Part shown: piece by piece, positions 1 through 64,000 of the stretch
Layout of the letters: every line of letters begins with the position of its first letter
Numbering within the stretch: the first letter of the stretch is position 1
Assembly: GCF_014334335.1 (NCBI RefSeq)
Contig: NZ_JACSEU010000001.1
Coordinates: forward strand, 744,001 to 808,000
Reading direction: 5' to 3'
DNA: 64,000 bases
Source of the DNA: Treponema sp. Marseille-Q3903
GTDB lineage: Bacteria; Spirochaetota; Spirochaetia; Treponematales; Treponemataceae
The notes under the pieces: generated by a model
Seen by the model: the letters and a program-made list of their open reading frames with translations, nothing else
Told to the model about the DNA's origin: nothing
Database searches by the model: none
Made by a program: the position numbers and the translations under genes

Positions 1-912
1 ACTGTTATGCCTACTCCTCTCGGAGGAGATAACGTTGCGATTGCAGCAGAACTTGCTAATACTGCAGAGTATGCAGGATTGACAGTTTCAGACTATGTAT
101 TTAAATATCATGCACTAGTATCGATTCCTACTCTGTTGATAATGGCTCTTGTGCATCCGTTCTGGCAAAAAATTATGGATAAAAGAGCTCTTTCAAGAAG
201 TTCTGATGAAACTGTTGTCCAGAAACATATTGAAGAAGTGAAAGGTTCTCCTCTGTTTATTGCAGTTTACGGTTTACTCCCATTGCTTCCTATAATATTT
301 TTGATAGTGATTTTTTTACTCGATATATTTTTTAATATTAAAATAAAATTGACTGTAGAAGTTGCAACTCTTTGTTCATTTATTATCGCTCTTGTGTGTG
401 AAATTATACGTAACAAAAGTGCAAAAAAGGCTTTGGAAGGAACTGAAAATTTCTTCAAAGGAATGGGCAACGTAATATCGGTTGTTGCATTGCTTGTTGC
501 TGCCAGCGTTTTTGTTGTCGGTTTAAAATCTATCGGAATCATGTCTCATCTCCAGTCAATTATGACAGGAATTGGTGGTTCTCGTGCAGGATTCGCTCTT
601 CCTCTTATATTGCTTGCGCTCACGGCTCTTATCGTACTGCTTAGTGGAAGTGGAACAGCCTTGTTCTATGCAATGGTTCCTCTGATGGTTCCTCTGGCTG
701 CTGCTGCAGGTATCAGTGTTATGGCTCTTACTATTCCTTTGGGATTAGGAGGAAATTTATTGCGCGCTGTTTCACCTGTATCCGCTGTTGTTATCATAGT
801 TGCAGGCAGTGTAAAGAAAACTCCGCTTGAAATAGTAAAGAGAACATCTGTTCCTATGATTGCCGGAACTCTCTTTATGTTTATAATGTCAATGGTTCTA
901 TTCTTAAAATAA
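1..912 (+). CDS. dcuC: DcuC-type anaerobic C4-dicarboxylate carrier (3' part, runs off the left edge)
   Basis: The frame is open to the first base of the window, so only about 303 C-terminal residues of a family usually near 460 residues are present. The first ATG at base 7 is probably internal. The visible part has several hydrophobic spans and the Gly/Ser-rich stretch GSGTALFYAMVPL, followed by GLGGNLLRAVSPVSAVV, which are typical of DcuC-family carriers. From family knowledge these inner-membrane proteins exchange succinate, fumarate or malate during anaerobic growth. A strong intrinsic terminator follows, so it closes its own transcription unit. The family is fairly secure; the exact substrate is not known. 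Confidence 0.8.
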   Translation, partial: TVMPTPLGGDNVAIAAELANTAEYAGLTVSDYVFKYHALVSIPTLLIMALVHPFWQKIMDKRALSRSSDETVVQKHIEEVKGSPLFIAVYGLLPLLPIIFLIVIFLLDIFFNIKIKLTVEVATLCSFIIALVCEIIRNKSAKKALEGTENFFKGMGNVISVVALLVAASVFVVGLKSIGIMSHLQSIMTGIGGSRAGFALPLILLALTALIVLLSGSGTALFYAMVPLMVPLAAAAGISVMALTIPLGLGGNLLRAVSPVSAVVIIVAGSVKKTPLEIVKRTSVPMIAGTLFMFIMSMVLFLK

Positions 913-925
913 TATCATAATAAAG

Positions 926-959
926 AGGAGCTGATTTTTGTTATCGGCTCCTTTTTTTT
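926..959 (+). terminator. Intrinsic terminator after dcuC
   Basis: A 10-bp stem (AGGAGCTGAT at 926-935 with ATCGGCTCCT at 943-952, one G-U pair) closes a 7-nt loop and is followed by a run of eight T. It separates dcuC from the ribokinase gene. Confidence 0.9.
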
Positions 960-1035
960 AACTATTGAAAAGATTTTCATTAACCTACATATTTATTGTG
1001 TCAGATAGAGAATTTGATTGTATAAGGTCACTACA

Positions 1036-1941
1036 ATGAAGAAAATACTTGTAATTGGAAGTTTGAATGTGGACATGGTTGTAAATGTCCCTCATATGCC
1101 CGTTGCTGGGGAAACTATTTTGGCTGGTAATATGGAATTGGTCCCGGGTGGTAAAGGCGCCAACCAGGCTTATGCCGCAGGTCGGCTGGGAGCACAGGTA
1201 ACGATGTTCGGGGCAGTAGGTGACGATTCCTATTCCGATATCGAGAAAAAAAGCCTTGCTTCGGTCGGTGTTGATACATCGCATCTTCTGGTACGCAAAG
1301 AAAATTCAACAGGATTGGCGTGGATAAGCGTAAATAGCGAAGGTGATAACAGTATTGTAGTTATTCAAGGTGCAAATGCGACGTTGACTGAAAGTGATAT
1401 CGCAGCTCATGAAGATCTTCTGCGCGATTGTGATATACTGTTGTGCCAGCTTGAGATTCCACTCAAAACTGTTATTTATGCGGCAAAACGGGCAAAAGAA
1501 TTCGGAAAAACAGTTATTTTGGATCCTGCTCCTGTCCCTAAGGAATTTCCTGAAGAATTATTTTCATACATCGATGTTATAAAACCTAACGAGAAAGAAG
1601 CCGCTCAGCTTTTAGGTGAACCAGTAACAAACTATGAAGAAGCCTCTGATAAACTTCGCTCAAGTGGAGTAAAAAATGTTCTTATTACGCTCGGTCCAAA
1701 AGGTGCTTACATAAACTCCGAATCAGAGGGAAAGCACTTGATACCCGTCCGCCAAGTTCCTGTTGTCGATACAACGGCAGCCGGCGATTCTTTTACGGCA
1801 GCTCTGGCTGTGCGTCTTGCTGAAGGTTCTTCTTTGGTACAAGCCGTCCGCTATGCAAACGAAGTTGCTGCAATTGTCGTTACCCGCAAGGGAGCGCAGA
1901 CATCAATCCCAGATGCCAGTGAGGTTTCGTTTGACAATTAA
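1036..1941 (+). CDS. rbsK: Ribokinase (PfkB family)
   Basis: This cytoplasmic kinase is expected to phosphorylate ribose to ribose 5-phosphate. The N-terminus reads KKILVIGSLNVDMVV, then the sugar-binding PGGKGANQA motif, and the C-terminal anion-hole/catalytic motif DTTAAGDSF with Asp251 as the likely base. The length (301 aa) is normal for RbsK. ATG 1036 is chosen over an upstream TTG at 1018 because AAGG lies about 9 nt before it and the family motif starts right there. The stop overlaps the start of the next gene by 11 nt, so the kinase and the LacI-PfkB fusion are co-translated. RpiB at 8844 could use the product, but it is not in the same operon. Confidence 0.88.
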   Translation: MKKILVIGSLNVDMVVNVPHMPVAGETILAGNMELVPGGKGANQAYAAGRLGAQVTMFGAVGDDSYSDIEKKSLASVGVDTSHLLVRKENSTGLAWISVNSEGDNSIVVIQGANATLTESDIAAHEDLLRDCDILLCQLEIPLKTVIYAAKRAKEFGKTVILDPAPVPKEFPEELFSYIDVIKPNEKEAAQLLGEPVTNYEEASDKLRSSGVKNVLITLGPKGAYINSESEGKHLIPVRQVPVVDTTAAGDSFTAALAVRLAEGSSLVQAVRYANEVAAIVVTRKGAQTSIPDASEVSFDN

Positions 1942-3796
1942 CGATATAGCTGAACTTGCGGGAGTTTCGATCTCAACCGTTTCAAAAATAATTAACGGAA
2001 AAAGCAGTGGCATAAAAAATGAAACACGCGAACATGTTTTGCAAATTGTTAAGGAATATCACTACAGACCTTATAATTTTATAAAACATAATCCTGACAC
2101 AAAAACTTTTTTATTGGGACTTTTATTGACAGGGAATAAAAAATATAATTCTTTTCAATACGGGTTTTTGACCGAGGCTGAAAAACGTGGCTATCAAGTG
2201 CAGCTATGTTTTTCGTCCTCTTTTAAAAGTCGGGAAAAAGATATTGCCGCCTTATGTAATAATCGGGCAGATGCTATAATATGTCAGCCTGTTAGTGACG
2301 GCAATGATTCAGAGCTTGCCGTATTAAAAAAAACTCATATTCCTTTTGTACTATTGGACTGTGAAGAGCCTCAATCAGGGATTGCGTACAATTATCAAGA
2401 TGCAGGTTATACCGCCGCAAGCAAACTTGTCTCTTCAGGGCATACGCGTATCTGTTGCGTTTTCGACAAGTCAGAAAAAAACGAATGGGAAATAGCTGCA
2501 GGGGTTGAACGCTGTTTATTCGACAATCACTGCGTATATACGGAATATAAAGATTTATATGAAGCGCTATATATTCACGGTTGCTCCGCATTTGTCTGTT
2601 GCGGACGAGAAACTGCTTTGAATGTATATGAATACGCCGTGAAACATAAATTCCGCATTCCGCATGATATATCGCTTATATATATCGATGACAAAGATTG
2701 TATAGGAGACTTTCCTCCCGTATCGTCGATTGCGTTAGATTTATCTGATTTCGGGTCGTATGTCTGTAACGCCGTAATCAATAAGACAGAAAAACTGAGT
2801 AGTATTATCACTCCGTATGTTGAAAACTACACATATAATGACCGCAACAGTATCGACTATCCCGTACACTTTAGTTCAAAGCGCATCATAGTTGTCGGAG
2901 GTATTCATACTGATGTTCTGCTTTACGTAAAAGAATATCCGCAGATTGGAGAAAGCATCCCTGCTCACAGTATGTCAGTGCTTCCCGGTGGAAAGGGGAT
3001 AAATCAGGCGGTAGGAGCTGCAAAACTCGGTGCAAAAGTTTCTTTAATCGGTAAAGTGGGGCGCGATTTTGATTCCAATATGCTCTTAAATGTGCTGCAT
3101 GAAAACGGCGTTGATACATCGGCCGTGCATATCGATACGGAAAATCCTACAGGAAAAGCATATATTCATGTTCAGGAAGATGGAGAAAGCGGCATTGTTT
3201 TATACAGCGGGGCGAACTTGTCGGTTACGGCAGACACAATTGAGCAAAGCGGACAGTTATTTTCTGATGCAGCTTTTTGCTTATTGCAAACGGAGATTCC
3301 AATGTGCGCTGTAAAAAAAGCGGTTGAAATCGCCCGAAAAAATAATGTCAAAATCATGCTGAAACCTTCCAACATTGAAAAAATCGATGAAGCGCTTTTG
3401 CCTCTCATAGATTACTTTATCCCGAACAAAAAAGAATTGCACCAGTTATGTTCTCACGGTCAGACTGTTGAAGAAAAAGCGGCGTGGTTTTTGAAAAAAG
3501 GCGTAAAAACGGTCATTGTAACGCTCGGCAGCGAAGGCTGTTATGTTGCAGGATGTGATTTTGAACTTCATCTTGCTGCGGCACCTTTTGTTCCTGTCGA
3601 TACGACTGGAGCGGCTGATGCCTTTATTTCGGCTTTAGCCGTGTATTTGCTCAAAGAAATCCCTTTATCACAGGCGCTGAAATATGCTTCTTGTGCCGCA
3701 GGATTTTCCACAACAAGAACCGGAGTTGTTCCTTCTCTCATTGATACGGCTACACTTGAATACTATATACATAAAATGAATCTCAAGGAATGCTGA
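1931..3796 (+). CDS. LacI-family regulator fused to a PfkB/ribokinase domain
   Basis: Residues 1-55 form a LacI helix-turn-helix (TINDIAELAGVSISTVSKII). About 60-300 is a periplasmic-binding-like sensor and about 318-600 a second ribokinase domain (LPGGKGINQA; VDTTGAADAF with Asp563 as candidate base). The usual anion-hole GAGD reads GAAD here, so activity may be reduced. I choose TTG 1931: GTGAGG sits 6 nt upstream, and the protein then begins at the normal LacI N-terminus. A longer frame opening at 1763 is an artefact over rbsK. The gene overlaps rbsK by 11 nt. Inference: the regulator senses a sugar or sugar phosphate through either domain and controls ribose or nucleoside use. Catalysis by the fused kinase is unproven. 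Confidence 0.85.
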   Translation: MTINDIAELAGVSISTVSKIINGKSSGIKNETREHVLQIVKEYHYRPYNFIKHNPDTKTFLLGLLLTGNKKYNSFQYGFLTEAEKRGYQVQLCFSSSFKSREKDIAALCNNRADAIICQPVSDGNDSELAVLKKTHIPFVLLDCEEPQSGIAYNYQDAGYTAASKLVSSGHTRICCVFDKSEKNEWEIAAGVERCLFDNHCVYTEYKDLYEALYIHGCSAFVCCGRETALNVYEYAVKHKFRIPHDISLIYIDDKDCIGDFPPVSSIALDLSDFGSYVCNAVINKTEKLSSIITPYVENYTYNDRNSIDYPVHFSSKRIIVVGGIHTDVLLYVKEYPQIGESIPAHSMSVLPGGKGINQAVGAAKLGAKVSLIGKVGRDFDSNMLLNVLHENGVDTSAVHIDTENPTGKAYIHVQEDGESGIVLYSGANLSVTADTIEQSGQLFSDAAFCLLQTEIPMCAVKKAVEIARKNNVKIMLKPSNIEKIDEALLPLIDYFIPNKKELHQLCSHGQTVEEKAAWFLKKGVKTVIVTLGSEGCYVAGCDFELHLAAAPFVPVDTTGAADAFISALAVYLLKEIPLSQALKYASCAAGFSTTRTGVVPSLIDTATLEYYIHKMNLKEC

Positions 3797-4092
3797 GCGA
3801 TTATAAGCCCACACACACTTTCTCGCCAAAAATCTCTCATATTGACAAAAATGGGAGATACCCATACAATCCAATATCGATGGAAGACGCCCTGCATTAA
3901 TTGGAACTAGCTTAGGTGCGGCAAATTATCGGATTGCTGAATTCTACTGAGATCAAAACAAACAAAAAAATAATATCAACAAAAGTTTTACAATAATAGA
4001 CGAAAGACGCGCTTTCAGAAAATTGCGTATCATCACCCAAAACGAACTTTTCGATGCATCGGAAAGTTAATTTTTAGACGGAGTTAGACAGA

Positions 4093-6219
4093 GTGGAAAA
4101 TAAAAAACAGAAAAGACGTTTTGCTATAAAATTAAAATTGCTTGTTATTTTTTGCTCATTGGTTGTAGGAGCAATCTTTATACTCTCTTTTTTACAAATG
4201 ACCACGACAAAAAAAGTTATAACGGAAAACATCAGCGCAAATATTAAAGATAGGGCTGCCGTCACCGCTCAGCTGATTGAAAGTCGTTTTTCCTCTATGC
4301 TTCAGGTTCTTGACAACCTCGCCATCCGCTCCGTTTTATATGATGAACAAGTTCCAGTGCTGACTAAGATGAAATTTCTTGAAAACGAGTTTTATACGCA
4401 AAAAAAGAAAGCTGCTTGGCTTTTAGATTTGTTTATTGTAGACACGGAAGGTATATCATATACATTTGATGCAACTCCTATCCCTGTTCCTGATAGGGAT
4501 TACTATCAAGCTGCTATAAAAGGCTCTCTGTTTATTTCCGACCCATACGTCACCCGTTCCGACGATTCGGGTAATATGGTCATAACGCTTTCTATGCCTC
4601 TAAAAAATGACAATCGCATAACAGGTGTGCTTGTTATGGATATAGATGCCGCAGAACTTTCCACAATGATAAAAGACATTGTCGTTGGAAAAACAGGTGA
4701 AGCGTCTATAATCAGCAAAAATGGTGCCATTGTTGCTGATAAGGATATGGAACTTGTCCGCAAGCAAGAAAACGTAGTGGAAATCAGCAAGGAAAATAAG
4801 TCATTTATGTCTGTGGCGAATTTTATACAGCATTCTATAGAAGGCGGCGAAAGCGGAACAGGTTTTTACCGCTACGAAAATATAGATAAGATTGCAGCGT
4901 TTGCAAAAATTAAAAGTACCGGTTGGACAATAGTCATATCTGCCCCGCTGCACGAATTTATGGATTCGTTAAAATATTTGCAACTCAGCATGTACAGCAT
5001 TGGAGCAATAATTTTAGCTGTAACACTTATCATCATATATATTACCGCAAGGAAAATTGTAACGCCTATACAAAATACTGTTAACGCACTAAAAGGTATT
5101 GCGCAAGGTGCCGGAGATTTAACAATTCGACTTCCTGTTACTGGAAATGACGAAATTACCGACATGGCAGTGTATTTTAATGAAACAATGGAAAAAATCG
5201 AAACTTCAATTAAAGGTGTCAGTGAAAACAGTTTTGTCATGTCGGAAGTCGGTAGCGAACTTGCAAGTAAAATGACGGAGACTGCAAGCGCTGTTCATGA
5301 AATCAGTACAAACATCGACGGTGTAAAACAGCAGACAATGACGCAGGCAACAAGTTTGACAGAAACGTCAGCCACGATGGAAGAGATAATCCGCACAATT
5401 AAAAACTTAAACGCCGGTATTGAGTCACAGGCGGCAAGTGTAGAGCAGTCTTCTTCTTCAATCGAAGAGATGGTTACGAACATAGCTTCAATTACGCAAA
5501 CGCTCGATGAAACAGATGAAGCAATAAAAGACCTCGTTTCCGCAACTGCGGACGGCAAAGACACTCTCCTCAGCTCAAATAGTGTAACTCAGAAAATTGC
5601 TGAAGAATCGGGAAGCCTTATAGAAGCTTCTAGTGTGATTCAACATATCGCTAGCCAGACAAACTTGCTTGCGATGAACGCAGCGATTGAAGCGGCTCAC
5701 GCAGGAGAAGCGGGAAAGGGATTTGCCGTTGTTGCAGACGAAATCCGTAAGCTCGCCGAAGAGTCGAGCGCTCAGGGAAAAACAATTACTGCAACATTGA
5801 AAATGTTCGGCTCTGAAATTGAAAGCCTTGCACAATCGTCTAAAACTGTTGAAGAAAAATTTAATGCGATTTTTTCTCTTTCGGAGCACGTAAAAACGAT
5901 GAGTGCAAACCTTATGGATGTGATAAAGGCTCAGGAGAGCGGCAGCCGCGAAGTGCTCGAGGCGATAAAAAGTATAAACGCTGTAACAAGTGAAGTAAAA
6001 TACAGTTCTGCTGAAATGCTGAGAGGTGGTGAGCAAGTTGCAGAAGAGATGCATAAGCTCGATGATTTAACAAGAATTGTCACTGACAGCATGAATGAGA
6101 TGGCTACAGGAGCAGCACAGATTAGCAATGCCGTGCACGAAGTAAACGAAATAACTCAAAAAAATAAGGCAAGTATTGATAACTTAGCTTTAGAAGTAAA
6201 GAAGTTTAAAATATCATAA
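4093..6219 (+). CDS. Methyl-accepting chemotaxis protein
   Basis: A transmembrane chemoreceptor of 708 aa. There is an N-terminal membrane span at about residues 14-35, an extracytoplasmic dCache-like sensor to about 290 (containing DLFIVDTEG and PDRDYYQAA), a second span at about 295-315, a HAMP domain to about 370, then a long helical signalling domain. The conserved hairpin tip reads [20 protein letters not shown] followed by [18 protein letters not shown]. It should control CheA through CheW; the ligand is unknown, though small carboxylates or amino acids are common for dCache sensors. The start is GTG 4093, with GGAG 9 nt upstream. It stands alone: the 296 bp before it hold no gene I can support. 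Confidence 0.92.
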
Positions 6220-6374
6220 TCAAAGCGCCGAAAAATCCGGCGGAAATGAAGACCTGTCGCCCACTTTCCTCATATTGCATTGTCCATAGCGGATTTTGCA
6301 ATGACAGGCTGCGAGCGCCATGTACATTTTTTAGTCACATTTCATATGTATCTATTGAAAAGTAACTTTGACTT

Positions 6375-6560
6375 TTAGCGTAAGGTAAGGTTTGTAGGGT
6401 CGGTTCCTGTAAAGTCTGATGCTTTTACAGTGAGAACAAAATCATGACCGGTTTTATCTTCCTGTATGGTTTTGAATATACCGCTCTAAAGTTCTTCGAT
6501 ATGCCCATGATAATATTTGAAGCTGCTATTTTCGATATTCTTTGTGATGTTGACTAAGCT
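6375..6560 (-). pseudogene. Short decayed coding remnant
   Basis: In one reverse frame 61 sense-like codons are interrupted only by one TAG at 6486-6488. The translation has normal composition (KTIQEDKTGHDFVLTVKASD, then DPTNLTLR and a stop). It has no start and no Shine-Dalgarno sequence. It looks like the 3' end of a lost gene, possibly another surface protein, but I do not recognise the family. The rest of the 395-nt gap between the chemoreceptor and the protease gene (6220-6374 and 6561-6614) shows nothing else I can support. Confidence 0.35.
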
Positions 6561-6614
6561 CAAAAATTAACAGATACTTGTACCGATATTTATATTTATA
6601 TGGAGAACAAACAC

Positions 6615-8738
6615 ATGAAAAACAAATTTTTTATTTTTGCGATGTTCGCTGCCATTTTTCTTGCATCGTGTAACATCGGCCCTGAAACTCCATCTGTTCC
6701 TGTTCAAGATATTTCAATCACAAAGCACGGGACTTCTCTTTCTTTGGTAAACGGAACTGAATATCAAATTGAGGCTGCCGTATTGCCTGAAAATGCGACC
6801 GATAAGAAAATTTCATATTCTTCAAGCGACAAAAATATTGCCGCAGTCAATGAAAAAGGGCTCATCTTTGCAAAGTCTGTCGGAACTGCGTCTATCACGC
6901 TAAAAGCGGCAGATGGCGTTTCTAAAACGATAAGCGTAACCGTAACTGCGGCACGCATAAACGTAACGGAAATTGCCGTTCCTTCTACTGACGAAAATAT
7001 TTCTATTGTAAAAGGCAGAACTCATCGGCTTAACGCTACAGTCAAGCCTGATAACGCAACCGATAAAACTCTGACATATTCTTCCAACCATGAAGATATT
7101 GCATCTGTTGATACAAACGGTTTGATTACCGCAAAGAAAGTCGGTGCTGCGGCACTGACGATAACCGCCGCAGATGGCATCACAAAAACTGTAAACGTAA
7201 CCGTAACAGAAGCCGAAGTTGCCGTTACTGACATTGAATTTGACCCGCCGCTTCCTGCGCAGCCGATCGAGTTGGGCGTTGGTCAAGAATATAAAATCAA
7301 TGCAAAAGTAAAACCTGACAACGCTACGAATAAATATGTCCGCATTACTAACAATGCTCCGGACTATATTTCTGTAAGTGGTGAAACTGTGGAAGGCACA
7401 AAAGAGGGCGATGCGCAAGTGACTGTTGAATCTGCGTCCAACTCTGAAGTCAAAAAAATTATAAAATTTAAGATAAAACAGAAACCTTCGATTAAAATAA
7501 AAACGCTTCCTACTGTATGCGAAAGTAACGGTGGGGAAGTTACGTTTAAACTAGAAACGCTCAACGGAAAATTGAACTATAAGCTTGATGTTGTGAAAGG
7601 CGGCTCAAAGTGGATAAGCTTTGTCAGTAACGACACCTCAAACCCTGCTGAAGACACAATAAAACTAAACGTTTCTCAAAACAAAACAGTGTGGGCTAGA
7701 ACTGCGGATATAAAGTTCATAGACAAAAGCACAAATCAATACGTCAAGGGCGACGATAAAAAAGACTTAACAGTGAAACTTGAGCAAAAAGCAAACGAGA
7801 ATCCTACTGTGATAACAAAATGGGTACACGGGGTCGAAAAGCCGAATAATGGAGAAAAGGTTCCGGTATTGGGCGAGGATGGAGCTCCATTACAAGAAGG
7901 CGGACAGACGCTCCACTACAATTCTGATTATGTCTCTGTGTGGAAAGAAAATGAAAATACAAAGTTCTTCAATGTACGAAAACTGAAATTTGTAATGCCT
8001 GCTACTATGACCACCTATTGTTATCAAGGTTCTGATTCCAACATGTGTTGGGCAATGACTGCGAGCAACATGCTACATTGGTGGGGTGAGCAAAACAAAG
8101 AGTTAATAAATAGATATAAAAATAAATACGGCTCTACCTACGATTTTTCATATACGAAAGGATTGCAAGATAACAAAGAATACGAGAAAAGTAAAATTGC
8201 GGCTTTATTCAGAAGTAATTGTGTAAATAGCGGAAACGAGATTAGAAACGGTCTTGAAGGATTTTTATTTTCATCTGCTAACAGCCCATTTAAGAGAATC
8301 TCAAGTCCAAAGTATTTTGACAAAGTTTTCAGTAAAGATAATAATATCGTGAATGTAGAGACACCTCACTCAAAAAAAGAGTTTGAAAGAATTCTAAAAG
8401 AAGCATTCAATTCTAAAAAAGCGATAGGATTAGATACGCACGATGGAGGTGGGAATTTGCACGCTATAACACTTTGGGGTGCTGCATTTGATGGAGATGA
8501 AAATATTATTGCAATTTATATTGCAGATAACAACAATCCGAACAATGAAATGATTACCTATGGAATTCATTATCAAAAAGATATCTATGAAGAAAACGAA
8601 GAAGAAAACAATTATCCGTACCTTATAAACTATGCAGTAAAAAAGTCTATTATCAATATAGATAAATGGATAGATAGAATCACCACGCTCGACAAAGGCG
8701 AAACACAATGGCAGGCATGGAGTGACAGCAATCCATAA
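6615..8738 (+). CDS. Surface lipoprotein with Big_2 domains and a C-terminal IdeS/Mac-like cysteine protease
   Basis: A 707-aa lipoprotein. The signal peptide ends in the lipobox LASC (Cys19). Three Big_2 Ig-like repeats follow at about 31-110, 114-197 and 200-290 (repeated NATDK and ITAADG-type motifs), then a BACON-like segment at about 295-390. The C-terminal 300 residues resemble the streptococcal IgG protease IdeS/Mac (peptidase family C66): SDSNMCWAMTASNMLHWW with Cys478, HAITLWGAAFD with His616, and YIADNNN with Asp638. The second conserved Asp of IdeS reads Asn640. A related arrangement is known from T. denticola (TDE0362). ATG 6615 is preferred over 6600 because GGAG lies 9 nt upstream of it. 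Inference: it cleaves an immunoglobulin-like host protein at the cell surface; specificity is unproven. Confidence 0.88.
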   Translation: MKNKFFIFAMFAAIFLASCNIGPETPSVPVQDISITKHGTSLSLVNGTEYQIEAAVLPENATDKKISYSSSDKNIAAVNEKGLIFAKSVGTASITLKAADGVSKTISVTVTAARINVTEIAVPSTDENISIVKGRTHRLNATVKPDNATDKTLTYSSNHEDIASVDTNGLITAKKVGAAALTITAADGITKTVNVTVTEAEVAVTDIEFDPPLPAQPIELGVGQEYKINAKVKPDNATNKYVRITNNAPDYISVSGETVEGTKEGDAQVTVESASNSEVKKIIKFKIKQKPSIKIKTLPTVCESNGGEVTFKLETLNGKLNYKLDVVKGGSKWISFVSNDTSNPAEDTIKLNVSQNKTVWARTADIKFIDKSTNQYVKGDDKKDLTVKLEQKANENPTVITKWVHGVEKPNNGEKVPVLGEDGAPLQEGGQTLHYNSDYVSVWKENENTKFFNVRKLKFVMPATMTTYCYQGSDSNMCWAMTASNMLHWWGEQNKELINRYKNKYGSTYDFSYTKGLQDNKEYEKSKIAALFRSNCVNSGNEIRNGLEGFLFSSANSPFKRISSPKYFDKVFSKDNNIVNVETPHSKKEFERILKEAFNSKKAIGLDTHDGGGNLHAITLWGAAFDGDENIIAIYIADNNNPNNEMITYGIHYQKDIYEENEEENNYPYLINYAVKKSIINIDKWIDRITTLDKGETQWQAWSDSNP

Positions 8739-8843
8739 ACTAAAATCATAACAAAAAAGCGTTCTTGCTTTTCGCTAGACAATTTATAAAAAGTTACTAA
8801 AATTATAGATACGATTCTAAAAAAAATAAATGGAGTAGTATAT

Positions 8844-9296
8844 ATGAAAATAGGATTCGGAAGCGACCATTCTGGAGTTGCATTAAAAAATATTTTGATG
8901 GAGCACGTGCGCAATAAAGGATACGAATGTGTCGATTACGGTGCGAAAGATTCGAGTGTTCCTGCAAATTACGCCGAATACGGCTTAAAAGTTGCCGAAG
9001 CGATTAAATCGCACGAAGTTGAAAAAGGCGTTATGGTGTGCGGATCTGGCGTCGGCATTTCTCTTGCTGCAAACAAGGTTCCGGGAGTGAGGGCTGCGGC
9101 GTGCAGCGAACCGTGTACGGCAAAGCTCGCCGTCGAACACAGCGACATAAACGCTGTCGCCATGGGCGTATGCATCGTCGGGCCCGAAGAAGCAAAAATG
9201 ATTGTCGATGCCTTTCTCGATGCCCGCTTTGAAGGCGGCGTCTACACGGAACGGGTCGACACTCTTTCCGCGATAGAAAGAAAATACGGCAAATAA
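8844..9296 (+). CDS. rpiB: Ribose 5-phosphate isomerase B
   Basis: A 150-aa RpiB/LacAB-family sugar-phosphate isomerase interconverting ribose 5-phosphate and ribulose 5-phosphate in the non-oxidative pentose phosphate pathway. Diagnostic motifs are GSDHSGVALK at the N-terminus, CGSGVGISLAANK with the catalytic Cys, and VGPEEAK near the end. Full length. GGAG lies 8 nt before ATG. It is monocistronic, converging with the GDSL gene 33 nt downstream. Allose 6-phosphate isomerase activity is a possible alternative in this family. Confidence 0.92.
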   Translation: MKIGFGSDHSGVALKNILMEHVRNKGYECVDYGAKDSSVPANYAEYGLKVAEAIKSHEVEKGVMVCGSGVGISLAANKVPGVRAAACSEPCTAKLAVEHSDINAVAMGVCIVGPEEAKMIVDAFLDARFEGGVYTERVDTLSAIERKYGK

Positions 9297-9329
9297 ACGC
9301 GGTCGGCGGATCGGCGGCTTTTGCGGACT

Positions 9330-10028
9330 TTATTGCAATGCGGCTTTTTCTATTTCCGCAGCCAAAATTTTTGCCGATGCCGAATTAAAATGAACGCCGT
9401 CTACGCTTGCGTTCAAACCTCGTGCTTTTGCGAACATGTCTTTACAAAACGGCAACAGCGTCATTATGACGGCATCTATAAGCCTGAACGCAAAACCGTG
9501 TTTCCATGTATAGGTACGCTTGTCGGGCGGAAGCATTTCTTTTTGCAGTTCGTATATATCGATGAAAGAATAGTTATATTTTTGCACCAATCGTTTGATA
9601 ACGGCGTTTCTTCGTACCGTCTTTTCGTGCGGAAAATTTTTTAAATTAATAAACGGCATTCCGAAAACGATTACGCGTTTGTTTTTTTCGGAACATAAGT
9701 GCAAAAGTCTGTCGTATTCGCGTTCAAAGATATCGTCGTTTTCTATGCACCGTTTTATTTTGCAGCGCAGATTCATTGTCAAAAACCAAAACAAAGAAAG
9801 GGATTTTAAATACGGCAGCAGAATATCGTTTGTACCGATTCCGAGGATGAATGTACCGCCCCCGTGTCGGGGCTTATCGATTATTTTTTTGAGCCGGTCG
9901 TAAGCGCCTCTAAGCGTGTCGCCGTTTTTTCCTTTGTTTACGGCATGAATTTTTTTGTTTAAAAAATGAATATACGAATAGCCGACATTACCGAATGTTA
10001 AGCTGTCGCCGATGCAGATGAGTTTCAT
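9330..10028 (-). CDS. SGNH/GDSL-type hydrolase
   Basis: A 232-aa SGNH hydrolase without a signal peptide, so probably a cytoplasmic esterase or lipase-like enzyme. Block I is CIGDSLTFG (nucleophile Ser), block III is GIGTND, and the catalytic dyad is in DGVHFNSASAK near the C-terminus. The start overlaps the stop of the upstream peptidase gene in an ATGA arrangement, so the two are translationally coupled. By eye the codon use from 9.3 to 11.6 kb is more GC-rich than in flanking genes, which hints at transfer. The substrate cannot be predicted. Confidence 0.85.
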   Translation of the reverse strand: MKLICIGDSLTFGNVGYSYIHFLNKKIHAVNKGKNGDTLRGAYDRLKKIIDKPRHGGGTFILGIGTNDILLPYLKSLSLFWFLTMNLRCKIKRCIENDDIFEREYDRLLHLCSEKNKRVIVFGMPFINLKNFPHEKTVRRNAVIKRLVQKYNYSFIDIYELQKEMLPPDKRTYTWKHGFAFRLIDAVIMTLLPFCKDMFAKARGLNASVDGVHFNSASAKILAAEIEKAALQ

Positions 10029-10627
10029 TCGACGCTGATTACGGTTCGTTTGCCGTCTTCAATAATAACGGCTTGCGAATTATTGATTGCACATATTTCA
10101 AGCGCCGGAAAGGCTTGCATAATTTGCTCCGTAGCTTTTTTGAAAGGCGCGGTAAGATAATGCGGCAGGACATAAAAATCGATAAGCTTTAATCCCGCAT
10201 AGTCGCTTTGCGAATAATCCTTTGGAATCGGATCCATTTTCTCAATATAAGAAATTGTTGGTGCGCATACGATAGCCCCTGCCGACTCTCCGATAAATAA
10301 TTTCCCTTTTTCCAGCTGCCGTTTTAAAAGTTTATCCGTTCCGGTTTTTCGTAAACAGTCGATGAGGAAAAACGAATTACCGCCGGTAAAATAAATAACG
10401 TCGGCATCGTCAAACAGCGTTTTTATTTTCGAAAATTCTTCGGTCGAAATATCGGTTTCCGTCAGCAAGGCGCCCGCTTTTTTGAATAATTTACGTGCCG
10501 AACCGACATATCCCGTATAGCCTTCGTGTATTGATGCGGTCGGAATGAACAGAACCTTTTTCCCCGCAATTTGCTCTTCGACGGCGGAGCCGACGCTTGG
10601 AAAATGTGAACATAAAAATAAACGCAT
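10025..10627 (-). CDS. Peptidase E-like serine hydrolase (family S51)
   Basis: A 200-aa protein of the S51 (PepE/cyanophycinase-like) class I amidotransferase fold. The key motifs are VIYFTGGNSFFL and the nucleophile elbow IGESAGAIV. YVLPHY carries a likely catalytic His region. PepE enzymes cleave N-terminal Asp dipeptides; many homologues, probably including this one, are of unknown specificity. AAGGAG lies about 10 nt before ATG 10627. It heads a two-gene operon with the GDSL hydrolase. Confidence 0.82.
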   Translation of the reverse strand: MRLFLCSHFPSVGSAVEEQIAGKKVLFIPTASIHEGYTGYVGSARKLFKKAGALLTETDISTEEFSKIKTLFDDADVIYFTGGNSFFLIDCLRKTGTDKLLKRQLEKGKLFIGESAGAIVCAPTISYIEKMDPIPKDYSQSDYAGLKLIDFYVLPHYLTAPFKKATEQIMQAFPALEICAINNSQAVIIEDGKRTVISVE

Positions 10628-10676
10628 GCTTTGTACTCTCCTTTAGATACACATAGTATCACTTTTATATTTATAT

Positions 10677-11552
10677 TTACAGCCCGGCAAGGTATTGATA
10701 CAACTGCGAGTGCAGGGATCGCATTTCGTCGGGCGCTTTCATCGAGTGCCGGTACATAAATAAATTTCCGAAGCGGCTTTTAAAAACTTGAGTAAAGACG
10801 GCTTGCAGAACCGGAGCCGGCAGCAGTCTCAAAAGGTGCATTTTCGGCGGCGAAAGTTTTACTCCCGAACGGTACAATTTTTGAAAATTGTTTTTTATTT
10901 GCCGTGCCGTACCGTTCATAATGCCCGCTTCTTTCCAAACCTCTTCCGGATTTTCGGCTTTATAATACGCATCGGCAATCGGGACAACCAGCGCCAAATG
11001 GCAGAGCTGCCATGCATGCATGTCTTTTACGATTCGGTACGGTACACCCGCCGTCTTAAAAACGGCTGCGAGTTTTTTCAACCGCTCCGACATCTTCCCG
11101 CCGATTTCGGCGAATGTCGTAGCCTGAATTAGAGGCGGCGTAAAATCAGCTTTCAGCACGCCGTCTTCATAGCTACCGCCCGCCCCCGGGAACACAGGGA
11201 TAATGCGCCCTTTACCGCACAGGCGCTCCCAGTCGGCGTAAGGTTCAAGCGTATTGACCATTGTAACGATGTTCGGGCTGCCGTTTGACCGGAGTTCTTC
11301 GAGCGCCGTATGCACTTGATTTTCTTTTACCGTCAAAAAGATAAAATCATAGACATCATCGGTTCGCAGTGTGTCGATGACTTTAACGTTTGCTTTATAC
11401 GTTTTGCCGTTTTTTTCATACAGCAAGCCGCGTGTTTTCAGCGTTTCAAGTTTTTTTCCTCGAGCGTACACCGTTGTATCATAGCCCGTTTTGGCGAACG
11501 CAGCGGCATACAAACTGCCGATTACGCCAGCCCCGTAGATTAAAAGTTTCAT
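10677..11552 (-). CDS. Ketopantoate reductase-like (ApbA/PanE) protein
   Basis: A 291-aa NAD(P)-binding protein beginning KLLIYGAGVIGSLYAA, the Rossmann GxGxxG of the ApbA/PanE family, with the helical C-terminal domain expected of that family. True PanE makes pantoate for coenzyme A, but there are no other pantothenate genes here and the C-terminal half is divergent, so I leave the function open. A second member of the family lies at 20738-21652. The only Shine-Dalgarno-like AGGAG is about 14 nt before the ATG, which is far. Confidence 0.75.
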   Translation of the reverse strand: MKLLIYGAGVIGSLYAAAFAKTGYDTTVYARGKKLETLKTRGLLYEKNGKTYKANVKVIDTLRTDDVYDFIFLTVKENQVHTALEELRSNGSPNIVTMVNTLEPYADWERLCGKGRIIPVFPGAGGSYEDGVLKADFTPPLIQATTFAEIGGKMSERLKKLAAVFKTAGVPYRIVKDMHAWQLCHLALVVPIADAYYKAENPEEVWKEAGIMNGTARQIKNNFQKLYRSGVKLSPPKMHLLRLLPAPVLQAVFTQVFKSRFGNLFMYRHSMKAPDEMRSLHSQLYQYLAGL

Positions 11553-11633
11553 TTGTCGATTGCGGTCTCCTCTGAATTGAAAATTATTTCACAAATAGAT
11601 TTCCGTATAAAAAAGTAAGATATTGATGGAAAC

Positions 11634-11978
11634 TCAACTATTTTTTCCTTTTTGCATTTTATGTAATTCGGCGATATAATTCAAACCAAAAGTTTCAATT
11701 TCGTCTAACACTTTTTGAAATTTAGTTCCCAATTTACTTAAAGAGTATTCAACATGAGGCGGGACTTCGGCAAAGACTTTTCGGTCGATTAGTTTATCTT
11801 TTTCAAGCTGACGCAGCTGTCTTGTTAAAACAGTTCGAGTTGTTGTAGGCATTAATCTTTGAAGTTCATTAAACCTTTTTGTGCCCGTACTCAGATGATA
11901 TAAAATTATAATCGCCCATTTCCCTTGCAATACTCTTTGAGTAGTAGCGAAGGGGCACTTATCATAAATCGACATCAT
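11634..11978 (-). CDS. HxlR-family transcriptional regulator
   Basis: A 114-aa winged helix-turn-helix protein of the HxlR/MarR-like family. The conserved N-terminal Cys lies in KCPFATTQRVLQGKW, as in redox or electrophile-sensing HxlR members, followed by FNELQRLMPTTTRTVLTRQL and VPPHVEYSLSKLG. AAGGAG precedes two tandem ATGs by 6 and 9 nt; the first is used here. It diverges from the NTF2-like gene across about 130 bp, the usual arrangement for a regulator and its target. Confidence 0.88.
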   Translation of the reverse strand: MMSIYDKCPFATTQRVLQGKWAIIILYHLSTGTKRFNELQRLMPTTTRTVLTRQLRQLEKDKLIDRKVFAEVPPHVEYSLSKLGTKFQKVLDEIETFGLNYIAELHKMQKGKNS

Positions 11979-12110
11979 AAAAAACTCCTTTGCGGTAGTA
12001 TATTAGATACCATGTATTATAAATGTTTGTACTTGTAAAATCAAGATAAGGGAGTATAATAATACCCATGGAAGAGAGGAATCCTTCTAAATATTTACCG
12101 GAGGAATTTT

Positions 12111-12506
12111 ATGAAAAATGAAACAATGAAGGTATTTGGTGCTTATCGCGATGCATTGGAAAGAGGTGATTTTACGGGAGTTTTTGCAACAATCTCCGAT
12201 GCTATTGTATGGCACATGGGAGGCGAAAGTTCGCTTTCAGGTACGGTTGTAGGGAAACAGGCACTGGGAGAGCGTTTAGGAGAATTTGCAAAAAGGAGCG
12301 GCGGTACATTTAAAGTTATTACCAATTGGGCTGCAAGTAACGATTGTTTTGTTGCTGCAAGTGTTGTTTCCGTAGCGCAGAGAGGTTCTGACAAGTTAAA
12401 TGATCCGGGCATTGATCTATTCAAAATAGAAAACGGCAAGATACAAGAAGTATGGACTTTTGCCGAACAACAATCGGCAGAAGATACATTTTGGGACAAA
12501 GTATAG
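12111..12506 (+). CDS. SnoaL/NTF2-like small protein
   Basis: A 131-aa protein with the alpha+beta cone pattern of SnoaL-like/NTF2 proteins: an N-terminal helix (VFGAYRDALERGDF), the strand IVWHMGG, and C-terminal FKIENGKIQEVWTFAEQ. Members are ketosteroid-isomerase-like enzymes or ligand binders; no catalytic set can be named. A strong GGAGG precedes ATG. It is transcribed away from the HxlR regulator and is its probable target. Confidence 0.75.
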   Translation: MKNETMKVFGAYRDALERGDFTGVFATISDAIVWHMGGESSLSGTVVGKQALGERLGEFAKRSGGTFKVITNWAASNDCFVAASVVSVAQRGSDKLNDPGIDLFKIENGKIQEVWTFAEQQSAEDTFWDKV

Positions 12507-12550
12507 AATTTTTATGTGTTGTAGGTAATTCATCATAGTAAACCAAAGAC

Positions 12551-12608
12551 GTCTAACATCCGCTCCAAGTTGATATTGCTTCAGTGCAATGATGCGGGTT
12601 GAGCGGAA
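12551..12608. other. Imperfect hairpin resembling a degenerate integron attC site
   Basis: A GTCTAAC box (fits the attC R'' consensus RYYYAAC) is followed by TCCGCTC (12559-12565), an inner ATTGC/GCAAT stem and GAGCGGA (12601-12607). The expected matching R' box (GTTRRRY) is absent; ACTAAG is there instead. Only one copy was found and no integrase is in the window, so this is a weak call. Confidence 0.25.
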
Positions 12609-12684
12609 CTAAGTGTAGCATTGGGCAGGGGTGAATATGCTGAAAAGCGGAAAAGTCATATTTTCTTTCAATGAGTAAATATAC

Positions 12685-12713
12685 TTGACAATATATCCTC
12701 GTCAATATATATT
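12685..12713 (+). promoter_or_regulatory. brnTA promoter, predicted leaderless
   Basis: TTGACA (12685-12690), a 17-nt spacer and TATATT (12708-12713). Six nucleotides later is the GTG of brnT, with no Shine-Dalgarno sequence. TTGAC/GTCAA half-sites (12685-12689 and 12701-12705) overlap the promoter and could be the BrnA operator. Confidence 0.7.
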
Positions 12714-12719
12714 TTTCTT

Positions 12720-13037
12720 GTGGGAAAAACAATTATAAGTGAAGATAGTCGTTTTGAATGGGATGAGGATAAAAATCTTGCCAATATTGAAAAGCATGGA
12801 ATAGCTTTTGAAGAAATATTGGAAGTATTTGACGATCCTGCATTTTTGACAGGATATGATTTCGAGCATTCCGAAAAAGAAGATAGATATTACGGAATCG
12901 GAAATTTAAATGGCATATTGATAGTGTTGGTCTTTTTTACCGAGAAGAAGAACAGAATACGGTTAATATCCGCACGGCAAGCAGATAAAGACTTGAGGGA
13001 GGAATATTATGATTACTTCAAAAAAATTAACGGCTGA
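12720..13037 (+). CDS. brnT: BrnT-family ribonuclease toxin
   Basis: A 105-aa BrnT (DUF497) toxin, a RelE-fold RNase that inhibits translation until bound by BrnA. Family motifs are FEWDEDKNLANIEKHGI, the FEEILEVFDDP strand and the C-terminal IRLISARQADKDLREEYY. The only reasonable start is GTG 12720; no Shine-Dalgarno sequence precedes it and the -10 box ends 6 nt upstream, so the mRNA is probably leaderless. The 3' end overlaps brnA by 29 nt, the normal toxin-first order for this system. Confidence 0.9.
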   Translation: MGKTIISEDSRFEWDEDKNLANIEKHGIAFEEILEVFDDPAFLTGYDFEHSEKEDRYYGIGNLNGILIVLVFFTEKKNRIRLISARQADKDLREEYYDYFKKING

Positions 13038-13281
13038 AAGATTGGAAGAAATAAAAAATTATCCTATATCGTATGATGAGGATAGTCCTAAATTAACAAA
13101 GAAACAAATTGCAAGGCTAAGACCGGCGCATGAAGCATATTGGAATGTAACACCCGTTAAAAAAACAATTTCTATAAAAATAGATGCCGATATTCTTGCG
13201 GTCCTTCAGGCGTTAGGTAAAGGCTATCAGACCAGAATAAACAGTATTTTAAGAAAAGCTATTACGACAGGTGATTATTAA
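13009..13281 (+). CDS. brnA: BrnA-family antitoxin
   Basis: A 90-aa antitoxin with the C-terminal ribbon-helix-helix expected of BrnA (KKTISIKIDADILAVLQALG, then GYQTRINSILRKAI). It should bind and neutralise BrnT and repress the shared promoter as a complex. The N-terminal half is the toxin-binding part. GGGAGGA precedes ATG inside brnT, so expression is coupled. The pair is intact. Confidence 0.9.
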   Translation: MITSKKLTAERLEEIKNYPISYDEDSPKLTKKQIARLRPAHEAYWNVTPVKKTISIKIDADILAVLQALGKGYQTRINSILRKAITTGDY

Positions 13282-13371
13282 TTTAACATTTATCCTCAGC
13301 GTATGCCTTCCAATAAGTCCGGTATGTTGTTGTATTAAGTATGCGGACTCTTTTTCTAGTTGTGTTTGTTC

Positions 13372-13541
13372 GGGTTGAAAGCCGATGTAAAAGTTGTAGA
13401 AATCGGTGATGAAACTGTTATTGACGGAATAAAATCTAAATGGGTTAAAATATTACTTCCAATTGAAACGATAAAAAATAATAAAAATATATATGGTTGG
13501 GTTTTCGGCGGTTATTTAACAGATAAATTAGAACCAGTGAA
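13372..13541 (+). pseudogene. Fragment of an SH3-like (SH3b) domain protein
   Basis: About 56 codons read LKADVKVVEIGDETVIDGI, then KSKWVKILLP and YGWVFGGYLTDKLEP, the end of a bacterial SH3 domain such as occurs in secreted treponemal proteins. There is no start, no signal peptide and no upstream domain, and the frame runs straight into the antisense of the hydrolase remnant. It is a 3' relic joined to another broken gene. Confidence 0.6.
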
Positions 13542-14017
13542 GCTTTGCAGCCAATTATCAAGGAAGCGCATTTGCTTTTCCGTATGAAACCAGTGTTCCC
13601 CGTTTTTCATGACGGTAAGCGTTGCGCCGATTTGATGTGCAAATTCGGAAATTATTTTAAAAGATGTCAGATTGTCTTTTGCGCCGTACAAAATATGTGT
13701 CGGCGCCGCCCAACGAACAGGATGTTCCCTTACATAACGAAGGTATTTCCACGAAAGTTTTTCTCCGAAAGGAGTATCGATTTCACCCTTATCGCGGAGT
13801 TCGTTTTCGCTTACATTAGCCTTCTTCATCATGTTTATAATCAGATTTTCCATGTTCACAACGGGAGAAATAAAATATGCTTTTTCTATCGGCATATCGG
13901 ATAAAACGTGCATGGCAAAAACGCGCCAATACTGTTTGCTATAAGCATCACGGATTTGGAGTCTTTAAAAACGGAATCAAAATACGGCGAAAATTCTTTT
14001 TTTGCTTCCCGCTGCTC
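13512..14017 (-). pseudogene. Truncated, frameshifted alpha/beta hydrolase
   Basis: Read on the minus strand, the first frame runs from 14017 to the nucleophile elbow LIANSIGAF. The next frame continues FAMHVLSDMP to the end with the Asp and His regions (HILYGAKDN; GEHWFHTEKQM). The two join perfectly if the A5 run at 13917-13921 had one more base. The N-terminal third of a normal hydrolase is missing: the frame begins directly after the vapC stop. It is both 5'-truncated and frameshifted, hence inactive. Confidence 0.75.
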
Positions 14018-14020
14018 TTA

Positions 14021-14419
14021 TTATGTTCTCCAGTTTTCCCATTTCAATAGCGGAATATTTTTAAAATACTTTGTCTTATTGGTTACTAAAGTCAAATCAT
14101 TGTAAATTGCCGTCGCTGCAATAAATAGATCCATGTCTTCTATTCTCATTGCTTTGGAATACATGTTCGCTTTTATATCGGCAAATAGTTCCATAATACC
14201 GATATTCAACTCTTCGACAGGGTAAATTTCGCGAATACGATTCACTTTTAGCATATTAGTCCGTTCATTCTGCGAGCGTTTTGCACCGAATACAAGCTCT
14301 GCATACGTAATCATCGAAATCGAAATAGGGATATTTTTGTTTTCCTCAAATTTTGCCAACACAGTCTTGTCCCCTCGCAGCGCAAATATTATGATGTCGG
14401 TATCAATCAAATATGCCAT
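14021..14419 (-). CDS. vapC: VapC-family PIN-domain ribonuclease toxin
   Basis: A 132-aa PIN nuclease. The acidic metal-binding positions are in YLIDTDIII (Asp6), ITYAELVFGA and RIEDMDLFIAATA; the last motif LVTNKTKYF replaces the more usual acidic residue with Asn or Lys. VapC toxins typically cut tRNA or rRNA. The start overlaps the vapB stop by 17 nt. Immediately downstream lies the broken hydrolase, suggesting the pair was inserted into that gene or joined to it by a deletion. Confidence 0.88.
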   Translation of the reverse strand: MAYLIDTDIIIFALRGDKTVLAKFEENKNIPISISMITYAELVFGAKRSQNERTNMLKVNRIREIYPVEELNIGIMELFADIKANMYSKAMRIEDMDLFIAATAIYNDLTLVTNKTKYFKNIPLLKWENWRT

Positions 14420-14681
14420 CTACAGCCTCGAATCTTGTTGAATTGACGCGGGAAGTTCTTATATCATCAATAATTTCTTCTGCACTTCTTGTATCTTCCC
14501 ATGCTCCTGAAAGTTTCAAAAATTCTTCTGTGGCATTTTTGTGTTTTACGGGAACGGAAGTAAAATAATTTTGCAAAATGGTAACGACTTGTTGGCTGAT
14601 TGAGCGGTTATCACGTTTTGCGGCGAATTTCAATCTGTCGTATAAGCGGTCATCCATGTCGCGGACTTGTAACATTGCCAT
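14403..14681 (-). CDS. vapB: VapB-type antitoxin (ribbon-helix-helix)
   Basis: A 92-aa antitoxin. The N-terminal Arc-like DNA-binding part is LQVRDMDDRLYDRLKFAA, then SISQQVVTILQNYF; the C-terminal tail from about residue 55 should wrap VapC. ATG 14681 is used because GGAGG lies 6 nt upstream; a longer frame from 14717 would run through the promoter. It is co-transcribed with vapC from a clear promoter at 14699-14727. Confidence 0.85.
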   Translation of the reverse strand: MAMLQVRDMDDRLYDRLKFAAKRDNRSISQQVVTILQNYFTSVPVKHKNATEEFLKLSGAWEDTRSAEEIIDDIRTSRVNSTRFEAVDGIFD

Positions 14682-14685
14682 ATTT

Positions 14686-14739
14686 TGCCTCCATTTATAG
14701 TATACGGCAGACTGCATGAGAAATCAAGCAAAGTTCATG
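14686..14739 (+). repeat. 54-bp direct repeat, copy A (vapBC promoter and RBS)
   Basis: Matches 20689-20742 at 51 of 54 positions in the same orientation. On the minus strand it holds TTGATT (14722-14727), a 17-nt spacer, TATACT (14699-14704) and GGAGG, so here it is the working vapBC promoter. Confidence 0.9.
14699..14727 (-). promoter_or_regulatory. vapBC promoter
   Basis: TTGATT, 17 nt, TATACT on the minus strand. The spacer contains GCAGTCTGC, a near-palindrome that could be a VapB site. Confidence 0.7.
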
Positions 14740-14897
14740 ATTTCTTTTTCAAGCTATTATCCGACAAAAACAAATGGGACTTCTTGACTTTTTCTCTCGT
14801 TCGGTGCATTATAGACAGACACTCGTTCTGTGAGTTTTTTTTTCTTTGTACGGTTAGCGTCATCTAACATGCAAAACAAAACCGAAGGAGCTGATTT

Positions 14898-15500
14898 TTG
14901 AAACGTAACAGTAAGAAACCTGAAGTCCGTAAACAGGAATTGATTGAAATTGCGGCAAAGCTCTTTGCAGAAAAAGGATATGAAGCGGTATCCGTACGGG
15001 ACATCCTTGATGTCGTTGACGGCGCCCCCGGTATGTTTTATTACTATTTTAAGTCAAAGCAAGATATTTACGTTGCAGCTATGGAGCAATACATTTCCGA
15101 ACGCTTGGAGCGAAAATGCCGGATGCTTGAGGATGATACCGTTCCGTTTCATAAAAAACTCGCTGCATTCCGCAGTATGATTCGGGAAGATATCAACGGG
15201 TATACGAAGCGGTTTATATCAAAAGGCAATGCGTCCATTTCGGATGCTTCGTATAAAATTTGGGATTTTCTGCAAATGTTAAACCGCATGGTTAAACCTT
15301 ACGCAAAGTTTCTTTTGCAGGCATACAATGAAAGGCATTTATCCGATAGGCTAAAATTAACGGAAGAAAATGCGGAACTGTTTGCGACATTTATACTGTA
15401 CGGTTCTTGGGGAACTATCTATAACGGAAAGTTTACCAAGAGCGATAAAAATTTCACGATGGAGGATGTGATAGCGGTTACCGATAAGCTTTTGCAATAA
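14898..15500 (+). CDS. TetR/AcrR-family regulator
   Basis: A 200-aa TetR repressor. The helix-turn-helix is at about residues 15-60 (IAAKLFAEKGYEAVSVRDIL, then GMFYYYFKSKQDIY). The rest is the ligand-binding domain. The start is TTG 14898, with AAGGAG 7 nt upstream. It precedes the ECF operon on the same strand by 251 nt and is its likely local regulator. The ligand is unknown. Confidence 0.9.
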   Translation: MKRNSKKPEVRKQELIEIAAKLFAEKGYEAVSVRDILDVVDGAPGMFYYYFKSKQDIYVAAMEQYISERLERKCRMLEDDTVPFHKKLAAFRSMIREDINGYTKRFISKGNASISDASYKIWDFLQMLNRMVKPYAKFLLQAYNERHLSDRLKLTEENAELFATFILYGSWGTIYNGKFTKSDKNFTMEDVIAVTDKLLQ

Positions 15501-15523
15501 CGATACATATACATAATAATGAT

Positions 15524-15589
15524 CACTTCTAATACAACCTGATAAAATATGGAAGGATTGAGAAGTGTGCACTATCAGATATTTTTTTT
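15524..15589 (+). promoter_or_regulatory. Possible pseudoknot or switch in the ECF leader
   Basis: Two inverted repeats interlock: CACTTCT (15524-15530) with AGAAGTG (15561-15567), and CTGATA (15539-15544) with TATCAG (15573-15578). The order A-B-A'-B' fits an H-type pseudoknot or two exclusive hairpins, and a T8 tract follows the last arm. It matches no riboswitch class I know. Confidence 0.35.
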
Positions 15590-15596
15590 ACTACGG

Positions 15597-15629
15597 CAAC
15601 GGGAATGATCCTTACGGACATTCCTGTTG
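15597..15629 (+). terminator. Strong hairpin between tetR and the ECF operon
   Basis: An 11-bp stem (CAACGGGAATG with CATTCCTGTTG, one G-U) with an inner TCC/GGA pairing is followed by TTGCGTTTT. It could terminate tetR or act as an attenuator for the transporter. Confidence 0.5.
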
Positions 15630-15751
15630 TTGCGTTTTAGGGAGTGTTGAACGAATTCTGTCTGTCGATTTTAAATCTACAAGTTCACACACTGAACTTA
15701 AAAAAATAATGCGATGCTAATGCGCATAATTATAATTATAAGGAGTGTTTT

Positions 15752-16348
15752 ATGGACAATCAAAAAAACACAAAGTCTTCCAGAGGGGCGATTGCCGCAG
15801 GACTTTTTATCGCGCTCTATCTTGTAACCTATGTTATCATCGGCGCGATATGTATGCCTGTTGCAGTGCTTTTCTTGCTGATGCCGGAGCTGGTGGCATT
15901 CTTTGCAGCGCCTATCTATCATATGATGCTGACAAAGGCGCCCGGATGGATTTCGATCTTTCTTGCAGCGGTTATTCCCAGTCTGTTCTTAATTGCAACC
16001 GGGCATATTCCCATTGCGCCGTTGGTTGCTGTACCGGCAGGTCTCATCGCCGTATTGTTGGCAAAAAAAGGGCAATACAAAAGCTTTAAGTGGAACGCAA
16101 TCAGCCATACGATTTTTTCACTCAATCTATTCGGAGGATTCCTTCCTATTTGGGTTATGCGGGAGTATTTTTTTCAGCATACGCTTGAAGGCGGCATGAG
16201 CAAAGCGTTTTGTGATACGGTGCGATCGCTTACTCCATGGTGGGTACTTCCGGTTATGATGATTGCAACGGCGCTCTGTTCGCTGCTCGGCTCTTTGTTT
16301 ACAAAAAAAGTATTGCATAAACGTTTGGAAAAAGCAGGCATTGTATGA
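15752..16348 (+). CDS. ECF transporter S component, Trep_Strep (MptD) family
   Basis: A 198-aa membrane protein with about six hydrophobic spans, matching the Trep_Strep family of putative substrate-binding S components found in Treponema and Streptococcus. GAIAAGLFIALYLVTYVIIG opens the first span. AAGGAG precedes ATG. Its stop overlaps the T-component start (ATGA). The full S-T-A set suggests uptake of a micronutrient such as a vitamin or metal; nothing in the sequence identifies it. Confidence 0.85.
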   Translation: MDNQKNTKSSRGAIAAGLFIALYLVTYVIIGAICMPVAVLFLLMPELVAFFAAPIYHMMLTKAPGWISIFLAAVIPSLFLIATGHIPIAPLVAVPAGLIAVLLAKKGQYKSFKWNAISHTIFSLNLFGGFLPIWVMREYFFQHTLEGGMSKAFCDTVRSLTPWWVLPVMMIATALCSLLGSLFTKKVLHKRLEKAGIV

Positions 16349-17097
16349 AGCAGGTAGCGGGCGGAATATATAAAACAAAACAGCAGAATAACGGATTAGT
16401 GTTTGATCCCAGAACTAAATTGATATTACTGATTGAGTTTGATATTCTGATGTTTTTAGGCCGCTCGCTATTCTATGAAATGGGGGTGTTCTTGCTGTGT
16501 TCCCTCATTCTTGCGGTCGGAGGACACCGGAGAAACGCAATCAAGTGTATCGGCATCTTTGCAGTCTGCGCCGCTATTGAACAACTGATACACCCCTATA
16601 TGTCTCATTTTTTGATTTCGCTGGTTTACTTTGCCGTTGCGCTTATACGCAAAGTTTTACCGATTTTTATTTTAACAAAGTGGTCTGTTGAAACAACAAA
16701 GGTGAGCGCTTTTGTAGCTGCACTGTGGAAGATGCGCCTTCCAAAAAATATGATTATAACCGGCTCCGTAATTTTTCGCTGCTTTCCTACCATTCGGGAA
16801 GAATGGACTGCAATTCAATCCGCGATGCGTATGCGGGGAATTGAATGTAATGCGCGGAGTCTTTTATTCAAACCGTCGGAAACGATTACGTATATATTGA
16901 TTCCCCTTTTTATTTCAATCTTGAACATCAGCGATGAACTGGCAGCCGCAGCACTATGCAGAGGGCTTGATAATCCGGGCACACATACCTGTATGACGGA
17001 GATAGGTTTCAAGCGGCAAGACGTAGCGCTTTTGATTCTTGTTACAGGTATTTTTGCCGGTGTGTGCATTGTTAGAATACTGGGAGTGAGGCTATGA
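16345..17097 (+). CDS. ECF transporter T component (EcfT/CbiQ-like)
   Basis: A 250-aa transmembrane coupling protein. The two coupling motifs are AMRMRG and ALCRGLDNPG, which bind the ATPase grooves in EcfT proteins; hydrophobic spans lie at about 25-115 and near the C-terminus. Both ends overlap neighbours by ATGA, so S, T and A are made in fixed stoichiometry from one mRNA. Confidence 0.88.
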   Translation: MKQVAGGIYKTKQQNNGLVFDPRTKLILLIEFDILMFLGRSLFYEMGVFLLCSLILAVGGHRRNAIKCIGIFAVCAAIEQLIHPYMSHFLISLVYFAVALIRKVLPIFILTKWSVETTKVSAFVAALWKMRLPKNMIITGSVIFRCFPTIREEWTAIQSAMRMRGIECNARSLLFKPSETITYILIPLFISILNISDELAAAALCRGLDNPGTHTCMTEIGFKRQDVALLILVTGIFAGVCIVRILGVRL

Positions 17098-18575
17098 TCC
17101 ATATCCAAAATGTTTCTTTTACGTATGAACAAGCGGATACGCCAAGCCTCAAAAACATCAACCTTTCTGTTAAAACAGGCGAATGCGTCTTGCTCTGCGG
17201 AAAAAGCGGGTGCGGAAAAACCTCGCTGATACGGCTCCTCTGCGGTATGCTGCCTGACTTTTATAACGGAGTTTTTACAGGCAGTGTGTCGGTGAAAGGA
17301 ATTGATCCCGTTACCGCACCGATGTATGAGATTGCAAAAACGGTCGGTACCGTTTTTCAAAATCCGCGTACACAGTTTTACACCGTTAATACGACAAGTG
17401 AAATTGCATTCGGATGTGAAAATTTCGGAATGGAGCCGAAACTCATTCGAGATAGAGTATATGAAACCGCCGATGCGCTGCATATAAACGCGCTCCTTGA
17501 TCGAAACATTTTTCAACTTTCAGGCGGAGAAAAACAAAAAATCGCATTTGCAAGTATTTACGCCGTTAATCCCGATATTTACGTCTTGGATGAACCTTCT
17601 TCCAATTTGGACAATCACGCTATCAATGAATTGCGATCGATGCTGCAGTTTTTAAAAGCGCACGGAAAAACCATCGTCATCGCGGAACACCGAATCCGGT
17701 ATCTCAAAGAATTGGCGGATCGTGCGGTATATATGAAAGAAGGACAAATTGAAAAAGAATACACCATGCAGGAATTGGATTCTATGTCGATTTCAGAACG
17801 GATGGAAACCGGTATACGGCCGGTTTCATTAGGCGGTTTTTCTTCTATTATAAAAGAGCAGAGCGAAAGCAGCGGAGATATCGGCGGTAATGCATCGATA
17901 CAAATGAAAGACGTTTGTTTTTCTTATACGAAATATAAGGGACAGTCTTCGCTCACTATACCGGATGCTTGTTTTCCGGCAGGAACCGTCATTGCGGTTA
18001 CCGGAAACAATGGGGCGGGAAAATCGACATTGGTTTCAGTGATAGGCGGATTATTAAAAAATAAGAAAGGCACTGTTAAGCTAAACGGAAATATTCAATC
18101 GGCAAAAGAACGCTTATTCGTGAGCTATATGGTGATGCAGGAAGTAAATCATCAGTTGTTTACGGACAGTGTAAAGGAAGAAATTGTGCTTGGCGTTAAA
18201 AATCCGGACGAGGAGGCATTGCATGCCGTTTTGAGCAAGATGGATATAGAACGTTTAATAGACCGCCATCCTATGACGTTATCCGGCGGACAAAAACAAC
18301 GTGTCGCGATTGCGGCAGCGGTCTTTTGCAAAAAGAAAATTTTGATCTTTGATGAACCGACAAGCGGTCTTGACTTCTTTCACATGATGCAAACGGCAGA
18401 ACTCATTAAAACGCTGAAAGCCGATGACACCTATATATTTGTCATTACGCATGATTATGAATTGATTGCGGCGGCCTGTGATATCGCCGTTGAAGTGAAA
18501 AACGGCCGCATTGAATCGCAATACGTATTAGATATGTCGGGATTTGAGCGATTACAAAACTCTATGTTTTCGTGA
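17094..18575 (+). CDS. ECF transporter fused dual ATPase (EcfA-EcfA')
   Basis: A 493-aa protein with two complete ABC domains in tandem. Domain 1 has CGKSGCGKTSL, LSGGEKQKIAFAS and YVLDEPSSNLD. Domain 2 starts at about 265 with TGNNGAGKSTL, LSGGQKQRVAIAA and LIFDEPTSGLD. It energises the preceding S and T subunits. Fused ATPases replace separate EcfA1 and EcfA2. It is the last gene of the operon. Confidence 0.92.
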   Translation: MIHIQNVSFTYEQADTPSLKNINLSVKTGECVLLCGKSGCGKTSLIRLLCGMLPDFYNGVFTGSVSVKGIDPVTAPMYEIAKTVGTVFQNPRTQFYTVNTTSEIAFGCENFGMEPKLIRDRVYETADALHINALLDRNIFQLSGGEKQKIAFASIYAVNPDIYVLDEPSSNLDNHAINELRSMLQFLKAHGKTIVIAEHRIRYLKELADRAVYMKEGQIEKEYTMQELDSMSISERMETGIRPVSLGGFSSIIKEQSESSGDIGGNASIQMKDVCFSYTKYKGQSSLTIPDACFPAGTVIAVTGNNGAGKSTLVSVIGGLLKNKKGTVKLNGNIQSAKERLFVSYMVMQEVNHQLFTDSVKEEIVLGVKNPDEEALHAVLSKMDIERLIDRHPMTLSGGQKQRVAIAAAVFCKKKILIFDEPTSGLDFFHMMQTAELIKTLKADDTYIFVITHDYELIAAACDIAVEVKNGRIESQYVLDMSGFERLQNSMFS

Positions 18576-18595
18576 GGTGATGAGAAGCCATCGTT

Positions 18596-18811
18596 GATTT
18601 TGAATACGGGGGCGGGACTGTATACGCTGCTTTGCTTGGTGTTATCATTTATTAAAAGATACGACGCGGTGTTGTATGCATGATTTACAATCAGGTTCGG
18701 CTCAAGTCCGCGAAAATGATATTGTATGTCGGGCAAGAACAACAAGCTCATACCGAGCGTATCGACAAGCATATCTTTGCCGCCTTGAATAGTAAAAAAG
18801 CGGACGTTCAT
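18596..18811 (-). pseudogene. DUF4261 protein fragment
   Basis: On the minus strand about 60 residues from MNVRFFTIQGGKDMLVDTLG through LPDIQYHFRGLEPN to IVNHAYNTASYLL match the C-terminal part of DUF4261 proteins. The N-terminal half is missing and no Shine-Dalgarno sequence precedes the Met. The frame then degenerates toward the end of the ECF gene. It is a relic and covers most of the 18576-18959 gap. Confidence 0.6.
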
Positions 18812-18959
18812 TTTACTAATTTTCTTTGAGATTATTGTAGTTTGTATTTTCTCAAATTTAGTACATAACAGATAGTTCCGTTGCATTGTGTATATCGACT
18901 GTCAGCGGATCTGGTAAAACGATACATTAAATTATACTTGTTTTTTCAAGTTTTATATC

Positions 18960-19835
18960 CTATCTCTGCATCTCTTTATTTTCTGTTTTTCTGCGGATAT
19001 TTCTCAGCCAAAATCCTATGCCAAGATACATGAACATAGATAGCACTCCTGCAGATAAAGAGAAAACGAGCGCTGTTTGCGCGTGGATAACTACCGCACC
19101 CGATAGCAACAAAGGATTGATGTAGGCATCTTCCATTGTGTGCATAATAACCGCAGGCCATACACTTTTGGTGATTCTAAACATTTCAACATACATCACA
19201 ATCCAACTCAGACAAACCAGAAATCCCCAAACAAAAAAGAAGGATCTGCTTACCGAGAATCCCATGTAGTCGTTTATTTCCTTTTGAGTAAGAAAGTACA
19301 AAACGTACGGCAAATGCCACATCCACCAAATAATACCGCTCACAATATAGAGTGTGTAATCTTTCAGTTTTAGTTTTAAAAGCTGATTTGTCAGATACGC
19401 ACGCCATAAAGATTCTTCAAAAAAGTTTTTAATAAACTGAATGATTATTTGGCTGCCAAGAGTAGTCAATAAAACAGCACTATTCATCTTGCCGAGACTT
19501 ATACCGTTAAAAAGTAAGCCGGTCAATATTATCAACGTTGCTACTACCGGATATATCAAAAATGAGACAAGATACATTGTTCGATGTTTTTTTATATTCA
19601 GATGATAACCGTGTTCCTTCCATGTATCACCGCAAAATGACCGTAAAATAATCACTAAAAATAAGGGACTGATAAGCCATATTCCCATTCCTGCCGTACC
19701 GGTATCGCCCATACCTGCATTCGTATAATCGGCATGTCCCATCATCCTATCGATAAAATATCCTACAAAGCCTATTACTGATATAAAAACAATAAATATC
19801 AAAAGATTTCTTTTTATTGTACGTGTATTTTCCAT
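18960..19835 (-). CDS. CPBP-family intramembrane metalloprotease homologue
   Basis: A 291-aa integral membrane protein with the CPBP (Abi/CAAX-protease-like) motifs: FFEESLWRAYL (EExxxR), WWMWHLPYVLYF and MHTMEDAYINP. Seven or eight membrane spans are apparent. Members are prenyl-protein proteases or bacteriocin self-immunity factors. ATG 19835 is used: AGGAG lies 8 nt upstream, and the longer frame would overlap the padR end. It is 16 nt downstream of padR, so PadR probably controls it. Confidence 0.85.
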   Translation of the reverse strand: MENTRTIKRNLLIFIVFISVIGFVGYFIDRMMGHADYTNAGMGDTGTAGMGIWLISPLFLVIILRSFCGDTWKEHGYHLNIKKHRTMYLVSFLIYPVVATLIILTGLLFNGISLGKMNSAVLLTTLGSQIIIQFIKNFFEESLWRAYLTNQLLKLKLKDYTLYIVSGIIWWMWHLPYVLYFLTQKEINDYMGFSVSRSFFFVWGFLVCLSWIVMYVEMFRITKSVWPAVIMHTMEDAYINPLLLSGAVVIHAQTALVFSLSAGVLSMFMYLGIGFWLRNIRRKTENKEMQR

Positions 19836-19851
19836 TAGATCATCTCCTATC

Positions 19852-20484
19852 TTAAAATAAACCTGCATTTATTTTCTTTTGCAATTCTTTGAACCATTTA
19901 ATATGAAACTGTACCAAATCCGCCCCATGTTGTGCCGTCAACATTTCGTACTTATGTATGTCGGAAAAACTTTGGGCGATATTTTTGCTTTTTCCCGCAC
20001 GCAACAACGCTGCGGCATAATCAGGATTATCGGCATAGTAATCAAGCAATTCTTTTTTGTTTGCTTCAATATCCTTGTTTACATCCAGTATTTGTTTTAG
20101 ATATGTAAGTTCGCTTTCCAAATTTTTTATGACAGCGGAAATGAGTTCAACACGTTTATCGTTCGGTAAGATACCCATAAACAAAAGCTTCCCGAGTTCG
20201 GTATTTTTTCCTTGCGACATATCCATCGGGTTTTGCAGCCACATTAAAAATTCCTTCCTGCCGTTTTCTTTTATATGGTAATATTTTTTTTCCACATTCT
20301 TTTCTTTTACGGCAGTGTACGTAATAAGTCCGTTCGACAGTAGGTTTTTCAGAGCTGCTTGAATGCTCCCCATACTATCGCTGCACATAGAGCTGAAATT
20401 TTCGGCTATTATCGCTTTTAATTGATAAACCGTCATTTCCTTTAACATCAGTAAGCCGAGCAAAAAATATTTCATATACTTCAT
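19852..20484 (-). CDS. PadR-family transcriptional regulator
   Basis: A 210-aa PadR repressor. The winged helix occupies about residues 1-80 (YFLLGLLMLKEMTVYQLK, then GSIQAALKNLLSNGLI). A long C-terminal helical dimerisation domain follows, as in subfamily 1. It sits 17 nt downstream of a perfect 28-bp palindrome that is surely its operator, implying autoregulation of the padR-CPBP operon. The effector is probably a toxic hydrophobic compound, by family analogy only. Confidence 0.9.
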   Translation of the reverse strand: MKYMKYFLLGLLMLKEMTVYQLKAIIAENFSSMCSDSMGSIQAALKNLLSNGLITYTAVKEKNVEKKYYHIKENGRKEFLMWLQNPMDMSQGKNTELGKLLFMGILPNDKRVELISAVIKNLESELTYLKQILDVNKDIEANKKELLDYYADNPDYAAALLRAGKSKNIAQSFSDIHKYEMLTAQHGADLVQFHIKWFKELQKKINAGLF

Positions 20485-20500
20485 CTTCCCTGTTTACAGC

Positions 20501-20528
20501 ATTACTATTAGATATATCTAATAGTAAT
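20501..20528 (-). promoter_or_regulatory. 28-bp perfect palindrome, PadR operator
   Basis: Half-site ATTACTATTAGATA at 20501-20514 is followed without a gap by its exact reverse complement at 20515-20528. It begins 17 nt upstream of the padR start codon. Confidence 0.8.
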
Positions 20529-20542
20529 AGTTTGGATGATAA

Positions 20543-20683
20543 ATGTCAATAGCCGAAATAGAGGGATGTACTGTTTTTGTATCCGATCCGGAAGTGAATG
20601 TGCAATTCTGGTGTGTCTGTTTGGCGGAAAATGCAAGGGAGTATCAAGCGCTGTTTAAGGCGAAAAGAACTATAAAGGTGTAA
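20543..20683 (+). CDS. Possible 46-aa peptide or gene remnant
   Basis: An open frame starting at ATG 20543 encodes a peptide whose middle reads FVSDPEVNVQFWCVCLAEN and whose end reads ALFKAKRTIKV. The composition is protein-like, but there is no Shine-Dalgarno sequence and no recognised family. It lies between the PadR operator and the second 54-bp repeat and is more likely a relic than a working gene. Confidence 0.25.
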   Translation: MSIAEIEGCTVFVSDPEVNVQFWCVCLAENAREYQALFKAKRTIKV

Positions 20684-20688
20684 CTAAA

Positions 20689-20742
20689 TGCCTCCGTTTA
20701 TACTATACGGCAGACTGCATGAAAAATCAAGCAAAGTTCATG
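20689..20742 (+). repeat. 54-bp direct repeat, copy B (orphan vapBC-type promoter)
   Basis: Same as 14686-14739 with three differences. On the minus strand the promoter elements survive (TTGATT 20725-20730, 17 nt, TATAGT 20702-20707, then GGAGG), but no vapB follows. The right end overlaps the stop codon of the ApbA-like gene. Confidence 0.88.
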
Positions 20743-21652
20743 TTAAATCAATGTATTTTTCATACGATCCCCACACACTCATAGGGAGCCCCAATGACCT
20801 GCCGGCATTCAAGACTTCTCTGTATCCAACCACCCATTCGCTGTATCCTTTTTTCATGTGGTTGATTATCATATCCAATGTGTTTTGTTCGGAAAACATT
20901 TTTTGCAATATACGGGCAATTAAAAAAACCGGAAGATTAAATAAATATGCCGGAAATATTCGATACGTTCTTACTCCCAGTAATCTGCACACCTGTATTC
21001 CTTCTCTAAAAGCAAGCACCATTTTCTTAATTGCATTGAGATTTGTAATAACATTTTCAAAACTACCGTATTCTGCAATCACACCGGCTGTAATTGCTTG
21101 CTGCAAATAATGAACTCTCAACCACTCAAAGATATTTTTATCAACCGTTATGTTTATACTGGAATTTTGTAATAATGATGAGAAATGCGGCAAGTAAATC
21201 GATGAACCGCCTAAACGGGTTGCTTCATCAAATATGATAATGTGTAAGCCTTTTTCGTCTCTTCCGCCGCCTATTGATGAAGGGAATGCAATAAGATAAT
21301 CGTCTTGAGAAAGGTAGGGGGCGATTTCGTTTTTTAGATTCCAGTTATTTTGCATAAATACAAAATACTTTGTCTTATTTTTCAATTCTTTTAAATGCGG
21401 TAAGACACTACATAATTGAAAACGATTTACGGCAACTATAATAGCGTCGTAGTGATCTTCAATATGGGTAATAATTCTGCGCTCGAATTTCATTGTTTGG
21501 TAAACAGTCGATCGTTTTCTTAAATCTTTATAGCTGATTGTAATTTCTTTTTCCGTGTCGGATTTTCCGTAAAAGTCGACTTCGTTATTACAAGACACGA
21601 GCCAGCCATATGCCGTGCCTATTGTTCCTGCACCGTAGATTAAGAGTTTCAT
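20738..21652 (-). CDS. Ketopantoate reductase-like (ApbA/PanE) protein, second copy
   Basis: A 304-aa NAD(P)-binding protein starting KLLIYGAGTIGTAYGW. It is a distant paralogue of the 10677-11552 product: the two share the first residues and the Rossmann fold but differ widely afterwards. Its function is unknown; a role in pantoate synthesis is not supported by the neighbours. GAGG lies 8 nt before ATG. The stop codon lies inside the 54-bp repeat copy B, so the rearrangement took place exactly at the gene's end. Confidence 0.72.
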   Translation of the reverse strand: MKLLIYGAGTIGTAYGWLVSCNNEVDFYGKSDTEKEITISYKDLRKRSTVYQTMKFERRIITHIEDHYDAIIVAVNRFQLCSVLPHLKELKNKTKYFVFMQNNWNLKNEIAPYLSQDDYLIAFPSSIGGGRDEKGLHIIIFDEATRLGGSSIYLPHFSSLLQNSSINITVDKNIFEWLRVHYLQQAITAGVIAEYGSFENVITNLNAIKKMVLAFREGIQVCRLLGVRTYRIFPAYLFNLPVFLIARILQKMFSEQNTLDMIINHMKKGYSEWVVGYREVLNAGRSLGLPMSVWGSYEKYIDLT

Positions 21653-21670
21653 TTAAAAAGCCTCGTTACA

Positions 21671-21994
21671 TTAATTTTTTTTCTTCTTGATTTTCCGCTC
21701 CGGTAATTCATCATACATTGCATTAAACAAGCCCGTTATAAATGCTTTGTCATCAATTTCGTCTACTAAAAGCATTTCTTTTGCGCCTTGATACGGCAAT
21801 TCTTAGGAAGCGTTCGGCATATACGCAATTGCCGACGGAACCGCTTTTACCAGTAAGCGGTCATCGTAGATACCGCCCACAATTTTATCTCGATAGTAAA
21901 TGATAAATTCTCCCATCATTGAGCGATAGCGTATGTCTTGCAATTCCGATAACTGTTCCAAAATAAAATCTAAATATGCTTTACTCGATGCCAT
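21671..21994 (-). pseudogene. TfoX N-terminal-domain protein with an in-frame stop
   Basis: The first 63 codons (ASSKAYLDFILEQLSEL, then SMMGEFIIYYRDKIVGGIYD) are a typical TfoX/Sxy N-terminal domain. A TAA at 21803-21805 stops it, but the same frame continues ELPYQGAKEMLLVDEI to the lysine-rich end of the family. One base change would restore a full 107-aa protein, so this is a recent nonsense mutation or a sequencing error. Confidence 0.7.
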
Positions 21995-22028
21995 AAATCC
22001 GCCTTGCGTTTTATTTGCGCTGTAGTGT

Positions 22029-22181
22029 TTACATGTCCTTTCTGAATTCACGATCTATCGTTTCTTTTATATTTGCTTGGAGTGCGGTAATTAGTTTATC
22101 CCGTATGGCTATGTCGGGATGCAGTATATACGAATCTTCGTTGTCCGTAAACAGGCGATACGGTTTTATGTGAAAGTTGTT
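22029..22181 (-). pseudogene. C-terminal fragment of an unrecognised protein
   Basis: Fifty sense codons end at TAA 22029-22031 and read PYRLFTDNEDSYILHPDIAI, then TALQANIKETIDREFRKDM. A stop at 22182-22184 blocks the frame upstream and there is no start. It looks like the end of a real but lost gene; I do not recognise the family. Confidence 0.45.
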
Positions 22182-22239
22182 TTATGTGCTGTCAGCTTAT
22201 AAAATCAAAACTTGATAGAGCTGAAAGGAAATAATTTGA

Positions 22240-22266
22240 GGCGGATTTCCCCGCCATTTTATTTTA
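22240..22266 (-). terminator. Weak hairpin after the membrane protein gene
   Basis: GGCGG (22240-22244) and CCGCC (22251-22255) form a short stem just beyond the stop at 22269. The minus-strand tail is only moderately T-rich. Confidence 0.3.
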
Positions 22267-22268
22267 AA

Positions 22269-22784
22269 TTACCGTATCCCCCGAATAATCGCAAATGCCA
22301 CACCGGATAATATAAGCGCCGTAAGCGTCATTGCAATCAGACCCTTTAAAAATCCCATAAAGTGGAACAGATAATCTTTATTACCTTTGCAGTTTTCGGT
22401 TCCCGGAAAAATGAACAGTTTTGCCGAAAGCGTGCAGATCATGAGCCAATCCACGACGAGTAAATCGACGGCGTTCCACATCATCGCCATAACCCACAAA
22501 TGGCAAAAAATTGTGACGAAAGAAACGTCTTTTGCGCCGTAGGTACAGAAAACCGAAAAGATCGCCGTACCGGCAAGCAGCAAGAAAACGCAAACAAAAA
22601 AGGCAATGGCGAGCCTTTTTTGTTTTACATTCGGCTGCAGTATATGGGCACATTCTGTAACGTCTGCAGGATAATCGTGCGCTATTGTCCAGGGGAATTG
22701 GTGAACCGAAACCGCCACCATTGCCGCCCACAAGGCAGACCATATAATGCCATGAATAATGGCCGTGTGTATTTGTAAACTCAT
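22269..22784 (-). CDS. Integral membrane protein of unknown function
   Basis: A 171-aa protein with about four hydrophobic spans (near residues 8-25, 72-95, 105-130 and 145-168) and a short charged loop carrying GTENCKGNKDY. I do not recognise the family. ATG 22784 is used because AGGAG lies 5-6 nt upstream; the longer reading to 22898 crosses the divergent promoter region. It is transcribed away from the PEBP lipoprotein gene. Confidence 0.65.
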   Translation of the reverse strand: MSLQIHTAIIHGIIWSALWAAMVAVSVHQFPWTIAHDYPADVTECAHILQPNVKQKRLAIAFFVCVFLLLAGTAIFSVFCTYGAKDVSFVTIFCHLWVMAMMWNAVDLLVVDWLMICTLSAKLFIFPGTENCKGNKDYLFHFMGFLKGLIAMTLTALILSGVAFAIIRGIR

Positions 22785-22934
22785 AATTACTCCTATACTC
22801 CGACTATCCTTTAAAGTGCGGGGTAAGTCAAGGGGGCGACAATAACAAGGGGCAGCGATGCGTATTTTCGACGGAGGCAGGAATTCGGCATAAGCCACAC
22901 GGTTACCATCCTACAACACGCAATCACATAATCG

Positions 22935-22964
22935 TTGACTTCCTGTATTTTTATGAGGTAAAAT
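22935..22964 (+). promoter_or_regulatory. Promoter of the PEBP lipoprotein gene, predicted leaderless
   Basis: TTGACT (22935-22940), an 18-nt spacer and TAAAAT (22959-22964), with the ATG exactly 6 nt further. A GAGG 12 nt upstream of ATG would not be transcribed from here. Confidence 0.6.
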
Positions 22965-22970
22965 GAAATT

Positions 22971-23534
22971 ATGAAACTTATACGTATGACAATGCCGTTG
23001 CTTACGGCGACGCTTCTGCTTATATTTTGCAGCAGCTGCTCAAAAAAAGATGAAATTAGACCTCTAACACAAGGCGGCGTTATGAAACTGTCTTGTTCAG
23101 CTTTTGCCGACGGTGAAAAGATACCGGTAGAATTTGCAAAGCTCGGCGAGAACCGCATTCCGCCGCTGGAAATTGCAGGAGTCCCGGACGGGACAAAGAC
23201 TTTGGCGATTATCGTGCACGATCCTGATGCGCCGATGCCGGGTGGATTTTATCACTGGACGTTGTGGAACATTCCGCCGGAAACTACATCAATCGGGACT
23301 GGCAATTTGCCCGCAGGTGCGGTTGAAGGCGAAACAAGTTGGGGTACGAGCGGTTACAATGGACCGCAGCCTCCGTTCGGCACTCACCGTTATATTTTCT
23401 ATCTTTATGCGCTCAACACGGATCTAAACCTTCCTGCCGACAGCAATGTAAAGGAACTGAAAGCTGCGATGAAGGAGCACGTGCTCGAAATAACTTCGCT
23501 TACTGGCAAGTTCGCAGCAAAAGATAATCCTTGA
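22971..23534 (+). CDS. PEBP/YbhB-YbcL family lipoprotein
   Basis: A 187-aa protein with a lipoprotein-like signal peptide ending in FCSSCSKK and a phosphatidylethanolamine-binding (Raf kinase inhibitor-like) domain. DPDAPMPGGFYHWTLWNIP and GPQPPFGTHRYIFYLYAL are the two PEBP signature motifs around the ligand pocket. The cellular role of bacterial PEBPs is unclear. A bidirectional terminator separates it from the converging malic enzyme gene. Confidence 0.85.
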   Translation: MKLIRMTMPLLTATLLLIFCSSCSKKDEIRPLTQGGVMKLSCSAFADGEKIPVEFAKLGENRIPPLEIAGVPDGTKTLAIIVHDPDAPMPGGFYHWTLWNIPPETTSIGTGNLPAGAVEGETSWGTSGYNGPQPPFGTHRYIFYLYALNTDLNLPADSNVKELKAAMKEHVLEITSLTGKFAAKDNP

Positions 23535-23539
23535 GCAAA

Positions 23540-23587
23540 AAATAAACGCAGTGCACTTTTTACAAAGTAGACGCTGCGTTTATTTTT
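23540..23587. terminator. Bidirectional terminator
   Basis: A perfect 12-bp stem, AAATAAACGCAG (23540-23551) with CTGCGTTTATTT (23574-23585), has A- and T-rich flanks on both sides. It serves the PEBP gene and the malic enzyme gene, which converge here. Confidence 0.88.
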
Positions 23588-23600
23588 CACCCATCCTGCC

Positions 23601-24779
23601 TTATATGCAGGTAACTCCCGAAGTTTTTGCAGCGTTTTTAACAGCTTCTGCAACTGCCTGCGCAACGCGGCGGTCAAACGGGTCTGGAATGACAAATTCT
23701 TCGCAAAGCTTGTCGGCGGGAACTAGGGATGCAATTGCATGAGCCGCCGCAATTTTCATTTCAAGGTTTATGCAAGATGCCCGAACGTCCAACGCTCCTC
23801 TGAATATTCCAGGGAACGCCAGCAGATTGTTTACTTGGTTTGGAAAGTCTGAGCGCCCTGTGCATATTATGCGAATCCCAGCCTTTTTTGCGTCATCGGG
23901 CATGATTTCCGGCAAAGGGTTTGCCATCGCCAAAACGACGGCATCTTTGTTCATTGTGCGAGCCATGTCTTGTGTAAGGCAGCCGGCTGTCGAAACTCCT
24001 ATGAACACGTCGGCTCCTTTTATTACATCGGAAAGCATTCCTTTTTCTTTTTTTGCATTTGTGATTTCCGCGATTTCCTGTTTATAGGGATTCATGTCTT
24101 CCGTGCGTCCGCTGTAAATTGCACCCATCCTGTCGCATAAAATTATATTTTTTGTATTCATGCTTTGCAAAAGGCGCGTGATTGCCATGCCTGCCGCACC
24201 TGCGCCGTTTACCACAACTTTGACATTTTCAAAATCTTTTTTTACTATTTTGAAAGCGTTTATAAGTGCGGAAACAACGACTATCGCCGTTCCGTGTTGG
24301 TCGTCATGGAAAACCGGAATCGGAAGAGTTTTTTGCAGTTCTCTCTCAATGTCAAAGCATTCCGGCGCTTTTATATCTTCAAGGTTAATGCCTCCGAATC
24401 CGTCTGCAATGAGCTGGACAGTCTTGATTACGTCAGCGGAATTTAGAGAATTCACGCATATTGGATATGCATCTACTCCTCCAAACTCCTTGAATAAAAT
24501 CGCTTTGCCTTCCATCACAGGGAGACCTGCTCCCGCACCGATGTTCCCAAGTCCGAGAACAGCAGTTCCGTTTGTAACTACAGCTACGGCGTTTCCCTTT
24601 GATGTGTACGAATAGATTTTGTCCTTATCAGCTTTTATTTCAAGGCAAGGAGCTGCAACTCCCGGCGTATATGCTAAAGTCAAATCCTCTGCAGAATGAA
24701 GCGGAACTTTACTTTGTACAGCAATCTTTCCGTGATATTTTTTATGAAAATCAAGAGCTTTTTTATCAATCTCGTTCAT
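23601..24779 (-). CDS. Malic enzyme (malate dehydrogenase, decarboxylating)
   Basis: A 392-aa short-form malic enzyme converting malate to pyruvate and CO2 with NAD or NADP. Motifs in order are AYTPGVAAPCLEI, NGTAVLGLGNIG, the metal-site region IPVFHDDQHGTA, the Rossmann GAGAAGMA and IICTGRSDFPNQVNN. The phosphotransacetylase domain of long MaeB proteins is absent. ATG 24779 is preferred to the longer frame because GGGAGGG lies directly upstream. With DcuC at the left edge it fits anaerobic C4-acid metabolism. Confidence 0.92.
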   Translation of the reverse strand: MNEIDKKALDFHKKYHGKIAVQSKVPLHSAEDLTLAYTPGVAAPCLEIKADKDKIYSYTSKGNAVAVVTNGTAVLGLGNIGAGAGLPVMEGKAILFKEFGGVDAYPICVNSLNSADVIKTVQLIADGFGGINLEDIKAPECFDIERELQKTLPIPVFHDDQHGTAIVVVSALINAFKIVKKDFENVKVVVNGAGAAGMAITRLLQSMNTKNIILCDRMGAIYSGRTEDMNPYKQEIAEITNAKKEKGMLSDVIKGADVFIGVSTAGCLTQDMARTMNKDAVVLAMANPLPEIMPDDAKKAGIRIICTGRSDFPNQVNNLLAFPGIFRGALDVRASCINLEMKIAAAHAIASLVPADKLCEEFVIPDPFDRRVAQAVAEAVKNAAKTSGVTCI

Positions 24780-25227
24780 TTTACCCTCCCATAAAAACTT
24801 TTGCAGGAAATAGCAATTTCCGAAAAAGTTTTTAGCCGTGCGCAAGAGCGCACACGTTCAATAGTCGAGTTTGCAAAATAAAGCGTATCGTATTCATTTG
24901 ATTTTTATCGAAACGACACGTATACACGTCTTCTGCAAACATCCAGGCAAACTCGAAATAAAAAGTATCGGCGATATTTCAGACGACACTTTTTATCACA
25001 TCTCCTTATATTCAGGCTGCTTGATGGTACTCCTCATCTGAACTAAATGTCAATGGCAACCTCCGTGATTAGCGGTGCCCTATCAATTCTAAATTTGCAT
25101 TTGAGTTTGCATTCTCTTTAGCAAATGTTTTGTCATATTGAATCGTAAATTATATTTTGGCTTCTTGATGTTATGTATGGAATCATATAATATGTTTCTA
25201 TATATAAAAACATAACAGGAGGTTTCT
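24780..25227. other. Structured 448-bp divergent intergenic region
   Basis: No gene is supported. It contains CGAGTTTGC (24866-24874) facing GCAAACTCG (24947-24955), a third GAGTTTGC at 25103-25110, and a hairpin ATAAAAAGT (24958-24966)/ACTTTTTAT (24988-24996). Toward trpB there is a likely promoter, TTGATG (25165-25170), 17 nt, TAATAT (25188-25193), and AGGAGG before ATG 25228. Confidence 0.5.
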
Positions 25228-26613
25228 ATGTGTAAAAATGAAATTCCGTATAAAATCTACCTTTCTGAAAAAGAACTCCCAATCGCATGGTACAATGTCC
25301 GTGCGGAGATGAAGAATAAACCTGCACCGCTTTTGAATCCCGAAACGCATAAACAAATCGGATTGAATGAGCTCTCACAAATTTTTTGTGAAGAGCTTGC
25401 AAAGCAAGAATTAAACGATACCGATAAATGGATAGAGATTCCTGAAGATATACGAAAATTCTATAAAATGTTCCGTCCGTCGCCGCTTATACGCGCATAT
25501 TGCCTTGAAGAACAGCTTGGTACTCCTGCAAAGATTTATTATAAATTTGAAGGCAACAACACCAGCGGCAGCCATAAACTGAATTCTGCGATTGCACAAG
25601 CTTATTACGCAAAAAAGCAGGGCTTAAAAGGAGTTACGACAGAAACCGGCGCTGGGCAGTGGGGAACGGCTCTTTCTATGGCTTGTGCATATTTTGGATT
25701 AGATTGCCGTGTGTTTATGGTAAAATGTTCTTATGAGCAAAAACCGTTCCGCCGAGAGGTTATGCGCACATACGGCGCAAGCGTGACGCCTTCTCCGTCT
25801 GACACGACAAAAGTTGGCCGCAAGATTTTGGAGCGGTTTCCGGGAACTTCGGGAAGTCTTGGGTGTGCAATTTCCGAGGCTGTCGAAGCTGCCCTTTCCG
25901 AAGACGGCTATCGTTATGTACTTGGAAGTGTTCTTTCGCAAGTTTTGATTCATCAGACTGTTATTGGTCTTGAAGCAATGACAGCGCTCGATAAATACGG
26001 CGTAAATCCAGACATAATAATAGGCTGTGCCGGCGGCGGTTCTAATTTGGGCGGACTTATATCTCCGTTTATGGGACGAAAACTTCGCGGAGAAGCTGAT
26101 TACCGTTTTATTGCCGTTGAACCGGCATCTTGCCCGAGTTTTACACGTGGGAAATTTGCATACGACTACTGCGATACTGGACATGTAACGCCGCTTGCAA
26201 AAATGTATACGCTTGGCTCGAATTTTATTCCTTCTGCAAATCATTCCGGCGGTTTGCGCTACCACGGAATGAGTTCGATTTTATCACAGCTTTATGACGA
26301 TAAACTGATTGAAGCTCGTTCGGTGACGCAAACGGAAGTTTTTGAAGCTGCCCGGCAATTTGCCAGAATCGAGGGTATTCTTCCCGCTCCGGAAAGCAGC
26401 CATGCAATACGTGCTGCAATCGATGAAGCTTTAAAATGCAAGAAAACAGGTGAAGAAAAAACAATTTTATTCGGACTTACCGGTACCGGATATTTTGATA
26501 TGGCTGCGTATCAAGCGTTTAATGATGGGAAGATGAGAGATTATGTTCCGTCCGAAGCTGATTTGAAAAATGGTTTCGACGGTATTCCGCATTTTCCCGG
26601 AAATGATTTTTAA
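25228..26613 (+). CDS. trpB: Tryptophan synthase beta chain-like protein, TrpB2 type
   Basis: A 461-aa PLP enzyme, longer than canonical TrpB (about 400 aa), with the extended N-terminus of the TrpB2 class. The PLP lysine is in NNTSGSHKLNSAIAQAY; the TGAGQWGTA and GCAGGGSNLGG phosphate-binding loops and a C-terminal LTGTGYFDM follow. It joins indole and serine to make tryptophan. No trpA or other trp gene is adjacent, so salvage of environmental indole is more likely than a full pathway. AGGAGG precedes ATG. Confidence 0.9.
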   Translation: MCKNEIPYKIYLSEKELPIAWYNVRAEMKNKPAPLLNPETHKQIGLNELSQIFCEELAKQELNDTDKWIEIPEDIRKFYKMFRPSPLIRAYCLEEQLGTPAKIYYKFEGNNTSGSHKLNSAIAQAYYAKKQGLKGVTTETGAGQWGTALSMACAYFGLDCRVFMVKCSYEQKPFRREVMRTYGASVTPSPSDTTKVGRKILERFPGTSGSLGCAISEAVEAALSEDGYRYVLGSVLSQVLIHQTVIGLEAMTALDKYGVNPDIIIGCAGGGSNLGGLISPFMGRKLRGEADYRFIAVEPASCPSFTRGKFAYDYCDTGHVTPLAKMYTLGSNFIPSANHSGGLRYHGMSSILSQLYDDKLIEARSVTQTEVFEAARQFARIEGILPAPESSHAIRAAIDEALKCKKTGEEKTILFGLTGTGYFDMAAYQAFNDGKMRDYVPSEADLKNGFDGIPHFPGNDF

Positions 26614-26665
26614 TGTTGTCCGATAAATCCGATAAAGTGGAGAGAGTTGAATTGAGGTTTGCTTT

Positions 26666-27187
26666 ATGGAAGAAAAGAGTTTTAACTCAAAACGTGTTAT
26701 CATAGCCGGAGCCGGAATTTCAGGTTTAACGGCAGGTATTTATGCACGCCGCTTTGGATTTGATGTTACGATTCTTGAAAGCCATAATATTCCAGGCGGA
26801 CTTTCTACAGCGTGGAAACGCAAAGGTTATCTTTTTGAAGGTGGAATGCACTGGCTTACAGGCTTTTCCGAAGAAATGCCACTCAACAGGATATGGAAAG
26901 AGACAGGTGCGCTTCAAGAAAATAATCCGATATTCAATGCCGCATCTTTTGTATACACGCTGGCAGCTATAACATGCTTGATGTTGGGAAGCAGCTATGA
27001 ATATTGGAAAAAATCAAAAGATGACGGTTCTTACAATCGGAAAAAGCAAGATTTAATAGACAGATTTGTTTCGGTTCTCTGTGAATTTTTACCGGAGATA
27101 AAGTCAAAGATAGAGGTGACCGATGCGGCAACTGTCAGAAAGGCAGCACAATATCTTTGTAGAGACGACGACGTGGAATTCATATAG
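26666..27187 (+). pseudogene. Internally deleted FAD-dependent (phytoene desaturase-like) oxidoreductase
   Basis: Residues 1-95 are a normal CrtI-like N-terminus: VIIAGAGISGLTAGIYARR, GGLSTAWKRKGYLFEGGMHW. The frame then jumps to SSYEYWKKSKDDG and FLPEIKSKIEVTDAAT, which in full proteins (near 500 aa) lies well past residue 300. It ends without the final FAD-binding part. About half of the gene has therefore been lost in frame, and the product cannot bind FAD normally. GAGG lies 8 nt before ATG, so it may still be translated. It follows trpB by 52 nt. Confidence 0.7.
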
Positions 27188-27281
27188 ATTTTCATTTGAC
27201 TTATGCCAGATGTTTATATATGATTTTAACATTGTTGCAACGTCCTTTCGTTTTCAGCTATAAAATTTTCAGGTGTACTCG

Positions 27282-29009
27282 ATGAAAAAATATTTTTCCT
27301 TTCTTTTTACTGCAGTAGTTTTATTTACAACGATAAGTTGTTTCTATCAACCTTTGATATGTAATGTCTCTTATGATACGCAAGACAGCGGAAAACAATT
27401 TCCTGCCATCAGTGTAAGTTACGGTTCAAAATTGACTGATGCGCAGCTTCCAAATCTTAGTGCGGACGGGAAACTTTTTTGCGGCTGGTACAAAGAAAGC
27501 GGATGCACAACAAAATGGAACAAAGACACCGACACAGTCACCAAAGATATAACGCTCTACGCAAAGTGGCAAAATGCGTCACCGCTTATTCCTCTCGTGC
27601 CGTCTACTGAAGTTTTTACTGTAACATTCAACACGCGCGGGCTTTCGGCTGCACCCTCAGAGATTAAAGTTGCAAACGGAGAGACGATTTCAACCATGCC
27701 GGCAAATCCTACTCATTTTACTTGGGACTTTGAAGGCTGGTACAAAGATAAAAAGAACACTCAAATGTGGGACACTGCGTCCGACAAGGTAACAAAAAAT
27801 ATTACGCTCTACACAAAATGGAAGCCGAAATCCATTGGTGAAACTGATTTATGGAAAAGCAAAACAGACCGCCCCGACGACTATTACAGAATCCCCGCAT
27901 TTGCTGAAACAAAAGACGGCACGCTGCTCGCTGTAACAGATTTGCGGTACAAACATGCGGCGGACGTTGGTGAATACGATGAGTGGGGCGGGTTTAGACC
28001 GTTTCACCCGCGACATATTCATAGAATTGATTTAATCTTAAAACGCTCTTTAGATTACGGCAAAAGTTGGTCTTCTCTCGACACTAATCTTACAAACGTT
28101 CCGGAAACGCCCGAATACGGATGCGGAGATGCCGCTATTGTAGCAGACAGAGATTCCGACGAAGTTCTTATCATTCATGTAAAAGGCAATGTACGCTATC
28201 AAGATGGCAAACAAAATGTCGCAATGTTGAAATCTTCCGACGGCGGGAACTCTTTTACTCCGACAGACATAACCGACCAAATATACGGAATGAACGCATC
28301 TTGGCAGCGTATGTTTGTTACGTCAGGGAAAATACACCAGTCCCGATTTGTTAAAGTCGATAAATACTACCGCATATACGCGGCGCCTTTGATTGGAGAT
28401 TTTGGCAATACTGTTATATATTCGGACGACTTCGGAGACACGTGGAAAGTGCTCGGCGGCGATGCAACAGTAAAGCCAATTCCATCTGGAGACGAGGCGA
28501 AAGTTGAAGAACTTCCCGACGGAAGAGTTATTCTTTCAAGCCGCTTCGGAAACGGAAGGTATATAAATATTTTTACCTACACAAACAAAAATACGGGAGA
28601 GGGAAATTGGGGAACAGCTTCTCACTTGCAGTTAGGAAACGACGGCGGAACAAACGGAGAACTTCTGATTGTGAAAGCGTGTGCGGTAAACGATAAAACA
28701 CCTGTTTATCTTGCATTGCAATCTATCCCTGCGGCAAGCGGTCGAAATAATGTAACAATATACTGGCGCACAATCACGGAGAACGTATCTCTTGATGAGT
28801 TTGTAACCGGCAGTGAATGGCGGCAATATCAAATCCATACCGGTTCAAGCGCATATTCAACGATGATTCAGCAAAAAGACGGACGAATCGGATTTTTATA
28901 TGAACACAATGCGAAAAGTTCTCCTGCCGGTTACGACATTTGCTACAAAAGTCTCACGATAAGTGATATCACCGGCGAGCAATACGAAGCTGCGTTTTTG
29001 ACACAATGA
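27282..29009 (+). CDS. Exo-sialidase lipoprotein (GH33) with InlB-type repeats
   Basis: A 575-aa lipoprotein with lipobox TISC. Two Listeria-Bacteroides (InlB B-type) repeats follow, each ending like FCGWYKESGCTTKW and ITLYAKW, at about residues 30-95 and 110-180. The catalytic domain from about 195 has the YYRIP Arg motif and Asp boxes SLDYGKSW, SSDGGNSF and SDDFGDTW, with GRIGFLYE near the end as the nucleophile region. GH33 enzymes remove terminal sialic acid from host glycans. ATG 27282 has AGG 8 nt upstream; a GTG 9 nt earlier is less likely. With the IdeS-like protease it points to a host-associated lifestyle. Confidence 0.88.
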   Translation: MKKYFSFLFTAVVLFTTISCFYQPLICNVSYDTQDSGKQFPAISVSYGSKLTDAQLPNLSADGKLFCGWYKESGCTTKWNKDTDTVTKDITLYAKWQNASPLIPLVPSTEVFTVTFNTRGLSAAPSEIKVANGETISTMPANPTHFTWDFEGWYKDKKNTQMWDTASDKVTKNITLYTKWKPKSIGETDLWKSKTDRPDDYYRIPAFAETKDGTLLAVTDLRYKHAADVGEYDEWGGFRPFHPRHIHRIDLILKRSLDYGKSWSSLDTNLTNVPETPEYGCGDAAIVADRDSDEVLIIHVKGNVRYQDGKQNVAMLKSSDGGNSFTPTDITDQIYGMNASWQRMFVTSGKIHQSRFVKVDKYYRIYAAPLIGDFGNTVIYSDDFGDTWKVLGGDATVKPIPSGDEAKVEELPDGRVILSSRFGNGRYINIFTYTNKNTGEGNWGTASHLQLGNDGGTNGELLIVKACAVNDKTPVYLALQSIPAASGRNNVTIYWRTITENVSLDEFVTGSEWRQYQIHTGSSAYSTMIQQKDGRIGFLYEHNAKSSPAGYDICYKSLTISDITGEQYEAAFLTQ

Positions 29010-29058
29010 TGTTTTTAGCCGTAATGTGCTAAGTTAAACTAAAATATTTGGAGTTGCA

Positions 29059-31797
29059 ATGTCACATTTTCTTTACACAATCATAATTTATCCGCTGTAT
29101 GCGCTGATTGAATGTATCTTTTCGCTTTTCAGCAAAATTACCGGAAACACAGGAATTTCTGTCATCGGGGTCAGTATCGGTGTTACTCTTTTTTGCCTGC
29201 CGTTGTATGCTGTTGCGGAAAAGTTACAGGAAGCGGAGCGCAAAAAACAAAAATCAATGCAGCCTATGCTCGAGAGGATTAAAGCGTCGTTTACCGGCGA
29301 CGAGCGCTATATGATGACGACAGCTTATTACAAAGAATGCCGTTACAATCCTGTGATGGCGCTGCGTTCTATATTCGGGCTTTTGATTCAGATTCCGTTT
29401 TTCATCGCCGCATATACATTTTTGTCGCACTTGCCATCTCTAAAAGGAGCTTCATTTTTATTTATCAAAGATATGGGAGCTCAGGATGCGTTGTTTAAAA
29501 TCGGCAGTTTTCCCGTAAATGTTCTCCCGATCGCTATGACTTTGATAAATATTGTCTCAGGCATAATCTACACGAAAGGTTTAATGCTCAAAGATAAACT
29601 ACAAGTCTTTGTTACAGCTCTTGTTTTTCTTGTGATTTTGTATCCGTCTCCCGCAGGTCTTGTACTTTACTGGACGATGAATAACGTCTTCAGTATGGTA
29701 AAAAACATTTTTTATAAACTTAAAAATCCTCTAAAAGTTTTTTGGATTTGCACGTGCGTTGGAGCGGTACTTTCCGCTGTGTATATTTTGTTTGTTTTTT
29801 CTTCAAAGATGCAGTACAAAGTTGTTTTCTTGTTGGGAGCTGTGTTAATCATTTTCTTGCCGCAGGTTGTGAAAGCTGTTCAAAAACTGCTTGACGGAAC
29901 GCTTTCTTGTATTGTTGAAAATGCAAGGGTTCGCCATACGTTGTATCTTGTTTCGTGTGGTGTGCTGTTTTTACTTTCAGGTACAGTGATACCGTCGTCT
30001 CTTATCGCATCTTCTCCAGCCGAGTTCGCAGGAATCGGTGAGCATGCAAATCCGTTGTATTTTATTGGAAATACAGGATTGCAAGCTGCGGGAATTTTCT
30101 TATTTTGGGCACCTTGTGTTTACTTTTTGTTCGGGAAAAAAGTTCAGACTGTTCTTGCATTTGTAATGACTGCTTTCGTGTATTGTGCGCTAGCCAATTC
30201 GTATATTTTTATGCTCAGCTATGGAGATGTGTCATCGTCTCTTTCGTTTTTGAATGCTACCGATTTTAAGGTGATTTCGTTCCTGTCTCTTGTCAATGTT
30301 TTTGTCCTAATTGCGTTGTTCTGTGCACTGCCGTTTTTTATAAAATTGAGAAATGCTAAGGTTTTAATATCTCTTTCTTCGATTTTTGCGCTTGCGCTTG
30401 GAGCTGTGTCTATTGCAAACATATTTTCGATTTCAAAAGCATACTCCGAATACAAAAAAGCAGGTAATGCACAGATATCTGCTTCTATTGAGCCGATTTT
30501 TCATCTTTCAAAAAATCATCAAAACGTAGTGCTTTTTATGTTTGACCGCGCTCAAAGTCAATATATCGACGAAATGTTTAATGAAGATCCATCTCTTTAC
30601 GAAAAATACAGCGGCTTTGTTTTTTACAATAATGTCGTTTCTTTTAACGGACACACTCTTCAAGGAGCGCCGGGATTGTACGGCGGTTACGAATATACAC
30701 CGCTTGAAATGAACCGCCGCTCAGATGTTCCGCTCGTCAAAAAAAATAATGAAGCTCTTTTGATGTTGCCGCGTATTTTTACCGAGCAAAAAGGATTTTC
30801 AGCAGCAATAACAGACCCTTCGTGGGGAAACTATGCAGGATTTTGCGATTTGAGTTTTATCAGTCCGTTCCCTAAAATCAACGGTTACCAGACCATCGGG
30901 CGCTATTCGGCGTTGTGGAAAAAAGAGCACTGGACGGAGGGTGGCATTGGAGACGATGGAAAAATTCTTGAACGCAATCTTTTGTTTTTCAGTTTTTTTA
31001 GACAGTCGCCGATTGCACTGCGTCAAATGCTTTATAAAAAAGGGACGTACTGGAGTTCTGATTCAGAATCTGGCAACGTAAAAATCGTTCTAGACAATTA
31101 TTCTGCGCTCGATTATTTGAAGCGGCTGACATCTATCTCCGATACTGAAAACGGTTCTTATGTCTGTATGGTTAATGAGCTTACTCATGAAAATCTTTTA
31201 TTACAGGCACCTGATTATATTCCTGTAAAAAAAGTCACGAATAAAGGAACTTCAAAATACAAAGAAAACCTTGATTATCACACGCAGATTGCAGCGTTAA
31301 AAATGCTAGGCTCGTGGCTTGATTTCTTGAAGGAAAACGGCATTTACGATAATACAAGAATTGTCATCGTTTCCGACCACGGCTGCAATGGGTATGAAGA
31401 TGATATTGAGCCTGATGCCGAGCTTGATTCACAAATTGCCGGAGGAAAATACGAAGGGCGAGGGCATTATCATCCATTGCTTTTATTTAAAGACTTCAAT
31501 GCGTCAGGAAAGCTTATCGAAGATGATACGTTTATGACAAATACCGACACTCCGAGCCTTCTGCTAAAAGGACTTGTTGAAAATCCTGTAAATCCGTTTA
31601 CGGGCAAGATAGTCCCGCTTGATACGCATGCGCTGAAAAAAGACGGTGTTATCATTTCTATAAGCGACCGACATCAGCCTGCTATGAACGGTAAATACAA
31701 ATTCAATATTCCTTATTCGCACTGGTGGAAGGTAAAAGACAATATTTTTAAGGCTTCCAGCTGGAGCCGTCCAACAGAAAAGGAGATTCAACAATGA
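29059..31797 (+). CDS. YidC/Oxa1 domain fused to an alkaline-phosphatase-superfamily (sulfatase-like) domain
   Basis: A 912-aa membrane protein. Residues 1-235 are a YidC/Oxa1 insertase domain with Arg103 in the conserved membrane groove (YNPVMALRSIFGLLIQIPFF) and SPAGLVLYWTMNNVFS. Residues 240-480 add several membrane spans. From about 490 to 870 there is a sulfatase/phosphotransferase domain: NVVLFMFDRAQ with metal ligand Asp496, candidate nucleophile Thr533, VIVSDHG (Asp773, His774) and GRGHYHP (His803, His805). Such domains move phosphoglycerol or phosphoethanolamine groups outside the membrane. The stop overlaps the next start (ATGA). Inference: it transfers or remodels a phospho-substituent on a surface glycolipid. 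The role of the YidC part is unknown. Confidence 0.85.
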   Translation: MSHFLYTIIIYPLYALIECIFSLFSKITGNTGISVIGVSIGVTLFCLPLYAVAEKLQEAERKKQKSMQPMLERIKASFTGDERYMMTTAYYKECRYNPVMALRSIFGLLIQIPFFIAAYTFLSHLPSLKGASFLFIKDMGAQDALFKIGSFPVNVLPIAMTLINIVSGIIYTKGLMLKDKLQVFVTALVFLVILYPSPAGLVLYWTMNNVFSMVKNIFYKLKNPLKVFWICTCVGAVLSAVYILFVFSSKMQYKVVFLLGAVLIIFLPQVVKAVQKLLDGTLSCIVENARVRHTLYLVSCGVLFLLSGTVIPSSLIASSPAEFAGIGEHANPLYFIGNTGLQAAGIFLFWAPCVYFLFGKKVQTVLAFVMTAFVYCALANSYIFMLSYGDVSSSLSFLNATDFKVISFLSLVNVFVLIALFCALPFFIKLRNAKVLISLSSIFALALGAVSIANIFSISKAYSEYKKAGNAQISASIEPIFHLSKNHQNVVLFMFDRAQSQYIDEMFNEDPSLYEKYSGFVFYNNVVSFNGHTLQGAPGLYGGYEYTPLEMNRRSDVPLVKKNNEALLMLPRIFTEQKGFSAAITDPSWGNYAGFCDLSFISPFPKINGYQTIGRYSALWKKEHWTEGGIGDDGKILERNLLFFSFFRQSPIALRQMLYKKGTYWSSDSESGNVKIVLDNYSALDYLKRLTSISDTENGSYVCMVNELTHENLLLQAPDYIPVKKVTNKGTSKYKENLDYHTQIAALKMLGSWLDFLKENGIYDNTRIVIVSDHGCNGYEDDIEPDAELDSQIAGGKYEGRGHYHPLLLFKDFNASGKLIEDDTFMTNTDTPSLLLKGLVENPVNPFTGKIVPLDTHALKKDGVIISISDRHQPAMNGKYKFNIPYSHWWKVKDNIFKASSWSRPTEKEIQQ

Positions 31798-33044
31798 CCC
31801 AACCGTTTTTATATATCGACCCGGGAACGGGCAGCATGCTCTTTTCGATTCTTATCGGAGCGGCTGCAACTCTGTTCTTTTTGAGCAGAGCGGTACTTTT
31901 AAAATTCAAAGTGTTTTTATCAGGCAAAAAAAGCGGTATTGATACGACAGATGCTACGTTAAAAAAATATGTCGTTTATGTTGAAGGGAAACAGTACAGA
32001 AATATTTTTAAGCCGATTGCCGACGAATTTGAAAAACGGAAAATACCTTTGACTTATTACACTTCTGCAAAAGATGACGCAGTATTCGACGAGAAATATG
32101 AATTTGTAAAGCCTGAGTTTATCGGGGAAGGCAATGCGGCGTTTGCGCGCCTCAATATGATTTCTGCCGGAGTTGTTTTGATGACGACGCCTGGTCTGAA
32201 CGTCTATCAGATGAAGAGAAGCCGAAACGTAAAGCATTATTCTCACGTCTTACATGCTGTAAGCGACGCGACGATGTACCGCCTGTTCGGAATCGATTTT
32301 TTTGATTCTGTGCTTTTGTCCGGCGACTATCAAAAAAAAGACATACGAGCGCTTGAAAAAAAACGCGCTATTAATGAAAAAGAGCTTGTAACTGTCGGAT
32401 GTCCTTATTTGGACGTTCTCAAAGAGCGCATGGCGTCCATTCCACAAGAGGAAAATCACGTTTTCACTGTTCTCGTCTCACCGTCGTGGGGAAAAAGCGC
32501 GCTTCTTTTGCGCTACGGCGAAAAGCTTCTTGACCCGCTTGCGGCTACAGGCTGGCGCATTATCGTCCGTCCGCACCCGCAGTCGAAAAAGTCTGAAAGC
32601 GCGATGCTCGAAAAACTCACCGAAAAATATAAAAATACAGCGAATGTCGAATGGGACTACGAGCGCGACAATATTTATTCGATGAAAAAAGCCGACATTA
32701 TGATTTCAGATTTTTCAGGTATAATTTACGATTACGCATTTTTGTGTGATAAACCTGTCATGTACGTCAACGCTGACTTGGACTTACGCCCCTACGATGC
32801 ATACGACCTTGAAGACAACGGCAAAAAAATTTGGCAGTTTGAAACGCTCAAAAAAATCGGCGTGGAATTGAAAGAAGAGCATTTTTCTGATATAAAAAAC
32901 GTGATTATGCAGGCAGGAGACAGTGCGGAACTTGCAGCTGCTCGAAAAGCCGCAAAAGCAGAAGCGTGGCAGAACGAGGGAAGAGCAGGCGAGGCGATTG
33001 CGGACTTTATGATCGATACGCTGCGATACGATGAACCTCGATGA
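31794..33044 (+). CDS. CDP-glycerol glycerophosphotransferase-like (TagB/TagF) protein
   Basis: A 416-aa protein with one N-terminal membrane anchor (about residues 10-35) and a GT-B-like catalytic domain of the CDP-glycerol:glycerophosphotransferase family: VKHYSHVLHAVSD, VLVSPSWGKSA, IIVRPHPQSKK and MISDFSGIIYDYAFL. Family enzymes use CDP-activated donors to add glycerol or ribitol phosphate to polymers. Here the donor may instead be the CDP compound made by the next gene. It is translationally coupled to the YidC fusion. Confidence 0.88.
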   Translation: MTQPFLYIDPGTGSMLFSILIGAAATLFFLSRAVLLKFKVFLSGKKSGIDTTDATLKKYVVYVEGKQYRNIFKPIADEFEKRKIPLTYYTSAKDDAVFDEKYEFVKPEFIGEGNAAFARLNMISAGVVLMTTPGLNVYQMKRSRNVKHYSHVLHAVSDATMYRLFGIDFFDSVLLSGDYQKKDIRALEKKRAINEKELVTVGCPYLDVLKERMASIPQEENHVFTVLVSPSWGKSALLLRYGEKLLDPLAATGWRIIVRPHPQSKKSESAMLEKLTEKYKNTANVEWDYERDNIYSMKKADIMISDFSGIIYDYAFLCDKPVMYVNADLDLRPYDAYDLEDNGKKIWQFETLKKIGVELKEEHFSDIKNVIMQAGDSAELAAARKAAKAEAWQNEGRAGEAIADFMIDTLRYDEPR

Positions 33045-33132
33045 ATCGCTTGAACGGCGAAAAATGATGATAAGACAGCTGCTGTAAATCAGCGGACTGC
33101 CATATATACTTTTATAAAAACAGGAGAAATAT

Positions 33133-34959
33133 ATGCAGGCAATTATTCTGGCTGCGGGAATGGGAAAGCGGCTTAAATCTTATACGAAAGACGCTACAAA
33201 GTGCATGGTCAAAGTCAACGGAAAAACATTGATTGAATATACGATAGAGGCACTTACCGCAAACAAAATCGAGCGGCTTGTCGTCGTTGTCGGCTATAAA
33301 GGCGCACTTTTAAAAGATTTTATCGCATCAAAATTTAATGCGGAAAATCTAAACGGCATGAAAATCGACTACATCGAAAATCCTGTGTACGATACGACGA
33401 ATAATATTTATTCGCTGTTTCTTGCCGGAAGCGAGATGGCAAAAGACGATACGATTTTGCTTGAAAGCGATTTGATTTTTAAGCCTGAAATATTACAGTC
33501 GCTCATCGCCTCTCCCGACAAAAACCTTGCGGTTGTCTCTCCTTTTGAGGCATGGATGGACGGTACCTGCACGCTTCTTGACGAAAATCGCTGTATAACG
33601 GGAATGCTCGATAAAGTCCGCTTTAATTGGGCTGACACTGAGCATTATTATAAAACAGTTAACATTTATAAATTTTCCAAAGAGTTTTCCGAGCAGTATT
33701 ATCTGCCTTTCCTTGACGCATATCAAAAATCTTTCGGTAAAAACGAATATTACGAACAAGTCTTGAAAGTCATTTCGTTTTTATCGTCGTCATCACTAAA
33801 AGGACTTGTCGTAAGCGGCAGCGACTGGTACGAAATCGATGATCCGGCAGACCTTGCGATTGCGGAAGACCGCTTCAAAACGGGAATCGAAAAGTTGCAC
33901 AGCCTTGAAAAACGATACGGCGGCTACTGGCGTTTCCCGCAGATGAAAGATTTTTGTTACCTTGTAAATCCGTATTTTCCACCGAAAAAACTTGTAAGCG
34001 AAATGAAAGCGAATTTCCACGTCCTCATTACAGAATACCCGAGCGGAGCCGCCCAGCAAAGTCTCCTTGCGTCAAAAATATTCAACATCATGCCGGAGCA
34101 TATCGTCGTTGGAAACGGAGCGGCGGAACTTATTTCTTCTCTTGCAAAATATGTTGAAGGCAAAGTTGCAATTCCATTTCCGACGTTCAATGAATATCCG
34201 GAACGATTTACGCACGCGGAAGTTGTCCCTGTCCCGACCAATAGAGAAACATTTGTTTATTCGGTAGACGATATTTTAAAAACCGTGCGACAAACTGGTG
34301 CAAAGACAGTCCTTTTAATCAATCCTGATAATCCGACCGGCAATTTCTTAAAAAAAGGCGAAGTTCTTCATTTGTGTGAAGAATTAAAAAAGGACAACGT
34401 AACGATTATCTTTGACGAATCGTTTATCGACTTTGCGGATAAGGCGATACGCTACACGCTGCTCGACGAAGAAATTTTAAACGAATATCCGAATCTCATC
34501 GTCGTAAAATCGATCAGCAAAAGTTACGGTGTTCCGGGGCTCAGACTCGGCATTCTCGCTTCTTCCGACCCGGCGTATATTTCTCGTATTCGGAAAACGA
34601 ATGCCATCTGGAACATCAATTCGTTCGGTGAATATTTTTTGCAAATCTACGACAAGTACAACAAAACTTACGCGGTTGCTTGCGATGCTATTGCAGAAGA
34701 ACGCAGCAGGTTTATAAAAAGGCTTTCAGAAATTGAAGGCATTAAGGTTTTTCCGAGTGAGGCAAATTATGTTTTGTGCCGCCTAAACGGTATAAAAGCC
34801 GGAGAGCTCACAGTTTCTCTGCTTGAAAAATACAATATTTTTATCAAAGACCTTTCTTCAAAAAAAGGTTTTGAAAGCGGCGGCTATATCCGCCTTGCAG
34901 TTAGGAACAAAGAAGACAATGATGCGCTCATTGCGGCATTAAAAGATATTTTAGGTTGA
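33133..34959 (+). CDS. Bifunctional LicC/PntC-type cytidylyltransferase and PLP aminotransferase
   Basis: A 608-aa fusion. Residues 1-240 are a LicC-like nucleotidyltransferase (IILAAGMGKRLKSYTKDATK, YDTTNNIYSL, LLESDLIF). Residues 255-608 are a fold-type I aminotransferase (INPDNPTGN; PLP Lys463 in SKSYGVPGLRLG). PntC of Treponema denticola is known to couple cytidylyltransferase and aminotransferase activities for 2-aminoethylphosphonate. No PEP mutase is in this window, so phosphocholine, phosphoethanolamine or another amino-alcohol phosphate is equally possible. CAGGAGA precedes ATG. It closes the operon 88 nt after the transferase gene. Confidence 0.85.
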   Translation: MQAIILAAGMGKRLKSYTKDATKCMVKVNGKTLIEYTIEALTANKIERLVVVVGYKGALLKDFIASKFNAENLNGMKIDYIENPVYDTTNNIYSLFLAGSEMAKDDTILLESDLIFKPEILQSLIASPDKNLAVVSPFEAWMDGTCTLLDENRCITGMLDKVRFNWADTEHYYKTVNIYKFSKEFSEQYYLPFLDAYQKSFGKNEYYEQVLKVISFLSSSSLKGLVVSGSDWYEIDDPADLAIAEDRFKTGIEKLHSLEKRYGGYWRFPQMKDFCYLVNPYFPPKKLVSEMKANFHVLITEYPSGAAQQSLLASKIFNIMPEHIVVGNGAAELISSLAKYVEGKVAIPFPTFNEYPERFTHAEVVPVPTNRETFVYSVDDILKTVRQTGAKTVLLINPDNPTGNFLKKGEVLHLCEELKKDNVTIIFDESFIDFADKAIRYTLLDEEILNEYPNLIVVKSISKSYGVPGLRLGILASSDPAYISRIRKTNAIWNINSFGEYFLQIYDKYNKTYAVACDAIAEERSRFIKRLSEIEGIKVFPSEANYVLCRLNGIKAGELTVSLLEKYNIFIKDLSSKKGFESGGYIRLAVRNKEDNDALIAALKDILG

Positions 34960-35056
34960 ATGTAGGGCACCGCTAAAATCTATACAGTAAGTTTTTAACG
35001 ATGCCATTTCATTTTGCCACATGAAAATTACTCCGATTAATTTACATGCGGCCATG

Positions 35057-35083
35057 CTCTCTCGCTTTTGAGGGAGTTTCCTT
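35057..35083 (+). terminator. Probable terminator after the surface-decoration operon
   Basis: CTCTCTC (35057-35063) pairs with GAGGGAG (35070-35076, one G-U) around a 6-nt loop, followed by TTTCCTT. Confidence 0.45.
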
Positions 35084-35100
35084 GCAGTGGATAGCTTCTA

Positions 35101-36849
35101 TCATAATTTCCAGCTGACAGCCTGTTTTCTTGAATCAATAAACCTTGCGTATATTCCGCCTTTTTTTACAAGCTCGTCGTGTTTACCTTGTTCTGCAATA
35201 CATCCTTTATCAATCACTATTATCTGATCCGCATTGCGAACTGTCTTGAGCCTGTGAGCAATCATTATCACTGTTTTTTCTTTTGTAAGCTCTTCGATAG
35301 CCGCCATGAGTTCCTGTTCATTTTCAGGGTCAACGTTTGCAGTCGCTTCATCAAGGATGATGACAGGAGAATTTTTCATTATTGCGCGTGCAATTGAAAT
35401 GCGCTGTCGTTCGCCCCCACTCAACGAGGCACCTCTTTCGCCAATCACTGTGTCGTAGCCGTTTGGAAGCGCACTTATAAATTCGTGGCAACATGCTTTT
35501 TTTGCAGCATCAATCACTCGTTCCATAGGAGCATCGGGCTCACCAAAGCGGATATTGTTTGCGATAGTGTCGTGAAACAGATATACATGCTGGAAAACAA
35601 AGCTGTAGTTTTTCATCAAGCTATCCATGCTGTAATCTTTTACATTTGTTCCGCCGAGAGTCACGGCACCTGAATCTGCATCCCAAAAACGTGAAAGCAG
35701 AAGGCACAACGTCGTCTTTCCTCCTCCACTAGGACCTACAATCGCAGTAGTTGTGTGCTCAGGGATTTTCAAAGAGATATTATCGATGATTTTTCGTTTT
35801 TCATATGCAAAATCGATAGAAGATGCCTCAATATCGTGGTTTTTAGGTTGAACATCTGCACCGTCGATATCCATTGCAGGAAGGTTCAAAATTGCATTTG
35901 CTTTTGATATGCTGATATCGATTGTGCGGAGCAGTGCAGAATAGTTGCCTCCTGCTTCAAGTGCGTTGTACAGCATGAATGAACAGACAAGCATTGTTAT
36001 ACAATCGGCAATAGCCATCGAGCCGTTCAAATAAAAGAAAATAGAAGCGAGCATCATTGCAACTCCGCTCAACTTTGATGTCAGTGTCTGAAGGCTTGAA
36101 ACAGGAATGCAGCGCATCTCCATTTTGATAAGTGTTTTTACGCGGCGATTGATTATGCTGTTCAATTCTTTTCGGCGACTGCCTGAAAGGTTGTATGCTT
36201 TTACTTCAGCAATTCCTTGAATATATTCCAAAACTTTTCCTATCTCTGCCGTATCGTCTCTGATTTTTTCCGCAGAAACATTTTTTACAGCAAGGCGCAT
36301 AAATACATTTACAAATTCAAAAAGTGCAAAGCCGGCAAGGGCGATCAGAGCGATTCTCCAGTCAAATACAAAAAGCATGATGATGATAAGAGAAGTATCG
36401 AGCACTCCCTGAAATACCATCATGATAACTCTCGTTGCAATGTCGCCAAGAGCTTCCATAGCGTTTGTTGTAACCGATGTGATTTCTCCAAGGCTATTTT
36501 CATTGAAGTATCCCATCGGCAAGTAACGAAGATGTTCCGCAATCTCTATTCTTTTTTTTGCACATGTTCTGTAACCGCCTTCGCATTGCCACATTGCTGT
36601 AAATTTTCGAGTTATAATTCCTCCGACAACGCTAGCGCACATTATCGCAAAAGAAAGCCATATTGTTTTTGTTTCGAATGGGAGACCATAAAGCACAGTT
36701 CCCGTAACGCCGCGAATCATAACTGCAACAGCTCCGATCCTTAAAGCCATAAAAAATGAATTAAAAATTCCAACTATTATTGAGCCATAAAATTTCTTAC
36801 GGTTTTCTATATCACTGAATTTGAAAAATTTCATTATAGTTTCAAACAT
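35101..36849 (-). CDS. ABC exporter half-transporter (TMD-NBD), second subunit
   Basis: A 582-aa type IV ABC exporter subunit with six membrane spans in the first 310 residues and a C-terminal ATPase: Walker A VGPSGGGKTTLCLLL, signature LSGGERQRISIARA, Walker B VIILDEATANVDPEN and the switch IAHRL. It pairs with the preceding subunit as a heterodimer. ATG 36849 is chosen (GGAGG 7 nt upstream). Spacing to the first subunit is 14 nt. The substrate is unknown; drugs or peptides are usual for the family. Confidence 0.92.
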   Translation of the reverse strand: MFETIMKFFKFSDIENRKKFYGSIIVGIFNSFFMALRIGAVAVMIRGVTGTVLYGLPFETKTIWLSFAIMCASVVGGIITRKFTAMWQCEGGYRTCAKKRIEIAEHLRYLPMGYFNENSLGEITSVTTNAMEALGDIATRVIMMVFQGVLDTSLIIIMLFVFDWRIALIALAGFALFEFVNVFMRLAVKNVSAEKIRDDTAEIGKVLEYIQGIAEVKAYNLSGSRRKELNSIINRRVKTLIKMEMRCIPVSSLQTLTSKLSGVAMMLASIFFYLNGSMAIADCITMLVCSFMLYNALEAGGNYSALLRTIDISISKANAILNLPAMDIDGADVQPKNHDIEASSIDFAYEKRKIIDNISLKIPEHTTTAIVGPSGGGKTTLCLLLSRFWDADSGAVTLGGTNVKDYSMDSLMKNYSFVFQHVYLFHDTIANNIRFGEPDAPMERVIDAAKKACCHEFISALPNGYDTVIGERGASLSGGERQRISIARAIMKNSPVIILDEATANVDPENEQELMAAIEELTKEKTVIMIAHRLKTVRNADQIIVIDKGCIAEQGKHDELVKKGGIYARFIDSRKQAVSWKL

Positions 36850-36863
36850 CAAAATACCTCCTG

Positions 36864-38642
36864 CTACTCATCTTTACTTGAAATGTGGGCTGTCCACATG
36901 TTTTTATACAAAACCGATTTTTCCAGCAGTTCTTCGTGTGTTCCGCTTGAATCAATCATGCCGTCTTTGATAACGTAGAGTTTATCTGCGTCTTTTACAG
37001 TAGAAAGCCTGTGCGCAATCACTATAAGTGTCTTTCCTTTTACGAGTTGAGCAACAGATTTTTGAATGATAGCTTCGTTTTCGGGATCTGTATAAGCGGT
37101 CGCCTCATCTAAGATGACAATTGGAGCATTTTTCATCATAGCTCGCGCAATCGCAATTCGTTGACATTCTCCGCCACTGAGATGAGCTCCGCTTCCTCCG
37201 ACAATTGTGTCAAAGCCGTTTTCGAGCGACATAATAAAATCGTAACAGCCTGATTCTCTGGCAACTTCTTCGACTTCTTTGTCTGACGCATTTTGATTTC
37301 CAATCCGAATGTTATCTCTTACGCTTAAATCAAAAAGGAAGTTATCCTGACTTACGTAAGCAATTCTGTTGTTGTATTCCTCCAACGATAAATCTTTGAT
37401 GTTCACACCGCCGATCTCTATTGTTCCCGAATCTACATCCCACAAAGATGCAATCAGTCTGGCAATCGTAGATTTTCCGCTTCCGCTGGGACCGACAAAT
37501 GCAGTGTATGAGCCTTGAGGAAGGTTCATGTTTATTCCGTGAAGAATCTCTTTATTTTCTTTGTCATCAGTTTCTTTGTGATAGCTGAATTTTACGTCAC
37601 GCAATGTGATAGAGTTATCTGATGGATCTTTTTTGTTCGCAATCGGGCGTACAAGCTCAGGAAGATTCATGATGTTTCCAACTTCTCCAAAAATCGCTCC
37701 GGCTTTTGCTATATCATCATGATAAGAAAATGCAGTTATGATTGGTTGAACTGCACTTATTGCAAGGATAATCACAGTTATAAACAAAGACGAGTCGATG
37801 CTTCCGTTCAGGAACATAAAACCGCCGATCGGCAAAAGTGAAAAGATAAGTGTCGGTGTGATTGTCGTTGCGATTGCATGAGGCCAGATACAGTCGCGCA
37901 TCCATTCAACGTAGCAGTCAGAGCCTTCTTTTGCGGCAACGACAAATCGTTCGTAAGAAGATTTTGATTTTCCAAAAGCTTTTATCACTTCTATTCCGTT
38001 TATATATTCAACTGCCGTATCGTTTAATGCTTTCGTCTTGTCAATGGCATATTTAAAGCGCCTTTGTGCATCTTTGAACATAAAAGACATTGCAAACACA
38101 CCTACCGGAAGCACTGCCATACATGCGAGTGCAAGCCTCCAGTCAAGGACAAAAAGGTAAACAATCAAAACTACAGAAAGTATGATGTTTGAAGTGTACT
38201 CAGGGACGATGTGGGCTAGTGTAGTTTCCATGCTATCAATTCTTTCAATCATAATGCTTTTGAGCGACCCTGACGGCATATCCATTACAGTGCCAAGCGG
38301 AACGCGAGTAATTTTATCGCACATCATTTTCCTGATGTTGCCAAGCAGATTAAAAGTTGCGAAATGGCTCATGTTTGTAGAAATCGCATGAAACAAGACA
38401 TTTCCAATCCAGAAAATAACAGTAATTCCGCATTCTTTCAAAAAAATATTCCAGTCACGAAGCCCACTCATAAGTTGGCGGACAATCAGGGCAATCATAA
38501 AATACGGAGCAATACAACATGCAACGCTGATAACAGCAAATATCATGCTTGCAATGTATTGTCCTTTTTTGCTTCCCGCAAAATAGAATATCCACTCCGG
38601 AAGGCTTTTTTTTGCAGGATTTTTATTTTTTTTATCAGACAT
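36864..38642 (-). CDS. ABC exporter half-transporter (TMD-NBD), first subunit
   Basis: A 592-aa half-transporter built like its partner: membrane domain to about 330, then Walker A GPSGSGKSTIARLI, signature LSGGECQRIAIARA, Walker B VILDEATAYTDPEN and IAHRLSTV. The Cys in the signature loop is mildly unusual. GAGG lies 5-6 nt before ATG. It is the first gene behind a regulated promoter at 38680-38708 and directly follows the tetR gene, so the unit is a regulator plus an efflux pump. Confidence 0.92.
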   Translation of the reverse strand: MSDKKNKNPAKKSLPEWIFYFAGSKKGQYIASMIFAVISVACCIAPYFMIALIVRQLMSGLRDWNIFLKECGITVIFWIGNVLFHAISTNMSHFATFNLLGNIRKMMCDKITRVPLGTVMDMPSGSLKSIMIERIDSMETTLAHIVPEYTSNIILSVVLIVYLFVLDWRLALACMAVLPVGVFAMSFMFKDAQRRFKYAIDKTKALNDTAVEYINGIEVIKAFGKSKSSYERFVVAAKEGSDCYVEWMRDCIWPHAIATTITPTLIFSLLPIGGFMFLNGSIDSSLFITVIILAISAVQPIITAFSYHDDIAKAGAIFGEVGNIMNLPELVRPIANKKDPSDNSITLRDVKFSYHKETDDKENKEILHGINMNLPQGSYTAFVGPSGSGKSTIARLIASLWDVDSGTIEIGGVNIKDLSLEEYNNRIAYVSQDNFLFDLSVRDNIRIGNQNASDKEVEEVARESGCYDFIMSLENGFDTIVGGSGAHLSGGECQRIAIARAMMKNAPIVILDEATAYTDPENEAIIQKSVAQLVKGKTLIVIAHRLSTVKDADKLYVIKDGMIDSSGTHEELLEKSVLYKNMWTAHISSKDE

Positions 38643-38655
38643 ATAAACCTCTTTT

Positions 38656-38715
38656 GTTAGATGTAGCTAACTAAAAGATATGATATATAACAATGTTATA
38701 TTAGTCAATGCTAAT
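38656..38715 (-). promoter_or_regulatory. ABC exporter promoter with TetR-type operators
   Basis: On the minus strand, TTGACT (38703-38708), a 17-nt spacer and TATCAT (38680-38685). The spacer is filled by the 17-bp palindrome ATATAACA-A-TGTTATAT (38685-38701). Two further sites of the form RTTAG-N6-CTAAY lie at 38656-38671 and 38700-38715, flanking it. Confidence 0.75.
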
Positions 38716-38751
38716 GAGTGAAAAATGAAAGAAAACGATGGTTGTAAAATT

Positions 38752-39393
38752 TTAATCTAAAAAGTGCATAAGGCTGTTCCAGCCGCCGCGATAGAATTTA
38801 AACATCTGTAAAAGACCGCGTTTTGCTTCTTCTTTTGGAATATCTCGTAGAATCAAGTTGAAAAATGATGAGAAAGTGCTGTTTATGACAATCTGCTCGA
38901 TAAGCGGGTCTATTCGTTCTACAGATTTTCCTTGCATTTCAAGAATACGGTAAAAATCATCGGTAGATTCAATTTCTTTTTGAGAGATTTCTTGTATAAA
39001 GTTTTCGTATTTTGTCCCATCAGATGATTTTACAATCAGCTCAAATGCCATTTTGTGCTCCCAGATATATTCAAACATCTTTTTCAGCTCTAATGACGAG
39101 ACTTCTGCCATAGAAGATAATTGTTGTTCCAAAGACATATTTTTAAATTCTTCAAGGATATTGCTGAAAAATCCTAAAAGATGAGTTGCGTGTTCTTTTA
39201 CAAGAGCGTCAAAAAGTTCTTCCTTGCTCTTGAAATAGCCATAAAATGCGCCTGTAGTGACACTTGCCTTTTTCACGATTGCTCTAAGGGAAGCTCCTCT
39301 AAAGCCTTTGTCTAAAAATTCCTTTTCAGAAACCATGATGATTCTTTCGAGCGTGTTTAAAGGGCTGTTTTTCCGGGTAACGGGTTGTTCCAT
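38752..39393 (-). CDS. TetR/AcrR-family regulator of the ABC exporter
   Basis: A 213-aa TetR repressor: helix-turn-helix at about residues 14-60 (SEKEFLDKGFRGASLRAIV, then TTGAFYGYFKSKEELF) and a large ligand-binding domain. No Shine-Dalgarno sequence precedes ATG; the -10 box TATTTT ends exactly 6 nt before it. The exporter promoter with palindromic sites lies 36 nt beyond the stop, which supports direct control of the pump. Confidence 0.9.
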   Translation of the reverse strand: MEQPVTRKNSPLNTLERIIMVSEKEFLDKGFRGASLRAIVKKASVTTGAFYGYFKSKEELFDALVKEHATHLLGFFSNILEEFKNMSLEQQLSSMAEVSSLELKKMFEYIWEHKMAFELIVKSSDGTKYENFIQEISQKEIESTDDFYRILEMQGKSVERIDPLIEQIVINSTFSSFFNLILRDIPKEEAKRGLLQMFKFYRGGWNSLMHFLD

Positions 39394-39399
39394 AAAAAT

Positions 39400-39428
39400 A
39401 AAATAAACTCTGTCTTCTGATATGTCAA
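39400..39428 (-). promoter_or_regulatory. tetR promoter, predicted leaderless
   Basis: TTGACA (minus strand of 39423-39428), a 17-nt spacer, TATTTT (39400-39405), then 6 nt to ATG 39393. Confidence 0.7.
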
Positions 39429-39470
39429 CAACCGTGTTATAGTTTGCTGAAATTTTGCCTTTGATGCTTT

Positions 39471-40733
39471 TTATCGCCAGATTTCAGGATTTATATTCAG
39501 TGCGTCAATCAAGGCTTTTGAATCTTCTATAGATTTCTGAATAGATTTTTGAATGCTTTTAAGTTTTTCTACGCTGCACGGAGTGTCGCCGTTTTTATTG
39601 CCGTTTTTGCTGTTGCTCTCCGTGCCGTTTTCACTGCCGCTTTCTTTTTTCTTTACAGCGCGAATTAAAATATTTTTGGGCGTATGCTCCATATCTATAA
39701 ATTCTAACATCTGGACTTTGTAGCCTTTCGACAAAAGCCATTCGCCACGAAGAGCGTCTGTCACAAGCGATGAAAATTTTTCTTTGATTATTCCCCATCT
39801 CAAAAGCGATTCGAACGCTTTATCATCTGGTTTTGAAATCTGTTTATTTACCTGATGCTGACAGCATGGGACACTGAGGATTGCCTTTGCGCCGCGTTTT
39901 ACGGCGTATTCGAGTGCGTAATCTGTTGCTGTGTCGCATGCGTGGAGCGTGATCACGATGTCCGGTGGCTCGTTTCCAAAATAATCAGCTATGTTTCCAG
40001 TGTGGAAAGTCAGATTTTTGAGTTTAAGTTTTTCCGTGAGTTCATTGCAGTAGTTTATGACGTCTTTCCTTAGATCCAAACCTTCAATTTCGCACGGTAT
40101 ATGTTTTATTTCCGTCAAAAAATAATGAACTGCAAATGTAAGATAAGATTTTCCACATCCAAAATCGGCTATGCGAAGAGGGTGTAACTCGTCTATTCTC
40201 GTGTCTGAAGAGAGTGCAGAACGATCAGAAAATTCCGGCAAAATATCATTTATAAATTCAAGAAATCTGTTGATCTGGCGAAATTTATCGTGCTTAGCTG
40301 AAACGACTTTTCCATCCGGGGTCATAATTCCAAGAACAACAAGGAATGGAACGATTGTTCCTTCTTCAAGAAGATAATTTTTTTTGCGTTTAGGTGGCAA
40401 AATCTTTAGCGTAGATGGCTCATCTTTATTCTGATGATTTTTTTTTCTCAGTTCCGTAACTTTACCTTTTTTGCTTGTCATCAGCGTTATTTCTTCAGTT
40501 TCAGTTCTCTTTACGCAGTTTTTAAATGTGTGGCACGCATTTTCTGCAAGAAAATTGTCGAGCTCTGTTTCTGAAAAATGTCTGTGGAAAACTTGAGTTT
40601 TTGTAAACATCTCTGCAAAGTACGATATTTCCCCTTTTGAGTTTTCAATCTTTATTTTAATTTTTTCATATTTACGACCGAGCTTTTTTTCAACATCTGA
40701 AACGGGTTTTGAAAGAGTGACGCTTAAAATCAT
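39471..40733 (-). CDS. Class I SAM-dependent methyltransferase (Methyltransf_32-like)
   Basis: A 420-aa cytoplasmic protein. The SAM-binding motif I is RIADFGCGKSYLTFA at about residue 190, then IEGLDLRKDVI, VITLHACDTATDYAL and SVPCCQHQVN, as in the Methyltransf_32 family thought to modify RNA. The N-terminal 160 residues form an extra domain. A Ser/Asn/Gly-rich linker (GSENGTESNSKNGNKNGD) near residue 370 precedes a helical tail. ATG 40733 is used; no Shine-Dalgarno sequence is visible. It diverges from parA over 48 nt. The target is unknown. Confidence 0.8.
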   Translation of the reverse strand: MILSVTLSKPVSDVEKKLGRKYEKIKIKIENSKGEISYFAEMFTKTQVFHRHFSETELDNFLAENACHTFKNCVKRTETEEITLMTSKKGKVTELRKKNHQNKDEPSTLKILPPKRKKNYLLEEGTIVPFLVVLGIMTPDGKVVSAKHDKFRQINRFLEFINDILPEFSDRSALSSDTRIDELHPLRIADFGCGKSYLTFAVHYFLTEIKHIPCEIEGLDLRKDVINYCNELTEKLKLKNLTFHTGNIADYFGNEPPDIVITLHACDTATDYALEYAVKRGAKAILSVPCCQHQVNKQISKPDDKAFESLLRWGIIKEKFSSLVTDALRGEWLLSKGYKVQMLEFIDMEHTPKNILIRAVKKKESGSENGTESNSKNGNKNGDTPCSVEKLKSIQKSIQKSIEDSKALIDALNINPEIWR

Positions 40734-40781
40734 AATCAATAACAGTATACTATTTCAAAAAAAAATGATACATTCTATGTC

Positions 40782-41537
40782 ATGGGAAAGTGCATAGTTT
40801 TTGTTAATCAAAAAGGTGGAGTTGGAAAGACAACTTCTGCAATCAATATCGGTGCTTATATCGCTCTCGCCGGCAAAAAAGTTCTGCTTGTCGACTTTGA
40901 CTCACAGGGAAATATGTCGAGTGGAATCGGCGTTTCAAAAGATAAGCCTACGATTTACGAGCTTCTTGCGGGGCAGATTGAGACTGAAAAGGCAATCAAG
41001 CGCACATCTGTAGAAAATCTTGACGCGATAAGCGCATCAATCGATTTGTCAGGTGTAGAAATTGAACTTGCCGAAGCCGATGACCGCGAATTTTATCTTA
41101 AAAATGCTCTTGAACCATTGAAGACAAAGTACGATTATATCCTGATAGATTGTCCGCCTTCTCTTGGATTGCTCACTTTGAACGGACTTGCCGCGGCTGA
41201 TTCAGTTCTTGTCCCGATGCAGTGTGAATATTTTGCCCTAGAAGGTATTACTCTTTTGCTCCAGACTGTTCAAAAAGTGCAGAAGAACATAAACCCGTCT
41301 CTTACAATCGGCGGAGTATTCTTTACGATGTTCGATTCACGCACGCGGCTCGCACAGGACGTTGTCATGCAAGTTAAATCGTATTTTAAAGATGTCGTTT
41401 TCAACACAATAATTCCACGCAACGTACGGCTTTCCGAAGCTCCGTCTCATGGACTTCCGATATGTAAATATGACCCATCTTGTGTTGGGGCGCGCAGTTA
41501 TGAAAAATTAGCAGAAGAGGTGATTTGTCGTGGCTAG
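40782..41537 (+). CDS. parA: Chromosome partitioning ATPase ParA (Soj)
   Basis: A 251-aa deviant Walker ATPase. The P-loop is NQKGGVGKTTSAIN, Walker A' is VLLVDFDSQGN and Walker B YILIDCPPSLG. It should segregate the chromosome with ParB by cycling on the nucleoid. There is no N-terminal DNA-binding extension, as expected for the chromosomal Soj class. Its end overlaps parB by 8 nt. No Shine-Dalgarno sequence precedes ATG. No parS-like palindrome was seen nearby. Confidence 0.95.
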   Translation: MGKCIVFVNQKGGVGKTTSAINIGAYIALAGKKVLLVDFDSQGNMSSGIGVSKDKPTIYELLAGQIETEKAIKRTSVENLDAISASIDLSGVEIELAEADDREFYLKNALEPLKTKYDYILIDCPPSLGLLTLNGLAAADSVLVPMQCEYFALEGITLLLQTVQKVQKNINPSLTIGGVFFTMFDSRTRLAQDVVMQVKSYFKDVVFNTIIPRNVRLSEAPSHGLPICKYDPSCVGARSYEKLAEEVICRG

Positions 41538-42477
41538 AAATGCATTAGGAAAAGGTCTTGGTGCATTGCTCGGAGAGAACCTTGCTGCATCACAGGGGAC
41601 TGATGTTTCAAACGGAAATTCACTGTCAGAAAAAGTTAGAAACAGCAGCATTCCGCCGGAGATTACAGTAAAAGAAGACGGAAGCATGTGGATTGATCCA
41701 TCTCTTTTAAAACCGAATCCGAAACAACCCCGTGTCGAGTTCAATCAAAAAAAACTAGATGAGCTTTCTGAATCTATAAAAGAGCATGGAATCATCGAGC
41801 CAATCGTGATTGAAGCTGCTGAAAACGGTGAGTTTATCATAATCGCCGGTGAGCGCCGTTCTCGTGCTTCAAAAATGGCAGGTCTTACAAGCGTGCCGGT
41901 CTTGCTGAGAAAATTCGACGAACAGCAAAAGCTCGAAATCGCCTTGATTGAAAATATACAGCGCGCCGATTTGAACCCAATCGAAGAAGCGATGGCGTAT
42001 TACAACTTGATTCAGCTTAGTGATTTGAGTCAGGATGAAGTTGCAAAACGCGTTGGGAAAGCCCGCGCTACTGTCGCAAACGCTATTCGCCTTTTAAAAC
42101 TCCCAGAAGATATTCAAAAATCACTTGTAAATGGGCAAATCACTTCTGGACACGCACGCGCCTTGCTGATGGTAAAAAATGATGCAGATATGCGAGTCAT
42201 GTTTGGCAAAATCATAGGTTCCGATCTTTCTGTCCGAGAAGCGGAAGCTTTGGCAGACCAGTACAACAACGGTAGTCGAGCGGCGGCAAAAAAAGAAGAA
42301 AAGAAACCTGTAAAAAAAGACGCTGATGTATTAAGTTTTGAGCAAGAGCTCCGCAATATATTTGGAACTCGCGATGTGTCTCTCAAAGGCGATATAAACA
42401 AAGGTTCTATCGTAATTGGATACTCAAATAAAAAGGACTTCGATAGAATCTACGAAGTCCTCCTATCTAAAAAATAA
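41530..42477 (+). CDS. parB: Chromosome partitioning protein ParB (Spo0J)
   Basis: A 315-aa ParB CTPase and parS-binding protein. The CTP-binding motif GERRSRASK follows PNPKQPRVEF. The helix-turn-helix is DLSQDEVAKRVGKARATVAN, and the C-terminal dimerisation domain comes after a Lys-rich linker. The N-terminus starts ARNALGKGLGALLGE, the usual ParA-stimulating peptide. The last 45 nt of coding sequence also form the terminator of the converging aminopeptidase gene. Confidence 0.95.
   Translation: MARNALGKGLGALLGENLAASQGTDVSNGNSLSEKVRNSSIPPEITVKEDGSMWIDPSLLKPNPKQPRVEFNQKKLDELSESIKEHGIIEPIVIEAAENGEFIIIAGERRSRASKMAGLTSVPVLLRKFDEQQKLEIALIENIQRADLNPIEEAMAYYNLIQLSDLSQDEVAKRVGKARATVANAIRLLKLPEDIQKSLVNGQITSGHARALLMVKNDADMRVMFGKIIGSDLSVREAEALADQYNNGSRAAAKKEEKKPVKKDADVLSFEQELRNIFGTRDVSLKGDINKGSIVIGYSNKKDFDRIYEVLLSKK
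42425..42461 (-). terminator. Terminator of the M18 aminopeptidase gene inside parB
   Basis: On the minus strand, a perfect 9-bp stem AGGACTTCG/CGAAGTCCT (42434-42442 with 42453-42461) is followed by TTTTTATTTG. It lies entirely in parB coding sequence. Confidence 0.75.
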
Positions 42478-42517
42478 TTTTAATTTGATTTATTTTCACG
42501 TTTAGCAGCTTTCGTAG

Positions 42518-43891
42518 TTATTTGTCTATTACTAGAAACGCTTTGTTGCATTCGTAAATCTGGCAGATATCTTCTTTACTTGCGATTTCCCAAGGAGCGT
42601 GCATGCTCAAAACTGCGACACCTGCGTCTAAAACGTCCATTCCGTATTTTGCTGCATGATATGCTATTGTTCCACCGCCACCTTGGTCTACTTTTCCAAG
42701 CTCAGCCATCTGGTAATTCACGTTAGCTTTGTTCATTGCGTTGCGAACGATTGCGATGAATTCAGGGTTCGCGTCAGAAGCGCTATATTTTCCGCGGCTT
42801 CCGGTATATTTTTGGAATGCGACACCGCCGCCGAGCATGCTTGAATTTTCTTTATCATAAAGATTTGCGTTTATCGGATCGTAGGCTGCGTTTACGTCAG
42901 AGGAAAGCATGCAACTGCGCTCAAGGCATCTTCTCAGAGTCAATTCGCTGTAAGCAGGTTCTGTGCGTGCGACAATTTCCGCAACCATGTTTTCAAAAAG
43001 GTTAGAAGCCATTCCTGTAGCGCCGACGCTTCCAATTTCTTCTTTGTCTACGCAGAGGCAGCAAGTTGTGCGTTTTTGAGCGCGAGTTTCAATCATGGCG
43101 GCAACAGATGTGAAAGCACACGAACGGTCATCTTGACCGTATCCAAGAATCATCGAGCGGTCTAGCCCTAAGTCACGAGCTTTTCCAGCCGGCACGATTT
43201 CAAGCTCTGCAGACTCAAGGTCATTTTCTTCAATTCCGTATGCTTCTTTCAAAATAGCCAATATCGTTTTTTTGCTTTTTTCTTTAGCGTCTTTTTTTTC
43301 GTCTTTTGATTGATTTTCATCGCGTTTTGCAGGAGGAACAAAGCCGAGTATGACGTCGAGGTCCTCTCCTTTTATGAAATCGCTTGCTTTATCTTTCATC
43401 TGTTCTTGCGCAAGGTGAGGAAGGATGTCGGAAATGCAAAAAACAGGGTCATCTTGATTTTCTCCGATAACAACATTCACTGTCTCACCATTTTTTTTAC
43501 ATATAACGCCGTGAATTGCAAGCGGAATTGCAGTCCACTGATACTTTTTTATACCGCCATAATAGTGAGTGTTCAGATATGTAACAAAATCTTTTTCATA
43601 AATAGGATTTTGTTTTGCATCGAGTCTCGGAGAATCGATGTGTGCACACAGGATATTCATTCCGTTTTCAATTTGTCCAACTCCAATTTCAAAAAGAGCG
43701 ACAGCTTTGTTCATCTTTGTGATGTAGACTTTATCACCTGATTTGAGGTTTTTAAATTCGGAAACGTCTTTGTAGCCGTTTTCCCGAGCCATTTTTACAA
43801 TTTCTGAAACACATTCGCGTTCAGTCTTTCCTTTGTTCAAGAAGTTTTTGTAGTCAACTATGAGTCGCTCGTTAATTTTAGTAACTTCCAT
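42518..43891 (-). CDS. M18-family aminopeptidase
   Basis: A 457-aa zinc aminopeptidase releasing N-terminal residues from peptides in the cytoplasm. Metal and catalytic regions are ILCAHIDSPRLD, GYGQDDRSCAF, VDKEEIGSVGATG, SSDVNAAYDP and the final LSMHAPWEI. A Lys/Asp-rich insertion (about residues 195-215) is present. ATG 43891 has GGAGA 8 nt upstream and begins just after the lacI stop, so it is probably in one operon with that regulator. Confidence 0.92.
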   Translation of the reverse strand: MEVTKINERLIVDYKNFLNKGKTERECVSEIVKMARENGYKDVSEFKNLKSGDKVYITKMNKAVALFEIGVGQIENGMNILCAHIDSPRLDAKQNPIYEKDFVTYLNTHYYGGIKKYQWTAIPLAIHGVICKKNGETVNVVIGENQDDPVFCISDILPHLAQEQMKDKASDFIKGEDLDVILGFVPPAKRDENQSKDEKKDAKEKSKKTILAILKEAYGIEENDLESAELEIVPAGKARDLGLDRSMILGYGQDDRSCAFTSVAAMIETRAQKRTTCCLCVDKEEIGSVGATGMASNLFENMVAEIVARTEPAYSELTLRRCLERSCMLSSDVNAAYDPINANLYDKENSSMLGGGVAFQKYTGSRGKYSASDANPEFIAIVRNAMNKANVNYQMAELGKVDQGGGGTIAYHAAKYGMDVLDAGVAVLSMHAPWEIASKEDICQIYECNKAFLVIDK

Positions 43892-43910
43892 AAAAATATC
43901 TCCAAAAAAG

Positions 43911-44951
43911 TTATTTAATATATCTGACAGAATTGCGCTCAATCAAATTGCAAGGCACAAAATATTTTTGAGTCGCCACATCTTTGTCAGATTCAATTTG
44001 ATTTAGCAGAAGTTCTGCCGATTTTTTACCTATTTCAACAAGAGGAATTTCCATAGTCGTCAAACTCGGCTTTAGGTATCTTGAAAGCGTGCGGTTATCA
44101 AATCCGACTATAGAAACGTCCTTTTGAGGTGTTTTTCCAATCTCGTTTAGGTAGGAGTAAACTCCTGCAGCCATGAGGTCATTGAGGCAAAAAATTGCCG
44201 AAAATTCTTTTTTTGAATTAAATATAACTCTGCAGGCATTGTACCCGGAGTCGCTCATCCAGTCACCATATACAATAATCTCGTCGTCTATTTTCAGTCC
44301 ATTTTCTGCGGCAGCTTGTTTAATTCCCTCAAGTCGCCTCACGGTGTGAATATTGTCTTTTTTACCTGCGACGACTGCGATGCTTTTGTGTCCGTTTTTT
44401 ATAAGATATTGAGTCATATTGGATGCGGATTTAACATCGTCTATTTCAACTGTCGAAATTCCTGGCACATCTGTAAACGCATATGATATGACAAAAGGAA
44501 TATTCAGGTCGCTAGGAATGCAGTTTATGTCTCTTGAGTGACCTGCAACGTAAATAATTCCGTCTACTTTTATCGCAAGAAATTCTTCAATAGCACTTGA
44601 AACAGATTCTCTATATCCTTCATTCTGATACCATTTTGTTCCCCATTTGGAATAAAAACGGAGATTTTCTATTATCGTTTTGTAATTGTACTCTTCAAAA
44701 TGAGACATAATCCCATCAACTATGCCGGGAGAACTGAACTCGGTTAAATCATCTAGTATAAGTCCAATAGAGTGAGTTTTAGAAGCCCTCAGACCTCGCG
44801 CCATATAATTCGGCTTGTAGCCTGTCTCTTTGATTACTTGTAAAATCCTCTTTCTCGTACTTTCTGAAACATTTTGCTTCCCATTTAAAATATTTGAAAC
44901 TGTTGCAATTGAAACAGAACATCGTTCTGCTATTTCTTTTAAAGTGACCAT
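43911..44951 (-). CDS. LacI-family transcriptional regulator
   Basis: A 346-aa LacI repressor. The DNA-binding part is VTLKEIAERCSVSIATVSNI, then NGKQNVSESTRKRIL; the hinge is YMARGLRASKT and the rest is a sugar-binding-protein fold ending VGFDNRTLSRYLKPSLTT. ATG 44951 is used: it matches the family N-terminus and lies 9 nt after a TATAAT, so the leader is at most 2-3 nt. It diverges from the secreted-protein operon with overlapping promoters. The effector is probably a sugar. Confidence 0.92.
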   Translation of the reverse strand: MVTLKEIAERCSVSIATVSNILNGKQNVSESTRKRILQVIKETGYKPNYMARGLRASKTHSIGLILDDLTEFSSPGIVDGIMSHFEEYNYKTIIENLRFYSKWGTKWYQNEGYRESVSSAIEEFLAIKVDGIIYVAGHSRDINCIPSDLNIPFVISYAFTDVPGISTVEIDDVKSASNMTQYLIKNGHKSIAVVAGKKDNIHTVRRLEGIKQAAAENGLKIDDEIIVYGDWMSDSGYNACRVIFNSKKEFSAIFCLNDLMAAGVYSYLNEIGKTPQKDVSIVGFDNRTLSRYLKPSLTTMEIPLVEIGKKSAELLLNQIESDKDVATQKYFVPCNLIERNSVRYIK

Positions 44952-44960
44952 CCGCCACAA

Positions 44961-44990
44961 ATTATACCGTTTAAAGTGGACAACTGTCAA
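44961..44990 (-). promoter_or_regulatory. lacI promoter
   Basis: Minus strand TTGACA (44985-44990), an 18-nt spacer, TATAAT (44961-44966). It overlaps the divergent promoter at 44977-45005. Confidence 0.8.
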
Positions 44991-45005
44991 AATGTACAGT
45001 ACAAT
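44977..45005 (+). promoter_or_regulatory. Promoter of the secreted-protein operon, predicted leaderless
   Basis: TGGACA (44977-44982), a 17-nt spacer, TACAAT (45000-45005), then 6 nt to ATG 45012. Its -35 overlaps the lacI promoter, so LacI could shut both. Confidence 0.7.
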
Positions 45006-45011
45006 AGTACT

Positions 45012-45491
45012 ATGAAAAAGGCAATTTCTGTAATATTTTCATGTTTATTTGCTTGCGTAATATATGCACAGTCTGCAAATGTAATTACTGATATGTTGGA
45101 GAGCAGTGAAGTAACTTACGGGCATGTATGCTATATATCGGCACTTCAACAGGGACTGATCAATGAAAATACTTCTCTTGATGATGCGATAAAAGTATCT
45201 TATGACAAAGGGATTATCGATGAACTTGTAACTGCTGATACTGCGATTTCTGCTGCTGATTTAGCATATATTTATTCTAAACTATGGAATGTAAAAGGTG
45301 GGCTTATGTTTTTAATCACGAAAGGTTCACCAAGATATGCATTTAAACAGTTTCAAGCTGACGGTGTAATTCCAAGAACGATTGATCCGTCATATCACAT
45401 TACAGGTGCTGAGGCGTTGAGCATCTACACGTCATGCCGTTCAAAGTACGGTAATTTTAGTCTCAAAGATGCAGACATGGAGATAGAGTAA
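45012..45491 (+). CDS. Secreted protein of unknown function
   Basis: A 159-aa protein with a clear signal peptide (KKAISVIFSCLFACVIYAQS, cleavage after about residue 20). The mature part is helical, with two short repeated-looking helices (ISAADLAYIYSKLW and ITGAEALSIYTSC), weakly reminiscent of S-layer homology modules. I do not recognise the family. There is no Shine-Dalgarno sequence and the -10 ends 6 nt before ATG. It heads a three-gene envelope operon. Confidence 0.75.
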   Translation: MKKAISVIFSCLFACVIYAQSANVITDMLESSEVTYGHVCYISALQQGLINENTSLDDAIKVSYDKGIIDELVTADTAISAADLAYIYSKLWNVKGGLMFLITKGSPRYAFKQFQADGVIPRTIDPSYHITGAEALSIYTSCRSKYGNFSLKDADMEIE

Positions 45492-45492
45492 T

Positions 45493-46629
45493 ATGAAAAA
45501 AATAATCACATCGTGCATAATTGCGCTTTCATGTTTGTTCTCCGCAGCTTATGCATTTTCATGGAACGGAGTTTTTGATAACAATACAAAAGCATATACT
45601 TCAAATTTTAAAAACTACTCTTTATCACAGTCAAATGATGTGTATCTTTCATTGAACGTTCCTTTTTCAAAAAATTGTTATATGATGACGGAGGGGTTGT
45701 TCAAATATGACCTTACTCTAAGTTCTGGCGGAGCTGTATTTACTCCTATTGTAGATTTAGATTTGTTAAAGTTTTCAAATTCCTATGCATTAGAAAACGG
45801 GACGCTCTCTTATTCAATCGGTCGTTTTAATTTTAATGAATCTTCCGGAACATATTTTACACAGTGTTCAGACGGTGCTTATATCACTTATGATTCTCTG
45901 AAAATAAAATACGGTCTATATGTCGGCTACACTGGATTGCTCAATTCATTAAATGTCGGCATGGAAGAAGAAAATCCGAATGCAAAAAATACAAAGTTTT
46001 ATAACTTGTGTGTCGGTTACATTCCTATAAGTGCTGATTTTTTTTATAAGACATTGTTCGATACGAATAGAATCGGTTTGCAGATGAGCTATTTTTACAA
46101 TACTCAAAAAGATGATTCAAACGGCATGTCAGATAAATTCTACGGAACTCTTTCATTAGGCGGCACTATTTCAACTATAGGTACGTATGATTTCAAAGGT
46201 ACATTTGAATCTGTGGGATTTAAAACTGTCAGCATAGATTCAAAATTGGATTTGTCATTCTATATCGGAAAAATCGGCGTTGCAGGCGGCGGTATTGAAT
46301 ATATATCTGGTAAGCTGAGCGATTCATTTGTGCCGTTTACATCAATTACGGCGCGTTCCGTAACAAACGGTTCAGTAAAATCAGGGATTTTTCCAAAGTT
46401 GAACTGTGCAATTATCTACAACAACATGTATGCAACGTTTACGGAAAAACTTGTTTTGGCAATACCTGAAAAACAAATGTCGTTTCGCGGTTTTGATACA
46501 ACAATCAATTTTGTCTGCAACATTTTTAGCGATCTTCAAGTCGGTTGTGATATTACTGCCTATATAGATATAATAGAAGCATCTTCTAGCAATTATACTG
46601 CTGCATTGAAAGCTTCTTTATCATTCTAG
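45493..46629 (+). CDS. Putative outer-membrane beta-barrel protein
   Basis: A 378-aa protein with a signal peptide (IITSCIIALSCLFSAAYAF) and long alternating aromatic/polar strands throughout, ending in the C-terminal Phe (ALKASLSF) typical of outer-membrane barrels. I do not recognise a named family. It starts 1 nt after the preceding stop, with GGAG 10 nt upstream, and precedes a FecR-like gene, so the three probably act together in the envelope. Confidence 0.7.
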   Translation: MKKIITSCIIALSCLFSAAYAFSWNGVFDNNTKAYTSNFKNYSLSQSNDVYLSLNVPFSKNCYMMTEGLFKYDLTLSSGGAVFTPIVDLDLLKFSNSYALENGTLSYSIGRFNFNESSGTYFTQCSDGAYITYDSLKIKYGLYVGYTGLLNSLNVGMEEENPNAKNTKFYNLCVGYIPISADFFYKTLFDTNRIGLQMSYFYNTQKDDSNGMSDKFYGTLSLGGTISTIGTYDFKGTFESVGFKTVSIDSKLDLSFYIGKIGVAGGGIEYISGKLSDSFVPFTSITARSVTNGSVKSGIFPKLNCAIIYNNMYATFTEKLVLAIPEKQMSFRGFDTTINFVCNIFSDLQVGCDITAYIDIIEASSSNYTAALKASLSF

Positions 46630-46646
46630 GTTAAGGGGGTTTTGAA

Positions 46647-47453
46647 ATGAGGGAAAAGTTTAAAAAATTATTGATTTTAGGCATTGTGTTAGCAGCTGCA
46701 AGCGGACTTTTTGCAGAAGATGCTGTTATAACTTATGTAAAAGGTAAAGTTGAAGTAAAAAAAGGGCAGTCTTGGGTTTCTGTACAGCGAGGAGATAAAA
46801 TCAAAAAATCTGATATTTTGAATACAGGTTTTGACTCAGAAGCAAAAATAAAACTTATAGACTCTGTTTTGTATATTGGTCCTGTCACTCGTATATCCTT
46901 GACAGAACTTTCGACAACAGGAAAAAAAGATAACGTCAGCATTTTTCTAAAAACAGGCGCCGTTCGTTCGAAGGTAAGCCATACGGAAGCTAAGCGAGTA
47001 AATTATACTGTTAATACAGCTGTGGCAGTCGCTTCTTGCCGCGGTACAGACTGGATCGTCGATGATTCAAACGTTGTAACATGTTTTGAAGGAGTCGTTG
47101 CAGTCGCACCTTATATTTCTGAAATAGAATCTTCTATCGCTCCGACAAGACTTTCATCAAGCAATAAAAAAGAAAGTGCAGGTGTTGCAGAAGATTCAGG
47201 AATAACTCCTACATCTGATGAAGGAATTCTTGTACAGGAAAATCAGACAATTTCCGTATCTGAAAATCAGACAGTATCGCCTGCCGTAAACAACACTGTT
47301 CAGTCCATAAACAGTTTAGCATCATCTGTTTCAACAGCAGCCGCACAAGAAACAGTATCGACCGATTTTGGCGCAAACCTCTTGTCTATAGACTCTCAAA
47401 ATGGCAGAACAGTTGCAAAACCATCGGTTACCGTCCGTATCGCTTTTGAATAG
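46647..47453 (+). CDS. FecR-domain periplasmic protein
   Basis: A 268-aa protein with a signal peptide ending LFAED. A FecR-like domain spans about residues 26-145: ITYVKGKVEVKKG, DILNTGFDSEAKIKL and YTVNTAVAVASCRGTDWIV. A Ser/Thr/Asn-rich, low-complexity tail follows. In other bacteria FecR domains transmit signals or bind polymers; there is no partner sigma factor here. AAGGGGG precedes ATG. A strong terminator follows. Confidence 0.82.
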   Translation: MREKFKKLLILGIVLAAASGLFAEDAVITYVKGKVEVKKGQSWVSVQRGDKIKKSDILNTGFDSEAKIKLIDSVLYIGPVTRISLTELSTTGKKDNVSIFLKTGAVRSKVSHTEAKRVNYTVNTAVAVASCRGTDWIVDDSNVVTCFEGVVAVAPYISEIESSIAPTRLSSSNKKESAGVAEDSGITPTSDEGILVQENQTISVSENQTVSPAVNNTVQSINSLASSVSTAAAQETVSTDFGANLLSIDSQNGRTVAKPSVTVRIAFE

Positions 47454-47493
47454 TGGAAATAGAGACAAAAAATCAGATAATTTGATATAATGG

Positions 47494-47536
47494 AAGTCTG
47501 CAAAGGAACTCGAGAATCTTTTGCAGACTTTTTTTT
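47494..47536 (+). terminator. Intrinsic terminator after the FecR gene
   Basis: A perfect 11-bp stem, AAGTCTGCAAA (47494-47504) with TTTGCAGACTT (47520-47530), is followed by a run of T to 47536. It ends only 10 nt before the next start codon. Confidence 0.92.
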
Positions 47537-47546
47537 ATAAAATTTA

Positions 47547-49688
47547 ATGAGTATTATTTCTGTAGAACATTTAAAATTTTCATATTCCCAAAAAGTTGTC
47601 ATAGATGACGTTTCTTTCGCGATTGCGAAAGGTTCGTATACTTCAATCGTCGGCAAAAACGGGAGCGGAAAAAGTACTCTGGCACGGCTCATATGCGGGC
47701 TTGAAGAACCGTCTTTTGGGAAAGTTGAAATTCAACCGGAAAATAAAATCGGAATAGTTTTCCAATCACCAAAAGATCAGATTGTAAGTGGGATAGTTTC
47801 TCGCGATACTGCTTTCGGACCTCAAAATCTCGGGCTTAATCCAGGCGAAATTGAACTTAGGACAATTGAATCTCTCAACGTCGTAGATATGCTCGATAGG
47901 GCAGGAGATCCGACTGCGGCTCTTTCTCTCGGGCAAACTCAAAAAATCGCACTGAGCGGAATCTTAGCGCTCCGTCCAGAAATTTTGATTCTTGATGAAG
48001 CCGTCTCAATGATAGACTCTAAGTCTCGCTCAGACCTGCTTGATTTTATTGACTATTGGCATAAATGCGGCAACACAATTGTTCAAATCACACACGATAT
48101 GGAAGTTGTTGAGCGCTCCGACAACATAATCGAAATTGAAAACGGAAAAGTTTCTTTTTATGGGACAAAAAATGCATATCTGGCAGATAAGAATAATGTT
48201 TTAAAAATTTCAGGTTCTCCTCTTCCTGTTACAGATAAAAAACTTCTTGCAGAAAAAATAAAAAACTCGTCTGCCGAGATGACTTTTTGTGTAAAAAACT
48301 TGAATTATGTGTACGGCAGCAAGAAAATAAATGGACACGGGATTTTCGATATCAGTTTTAATCTGTACAAAGGGACTCTCACGGCTTTAACAGGGCAGTC
48401 CGGCGCCGGAAAATCGACTATTTTGGAATTGTGCACAGGACTGTTAAATGCTGAAAGCGGCAAACTGTATGGCGCTCGTCCTGTTCTTGCCCAGCAGAAT
48501 GCAAAAGCTGCCCTTTTTGAAACTTTTGCCGCCGATGATGTCGCTTTTGGTCCTCGAAATCTTGGAATAACAGGAAAAAACTTAAAGGGGCGTGTTCAAA
48601 AAGCGATGGATGATGCAGCGCTCCCGTATCAACAGTTTGGAGAAAAACGGACTTTTGAGCTTTCCGGCGGTGAACAGAGGAGGCTTTCAATCGCTGGAAT
48701 TCTCGCTTTGGATTCAGATATCATATTTTTTGATGAACCGACAGCAGGGCTTGACTGTGCTGCTCGAAGCCAAGTTTTATATATGATGAAAAAACTTGCA
48801 GAAGAAGGAAAAACAGTTTTGTTCAGCACTCATCACTTTGATGAAGCGCAATTTGCCGACCGTGAAATTTACATAGAAAATGGTAAACTCGTAAAAGATA
48901 CGGTAGGCGATGATACAGCATCCGATATTCCCGAATCGTTATCGGAGCTGTCAGCTAGTGAGTCTGCAAAACTTCTTGAAAATCTCCAATCAGTATCTTA
49001 TAGCTTGTCATGTAGCAAAGAAAAAAAGAAATCGCCTGTTGAGCGACTGAGTGCATGGTTCAGAATAATTTTGTTTTCATTGCTTTTTGTTTCTTCCCTC
49101 GCAGCTCGTCCGGTATGGCTTTGCGCAATCATGCTTTTGATTTCTGTTATCTATGATGTTTTGTGTGGGTTCAGGCTTAAAAAACTTCTTATTTCAAGCC
49201 TTAAAATTTTACCTTTTCTTTTGTTTTTCAGCATTTTTCAGATGATTTTTTACCCTGCGTTAGAAGGAGAAATACATTTTACAAACTGGAAATGGTTTAC
49301 GGTGACTCCGTCAAAAATCTTTTTTTGTCTCGCTGCGATTATCAGAACTGATGCTGCTCTTGCCTGCATTTCCGGATTATTTGTTTCGACTCCAGAATAC
49401 GACTTGATCGATGGATTGAACGGAATTTTGTTGCCTCTTCAGTTGATTCATATTCCAGTCCGCCATTTTATATTAATTGTGGAAATTATTTTCAGATTTA
49501 TTCCGCTTTTAGTTGATGAAGCGAGTTCTATCATAAAAACTCAAATAATACGCGGTGGTCTTGGGAAAGTCCATGGGAGAATGGCTAGAATTCGTGCCGC
49601 AATCCCACTAATAGTTCCTCTTATCATTCAGACAATAAAACGTTCCGAATCGCTCGCAGACGCTATCACGGTGAGGTGTTTTAAATGA
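47547..49688 (+). CDS. ECF transporter A-A'-T triple fusion
   Basis: A 713-aa protein. ATPase domain 1 (1-225) has VGKNGSGKSTL, a variant signature LSLGQTQKIALSG and LILDEAVSMID. ATPase domain 2 (about 240-455) has TGQSGAGKSTI, LSGGEQRRLSIAG and FFDEPTAGLD. From about 490 there is an EcfT-like membrane domain with the coupling motif TQIIRGG. Domain 1 is degenerate in its signature, so hydrolysis may be asymmetric. No S component is adjacent, so it may serve several S subunits. There is no Shine-Dalgarno sequence; TATAAA lies 5 nt before ATG. Confidence 0.88.
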   Translation: MSIISVEHLKFSYSQKVVIDDVSFAIAKGSYTSIVGKNGSGKSTLARLICGLEEPSFGKVEIQPENKIGIVFQSPKDQIVSGIVSRDTAFGPQNLGLNPGEIELRTIESLNVVDMLDRAGDPTAALSLGQTQKIALSGILALRPEILILDEAVSMIDSKSRSDLLDFIDYWHKCGNTIVQITHDMEVVERSDNIIEIENGKVSFYGTKNAYLADKNNVLKISGSPLPVTDKKLLAEKIKNSSAEMTFCVKNLNYVYGSKKINGHGIFDISFNLYKGTLTALTGQSGAGKSTILELCTGLLNAESGKLYGARPVLAQQNAKAALFETFAADDVAFGPRNLGITGKNLKGRVQKAMDDAALPYQQFGEKRTFELSGGEQRRLSIAGILALDSDIIFFDEPTAGLDCAARSQVLYMMKKLAEEGKTVLFSTHHFDEAQFADREIYIENGKLVKDTVGDDTASDIPESLSELSASESAKLLENLQSVSYSLSCSKEKKKSPVERLSAWFRIILFSLLFVSSLAARPVWLCAIMLLISVIYDVLCGFRLKKLLISSLKILPFLLFFSIFQMIFYPALEGEIHFTNWKWFTVTPSKIFFCLAAIIRTDAALACISGLFVSTPEYDLIDGLNGILLPLQLIHIPVRHFILIVEIIFRFIPLLVDEASSIIKTQIIRGGLGKVHGRMARIRAAIPLIVPLIIQTIKRSESLADAITVRCFK

Positions 49689-50302
49689 TTAATGGAATGA
49701 AAACGGACACGGAAACGCAAAACTCTGATATGCAAAACGATTTCAAAATGTGCCCGATATGCGGCAGCAAAAAAATCAAAAATCAAGAAAACAGAAAATG
49801 GATTTGCCCTGACTGTGGTTTTGATTTATACAAAAATGTTGCTGCGGCCGTCGGTGTCATAATCGAAGATAGTCATAAAAATATTCTGTTTGAAGTGCGC
49901 GCAAAAGAGCCTCGCAATGGATTTCTGGCGATACCGGGCGGCTTTATAGACTTTGATGAATCTGCTGAAGAAGCTTTATGCCGCGAATGTTTTGAGGAAC
50001 TCGGAGTAAAGTTTGATCAAAATGACTTTCATTATATCTGCACTTTTCCGAATACTTACCCTTATAAAAAAATTGAATATAAAACATGTGATATTTTTTT
50101 TAAAGCGGAGTTGCCTAAAAAATACAATTCAATCGATGATTTTATAAAAGCGCTAAAACCGGAACAGAGTGAAGTTCTGACACTTTGTTCAAAAAGAGTT
50201 GCGACAGAAGAAGATATCGAAACGCTTCCGCTCGCATTTGAAAGCTCCGCAAAAGCTCTAAAAAAATATCTCGCTATGCAAAAAGGAGAATATAAACGAT
50301 GA
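49685..50302 (+). CDS. Nudix hydrolase with N-terminal zinc ribbon
   Basis: A 205-aa protein. A Cys4 zinc ribbon (MCPICGSKKI, ICPDCGFD) precedes a Nudix domain whose box reads GFIDFDESAEEALCRE, then CFEELGV. The arrangement resembles NudC-type NADH pyrophosphatases and related zinc-ribbon Nudix enzymes. It overlaps the ECF gene and the next gene by ATGA at each end, so it belongs to a tightly coupled operon. The substrate is not predictable. Confidence 0.85.
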   Translation: MINGMKTDTETQNSDMQNDFKMCPICGSKKIKNQENRKWICPDCGFDLYKNVAAAVGVIIEDSHKNILFEVRAKEPRNGFLAIPGGFIDFDESAEEALCRECFEELGVKFDQNDFHYICTFPNTYPYKKIEYKTCDIFFKAELPKKYNSIDDFIKALKPEQSEVLTLCSKRVATEEDIETLPLAFESSAKALKKYLAMQKGEYKR

Positions 50303-50823
50303 ATTTTAAATTATTTGTATTGATTTTTGTTGTGGTTGCCATCTTTGCCATCAATATCGGCTACAGATTATATGTCAAATATATTTTGAAATATTGCGGA
50401 AAAGAGATATTTTCAACATATCATCCTAAAAGAAAGTACAAACTGAGCGTATTTTGCGGAAAAATCGTTTTAATATTGGCGATTGCCGTAACTCATTTCA
50501 CTAATTTCAGCTTGTTTATCAGAATCGTATTAAATTGCTGTTACATTCTTGCTGATTATATAATTACACGTGAGTATTTTTTTACTAAAGATTCCGGCAT
50601 ATATGAAAATGGAATTATACAACGCTCCGTTTTTATAAAAATTGATGATATCGTCACATTCCCTGTCTTAAATCTCCCAAAGGAAGAGCAGGAGAATTAC
50701 CCTGATTACACTCTGTCAGTTGCTACAAAATCAAAAGGCAATATTGATTTGATTTATAAAGACAAAGCAGAACGAGATTTTGTAGTGCGGAAATTGACTG
50801 AAATCGGAATTGTAAAAAAATGA
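50299..50823 (+). CDS. Small membrane protein of unknown function
   Basis: A 174-aa protein with hydrophobic spans at about residues 4-25, 48-70 and 75-92 and a soluble C-terminal half ending DLIYKDKAERDFVVRKLTEI, which resembles a PH-like fold by pattern only. I do not recognise the family. It is translationally coupled to the Nudix gene and is the last gene of the operon. Confidence 0.65.
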   Translation: MNFKLFVLIFVVVAIFAINIGYRLYVKYILKYCGKEIFSTYHPKRKYKLSVFCGKIVLILAIAVTHFTNFSLFIRIVLNCCYILADYIITREYFFTKDSGIYENGIIQRSVFIKIDDIVTFPVLNLPKEEQENYPDYTLSVATKSKGNIDLIYKDKAERDFVVRKLTEIGIVKK

Positions 50824-50935
50824 TGTCAACATCTGCCGTCTGCTGCCGGCAGGCTCCGACGTCGACTGATGATGACTGTTGCCGACCAACGTTCTTTAGC
50901 TAAAAATGTGAATACTCTAAATTTTACTGCATAGA

Positions 50936-50964
50936 TTGACAAAAGTTACTTCTTTGTATATATT
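50936..50964 (+). promoter_or_regulatory. tRNA-Cys promoter
   Basis: TTGACA (50936-50941), exactly 17 nt, TATATT (50959-50964); the tRNA begins 15 nt later. Confidence 0.85.
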
Positions 50965-50978
50965 GAACATACATTTTT

Positions 50979-51050
50979 GGAGTGGTACCCAAGCGGTAAG
51001 GGACTGGTCTGCAAAACCATCATTGGTAGGTTCGACTCCTATCCACTCCT
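50979..51050 (+). tRNA. tRNA-Cys (GCA)
   Basis: The acceptor stem GGAGTGG pairs with CCACTCC (51043-51049), with discriminator U at 51050 as expected for tRNA-Cys. The anticodon stem is TGGT/ACCA around loop CTGCAAA, giving anticodon GCA. The T arm GTAGG-TTCGACT-CCTAT is present. CCA is not encoded. Confidence 0.95.
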
Positions 51051-51064
51051 TATAGAAAGTTCAA

Positions 51065-51093
51065 AAATCACTTCGCATGAGGTGATTTTTTTT
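51065..51093 (+). terminator. First terminator after tRNA-Cys
   Basis: AAATCAC/GTGATTT extended to a 10-bp stem (one G-U) over loop GCAT, followed by a T run. Confidence 0.85.
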
Positions 51094-51131
51094 CTTGATT
51101 TTTTGATTTCTTGATTGAAAAACTTTGTATC

Positions 51132-51157
51132 AAAGGGATTTTTTGTCCCTTTTTTTC
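51132..51157 (+). terminator. Second terminator after tRNA-Cys
   Basis: AAAGGGA (51132-51138) with TCCCTTT (51146-51152), a T-rich loop and a T tract. Confidence 0.75.
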
Positions 51158-51196
51158 ATCCCGTCGTAGCAAAGCTCCGGGGTGTTTATATATACG

Positions 51197-51237
51197 CCCT
51201 CTGGAAAATTTTGGTTTTTCAGAGGGTTTCTTTTTTT
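51197..51237 (+). terminator. Third terminator after tRNA-Cys
   Basis: CCCTCTG (51197-51203) with CAGAGGG (51220-51226) plus inner AAAA/TTTT pairing, then a T-rich tail. The stretch from here to the riboswitch at 51372 shows nothing else I can support. Confidence 0.85.
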
Positions 51238-51371
51238 AATAAGAGGGAAATGTCTATAAAACTCTGCAAACCAAGCCTAATATGATGTGAAAAATGATGC
51301 GAAATATTGCAAATAATTTTTTCTTTGTATATTATAAGGACATTGTTTTTTCAACGTGTTTTGAAAATGCA

Positions 51372-51475
51372 ATTCTCTGGAGAGTTCTCACATTCCTGTG
51401 GGACGCCGAAGGGTTAAGGGAAGATGTTCATATTATATGAAAGCTTCCCGATATCTCAGGCATAAGGGACGGAGC
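51372..51475 (+). ncRNA. Glycine riboswitch aptamer
   Basis: The conserved core is present in order: CTGGAGAG (51377-51384), GCCGAAGGG (51405-51413), the CTTCCC arm matching GGGAAG, TCTCAGGCATAAGGGAC (51454-51470), and the closing CUCU/GGAG pairing. A single complete aptamer is visible. It sits directly upstream of an alanine/glycine symporter, the classic target. Confidence 0.88.
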
Positions 51476-51505
51476 TAAAGAAAAAGTTCTATTCTGCTCT
51501 TTGGG

Positions 51506-51554
51506 GAGTTTGTTCGGTTCATTCTTTGATATCGGCAAACTCTATTTCTTTTTT
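51506..51554 (+). terminator. Riboswitch expression platform
   Basis: GAGTTTG (51506-51512) pairs with CAAACTC (51536-51542), followed by TATTTCTTTTTT. The loop segment GATATCGG (51528-51535) is fully complementary to CCGATATC (51448-51455) in the aptamer, so the two structures can compete. Confidence 0.7.
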
Positions 51555-51567
51555 AAAGGACATGTTT

Positions 51568-52986
51568 ATGTTTGAAACAATCCTTAACACTATTGATGAC
51601 GTTGTTTGGGGAATCCCGACAATCGCTCTTATTCTTGTGACCGGAATAGTGATGACGGTCGCAGCTCGCGGTATTCAGTTTACAAAACTGAGACGTGCTT
51701 TTAAAAGTATTTTTAAAGAGAATGAAGGTAAAGGAGAGCTTTCTGGATTTTCCGCTCTTTGTACTGCACTGTCTGCAACGATTGGTACCGGTAACATCGT
51801 AGGTGTTGCTACTGCCATTCTTGCCGGTGGACCCGGTGCCCTTTTTTGGATGTGGATTGCCGCTCTGCTTGGAACAGCTACAAAGTATGCTGAATGTATG
51901 CTTGCTATTAAATACCGTGAAGTCAAGGAAGACGGTCATGTGCTTGGAGGACCATTCTATGTGATTGAAAAAGGTATGGGCAAAAACTGGAAATGGCTTG
52001 CCGTTTTGTTTGCAATTTTCGGAACTCTCGTAGGACTTTTCGGCATCGGTACATTCACACAGGTAAACGGTATTTGCGGCGCTGTTCAAAACGCATTCGA
52101 CCCTGAGAAAACTGCTGTTGCATTTACAATCGGTCAATATTCATATTCTTGGGCAACTGTGATTGCAGGTGCGATCATCACTGTCGGAGTTGCACTTGTA
52201 GTTATCGGCGGTCTTCAGCGAATCGCAAAAGTTGCAGAAAAAGTTGTTCCCGCTATGGCTATAATCTATGTATTTCTCGGTCTTTCGGTTATAATCATGA
52301 ACGCTTCTAAAGTTCCGGCTGCTTTTGCTCTGATATTCAAAGGTGCATTTGGGTTTGATTCGGGCATTAAAGCAATTTCAGGTGCGGCTGCGGGAACAAT
52401 CATCCGCATGGCGATGCAGAAAGGTATTGCTCGAGGTATTTTCTCGAACGAGGCAGGACTAGGATCGGCTCCAATCGCTGCATCGGCAGTCCAGACAAAC
52501 GAACATGTCGAACAAGGCTTAGTAAATATGACCGGAACTGTAATCGATACGTTGATAATCTGTACAATGACAGGGCTTTCAATTGTGCTATCAGGAATCG
52601 ATGTCTGGAACAGCGGTGCTACAGGGGCAGCACTTACCGCTAACGCATTTTCTGCAATGCTCGGTGGCGATGGTGTTTCTGTTCAGTTCTTGCTTATGAT
52701 TTGTCTTGTATTTTTTGCATTTACGACTATTCTCGGCTGGGACTACTATTCTGAAAAATGTCTTGAATATCTGTCAAACGGAAATATGACTGTCGTAAAA
52801 ATCTATCGTTGGCTTTATATTGCGGCAGTTGCGATTGGACCTTATATGACAATTTCCGCAGTTTGGACAATCGCCGATATCACAAACGGTTTGATGGCGA
52901 TTCCAAACTGTATATCTTTGATTGTTTTAAGCGGAATTGTCGCAAAAGAAACAAAAGATTATTTTAATAGAGTTCCTGTACTCTAA
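51568..52986 (+). CDS. Alanine/glycine:cation symporter (AGCS family)
   Basis: A 472-aa sodium-coupled amino-acid importer with about ten membrane spans. Family motifs are TALSATIGTGNIVGVATAI, then GGPGALFWMW, and GIARGIFSNEAGLGSAPIA. ATG 51568 lies 7 nt after AAAGGA; ATGs at 51562 and upstream are too close to or before the Shine-Dalgarno sequence. Control by the glycine riboswitch implies glycine as a substrate. As glycine can be toxic or a fuel, the switch may act in either direction. Confidence 0.93.
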   Translation: MFETILNTIDDVVWGIPTIALILVTGIVMTVAARGIQFTKLRRAFKSIFKENEGKGELSGFSALCTALSATIGTGNIVGVATAILAGGPGALFWMWIAALLGTATKYAECMLAIKYREVKEDGHVLGGPFYVIEKGMGKNWKWLAVLFAIFGTLVGLFGIGTFTQVNGICGAVQNAFDPEKTAVAFTIGQYSYSWATVIAGAIITVGVALVVIGGLQRIAKVAEKVVPAMAIIYVFLGLSVIIMNASKVPAAFALIFKGAFGFDSGIKAISGAAAGTIIRMAMQKGIARGIFSNEAGLGSAPIAASAVQTNEHVEQGLVNMTGTVIDTLIICTMTGLSIVLSGIDVWNSGATGAALTANAFSAMLGGDGVSVQFLLMICLVFFAFTTILGWDYYSEKCLEYLSNGNMTVVKIYRWLYIAAVAIGPYMTISAVWTIADITNGLMAIPNCISLIVLSGIVAKETKDYFNRVPVL

Positions 52987-52995
52987 CACGATGAT

Positions 52996-53041
52996 AAAAC
53001 AGTCCGCATGCATTTTCATTTTTGCCTGCGGCTGTTTTATT
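52996..53041. terminator. Terminator between the symporter and galK
   Basis: AAAACAG + CCGCA (52996-53008, one bulged T) pairs with TGCGG + CTGTTTT (53027-53038). It is A-rich on one side and T-rich on the other, so it can serve both converging genes. Confidence 0.7.
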
Positions 53042-54223
53042 TTAAATTTCACTAACTCCATCTCCACTTGAGCATGCAAAAAAATCACCTTCATACCCGA
53101 TGACTCTTTTATAAGCGTCACCCGTATTTTTTATAAAAGAATCGATTGAATCTTTGTGAACGATCGCGATTGCGCAGCCTCCGAATCCTGCTCCTGTCAT
53201 GCGCGCTCCTATGCAACCGTGCTGTTTAGATGCCTCGTCTACCAATGTGTCAAGTTCAATTCCTGTCACTTCATAGTCATCGCGTAAAGATGCGTGTGAT
53301 GCGTACAAAAGCGTCCCCAATTCAGCAAGATTGTTTGCTTTCAGCGCATCTACGGCTTTTAATACCCTGTCCATCTCTGTTACACAATGTCGCACGCGTC
53401 TGTAAATCTCATCGTCTTTTATCAAAGGACCTGCTTCATCAAAAAGCTCTGGCGTTATAGCACAGAGGTTCGGAAAATCGTAACCGGCATCCTGCAAGAT
53501 TGTCAAACCTTCTTCGCATTGGGCTCGCCGTTCGTTGTATTTTGAATCGGAAAGTTTGCGTTGTTTTTTAGAATTCATAACTATAAATCTGTAATCCCCA
53601 AGTTTCAACGGGACGTATTCGTGTTCGATTTTTGCGCAGTCGATAAGTTCAGCCGTATTTTTTTTAGCTGTCGCAATTATGTACTGATCCATGATTCCAC
53701 AGTTCACGTTGATAAACTCGTGTTCACTCTTTTGCCCCATCAATGCAATTTTTTTTCGTGAAATATTGAAGCCGAAAGTCTCGTTTACAGCCCATGCAAA
53801 TCCGCATTCCAAAGCTGAAGATGATGATATCCCTCCGGCACTCGGAATATTGCTCCCTATCAATACATCGAATCCGCAAGGGAACTCAAATCCGCTTTTT
53901 TTCATGCATGAAATAATTCCATTCAAAAAATTCGCATAATCGTTAGCGCTATCGAATATAAAATCATCATTTATATCAAAACTATAAGTGCCGGGAAAAA
54001 ATAAATCGCTGTACACGATTTTCGTATCCGGTCTTTTGCGGATTGCGCAGTAAAGAAATCTGTCGATAGCTGTTGGGAGCACTTTTCCGCCGTTGTAGTC
54101 TATGTGTTCTCCAATGATATTGATGCGTGCAGGAGATTTGAATATTCGAACTCCATCTCCGAAGCCATATATTTTAATGAAATTTTCTTTTAATAATTTC
54201 GGTGTAATTGAAGTCTTTTCCAT
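53042..54223 (-). CDS. galK: Galactokinase
   Basis: A 393-aa GHMP kinase converting galactose to galactose 1-phosphate in the Leloir pathway. The galactokinase signature RINIIGEHIDYNGG, the ATP loop IPSAGGISSSSALE and the C-terminal GARMTGAGFGGCAIA are all present. ATG 54223 is used (AAGGA upstream); an ATG 33 nt earlier lacks support. No galT or galE is adjacent. The PHP gene lies upstream on the same strand, about 96 nt away. Confidence 0.95.
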   Translation of the reverse strand: MEKTSITPKLLKENFIKIYGFGDGVRIFKSPARINIIGEHIDYNGGKVLPTAIDRFLYCAIRKRPDTKIVYSDLFFPGTYSFDINDDFIFDSANDYANFLNGIISCMKKSGFEFPCGFDVLIGSNIPSAGGISSSSALECGFAWAVNETFGFNISRKKIALMGQKSEHEFINVNCGIMDQYIIATAKKNTAELIDCAKIEHEYVPLKLGDYRFIVMNSKKQRKLSDSKYNERRAQCEEGLTILQDAGYDFPNLCAITPELFDEAGPLIKDDEIYRRVRHCVTEMDRVLKAVDALKANNLAELGTLLYASHASLRDDYEVTGIELDTLVDEASKQHGCIGARMTGAGFGGCAIAIVHKDSIDSFIKNTGDAYKRVIGYEGDFFACSSGDGVSEI

Positions 54224-54319
54224 AAATAATCCTTTTTTTGAATACGGATACTTCAATCATAGAGCAGAAAACAGGTTTGTCAAGATTTTAAGATTCGCGA
54301 TAGTTTTAAAAGCGGAGTT

Positions 54320-55030
54320 TCAAGAGATTATCTTTCCCTGATGATTTTTAATCCGATTTGCGTAATCAAACACATCCTCAAGAGGAGTTTCAAAATCCAT
54401 CCCGCCTACGTGAAAATCGCTTCCAATCGAAAGGAGGCAATTGCAGTCGTGGATGTCTGAACCGCTTGTCATTGGAAAGTTGTATTTTTTTGCATAGATT
54501 TCTGCCAACTGATTCTCTTCTATCCGATTGCCACCATTGTAAATCTCAATTCCGTGAATATCGCGTGGGTGTAGGTGAATCGCTTTGATATAATCACGCA
54601 ATCTAAAAGGATGCGCCTGAATCATAAGTCCACCGATTTTATCTACAGCGTTGAACAATTCCGAATGACACATTTTCTCAACTTCAGGATGAGATAGCAG
54701 CCATTTTTTATCTAAGCCGTATATTAAATAATCATCACCGTCAAAAGTTTGCTCCAGTCCAAAAAAAACTTTAAAACTGCCGCCATCGGCACTGTTTATT
54801 TCTTCTGCTGTTTCGAGAGCTTGTTCGTATCCTTTGCAGTAGAGTTCAATTCTTTCCTGCCACGGTAAATCAAAAGGAACTGCGGTGTTGCCGCCAAAAA
54901 AATGGTCTGTCACAAAAATGCCGTCGTATCCGATTTCTTTGTAAAGTTTTATATAGTCTTTGCCAAATGAGTTACCGCATGCACTTCCTTGACAAGTGTG
55001 AAGGTGTGTTTCATATCTGTATGTGTTCAT
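54320..55030 (-). CDS. PHP-domain metal-dependent phosphoesterase
   Basis: A 236-aa PHP protein with all metal-binding motifs: YETHLHTCQGS, IFVTDHFFG, GLEQTFDG, IQAHPFRLRDY and SGSDIHDC. Relatives include histidinol phosphatase and nucleotide phosphoesterases; a metabolic role cannot be chosen. There is no Shine-Dalgarno sequence; a TATACT lies 7 nt before ATG, so the mRNA may be leaderless. Confidence 0.82.
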   Translation of the reverse strand: MNTYRYETHLHTCQGSACGNSFGKDYIKLYKEIGYDGIFVTDHFFGGNTAVPFDLPWQERIELYCKGYEQALETAEEINSADGGSFKVFFGLEQTFDGDDYLIYGLDKKWLLSHPEVEKMCHSELFNAVDKIGGLMIQAHPFRLRDYIKAIHLHPRDIHGIEIYNGGNRIEENQLAEIYAKKYNFPMTSGSDIHDCNCLLSIGSDFHVGGMDFETPLEDVFDYANRIKNHQGKIIS

Positions 55031-55202
55031 AAAAGCGAGTATATATCATTTTTTTATAGATATAAAGGCATCATGACAACCAAATTGAATTATTGTATAA
55101 TATGACAAAATGTTTTGTTTTATCAAAATGCTAAAAAATCGGCTTATTTTCACTTGCTTTTCAACTTATTTTTAAAATTGTAAAAATAAAGGTAACAAAT
55201 AT

Positions 55203-56855
55203 ATGAAAAAAACAATTTACATAATCGGACATAAAAATCCCGATACTGATGCCGTTGTTTCGGCGTACGCTTATGCAAAACTAAAAAATCTTTTAGGATA
55301 TTCGGAATATGTCGCTGCGCGAGCAGGGCATTTAAATCCTCAAACTCGTTATATTTTTGAAAAATTTGCGGTGACCCGTCCTGAATACATTCCTGACTTG
55401 ATTCCAAAAGTAAAATATTTTATGCAGGACAACGTTGAATGCGTAAACGAAAACGTTTCTGTTTGGGAAGCGATTGGCAGAATGGAGCAGCAGGAAGACC
55501 GCGTCACTCCAATCGTAGACAAAGATGGAAAATATGTTTCATTGCTGCACTATTCAGGGTTTGCAAAAGGTGTTCTTACAATCCTCAACCCTGAAAAAAA
55601 ACATAGTTTGCCGACAAGCATAAACCTTATCTTGAAAACACTTAACGCTCAGCCTCTGATTGTCACTGATGGAGATAAAACGTTTAAAGCTTCAATCCAT
55701 GTTGGTTCTTCTTCTATCGAATCGTTTACAAAACGGCTTGATGCGCACCGCTCTGAAAATCTTGTCGTGATTGCTTCCGATCGCGAAGATATTCAGAGAG
55801 TATGCATAGAACGTAAAATAAAACTTCTGATAATTACAAGCGGCTGCGTAATCGATAAAAAACTCCGCGAACTTGCAGAAAAAAACGGTGTTTCTGTTAT
55901 CGTCAGCCCTTATTCGACGTCTCCGACTTCGATGTTGATTGCATATTCTATGCCTGTATATGAAATGGGCGATAAAGAAATAAAAACAGTTTCAATGAAC
56001 GATACAGTCTCAAAAATCAAAGACATTTTAAAAGATGCGCATTGCAAGTATCTTCCTGTTGTCGATGAGGACAACAAAGTGATCGGAATTGTCTCTGAAC
56101 ACGATTTGCTAAAAGAACCTAATGTCGAAGTGATTTTGGTTGACCACAACGAAATAGCGCAGGCTGTAGAAGGTGTCGAACATTATAAAATCAAGGAAGT
56201 GATAGACCATCACAGAATCGGGGCAATTCCGACAAAAGACCCAATCACGTTTATCAACCGTCCTGTCGGTTCTACTGCAACACAGATTGCAGGTTTATAT
56301 CAAGAATATAAAGTTCCAATTCCAAAAGATGTTGCGTCTTTGCTCCTGTGCGGTATTTTATCTGACACGCTGATCCTGCAATCGGCAACTACAACAGATA
56401 CTGATCGAGATGCTGTTGAATATTTGTCGTCTATCACCGACCTCGATTATAAAGAACTTGGGAATGAAATTATAAAGGCCGGCAGCAACATCAAAGGTCG
56501 CGATGCTTCCGATTTGATTCATCAGGATATGAAAGAATACGTTGAAGGAAAAGTTTCTTACACTGCAAGCCAGATTGAAGTTGGGAACACTCGGGAAGTT
56601 ATGGATCGCAAAGCTGATTTCCTCAAGGAGCTTGAAATTGAACGGCGCGGTCGCAAAACATTGTTCAGTTGTCTTCTTGTCACCGATATCACAAATCTTT
56701 CCAGCATTCTTTTAATAGACTACGATTCAAAATTTGAGCAGTTTATCACATGGCCGAAGATGGAAGACAAGGTATACTACTTGCAGGGAGTTGTTTCTCG
56801 AAAAAAGCAACTTATTCCGCTTATCACAGAGGCTGTACTAAACTACCAGAAGTGA
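55203..56855 (+). CDS. ppaC: Manganese-dependent inorganic pyrophosphatase with CBS and DRTGG domains
   Basis: A 550-aa family II pyrophosphatase. The DHH motifs are YIIGHKNPDTDAVVSAYAYA at the N-terminus and VILVDHNE plus EVIDHHRIGA later. Inserted between them are a CBS pair (about 75-130 and 245-305) separated by a DRTGG domain, the form known to be regulated by adenine nucleotides. The C-terminal DHHA2 domain ends SRKKQLIP. It removes pyrophosphate to drive biosynthesis. AAAGG lies 10 nt before ATG. Confidence 0.93.
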   Translation: MKKTIYIIGHKNPDTDAVVSAYAYAKLKNLLGYSEYVAARAGHLNPQTRYIFEKFAVTRPEYIPDLIPKVKYFMQDNVECVNENVSVWEAIGRMEQQEDRVTPIVDKDGKYVSLLHYSGFAKGVLTILNPEKKHSLPTSINLILKTLNAQPLIVTDGDKTFKASIHVGSSSIESFTKRLDAHRSENLVVIASDREDIQRVCIERKIKLLIITSGCVIDKKLRELAEKNGVSVIVSPYSTSPTSMLIAYSMPVYEMGDKEIKTVSMNDTVSKIKDILKDAHCKYLPVVDEDNKVIGIVSEHDLLKEPNVEVILVDHNEIAQAVEGVEHYKIKEVIDHHRIGAIPTKDPITFINRPVGSTATQIAGLYQEYKVPIPKDVASLLLCGILSDTLILQSATTTDTDRDAVEYLSSITDLDYKELGNEIIKAGSNIKGRDASDLIHQDMKEYVEGKVSYTASQIEVGNTREVMDRKADFLKELEIERRGRKTLFSCLLVTDITNLSSILLIDYDSKFEQFITWPKMEDKVYYLQGVVSRKKQLIPLITEAVLNYQK

Positions 56856-56909
56856 CATGCTCTTGGGAACAATGTTGCGTAGTCGGGCTTTGTGCTGATT
56901 AGCTATGTC

Positions 56910-58823
56910 TTATTCCCAGCCGAATGTTGCAGGCGGTTTATTTGTTGCGTCAAAGTAAAGTGCATCTACAAATGGAAGAGCCGCAATCTGCTCTACAATT
57001 TTTCCGAGTATTTCCTTTGGAATCATGGCAAAGCGAGCAGTCATCACGTCTTCTGAAACTACAGGGCGTAAAACAAATGTCGCTCTGTCTGCGCTTGTTG
57101 CAAAAGGCAGACCGATTGTAAGGTGCTGGAAAATTTTGTCGTACCAGCCGGCTTTGCGAAGTTCTGTCAAAACAATGTTGTCTACTTCGCGCAGTTGGTC
57201 GAGCCGGCGGCGGTCGCAGTAGCCTTCCTGCAATTTAAGGTCTTCATTTTTTACACCTTGTTTTTGGTATAATTTAATGCACGTCCTGTTGATGAATCTG
57301 GCTTTATTTGTGATTGCAGAAGAACATGCTTCAATTTTTTCGCGCTTGTTAGGAAAGTGGCGCATTCCGATTTTTGCAGCGTCCGTTCTGTTTGCCCATT
57401 CTCCGTCTTTTGCAGACCCAAAATCTAAGATGGCAGGGAAACGATATGTGCGGAAGTCTCCTTGAACGCCGACCGAGCGGACTGGAAGTACATCACGCTT
57501 CAGATTTGCCGTACAGTTTGCGCAGAACATATCGAGTGTAACTTCAGCCAATTCTTTTTTAGCAGCGGCGTATTCTTCTTCGTCTTTTTGAGACCATGAT
57601 TTTCCATCATAGCAAAGCACGTTGATTGAAAGTCCAGGACCGGGGAACGGATGACGCATGATAAGTTGCTCTGGTAGACCTAGCTTGTATCCGATTGCGC
57701 GAACTTCATCTTTATATAGCTCTCGGATAGGCTCGATTATCAGACCTTTTTCAATCAGTTTTTGAATACCGTCAACTCTGTTGTGATGAGTTTTAATAGT
57801 GTTTGAGTTTTTTGTTCCGCCTGATTCAATGATGTCAGGATACAAAGTTCCTTGTGCGAGTAGCCAGTTATCATCAAGTTTTTGTTTTGATATAACTTCG
57901 TTGTAAACTGTTATAAAGTTTTCTCCGACAGCCATCCGCTTTTTTTGTGGGTCTGTGAGCCCTGCGATTGCTTTCAAAAAACTTTCAGAAGCGTCTTCAG
58001 TGATAAAGTTTGAAAATCCAAACTTTTTGTAAGCAGCTGCAACTTCGGCACTTTCATTTTTACGCATAAAACCGTTATCGATATGAAGCCCGAGAACTCT
58101 TTTTTGCCCGAGAGCTTTGTTTAGAAGCGCAAACGTGATTGTCGAATCTACTCCTCCGCTTAAAAACAAAAGAACGTTTTTGTCACCTGCATCTTTTTTG
58201 ATGTTTTCCAAGATAATTTGAAGCACAGTTTCGTGATCCCAATTTTTTTCCATTCCGCAATAATTCGCAAAATTCTGAAAAATTCGTTCACCGCAAGGAG
58301 TGTCTTTTACTTCGCAGTGGAATTGAAGGCTAAATCTTTTCTTTGCAAGGTTTTGCGTTGCGGCGTATTTGCAATCTTTTGTTGAACCCAAAACTTCAAA
58401 TCCATCTCCCAATTTTAAAACTCCGTCCTGATGGCTCATCCAGACTTGCTGCTGATGTTCGATCCCTTCAAACAGAGGCGATTTTAGTTTTTCGTTGATG
58501 TTGAGCGTCGCAAACCCAAATTCTCCTGTCTCCTGTTTGCCGACTTTTCCGTTGTATCCGAGTTGTACGATATAGTGTCCGTAGCAAAGTCCTAAAATCG
58601 GAATATCGAGATTTAAAATTTCCGAATTAAACTCAGGAACTTTTTCATCGTAGACAGATGAAGGTCCGCCGGAAAAAACAATTCCTTTACAATTTTCGAA
58701 AACAAAAATATCTGTAGAAGGCAGTGCGATTTCCGAATAATAACCTAACATGCGGAAACGTTTTGCAATCAAATGTGCGTACTGGCTTCCAAAATCTAAT
58801 ACAACAATCTTTGAGCGTGACAT
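56910..58823 (-). CDS. guaA: GMP synthase (glutamine-hydrolysing), long form
   Basis: A 637-aa enzyme converting XMP to GMP. The glutaminase domain has the nucleophile in GLCYGHYIVQLG and the His/Glu pair in LQFHCEV (usually FHPEV). The PP-loop is LLFLSGGVDSTITFALL. About 110 extra residues follow MRHPFPGPGL compared with the usual 510-525-aa bacterial enzyme, as in eukaryotic-type GMPS, before the final KPPATFGWE. There is no Shine-Dalgarno sequence; TATAAT ends exactly 6 nt before ATG, predicting a leaderless transcript. Confidence 0.95.
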   Translation of the reverse strand: MSRSKIVVLDFGSQYAHLIAKRFRMLGYYSEIALPSTDIFVFENCKGIVFSGGPSSVYDEKVPEFNSEILNLDIPILGLCYGHYIVQLGYNGKVGKQETGEFGFATLNINEKLKSPLFEGIEHQQQVWMSHQDGVLKLGDGFEVLGSTKDCKYAATQNLAKKRFSLQFHCEVKDTPCGERIFQNFANYCGMEKNWDHETVLQIILENIKKDAGDKNVLLFLSGGVDSTITFALLNKALGQKRVLGLHIDNGFMRKNESAEVAAAYKKFGFSNFITEDASESFLKAIAGLTDPQKKRMAVGENFITVYNEVISKQKLDDNWLLAQGTLYPDIIESGGTKNSNTIKTHHNRVDGIQKLIEKGLIIEPIRELYKDEVRAIGYKLGLPEQLIMRHPFPGPGLSINVLCYDGKSWSQKDEEEYAAAKKELAEVTLDMFCANCTANLKRDVLPVRSVGVQGDFRTYRFPAILDFGSAKDGEWANRTDAAKIGMRHFPNKREKIEACSSAITNKARFINRTCIKLYQKQGVKNEDLKLQEGYCDRRRLDQLREVDNIVLTELRKAGWYDKIFQHLTIGLPFATSADRATFVLRPVVSEDVMTARFAMIPKEILGKIVEQIAALPFVDALYFDATNKPPATFGWE

Positions 58824-58829
58824 ATTGAG

Positions 58830-58858
58830 ATTATAATGAAAATTAAACAGAAGTGGAA
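58830..58858 (-). promoter_or_regulatory. guaA promoter, predicted leaderless
   Basis: Minus strand TTCCAC (58853-58858, weak -35), 17 nt, perfect TATAAT (58830-58835), 6 nt to the ATG. Confidence 0.6.
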
Positions 58859-58949
58859 TAGAGATAGGTGTGTGGCGAAGATGCGTTTAAAAACTCAATT
58901 GCGCAATTGATAAGTGAACTGTCAGCATGTGAAAATTTCTCTGACTTTT

Positions 58950-60185
58950 TCAGTCGCGAGTAAAATTGTTTACACGTTCAAGCGCTTTTGCTGATGCTGC
59001 CTGATTTTTGCGTATTATCTCTTTGAATTTTTTTGAGCGGATTAAAATCAGTTCAGTTTCACCTTGAACATAAGCTGTTGTCTGTCTTGCAGTATGAAGA
59101 AACATCGGAATTTCTCCAAAAAAGTCACCTTTTGAAAACGAAGTTGGAATTCCGTCTTTTGTCTCTACAACGGCTCCGCTGCATATAAAATAAACGTAAT
59201 CAGCCTTATCGCCTTCTTGATAAACAGTCTCTCCTGATTGATAAACTTTTTTTTCAGATTCGATTTTGTAGACTGAAGGGTTTGCAAATAAAATATTTGC
59301 CTTTTGAGTGTAAATCTGCGCAACTACAAGCTCTTCAAAAAACTGACTTACGTAAACCATCTGGGCACAAAAAAGAAAAACAGCAAAGAACATGTATACT
59401 CTAAACAAAAAGATGACAAATGTGCTGATTGTCCCGTAGACTACGTTGTAATTTGTAAAGTGCATAAATTTGTTTATGTAGAACGAGAGCAAAAAAGTGA
59501 TTCCTGTCGAAATCAGTGCGTAGAAAGCCGCAATACGCCATCTTGGTTTGGAACCGCTCATAAATTTGTATGCGTAAACTGTGAATGTATATATCATCAA
59601 ATATAAAAGACCGGAGATCAAAATGTTTGAGCGCATCCTGAAAACTTGGGGAAACTTGCTTCTTATCTCTTCGAGCACTCTGATGTGTAGAAATTTATTG
59701 AACAAAAAAACAAAAATCATCACGACGATAAACAAAATGACAATCGCAAATTCCGATATAAAAGTTATTATTTGGTTTCCTATTGTCACTCGTTTAGATG
59801 CTGAAAGAAAGATTCTGTTCATCGCCTGCACAATAGATAAGAACAATTTTCGAGCCATCCATACGACCCAAATACCGATGAATAAATCAATCAGAGAGAG
59901 AGACTTTTTATTTATAAGATTTTCTATGACAGGAGCCACATCATAGACTTTTGAAAATTTTTTGCAAAATTCAATTACTATGCCTAAAATTTCCGGCGTT
60001 ATTTTGAGAAAGCTGATCAAAATTGTAAAGATTATCATCACTACCGGAATAAAAGAAAAAATAAAACTGTACGAACAAGAAGCGGCGCTTTCCCACAAAA
60101 TATTATCGTCGCCGGATTTAAACGAGAGAAATAAAAATTGTGAGAATTTCGTGATTGCTTGTGATGGCGTCAGTTTATTTTTCAT
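58950..60185 (-). CDS. YihY/BrkB-family membrane protein fused to a cyclic-nucleotide-binding domain
   Basis: A 411-aa protein. About six membrane spans in residues 35-290 fit the YihY (BrkB) family, for example ASCSYSFIFSFIPVVMIIF and NYNVVYGTISTFVIFLF. Residues 310-400 are a cNMP-binding/CRP-like beta roll: GETVYQEGDKADYVYFICSG and SKGDFFGEIPMFLHTARQTT, the FGE phosphate-binding cassette with Arg. YihY proteins are poorly understood. The fusion suggests control of a membrane activity by cAMP, cGMP or a similar ligand. It lies 18 nt after asnS in the same operon. Confidence 0.82.
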   Translation of the reverse strand: MKNKLTPSQAITKFSQFLFLSFKSGDDNILWESAASCSYSFIFSFIPVVMIIFTILISFLKITPEILGIVIEFCKKFSKVYDVAPVIENLINKKSLSLIDLFIGIWVVWMARKLFLSIVQAMNRIFLSASKRVTIGNQIITFISEFAIVILFIVVMIFVFLFNKFLHIRVLEEIRSKFPQVFRMRSNILISGLLYLMIYTFTVYAYKFMSGSKPRWRIAAFYALISTGITFLLSFYINKFMHFTNYNVVYGTISTFVIFLFRVYMFFAVFLFCAQMVYVSQFFEELVVAQIYTQKANILFANPSVYKIESEKKVYQSGETVYQEGDKADYVYFICSGAVVETKDGIPTSFSKGDFFGEIPMFLHTARQTTAYVQGETELILIRSKKFKEIIRKNQAASAKALERVNNFTRD

Positions 60186-60203
60186 TCAGAGCGCTTTTTA
60201 TCA

Positions 60204-61664
60204 TTAAAAATCTGCAAGTTTTGGAGCACGCGGATACGGAATTACGTCCCTGATATTTTCCATTCCTGTCACGTAACGTATCAGCCGTTCAAACCCAAGT
60301 CCAAATCCCGAGTGTGGAACCGAACCGAACCTGCGCAAATCAAGATACCATTCGTAGTTCGACATATCCATTTTGCGTTCTTCGCATGCTTTTAGGAGTT
60401 TTTCATAATTTTCTTCACGTTCAGAACCGCCAATCAATTCGCCAATTCCAGGCACAAGCACGTCTACGGCTTTTACAGTTTTTCCGTCTTCATTTTGTTT
60501 CATATAAAAAGATTTAATTTCTTTTGGATAGTTGTAAACCATCACAGGACAGTTGAAAATCTTTTCTGTAAGGTAGCGTTCGTGTTCCGTAGCGATATCG
60601 CAACCCCAGTATGGTTTGAATTCAAACTTTGCGCCATTTTTTGAAGCTTCTTCGAGTTTTTCTATTGCGTCAGTGTAAGAAATGCGGACAAATTTTGCGT
60701 TTGCAACTTTTTCGAGGCTTTCAATCAGTCCCGGTTGAATCCGTTTGTCGAAGAATTCAAGATCTTCTCGGCACTTTGTCAAAGCCCAATTTAGGAGATA
60801 TTTTACAAAATCTTCCTGAATGTCCATGTCGTCGTCCAAATCGTAAAAAGCCATTTCCGGTTCTATCATCCAAAATTCAGCAAGATGACGAGGTGTGTTT
60901 GAGTTTTCTGCACGGAAAGTCGGTCCAAACGTATATACGCGGCTCAGCGCTGTTGCTAAAGTTTCTGCTTCAAGCTGACCGGAAACAGTGAGGCTCGCTT
61001 TTTTTCCGAAAAAGTCTTTTGAATAATCGACAATTTTGTGGGCATCTTCGACTTTCATTCCGCCCTGTCCTGCCTTGACACCTAGCTCTGCAATTTTTTC
61101 CATGCTTAAAGTTGTAACTTGGAACATTTCTCCCGCCCCTTCGGCATCGGAGCATGTTATTTCTGGGGCATTTATGTACAGAAATCCTCTTTCTTGAAAA
61201 AATGAATGGACTGCAAATGCCAGCTGATTTCTAACTCGATAAACTGCGCCAAAAGTGTTTGTCCTTGCCCTCAGATGTGCAACTTCACGAAGATATTCCA
61301 TAGACATCTTGTTTTTCTGAAGAGGATATTCTTCAGGATTGCATTTTCCGAGACATTCAATATTTTCAAGAGTAACTTCGACAGCTTGTCCGCTTGCAGG
61401 AGATTTTATAAGAGTTCCGGTAGCCCTAACAGAAGCCCCTGTATTCAAAATTTTGAGAGTTTCTTCGATATTATTTACATTTGCATTATCGGAAGGATTA
61501 GAGCGGTCAAACGTCAACTGAATATTGGCAAAACAACTTCCATCGTTAACCTGAATAAAAACAAGACCTTTTGAGTCTCGAACCGTACGAACCCAGCCGC
61601 AAACTTTAACTTGGCGTCCGTCCGGGTTTGATGATAATAAATCTTTAATTAATACCGGTACCAT
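60204..61664 (-). CDS. asnS: Asparaginyl-tRNA synthetase
   Basis: A 486-aa class IIb synthetase. The N-terminal OB fold recognises the anticodon (VCGWVRTVRDSKGLVFIQVN). The catalytic core has motif 2 FGPTFRAENSNTPRHLAEFW and motif 3 GFGLGFERLIRYV. It charges tRNA-Asn. ATG 61664 is used because GGAGGG lies just upstream; an earlier in-frame start lacks this. A YihY-type gene follows. Confidence 0.95.
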   Translation of the reverse strand: MVPVLIKDLLSSNPDGRQVKVCGWVRTVRDSKGLVFIQVNDGSCFANIQLTFDRSNPSDNANVNNIEETLKILNTGASVRATGTLIKSPASGQAVEVTLENIECLGKCNPEEYPLQKNKMSMEYLREVAHLRARTNTFGAVYRVRNQLAFAVHSFFQERGFLYINAPEITCSDAEGAGEMFQVTTLSMEKIAELGVKAGQGGMKVEDAHKIVDYSKDFFGKKASLTVSGQLEAETLATALSRVYTFGPTFRAENSNTPRHLAEFWMIEPEMAFYDLDDDMDIQEDFVKYLLNWALTKCREDLEFFDKRIQPGLIESLEKVANAKFVRISYTDAIEKLEEASKNGAKFEFKPYWGCDIATEHERYLTEKIFNCPVMVYNYPKEIKSFYMKQNEDGKTVKAVDVLVPGIGELIGGSEREENYEKLLKACEERKMDMSNYEWYLDLRRFGSVPHSGFGLGFERLIRYVTGMENIRDVIPYPRAPKLADF

Positions 61665-61747
61665 TGTACCCTCCAATGTGATGTGTTTGGACAGTCTATC
61701 ACTTTTTAGCGGCAGTAGCAATGAACACGAATATTTTACATTATTTA

Positions 61748-62587
61748 TTAAGCAACGTAAGCTTCGAGTCTGCGTGAACGAGTCGGATGCTGAAGTCTAA
61801 CTATTGCGTGCTTTTCGATTTGACGTATGCGTTCTTTTGTGAGATCACATTCTTCACCGACTTCTTTAAGAGACATCGGTTTTGCTCCGTTTAAGCCGTA
61901 TCTCATCTTTATCACGCGAGCTTCATTTGGTCTAAGTGAATCAACAACATTGTTGATTTCTTCTCGCAGTGATTGTCCGATTGCCTGTTCCTCAGGTCTG
62001 TCGTATGAATCGTCTTCAAAAAAGTCACCGATTTTTGCATGACCGCTGTCGGAATCATTTATCTCTGCGTCGAGGCTAATCATATCTCGGCTGATGTTTA
62101 TCATATCGCGCACGTGTTTTGTATCCATGTTGAGCATTGCACCGATTTCTTCATATTCCTGCTGTTCTGTTTTCTTTGAACCTACAATTTTGCGTGCTTG
62201 TTCAATCTGAACAAGTTCGTTCGCTCTATTCAATGGAAGGCGAATTGCGCGGCTTTTTTCGCAGATTGCCTTTAAAATGCTCTGACGAATCCACCACACA
62301 GCGTAAGATATAAAGTGATATCCTTTTGAAACATCAAATTTATTTACCGCCGTTATAAGCCCGATATTTCCTTCATTGATAAGATCTGTTAAATCTAAAC
62401 CGTGCTTCTGATACTTTTTTGCAACGTTGACAACAAAACGGAGATTAGAATTTACAAGTTTATTCATAGCTGCTTTATCACCTGCATGTGCTTTGTTAGC
62501 AAGTTCAACTTCTTCTTCGTGAGAAATCATAGGAATCTTGTTGATGTCCTTTAAGTACATAGCTAGGATATTTTCATCGTTTGTCAT
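61748..62587 (-). CDS. RNA polymerase sigma factor, sigma-70 family (RpoD/RpoS-like)
   Basis: A 279-aa sigma-70 factor with regions 1.2 (DENILAMYLKDINKIPMIS), 2 (VNSNLRFVVNVAKKYQKHG, then FISYAVWWIRQSI), 3 and 4 (SLKEVGEECDLTKERIRQIE). Region 1.1 and the large non-conserved insert of housekeeping RpoD are absent, so it may be an alternative (group 2) factor or a short primary one. AAGGAG lies 8 nt before ATG. Region 2.4 is of the type that reads TATAAT-like -10 boxes, in line with the promoters here. Confidence 0.9.
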   Translation of the reverse strand: MTNDENILAMYLKDINKIPMISHEEEVELANKAHAGDKAAMNKLVNSNLRFVVNVAKKYQKHGLDLTDLINEGNIGLITAVNKFDVSKGYHFISYAVWWIRQSILKAICEKSRAIRLPLNRANELVQIEQARKIVGSKKTEQQEYEEIGAMLNMDTKHVRDMINISRDMISLDAEINDSDSGHAKIGDFFEDDSYDRPEEQAIGQSLREEINNVVDSLRPNEARVIKMRYGLNGAKPMSLKEVGEECDLTKERIRQIEKHAIVRLQHPTRSRRLEAYVA

Positions 62588-62750
62588 AATTGAATCTCCT
62601 TGATTTACAATATATAGTAATATATAGCAAGTTATGTGCCAACGGATGCGATTTTAATAAAAAAAGTTAAAATAATTTATTTTTGTTAGAATTTTGTTGC
62701 CGATTTGACTTTTTATAGTTACATTGTCCGATTTTGATACACATTTATTT

Positions 62751-62781
62751 TGATAAAAAAAATATGTATCATTTTGATACA
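62751..62781 (-). terminator. Intrinsic terminator of recG
   Basis: On the minus strand, stem TGTATCA/TGATACA (62765-62771 with 62775-62781), loop of 3 nt, then TATTTTTTTT. It lies just beyond the recG stop. Nothing else supportable lies between here and the sigma gene start at 62587. Confidence 0.85.
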
Positions 62782-62788
62782 CACTTTT

Positions 62789-64000
62789 TTATGGCTGATA
62801 ATTATGGTTATTTTTGACACACATTTCGATTGCATCGGCACGAGCTGCTTCCATAATGTTCATATCGCGGCTTAAATCTGCAAGTTTGAACTCTAATTCT
62901 CCAGATTGAATTGTTCCGTTTATCTCGCCGGGTCCTCTCGTCTTAAGATCTTGCTCTGCGATAAAAAATCCATCTGTGCTTTTTCGAAGAGCTTTCATGC
63001 GTTCAATTCCTGTTTCTGTGATATCTTTGCTGTAGATTAAAAAGCAAAATGATTGTTCACTTCCTCGCCCTACACGACCGCGCAGCTGATGAAGTTGAGC
63101 CATTCCAAACCTGTCTGCCTGTTCAATCACCATGCAAGTTGCATTCGGAACGTCGACGCCTACTTCTACAACTGTTGTAGCGGCGAGCACTTGTGTTTCC
63201 CCATCGCGAAAACTCTGTAAAATGCTGACTTGTTGCTCTTCTTCAATTTTTCCGTGAAGCAATGCGCATTTATATTGCGGATATATGCGGCGCGAAAGAT
63301 GTTCAAAAGCTCGTTCAGCTGATTTTATATTTTGGTCGCTGTCGATCGCCGGGTAAACAAAATACGCCTGTCTGCCTTTTTCAAGTTCTTTTCTGACAGC
63401 TTCATAAGCGTTTAATTCATTGCCTTCTTTTACAAGATAAGTTGTGATAGGTTTTCTTCCTGAAGGCAATGTGTGGATTACAGATATATCAAGGTCTCCA
63501 AAAACGGTAAGCGCCAGGCTCTGTGGAATAGGTGTCGCACTCATCATCAAAATATTAGGTTCAAATGTTGTGTTTTTGTATGTTTTTTTTCCTTTTTCTA
63601 TGATTGCTTGACGCTGGAGCACTCCAAAACGGTGCTGTTCATCTATAACAGCGAGTTCAAGATCTTTATATTCAACTTGGGCAGAAAAAAGGGCGTGTGT
63701 TCCGATAACGATATCGATTTCTCCAGCTTTCAAAGCTTTTAATAATTGTGTTCTTCCTGCTGCGCGCAGATTACCTGTAAGAAATGCGGTCCGCACTCCC
63801 AAACTGCCGAGCATTTTTGCCGTATTTTCCGCATGCTGTCTTGCAAGAATTTCAGTCGGGGCGAGCAATGCGCATTGACCTTTCCAATTTATTATTCGCA
63901 GGCATAAAAATAGAGATACAAGAGTTTTTCCTGAACCGACGTCTCCTTGTAAAAGGCGAGCCATCGTAAATGACGGTCTGATTGGAGGTGGCAGCCCGCG
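62789..64000 (-). CDS. recG: ATP-dependent DNA helicase RecG (3' part, runs off the right edge)
   Basis: The C-terminal 403 residues of RecG, a branched-DNA helicase that rescues stalled forks; the N-terminal wedge domain lies outside the window. Motif I is LLQGDVGSGKT, Ia LLAPTEILARQH, II VIDEQHRFGV (the DEQH box), III MMSATPIPQ, and later GRVGRGSEQSFCFL and DLKTRGPGEINGTIQSG. The frame is open to base 64000, so the Met at 63964 is internal. Confidence 0.95.
   Translation of the reverse strand, partial: RGLPPPIRPSFTMARLLQGDVGSGKTLVSLFLCLRIINWKGQCALLAPTEILARQHAENTAKMLGSLGVRTAFLTGNLRAAGRTQLLKALKAGEIDIVIGTHALFSAQVEYKDLELAVIDEQHRFGVLQRQAIIEKGKKTYKNTTFEPNILMMSATPIPQSLALTVFGDLDISVIHTLPSGRKPITTYLVKEGNELNAYEAVRKELEKGRQAYFVYPAIDSDQNIKSAERAFEHLSRRIYPQYKCALLHGKIEEEQQVSILQSFRDGETQVLAATTVVEVGVDVPNATCMVIEQADRFGMAQLHQLRGRVGRGSEQSFCFLIYSKDITETGIERMKALRKSTDGFFIAEQDLKTRGPGEINGTIQSGELEFKLADLSRDMNIMEAARADAIEMCVKNNHNYQP

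Follow-up and report, generated by a model that had tools for sequence, protein, structure and literature searches.

A three-gene cassette in Treponema joins a YidC–phosphatase fusion to a predicted CDP-headgroup pathway

The window, a stretch of 64,000 nucleotides from the genome of Treponema sp. Marseille-Q3903, contains three consecutive genes that may make, load and transfer a phospho-amino-alcohol headgroup for the decoration of an exported glycan. The chance that this reading is correct appears to us to be about even. What was computed is the architecture of the genes, their conserved sites and predicted topology, a near-obligate pairing of genes 1 and 2, and the exchange of the donor module that accompanies them. 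The single parts are already known, and their combination is in no paper that we found. Nothing describing the cassette was found in the available portions of the literature on YidC–phosphatase fusions, on YidC with phosphonate genes, on the 6OUX entry and on treponemal phosphoethanolamine glycolipids.

A preliminary description of this DNA had proposed the three-gene arrangement with its two fusions. The arrangement is real, as coordinates, domains and the ATGA overlap were all confirmed, and it is not due to chance. The wider proposal, in which a CDP-activated phospho-amino-alcohol is destined for an envelope glycan, agrees with sequence and context, and the preliminary interpretation as a whole is partly supported. 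The features are as follows.

29059..31797, + strand: gene 1 (FUS), a fusion of YidC, seven transmembrane (TM) helices and an alkaline-phosphatase-superfamily domain, 912 aa
29059..29724, + strand: YidC/Oxa1 domain of gene 1, aa 1-222, five TM helices
29725..30507, + strand: middle membrane region of gene 1, aa 223-483, seven predicted TM helices
30508..31797, + strand: predicted extracytoplasmic alkaline-phosphatase-fold domain of gene 1, aa 484-912, with D496, T533, H710, D773, H774 and K811
31794..31797, + strand: ATGA shared by the stop of gene 1 and the start of gene 2
31794..33044, + strand: gene 2 (GT2), a putative membrane-anchored TagB/F-like CDP-headgroup transferase, 416 aa (PF04464, 7.3e-10)
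33133..34959, + strand: gene 3, a predicted CDP-headgroup synthase fusing a nucleotidyltransferase with a PLP enzyme, 608 aa
33133..33867, + strand: LicC/PntC-like nucleotidyltransferase domain of gene 3, aa 1-245 (PF12804, 5e-13; PntC 6pd1, 4.7e-14; LicC 1jyk, 1e-12)
33883..34959, + strand: CobD-like PLP domain of gene 3, aa 251-608, a predicted phosphoserine/phosphothreonine decarboxylase (6oux_A, 5.1e-53; 1lc5_A, 9.1e-29)

In the proposed mechanism, the CobD-like domain of gene 3 would decarboxylate O-phospho-L-serine (phosphothreonine being less likely) to phosphoethanolamine (or aminopropanol phosphate), and the LicC-like domain would couple this product with CTP to yield CDP-ethanolamine (or CDP-aminopropanol). 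Strong homology suggests this first step. Gene 2, anchored at the cytoplasmic side of the membrane, would recognize the CDP-headgroup and load the phospho-headgroup onto a membrane carrier, which may be a lipid or a lipid-linked sugar; homology and the tree result given below point to this role. The outward phosphatase-fold domain of gene 1 would then take the phospho-headgroup off the carrier on Thr533 and give it to the glycan in an LtaS/EptA-like manner, while the altered YidC fold would hold, and perhaps flip, the loaded carrier. We infer this last step from the fold and the conserved site.

The YidC fusion had been called unusual, but it is in fact common. In Spirochaetota, 81 of 296 genomes have it at E<=1e-60, a count that includes the genome of the window and a few partial matches. 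In one Firmicutes class, 11 of 292 genomes have it, the chosen centre genome among them. The trio was sought in other treponemes and in Firmicutes, as the preliminary description had advised, and it occurs across spirochaetes and in some gut Firmicutes with varied donor modules. The same partners are present beyond the window's class at locus L204, from another spirochaete family, and at the Firmicutes loci L206, L208 and L209, in the last of which the CobD-type fusion adjoins gene 2 on the opposite strand.

Genes 1 and 2 are rarely found apart. Within 59 related genomes, the fusion is present in 32, gene 2 in 32 and both in 31 (Fisher p 1.8e-14, kinship uncorrected). Among loci selected for carrying the fusion, with near-duplicates retained, gene 2 comes immediately after the fusion in 56 cases, many with overlapping or near-touching frames (a 4-base overlap in 17/56 and a 1-base overlap in 9/56). 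Of 110 fusion loci, 24 have no gene 2 in the stretch covered, some of them at contig ends. Two to six fusions are present in 44 of the 110 loci, often with a single gene 2, which is not what would be expected of a simple one-to-one relay.

Gene 2 scores 38.8 bits with the TagB/F family of CDP-glycerol-type transferases (PF04464), for which the cut-off is 22.1. Its N-terminal YIDPGTG motif (31812-31832, + strand) is identical in 77/77 sequences, and one TM helix spans aa 18-36. The context of gene 2 points to donors that are CDP-headgroups other than CDP-glycerol.

The CDP-donor module beside genes 1 and 2 is exchanged among relatives. A recognizable module lies within four same-strand genes in 49 of the 77 distinct gene-2 rows, comprising 16 of the NT–PLP type 2, 13 of the PEP mutase/PntC type, 11 CobD-type fusions and 9 lone or shrunken NT genes. 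Each label denotes the nearest module: L038_14477 is labeled lone NT although a PEP mutase lies three genes further, L090 is labeled CobD-type despite a lost PLP lysine, and among the NT rows, L107 and L122 represent shrunken fusions. The other 28 rows have no donor module above thresholds; weaker matches occur in L137 and L145. Phosphonate versions of the cassette occur in relatives. At the Lachnospiraceae locus L149, an NT–PEP mutase fusion together with an Fe-alcohol dehydrogenase suggests that the headgroup is hydroxyethylphosphonate. The CobD-type fusion (13 of the 59 genomes) and PEP mutase above the cut-off (15) never occur together (hypergeometric p 0.013, kinship uncorrected). Donor modules can coexist, since a lone NT and a PEP mutase share one locus (L038, G004).

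The tree of gene 2 agrees with the headgroup module far better than the tree of gene 1 does. For the same 45 of the 49 labeled rows, the gene 2 tree requires 10 label changes (24.6 when shuffled), and the fusion tree requires 19 (24.7 when shuffled). A repeat with 41 rows gave 9 and 19 changes, respectively, and in none of 200 two-thirds subsamples did the fusion need as few changes as gene 2. The fusion tree retains some headgroup signal, as a count as low as 19 was reached in 0/200 shuffles. The window's own fusion clusters with five copies that adjoin a GDP-heptose-like module. A heptose acceptor, which these nearest copies suggest, is not claimed because a search of the window's genome at E<=1e-60, based on the NT–HAD gene of that module, gave no match.

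The phosphatase domain of gene 1 has a strictly conserved site. D496, T533 (the predicted nucleophile), H710, D773, H774 and K811 are identical in all 153 fusions compared, which are full-length members chosen on the requirement of a YidC domain, and the same six are invariant in a 62-row alignment that includes Firmicutes and other spirochaetes. Loss of the metal ligands in close relatives, which would have spoken against the preliminary description, was thus looked for and the site was intact throughout. A 5+7 TM topology with positive-inside loops predicts that this domain lies outside the cell, after 12 TM helices. In this order of parts, gene 1 resembles enzymes of the LtaS/EptA/OpgB type, and it has the alkaline-phosphatase fold, the Thr at the nucleophile position and Asp or His at the expected metal ligands. 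The last five TM helices of the middle region presumably occupy the place of the five-TM module of EptA/LtaS-type enzymes. Gene 1 differs from them by a full YidC fold and two extra TM helices ahead of this module, by an Asp as the first expected metal ligand where LtaS has Glu, and by very weak sequence similarity; with OpgB, the hhalign probability is 6.7% and the alignment is confined to the surroundings of the SDH motif. The middle region has no PDB match by profile search at E<=1, and among 18 members no Pfam family besides YidC and sulfatase/phosphodiesterase matches more than one. The fold comparison of gene 1 is dominated by the phosphatase domain and hence barely covers the fold of the middle region. 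Fold neighbors of the phosphatase domain include LtaS and EptC, and VIA-align places hydrolases slightly higher than both.

LtaS and EptC use phospholipids as donors, and their appearance among the fold neighbors favors an alternative reading with a similar donor for gene 1. Gene 2 might then, like LicD/TagF enzymes, act in the cytoplasm and decorate a lipid-linked glycan repeat itself, with export by an ordinary flippase. Gene 1 would be a separate LtaS/EptA-like enzyme that draws a phospho-group from bulk PE or PG and adds it to this glycan at additional positions, and its YidC part would be a mere membrane scaffold. We regard this alternative as possible, though on balance rather unlikely. 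If gene 1 recognizes the acceptor and draws on a shared lipid donor, then the poor tracking of the headgroup module by its tree (19 changes versus 10) is expected, as is the occurrence of multiple gene 1 copies beside one gene 2. However, a phospholipid donor alone leaves unexplained the near-inseparability of the fusion and gene 2 (31/32) with their frequent overlap, and also the retention of the YidC domain in the full-length members, even if that domain was required for their inclusion.

The preliminary description had allowed that the system either transfers or trims the headgroup. Of the two, trimming is the less likely because the nucleophile position is Thr and a further residue, His805, is present in only 48/153 fusions. 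It is improbable that the phosphatase domain is a hydrolase (a phosphodiesterase, phosphonate monoester hydrolase or sulfatase-like enzyme) that trims or recycles phospho-headgroups. Sulfatases and phosphonate monoester hydrolases use a Cys or Ser that is converted to formylglycine, whereas residue 533 is Thr in 153/153 fusions. Moreover, the domain is fused to the 12 predicted TM helices and adjoins a biosynthetic transferase.

The nucleotidyltransferase domain of gene 3 is LicC-like and is predicted to be a cytidylyltransferase. It scores 50 bits with PF12804 (cut-off 27), and the acidic residues D113, D236 and D237 are kept in 20/20 sequences. The PLP domain is CobD-like in the broad sense. 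Its closest relatives are 6oux_A, which we take to be a phosphoserine decarboxylase from Sulfurospirillum and whose structure entry is titled 'Threonine phosphate decarboxylase-like enzyme', and CobD itself (1lc5_A). With TIGR01140, the equivalog model for CobD L-Thr-P decarboxylase, the match of 187 bits (4.6e-55) falls below the cut-off of 290.55. The expected PLP lysine, K463 (34519-34521), was also checked for loss in close relatives; it is kept in 19/20 and missing in L090. The PLP domain belongs to PF00155 (class I/II, 8.9e-35), whereas PntC of the relative L035 belongs to PF00266. Thus, the cytidylyltransferase–aminotransferase fusion named earlier does join a nucleotidyltransferase to a PLP enzyme, but not to a PntC-type class V transaminase, the closest enzymes being phospho-amino-acid decarboxylases. 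The reaction is not settled, as the sequence is compatible with phosphoserine, with phosphothreonine or with an aminotransferase reaction.

A PEP mutase elsewhere in the genome had been suggested as a point to check, and the window's genome (G000, 98.66% complete) gave no match for it at E<=0.001. For this reason, the phosphonate reading was rejected for the window's copy, which is probably not a phosphonate pathway. Given the CobD-like PLP domain and the lack of a PEP mutase match, gene 3 would most likely convert phosphoserine (or phosphothreonine) into CDP-ethanolamine (or CDP-aminopropanol). A dedicated ethanolamine-headgroup route is not forced by a lack of PE, because the genome also encodes a phosphatidylserine decarboxylase. 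The presence of this decarboxylase is one of three observations that make it very unlikely that gene 3 supplies CDP-ethanolamine for PE, in a Kennedy-type route of general phospholipid synthesis, and is located here by chance. The others are that gene 3 lies directly after gene 2 in 10/11 CobD-type rows and that elsewhere it adjoins GDP-sugar genes (L157). Such a role would fit with gene 3 homologues that, within the stretch covered, lie apart from genes 1 and 2 (L155, L157, L158, L198, L199) and with the 44 of 59 relatives, some with incomplete genomes, in which no phosphatidylserine decarboxylase was seen.

The YidC part of gene 1 shares its fold, five TM helices and conserved Pro48 with YidC/Oxa1 insertases. 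It differs by its fused C-terminal module and by the positive charge of the hydrophilic groove, which is found in 0/153 fusions. Groove position 43 (29185-29187) is Thr in gene 1 and T, S or N in 153/153 fusions, whereas it is Lys in the canonical treponemal YidC and in all of the canonical YidCs aligned, which were 4 in number, a fifth locus (L066) having yielded no frame. Despite the retained fold and 5-TM topology, a working insertase for its own C-terminal half or for co-encoded membrane proteins is scarcely credible, as the groove charge is absent throughout and a separate canonical YidC of 589 aa is encoded in the same genome (L063).

With this charge lost, the YidC part could alternatively move nothing. 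That it may instead help in moving the product has in-vitro precedent for E. coli YidC in the available text of one report (PMC10491306). A tentative extension, which we consider possible but doubtful, is that a YidC fold was turned into a lipid flippase or scramblase and fused to its own transferase. Genes 1 and 2 would then be a device of general use that loads CDP-activated phospho- and phosphono-headgroups inside the cell, flips them and transfers them outside. Exchange of the donor module would reprogram this device, and multiplication of the fusion would diversify it toward different acceptor positions. The literature covered contained no system in which an insertase fold and a headgroup transferase are combined as proposed here.

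Several known systems share parts of the cassette. In Pnt phosphonate tailoring (Ppm/Ppd/PntC), exemplified by Treponema denticola Tde1415 (PMC6697681, available text), a nucleotidyltransferase–PLP fusion (6pd1) makes a CMP-activated two-carbon amino headgroup for the cell surface, as is predicted for gene 3, and Pnt-type modules directly adjoin genes 1 and 2 in relatives. The window's copy differs by its class I/II CobD-like domain, by the phosphate ester that is predicted in place of a phosphonate and by the missing PEP mutase match. The Pnt neighbors named in the same text are LicD-like phosphotransferases or glycosyltransferases; YidC, sulfatase and glycerophosphotransferase have 0 matches in it, and the use of the CMP-phosphonate is left to be deciphered. 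LicC/LicD phosphocholine decoration and TagB/F teichoic-acid transferases likewise involve CDP-donor synthesis and a PF04464 transferase. Here, however, the donor precursor is predicted to arise by decarboxylation within the same polypeptide, and the transferase is partnered by the YidC–phosphatase fusion. In Campylobacter, Cj1436 decarboxylates phosphoserine to ethanolamine phosphate within a surface-glycan locus. Its product amidates glucuronic acid, the enzyme is presented as a gene product in its own right, unlike the fused gene 3, and no CDP step of the kind proposed here is mentioned in the available text, which has 0 matches for CDP (PMC12409886).

The YidC–phosphatase fusion and the TagF-like transferase together constitute a widespread partner of CDP-headgroup and phosphonate modules for which no description was found. 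The cassette may also be a case of an insertase fold taken over for the handling of lipids. The donor module offers a way of predicting surface headgroups, and the cassette supplies a concrete gene set for commensal treponemes and rumen Firmicutes.

The window that holds the three genes spans G000:C1:744001-808000, in a genome of 2.51 Mb. Genes 1 and 2 share an ATGA overlap, and gene 3 is followed by a convergent gene.

Features of the locus, in window coordinates
27273-29009: BNR/sialidase-like gene, its product bearing Listeria-Bacteroides repeats; immediate upstream neighbor of gene 1, ending 49 bases before the gene 1 start
29059-31797, +: gene 1, fusion of YidC, seven TM segments and an alkaline-phosphatase-fold domain
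31794-33044, +: gene 2, TagB/F-like predicted CDP-headgroup transferase
33133-34959, +: gene 3, LicC/PntC-like nucleotidyltransferase (NT) fused to a CobD-like PLP domain

The same genome carries, some 15 kb upstream of where the window begins, a 107-aa frame (L051:4715-5038, +) that shares 45% identity with residues 21-96 of the gene 1 fusion and looks like the remnant of another YidC-phosphatase copy that has decayed. Elsewhere in the window, a glycine riboswitch aptamer (51367-51482) precedes a sodium:alanine symporter-family gene (51526-52986).

Gene 2 has a single predicted TM segment, at its N-terminus, and exceeds the Pfam cut-off for PF04464; its N-terminal motif YIDPGTG is identical in 77 of 77 sequences. 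The PDB entries closest to the NT domain of gene 3 are PntC (6pd1, 4.7e-14), 4jd0 and LicC (1jyk, 1e-12). For the PLP domain, the top match is 6oux_A, 'Threonine phosphate decarboxylase-like enzyme' (5.1e-53), followed by 3ftb (named histidinol-phosphate aminotransferase) and then CobD (1lc5_A, 9.1e-29). In an alignment of the window's gene 3 with 19 sequences that share 47-73% identity with it, all 20 have D113, D236 and D237, and 19 have K463.

Of 296 Spirochaetota genomes sampled, 81 (the window's own among them) have a hit to the fusion profile at E<=1e-60, although a few of these matches are partial (the best in G299 is a 237-aa YidC-only frame) and G091, G138, G218 and G293 were counted uninspected. 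The profile also matches 11 of 292 genomes in the class of Ruminococcaceae bacterium AB4001 (G331, counted here; locus L148). Scanning genome contigs for the fusion yielded at least 77 distinct loci, mostly from Treponema MAGs; those listed include Treponema bryantii B25 and five from Firmicutes groups (L148, L149, L151, L152 and L154). In another spirochaete family, f26, single genomes (G144, with L203 and L204, and its kin) hold as many as five match stretches when the pieces of a split match are counted separately; in some frames of ∼1000 aa, additional sequence separates the YidC match from the TM-phosphatase match. In Clostridiales locus L152, six tandem fusion copies (one of 817 aa) surround one gene 2, and a further copy is split into separate YidC and phosphatase frames.

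Genes 1 and 2 are closely paired. Among 59 related genomes, the fusion occurs in 32, gene 2 in 32 and both in 31 (Fisher p 1.8e-14, with kinship and physical linkage ignored). The exceptions are G024, with the fusion only, and G011, whose gene 2 is a fragment lying where a contig ends.

Gene 2 commonly neighbors a predicted CDP-headgroup-making (donor) module. Each of 77 distinct gene 2 rows (at least 380 aa), from loci chosen for fusion presence, was labelled by the nearest such module within four same-strand genes; representative modules were named by Pfam. The labels were NT-PLP type 2 (16), PEP mutase/PntC (13), CobD-type fusion (11), lone NT (9, two being shrunken fusions) and none above thresholds (28). 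Outside the window's class, the association is repeated at L204, L206, L208 and L209, the last with its CobD-type fusion on the opposite strand. L149 has an NT-PEP mutase fusion accompanied by an Fe-alcohol dehydrogenase, and in L148 the second gene downstream of the second fusion belongs to the LCP family. None of the 59 genomes has both the CobD-type fusion, present in 13 (in one as a fragment where a contig ends), and a PEP mutase that exceeds the cut-off, present in 15 (p 0.013, kinship ignored); in the window's genus (36 genomes), the counts are 9 and 12 (exclusivity p 0.014). Locus L038 combines a lone NT with PEP mutase.

Quick trees, supported by SH-aLRT only, were compared over an identical 45 of the 49 labelled rows, the other four having no full fusion nearby on the strand. 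Donor labels change 10 times on the gene 2 tree (shuffled mean 24.6) and 19 times on the gene 1 fusion tree (shuffled mean 24.7; as low in 0 of 200 shuffles). The CobD-type group alone changes 6 times on the gene 2 tree and 10 times on the fusion tree, where 10.0 is the shuffled value and clustering is thus at chance level. Omitting long row L097 and distant pairs leaves 41 rows, on which gene 2 needs 9 changes and the fusion 19; when two-thirds of the rows were drawn at random, the fusion did as well as gene 2 in 0 of 200 draws. Because donor label tracks the gene 2 tree more closely, we read gene 2 as the predicted headgroup-specific transferase, whereas the fusion probably recognizes the acceptor or carrier. 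This agrees with the presence of two to six fusions in 44 of 110 loci, often alongside a single gene 2.

A GDP-heptose-like module (NT-HAD, SIS, GHMP kinase) adjoins part of the fusion copies: of 145 rows, 24 have a module member within two same-strand genes (for example L031, L044, L078-L082, L092, L109, L114, L119, L130, L140 and L153). On the fusion tree, rows with this label cluster, needing 14 changes against 22.5 when shuffled.

The pairing, donor-module and tree results lead us to a model in which gene 3 would make a CDP donor, gene 2 would load a membrane carrier and gene 1 would transfer the headgroup outside. The main rival, that gene 1 is a conventional headgroup transferase drawing on bulk phospholipid, accommodates the tree result about equally well but does not account for the near-obligate, often overlapped pairing of genes 1 and 2. 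The least supported step of the make-load-transfer model is that the YidC fold would flip the loaded lipid; it rests on a report of in-vitro lipid scrambling by the purified YidC of E. coli (PMC10491306). Loss of groove charge in the YidC part may reflect a cargo switch from peptide to lipid, or a transport role gone altogether. No description of the fusion or the three-gene set was found in open-licence PMC literature, and the text of the PntC paper (PMC6697681) mentions neither YidC, sulfatase nor glycerophosphotransferase. The cassette's parts are of already known kinds; that it is something categorically new is possible but less likely than not.

In some relatives, the PLP half of gene 3 is lost stepwise, from its lysine (L090) to a shrunken domain (L107, L122) to NT alone (L038, L039, L057), while the NT half and operon position persist. 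This pattern fits a PLP half that would be the source of the NT half's substrate and dispensable once that substrate comes from elsewhere. It further implies that lineages with a decayed PLP half may use a different headgroup.
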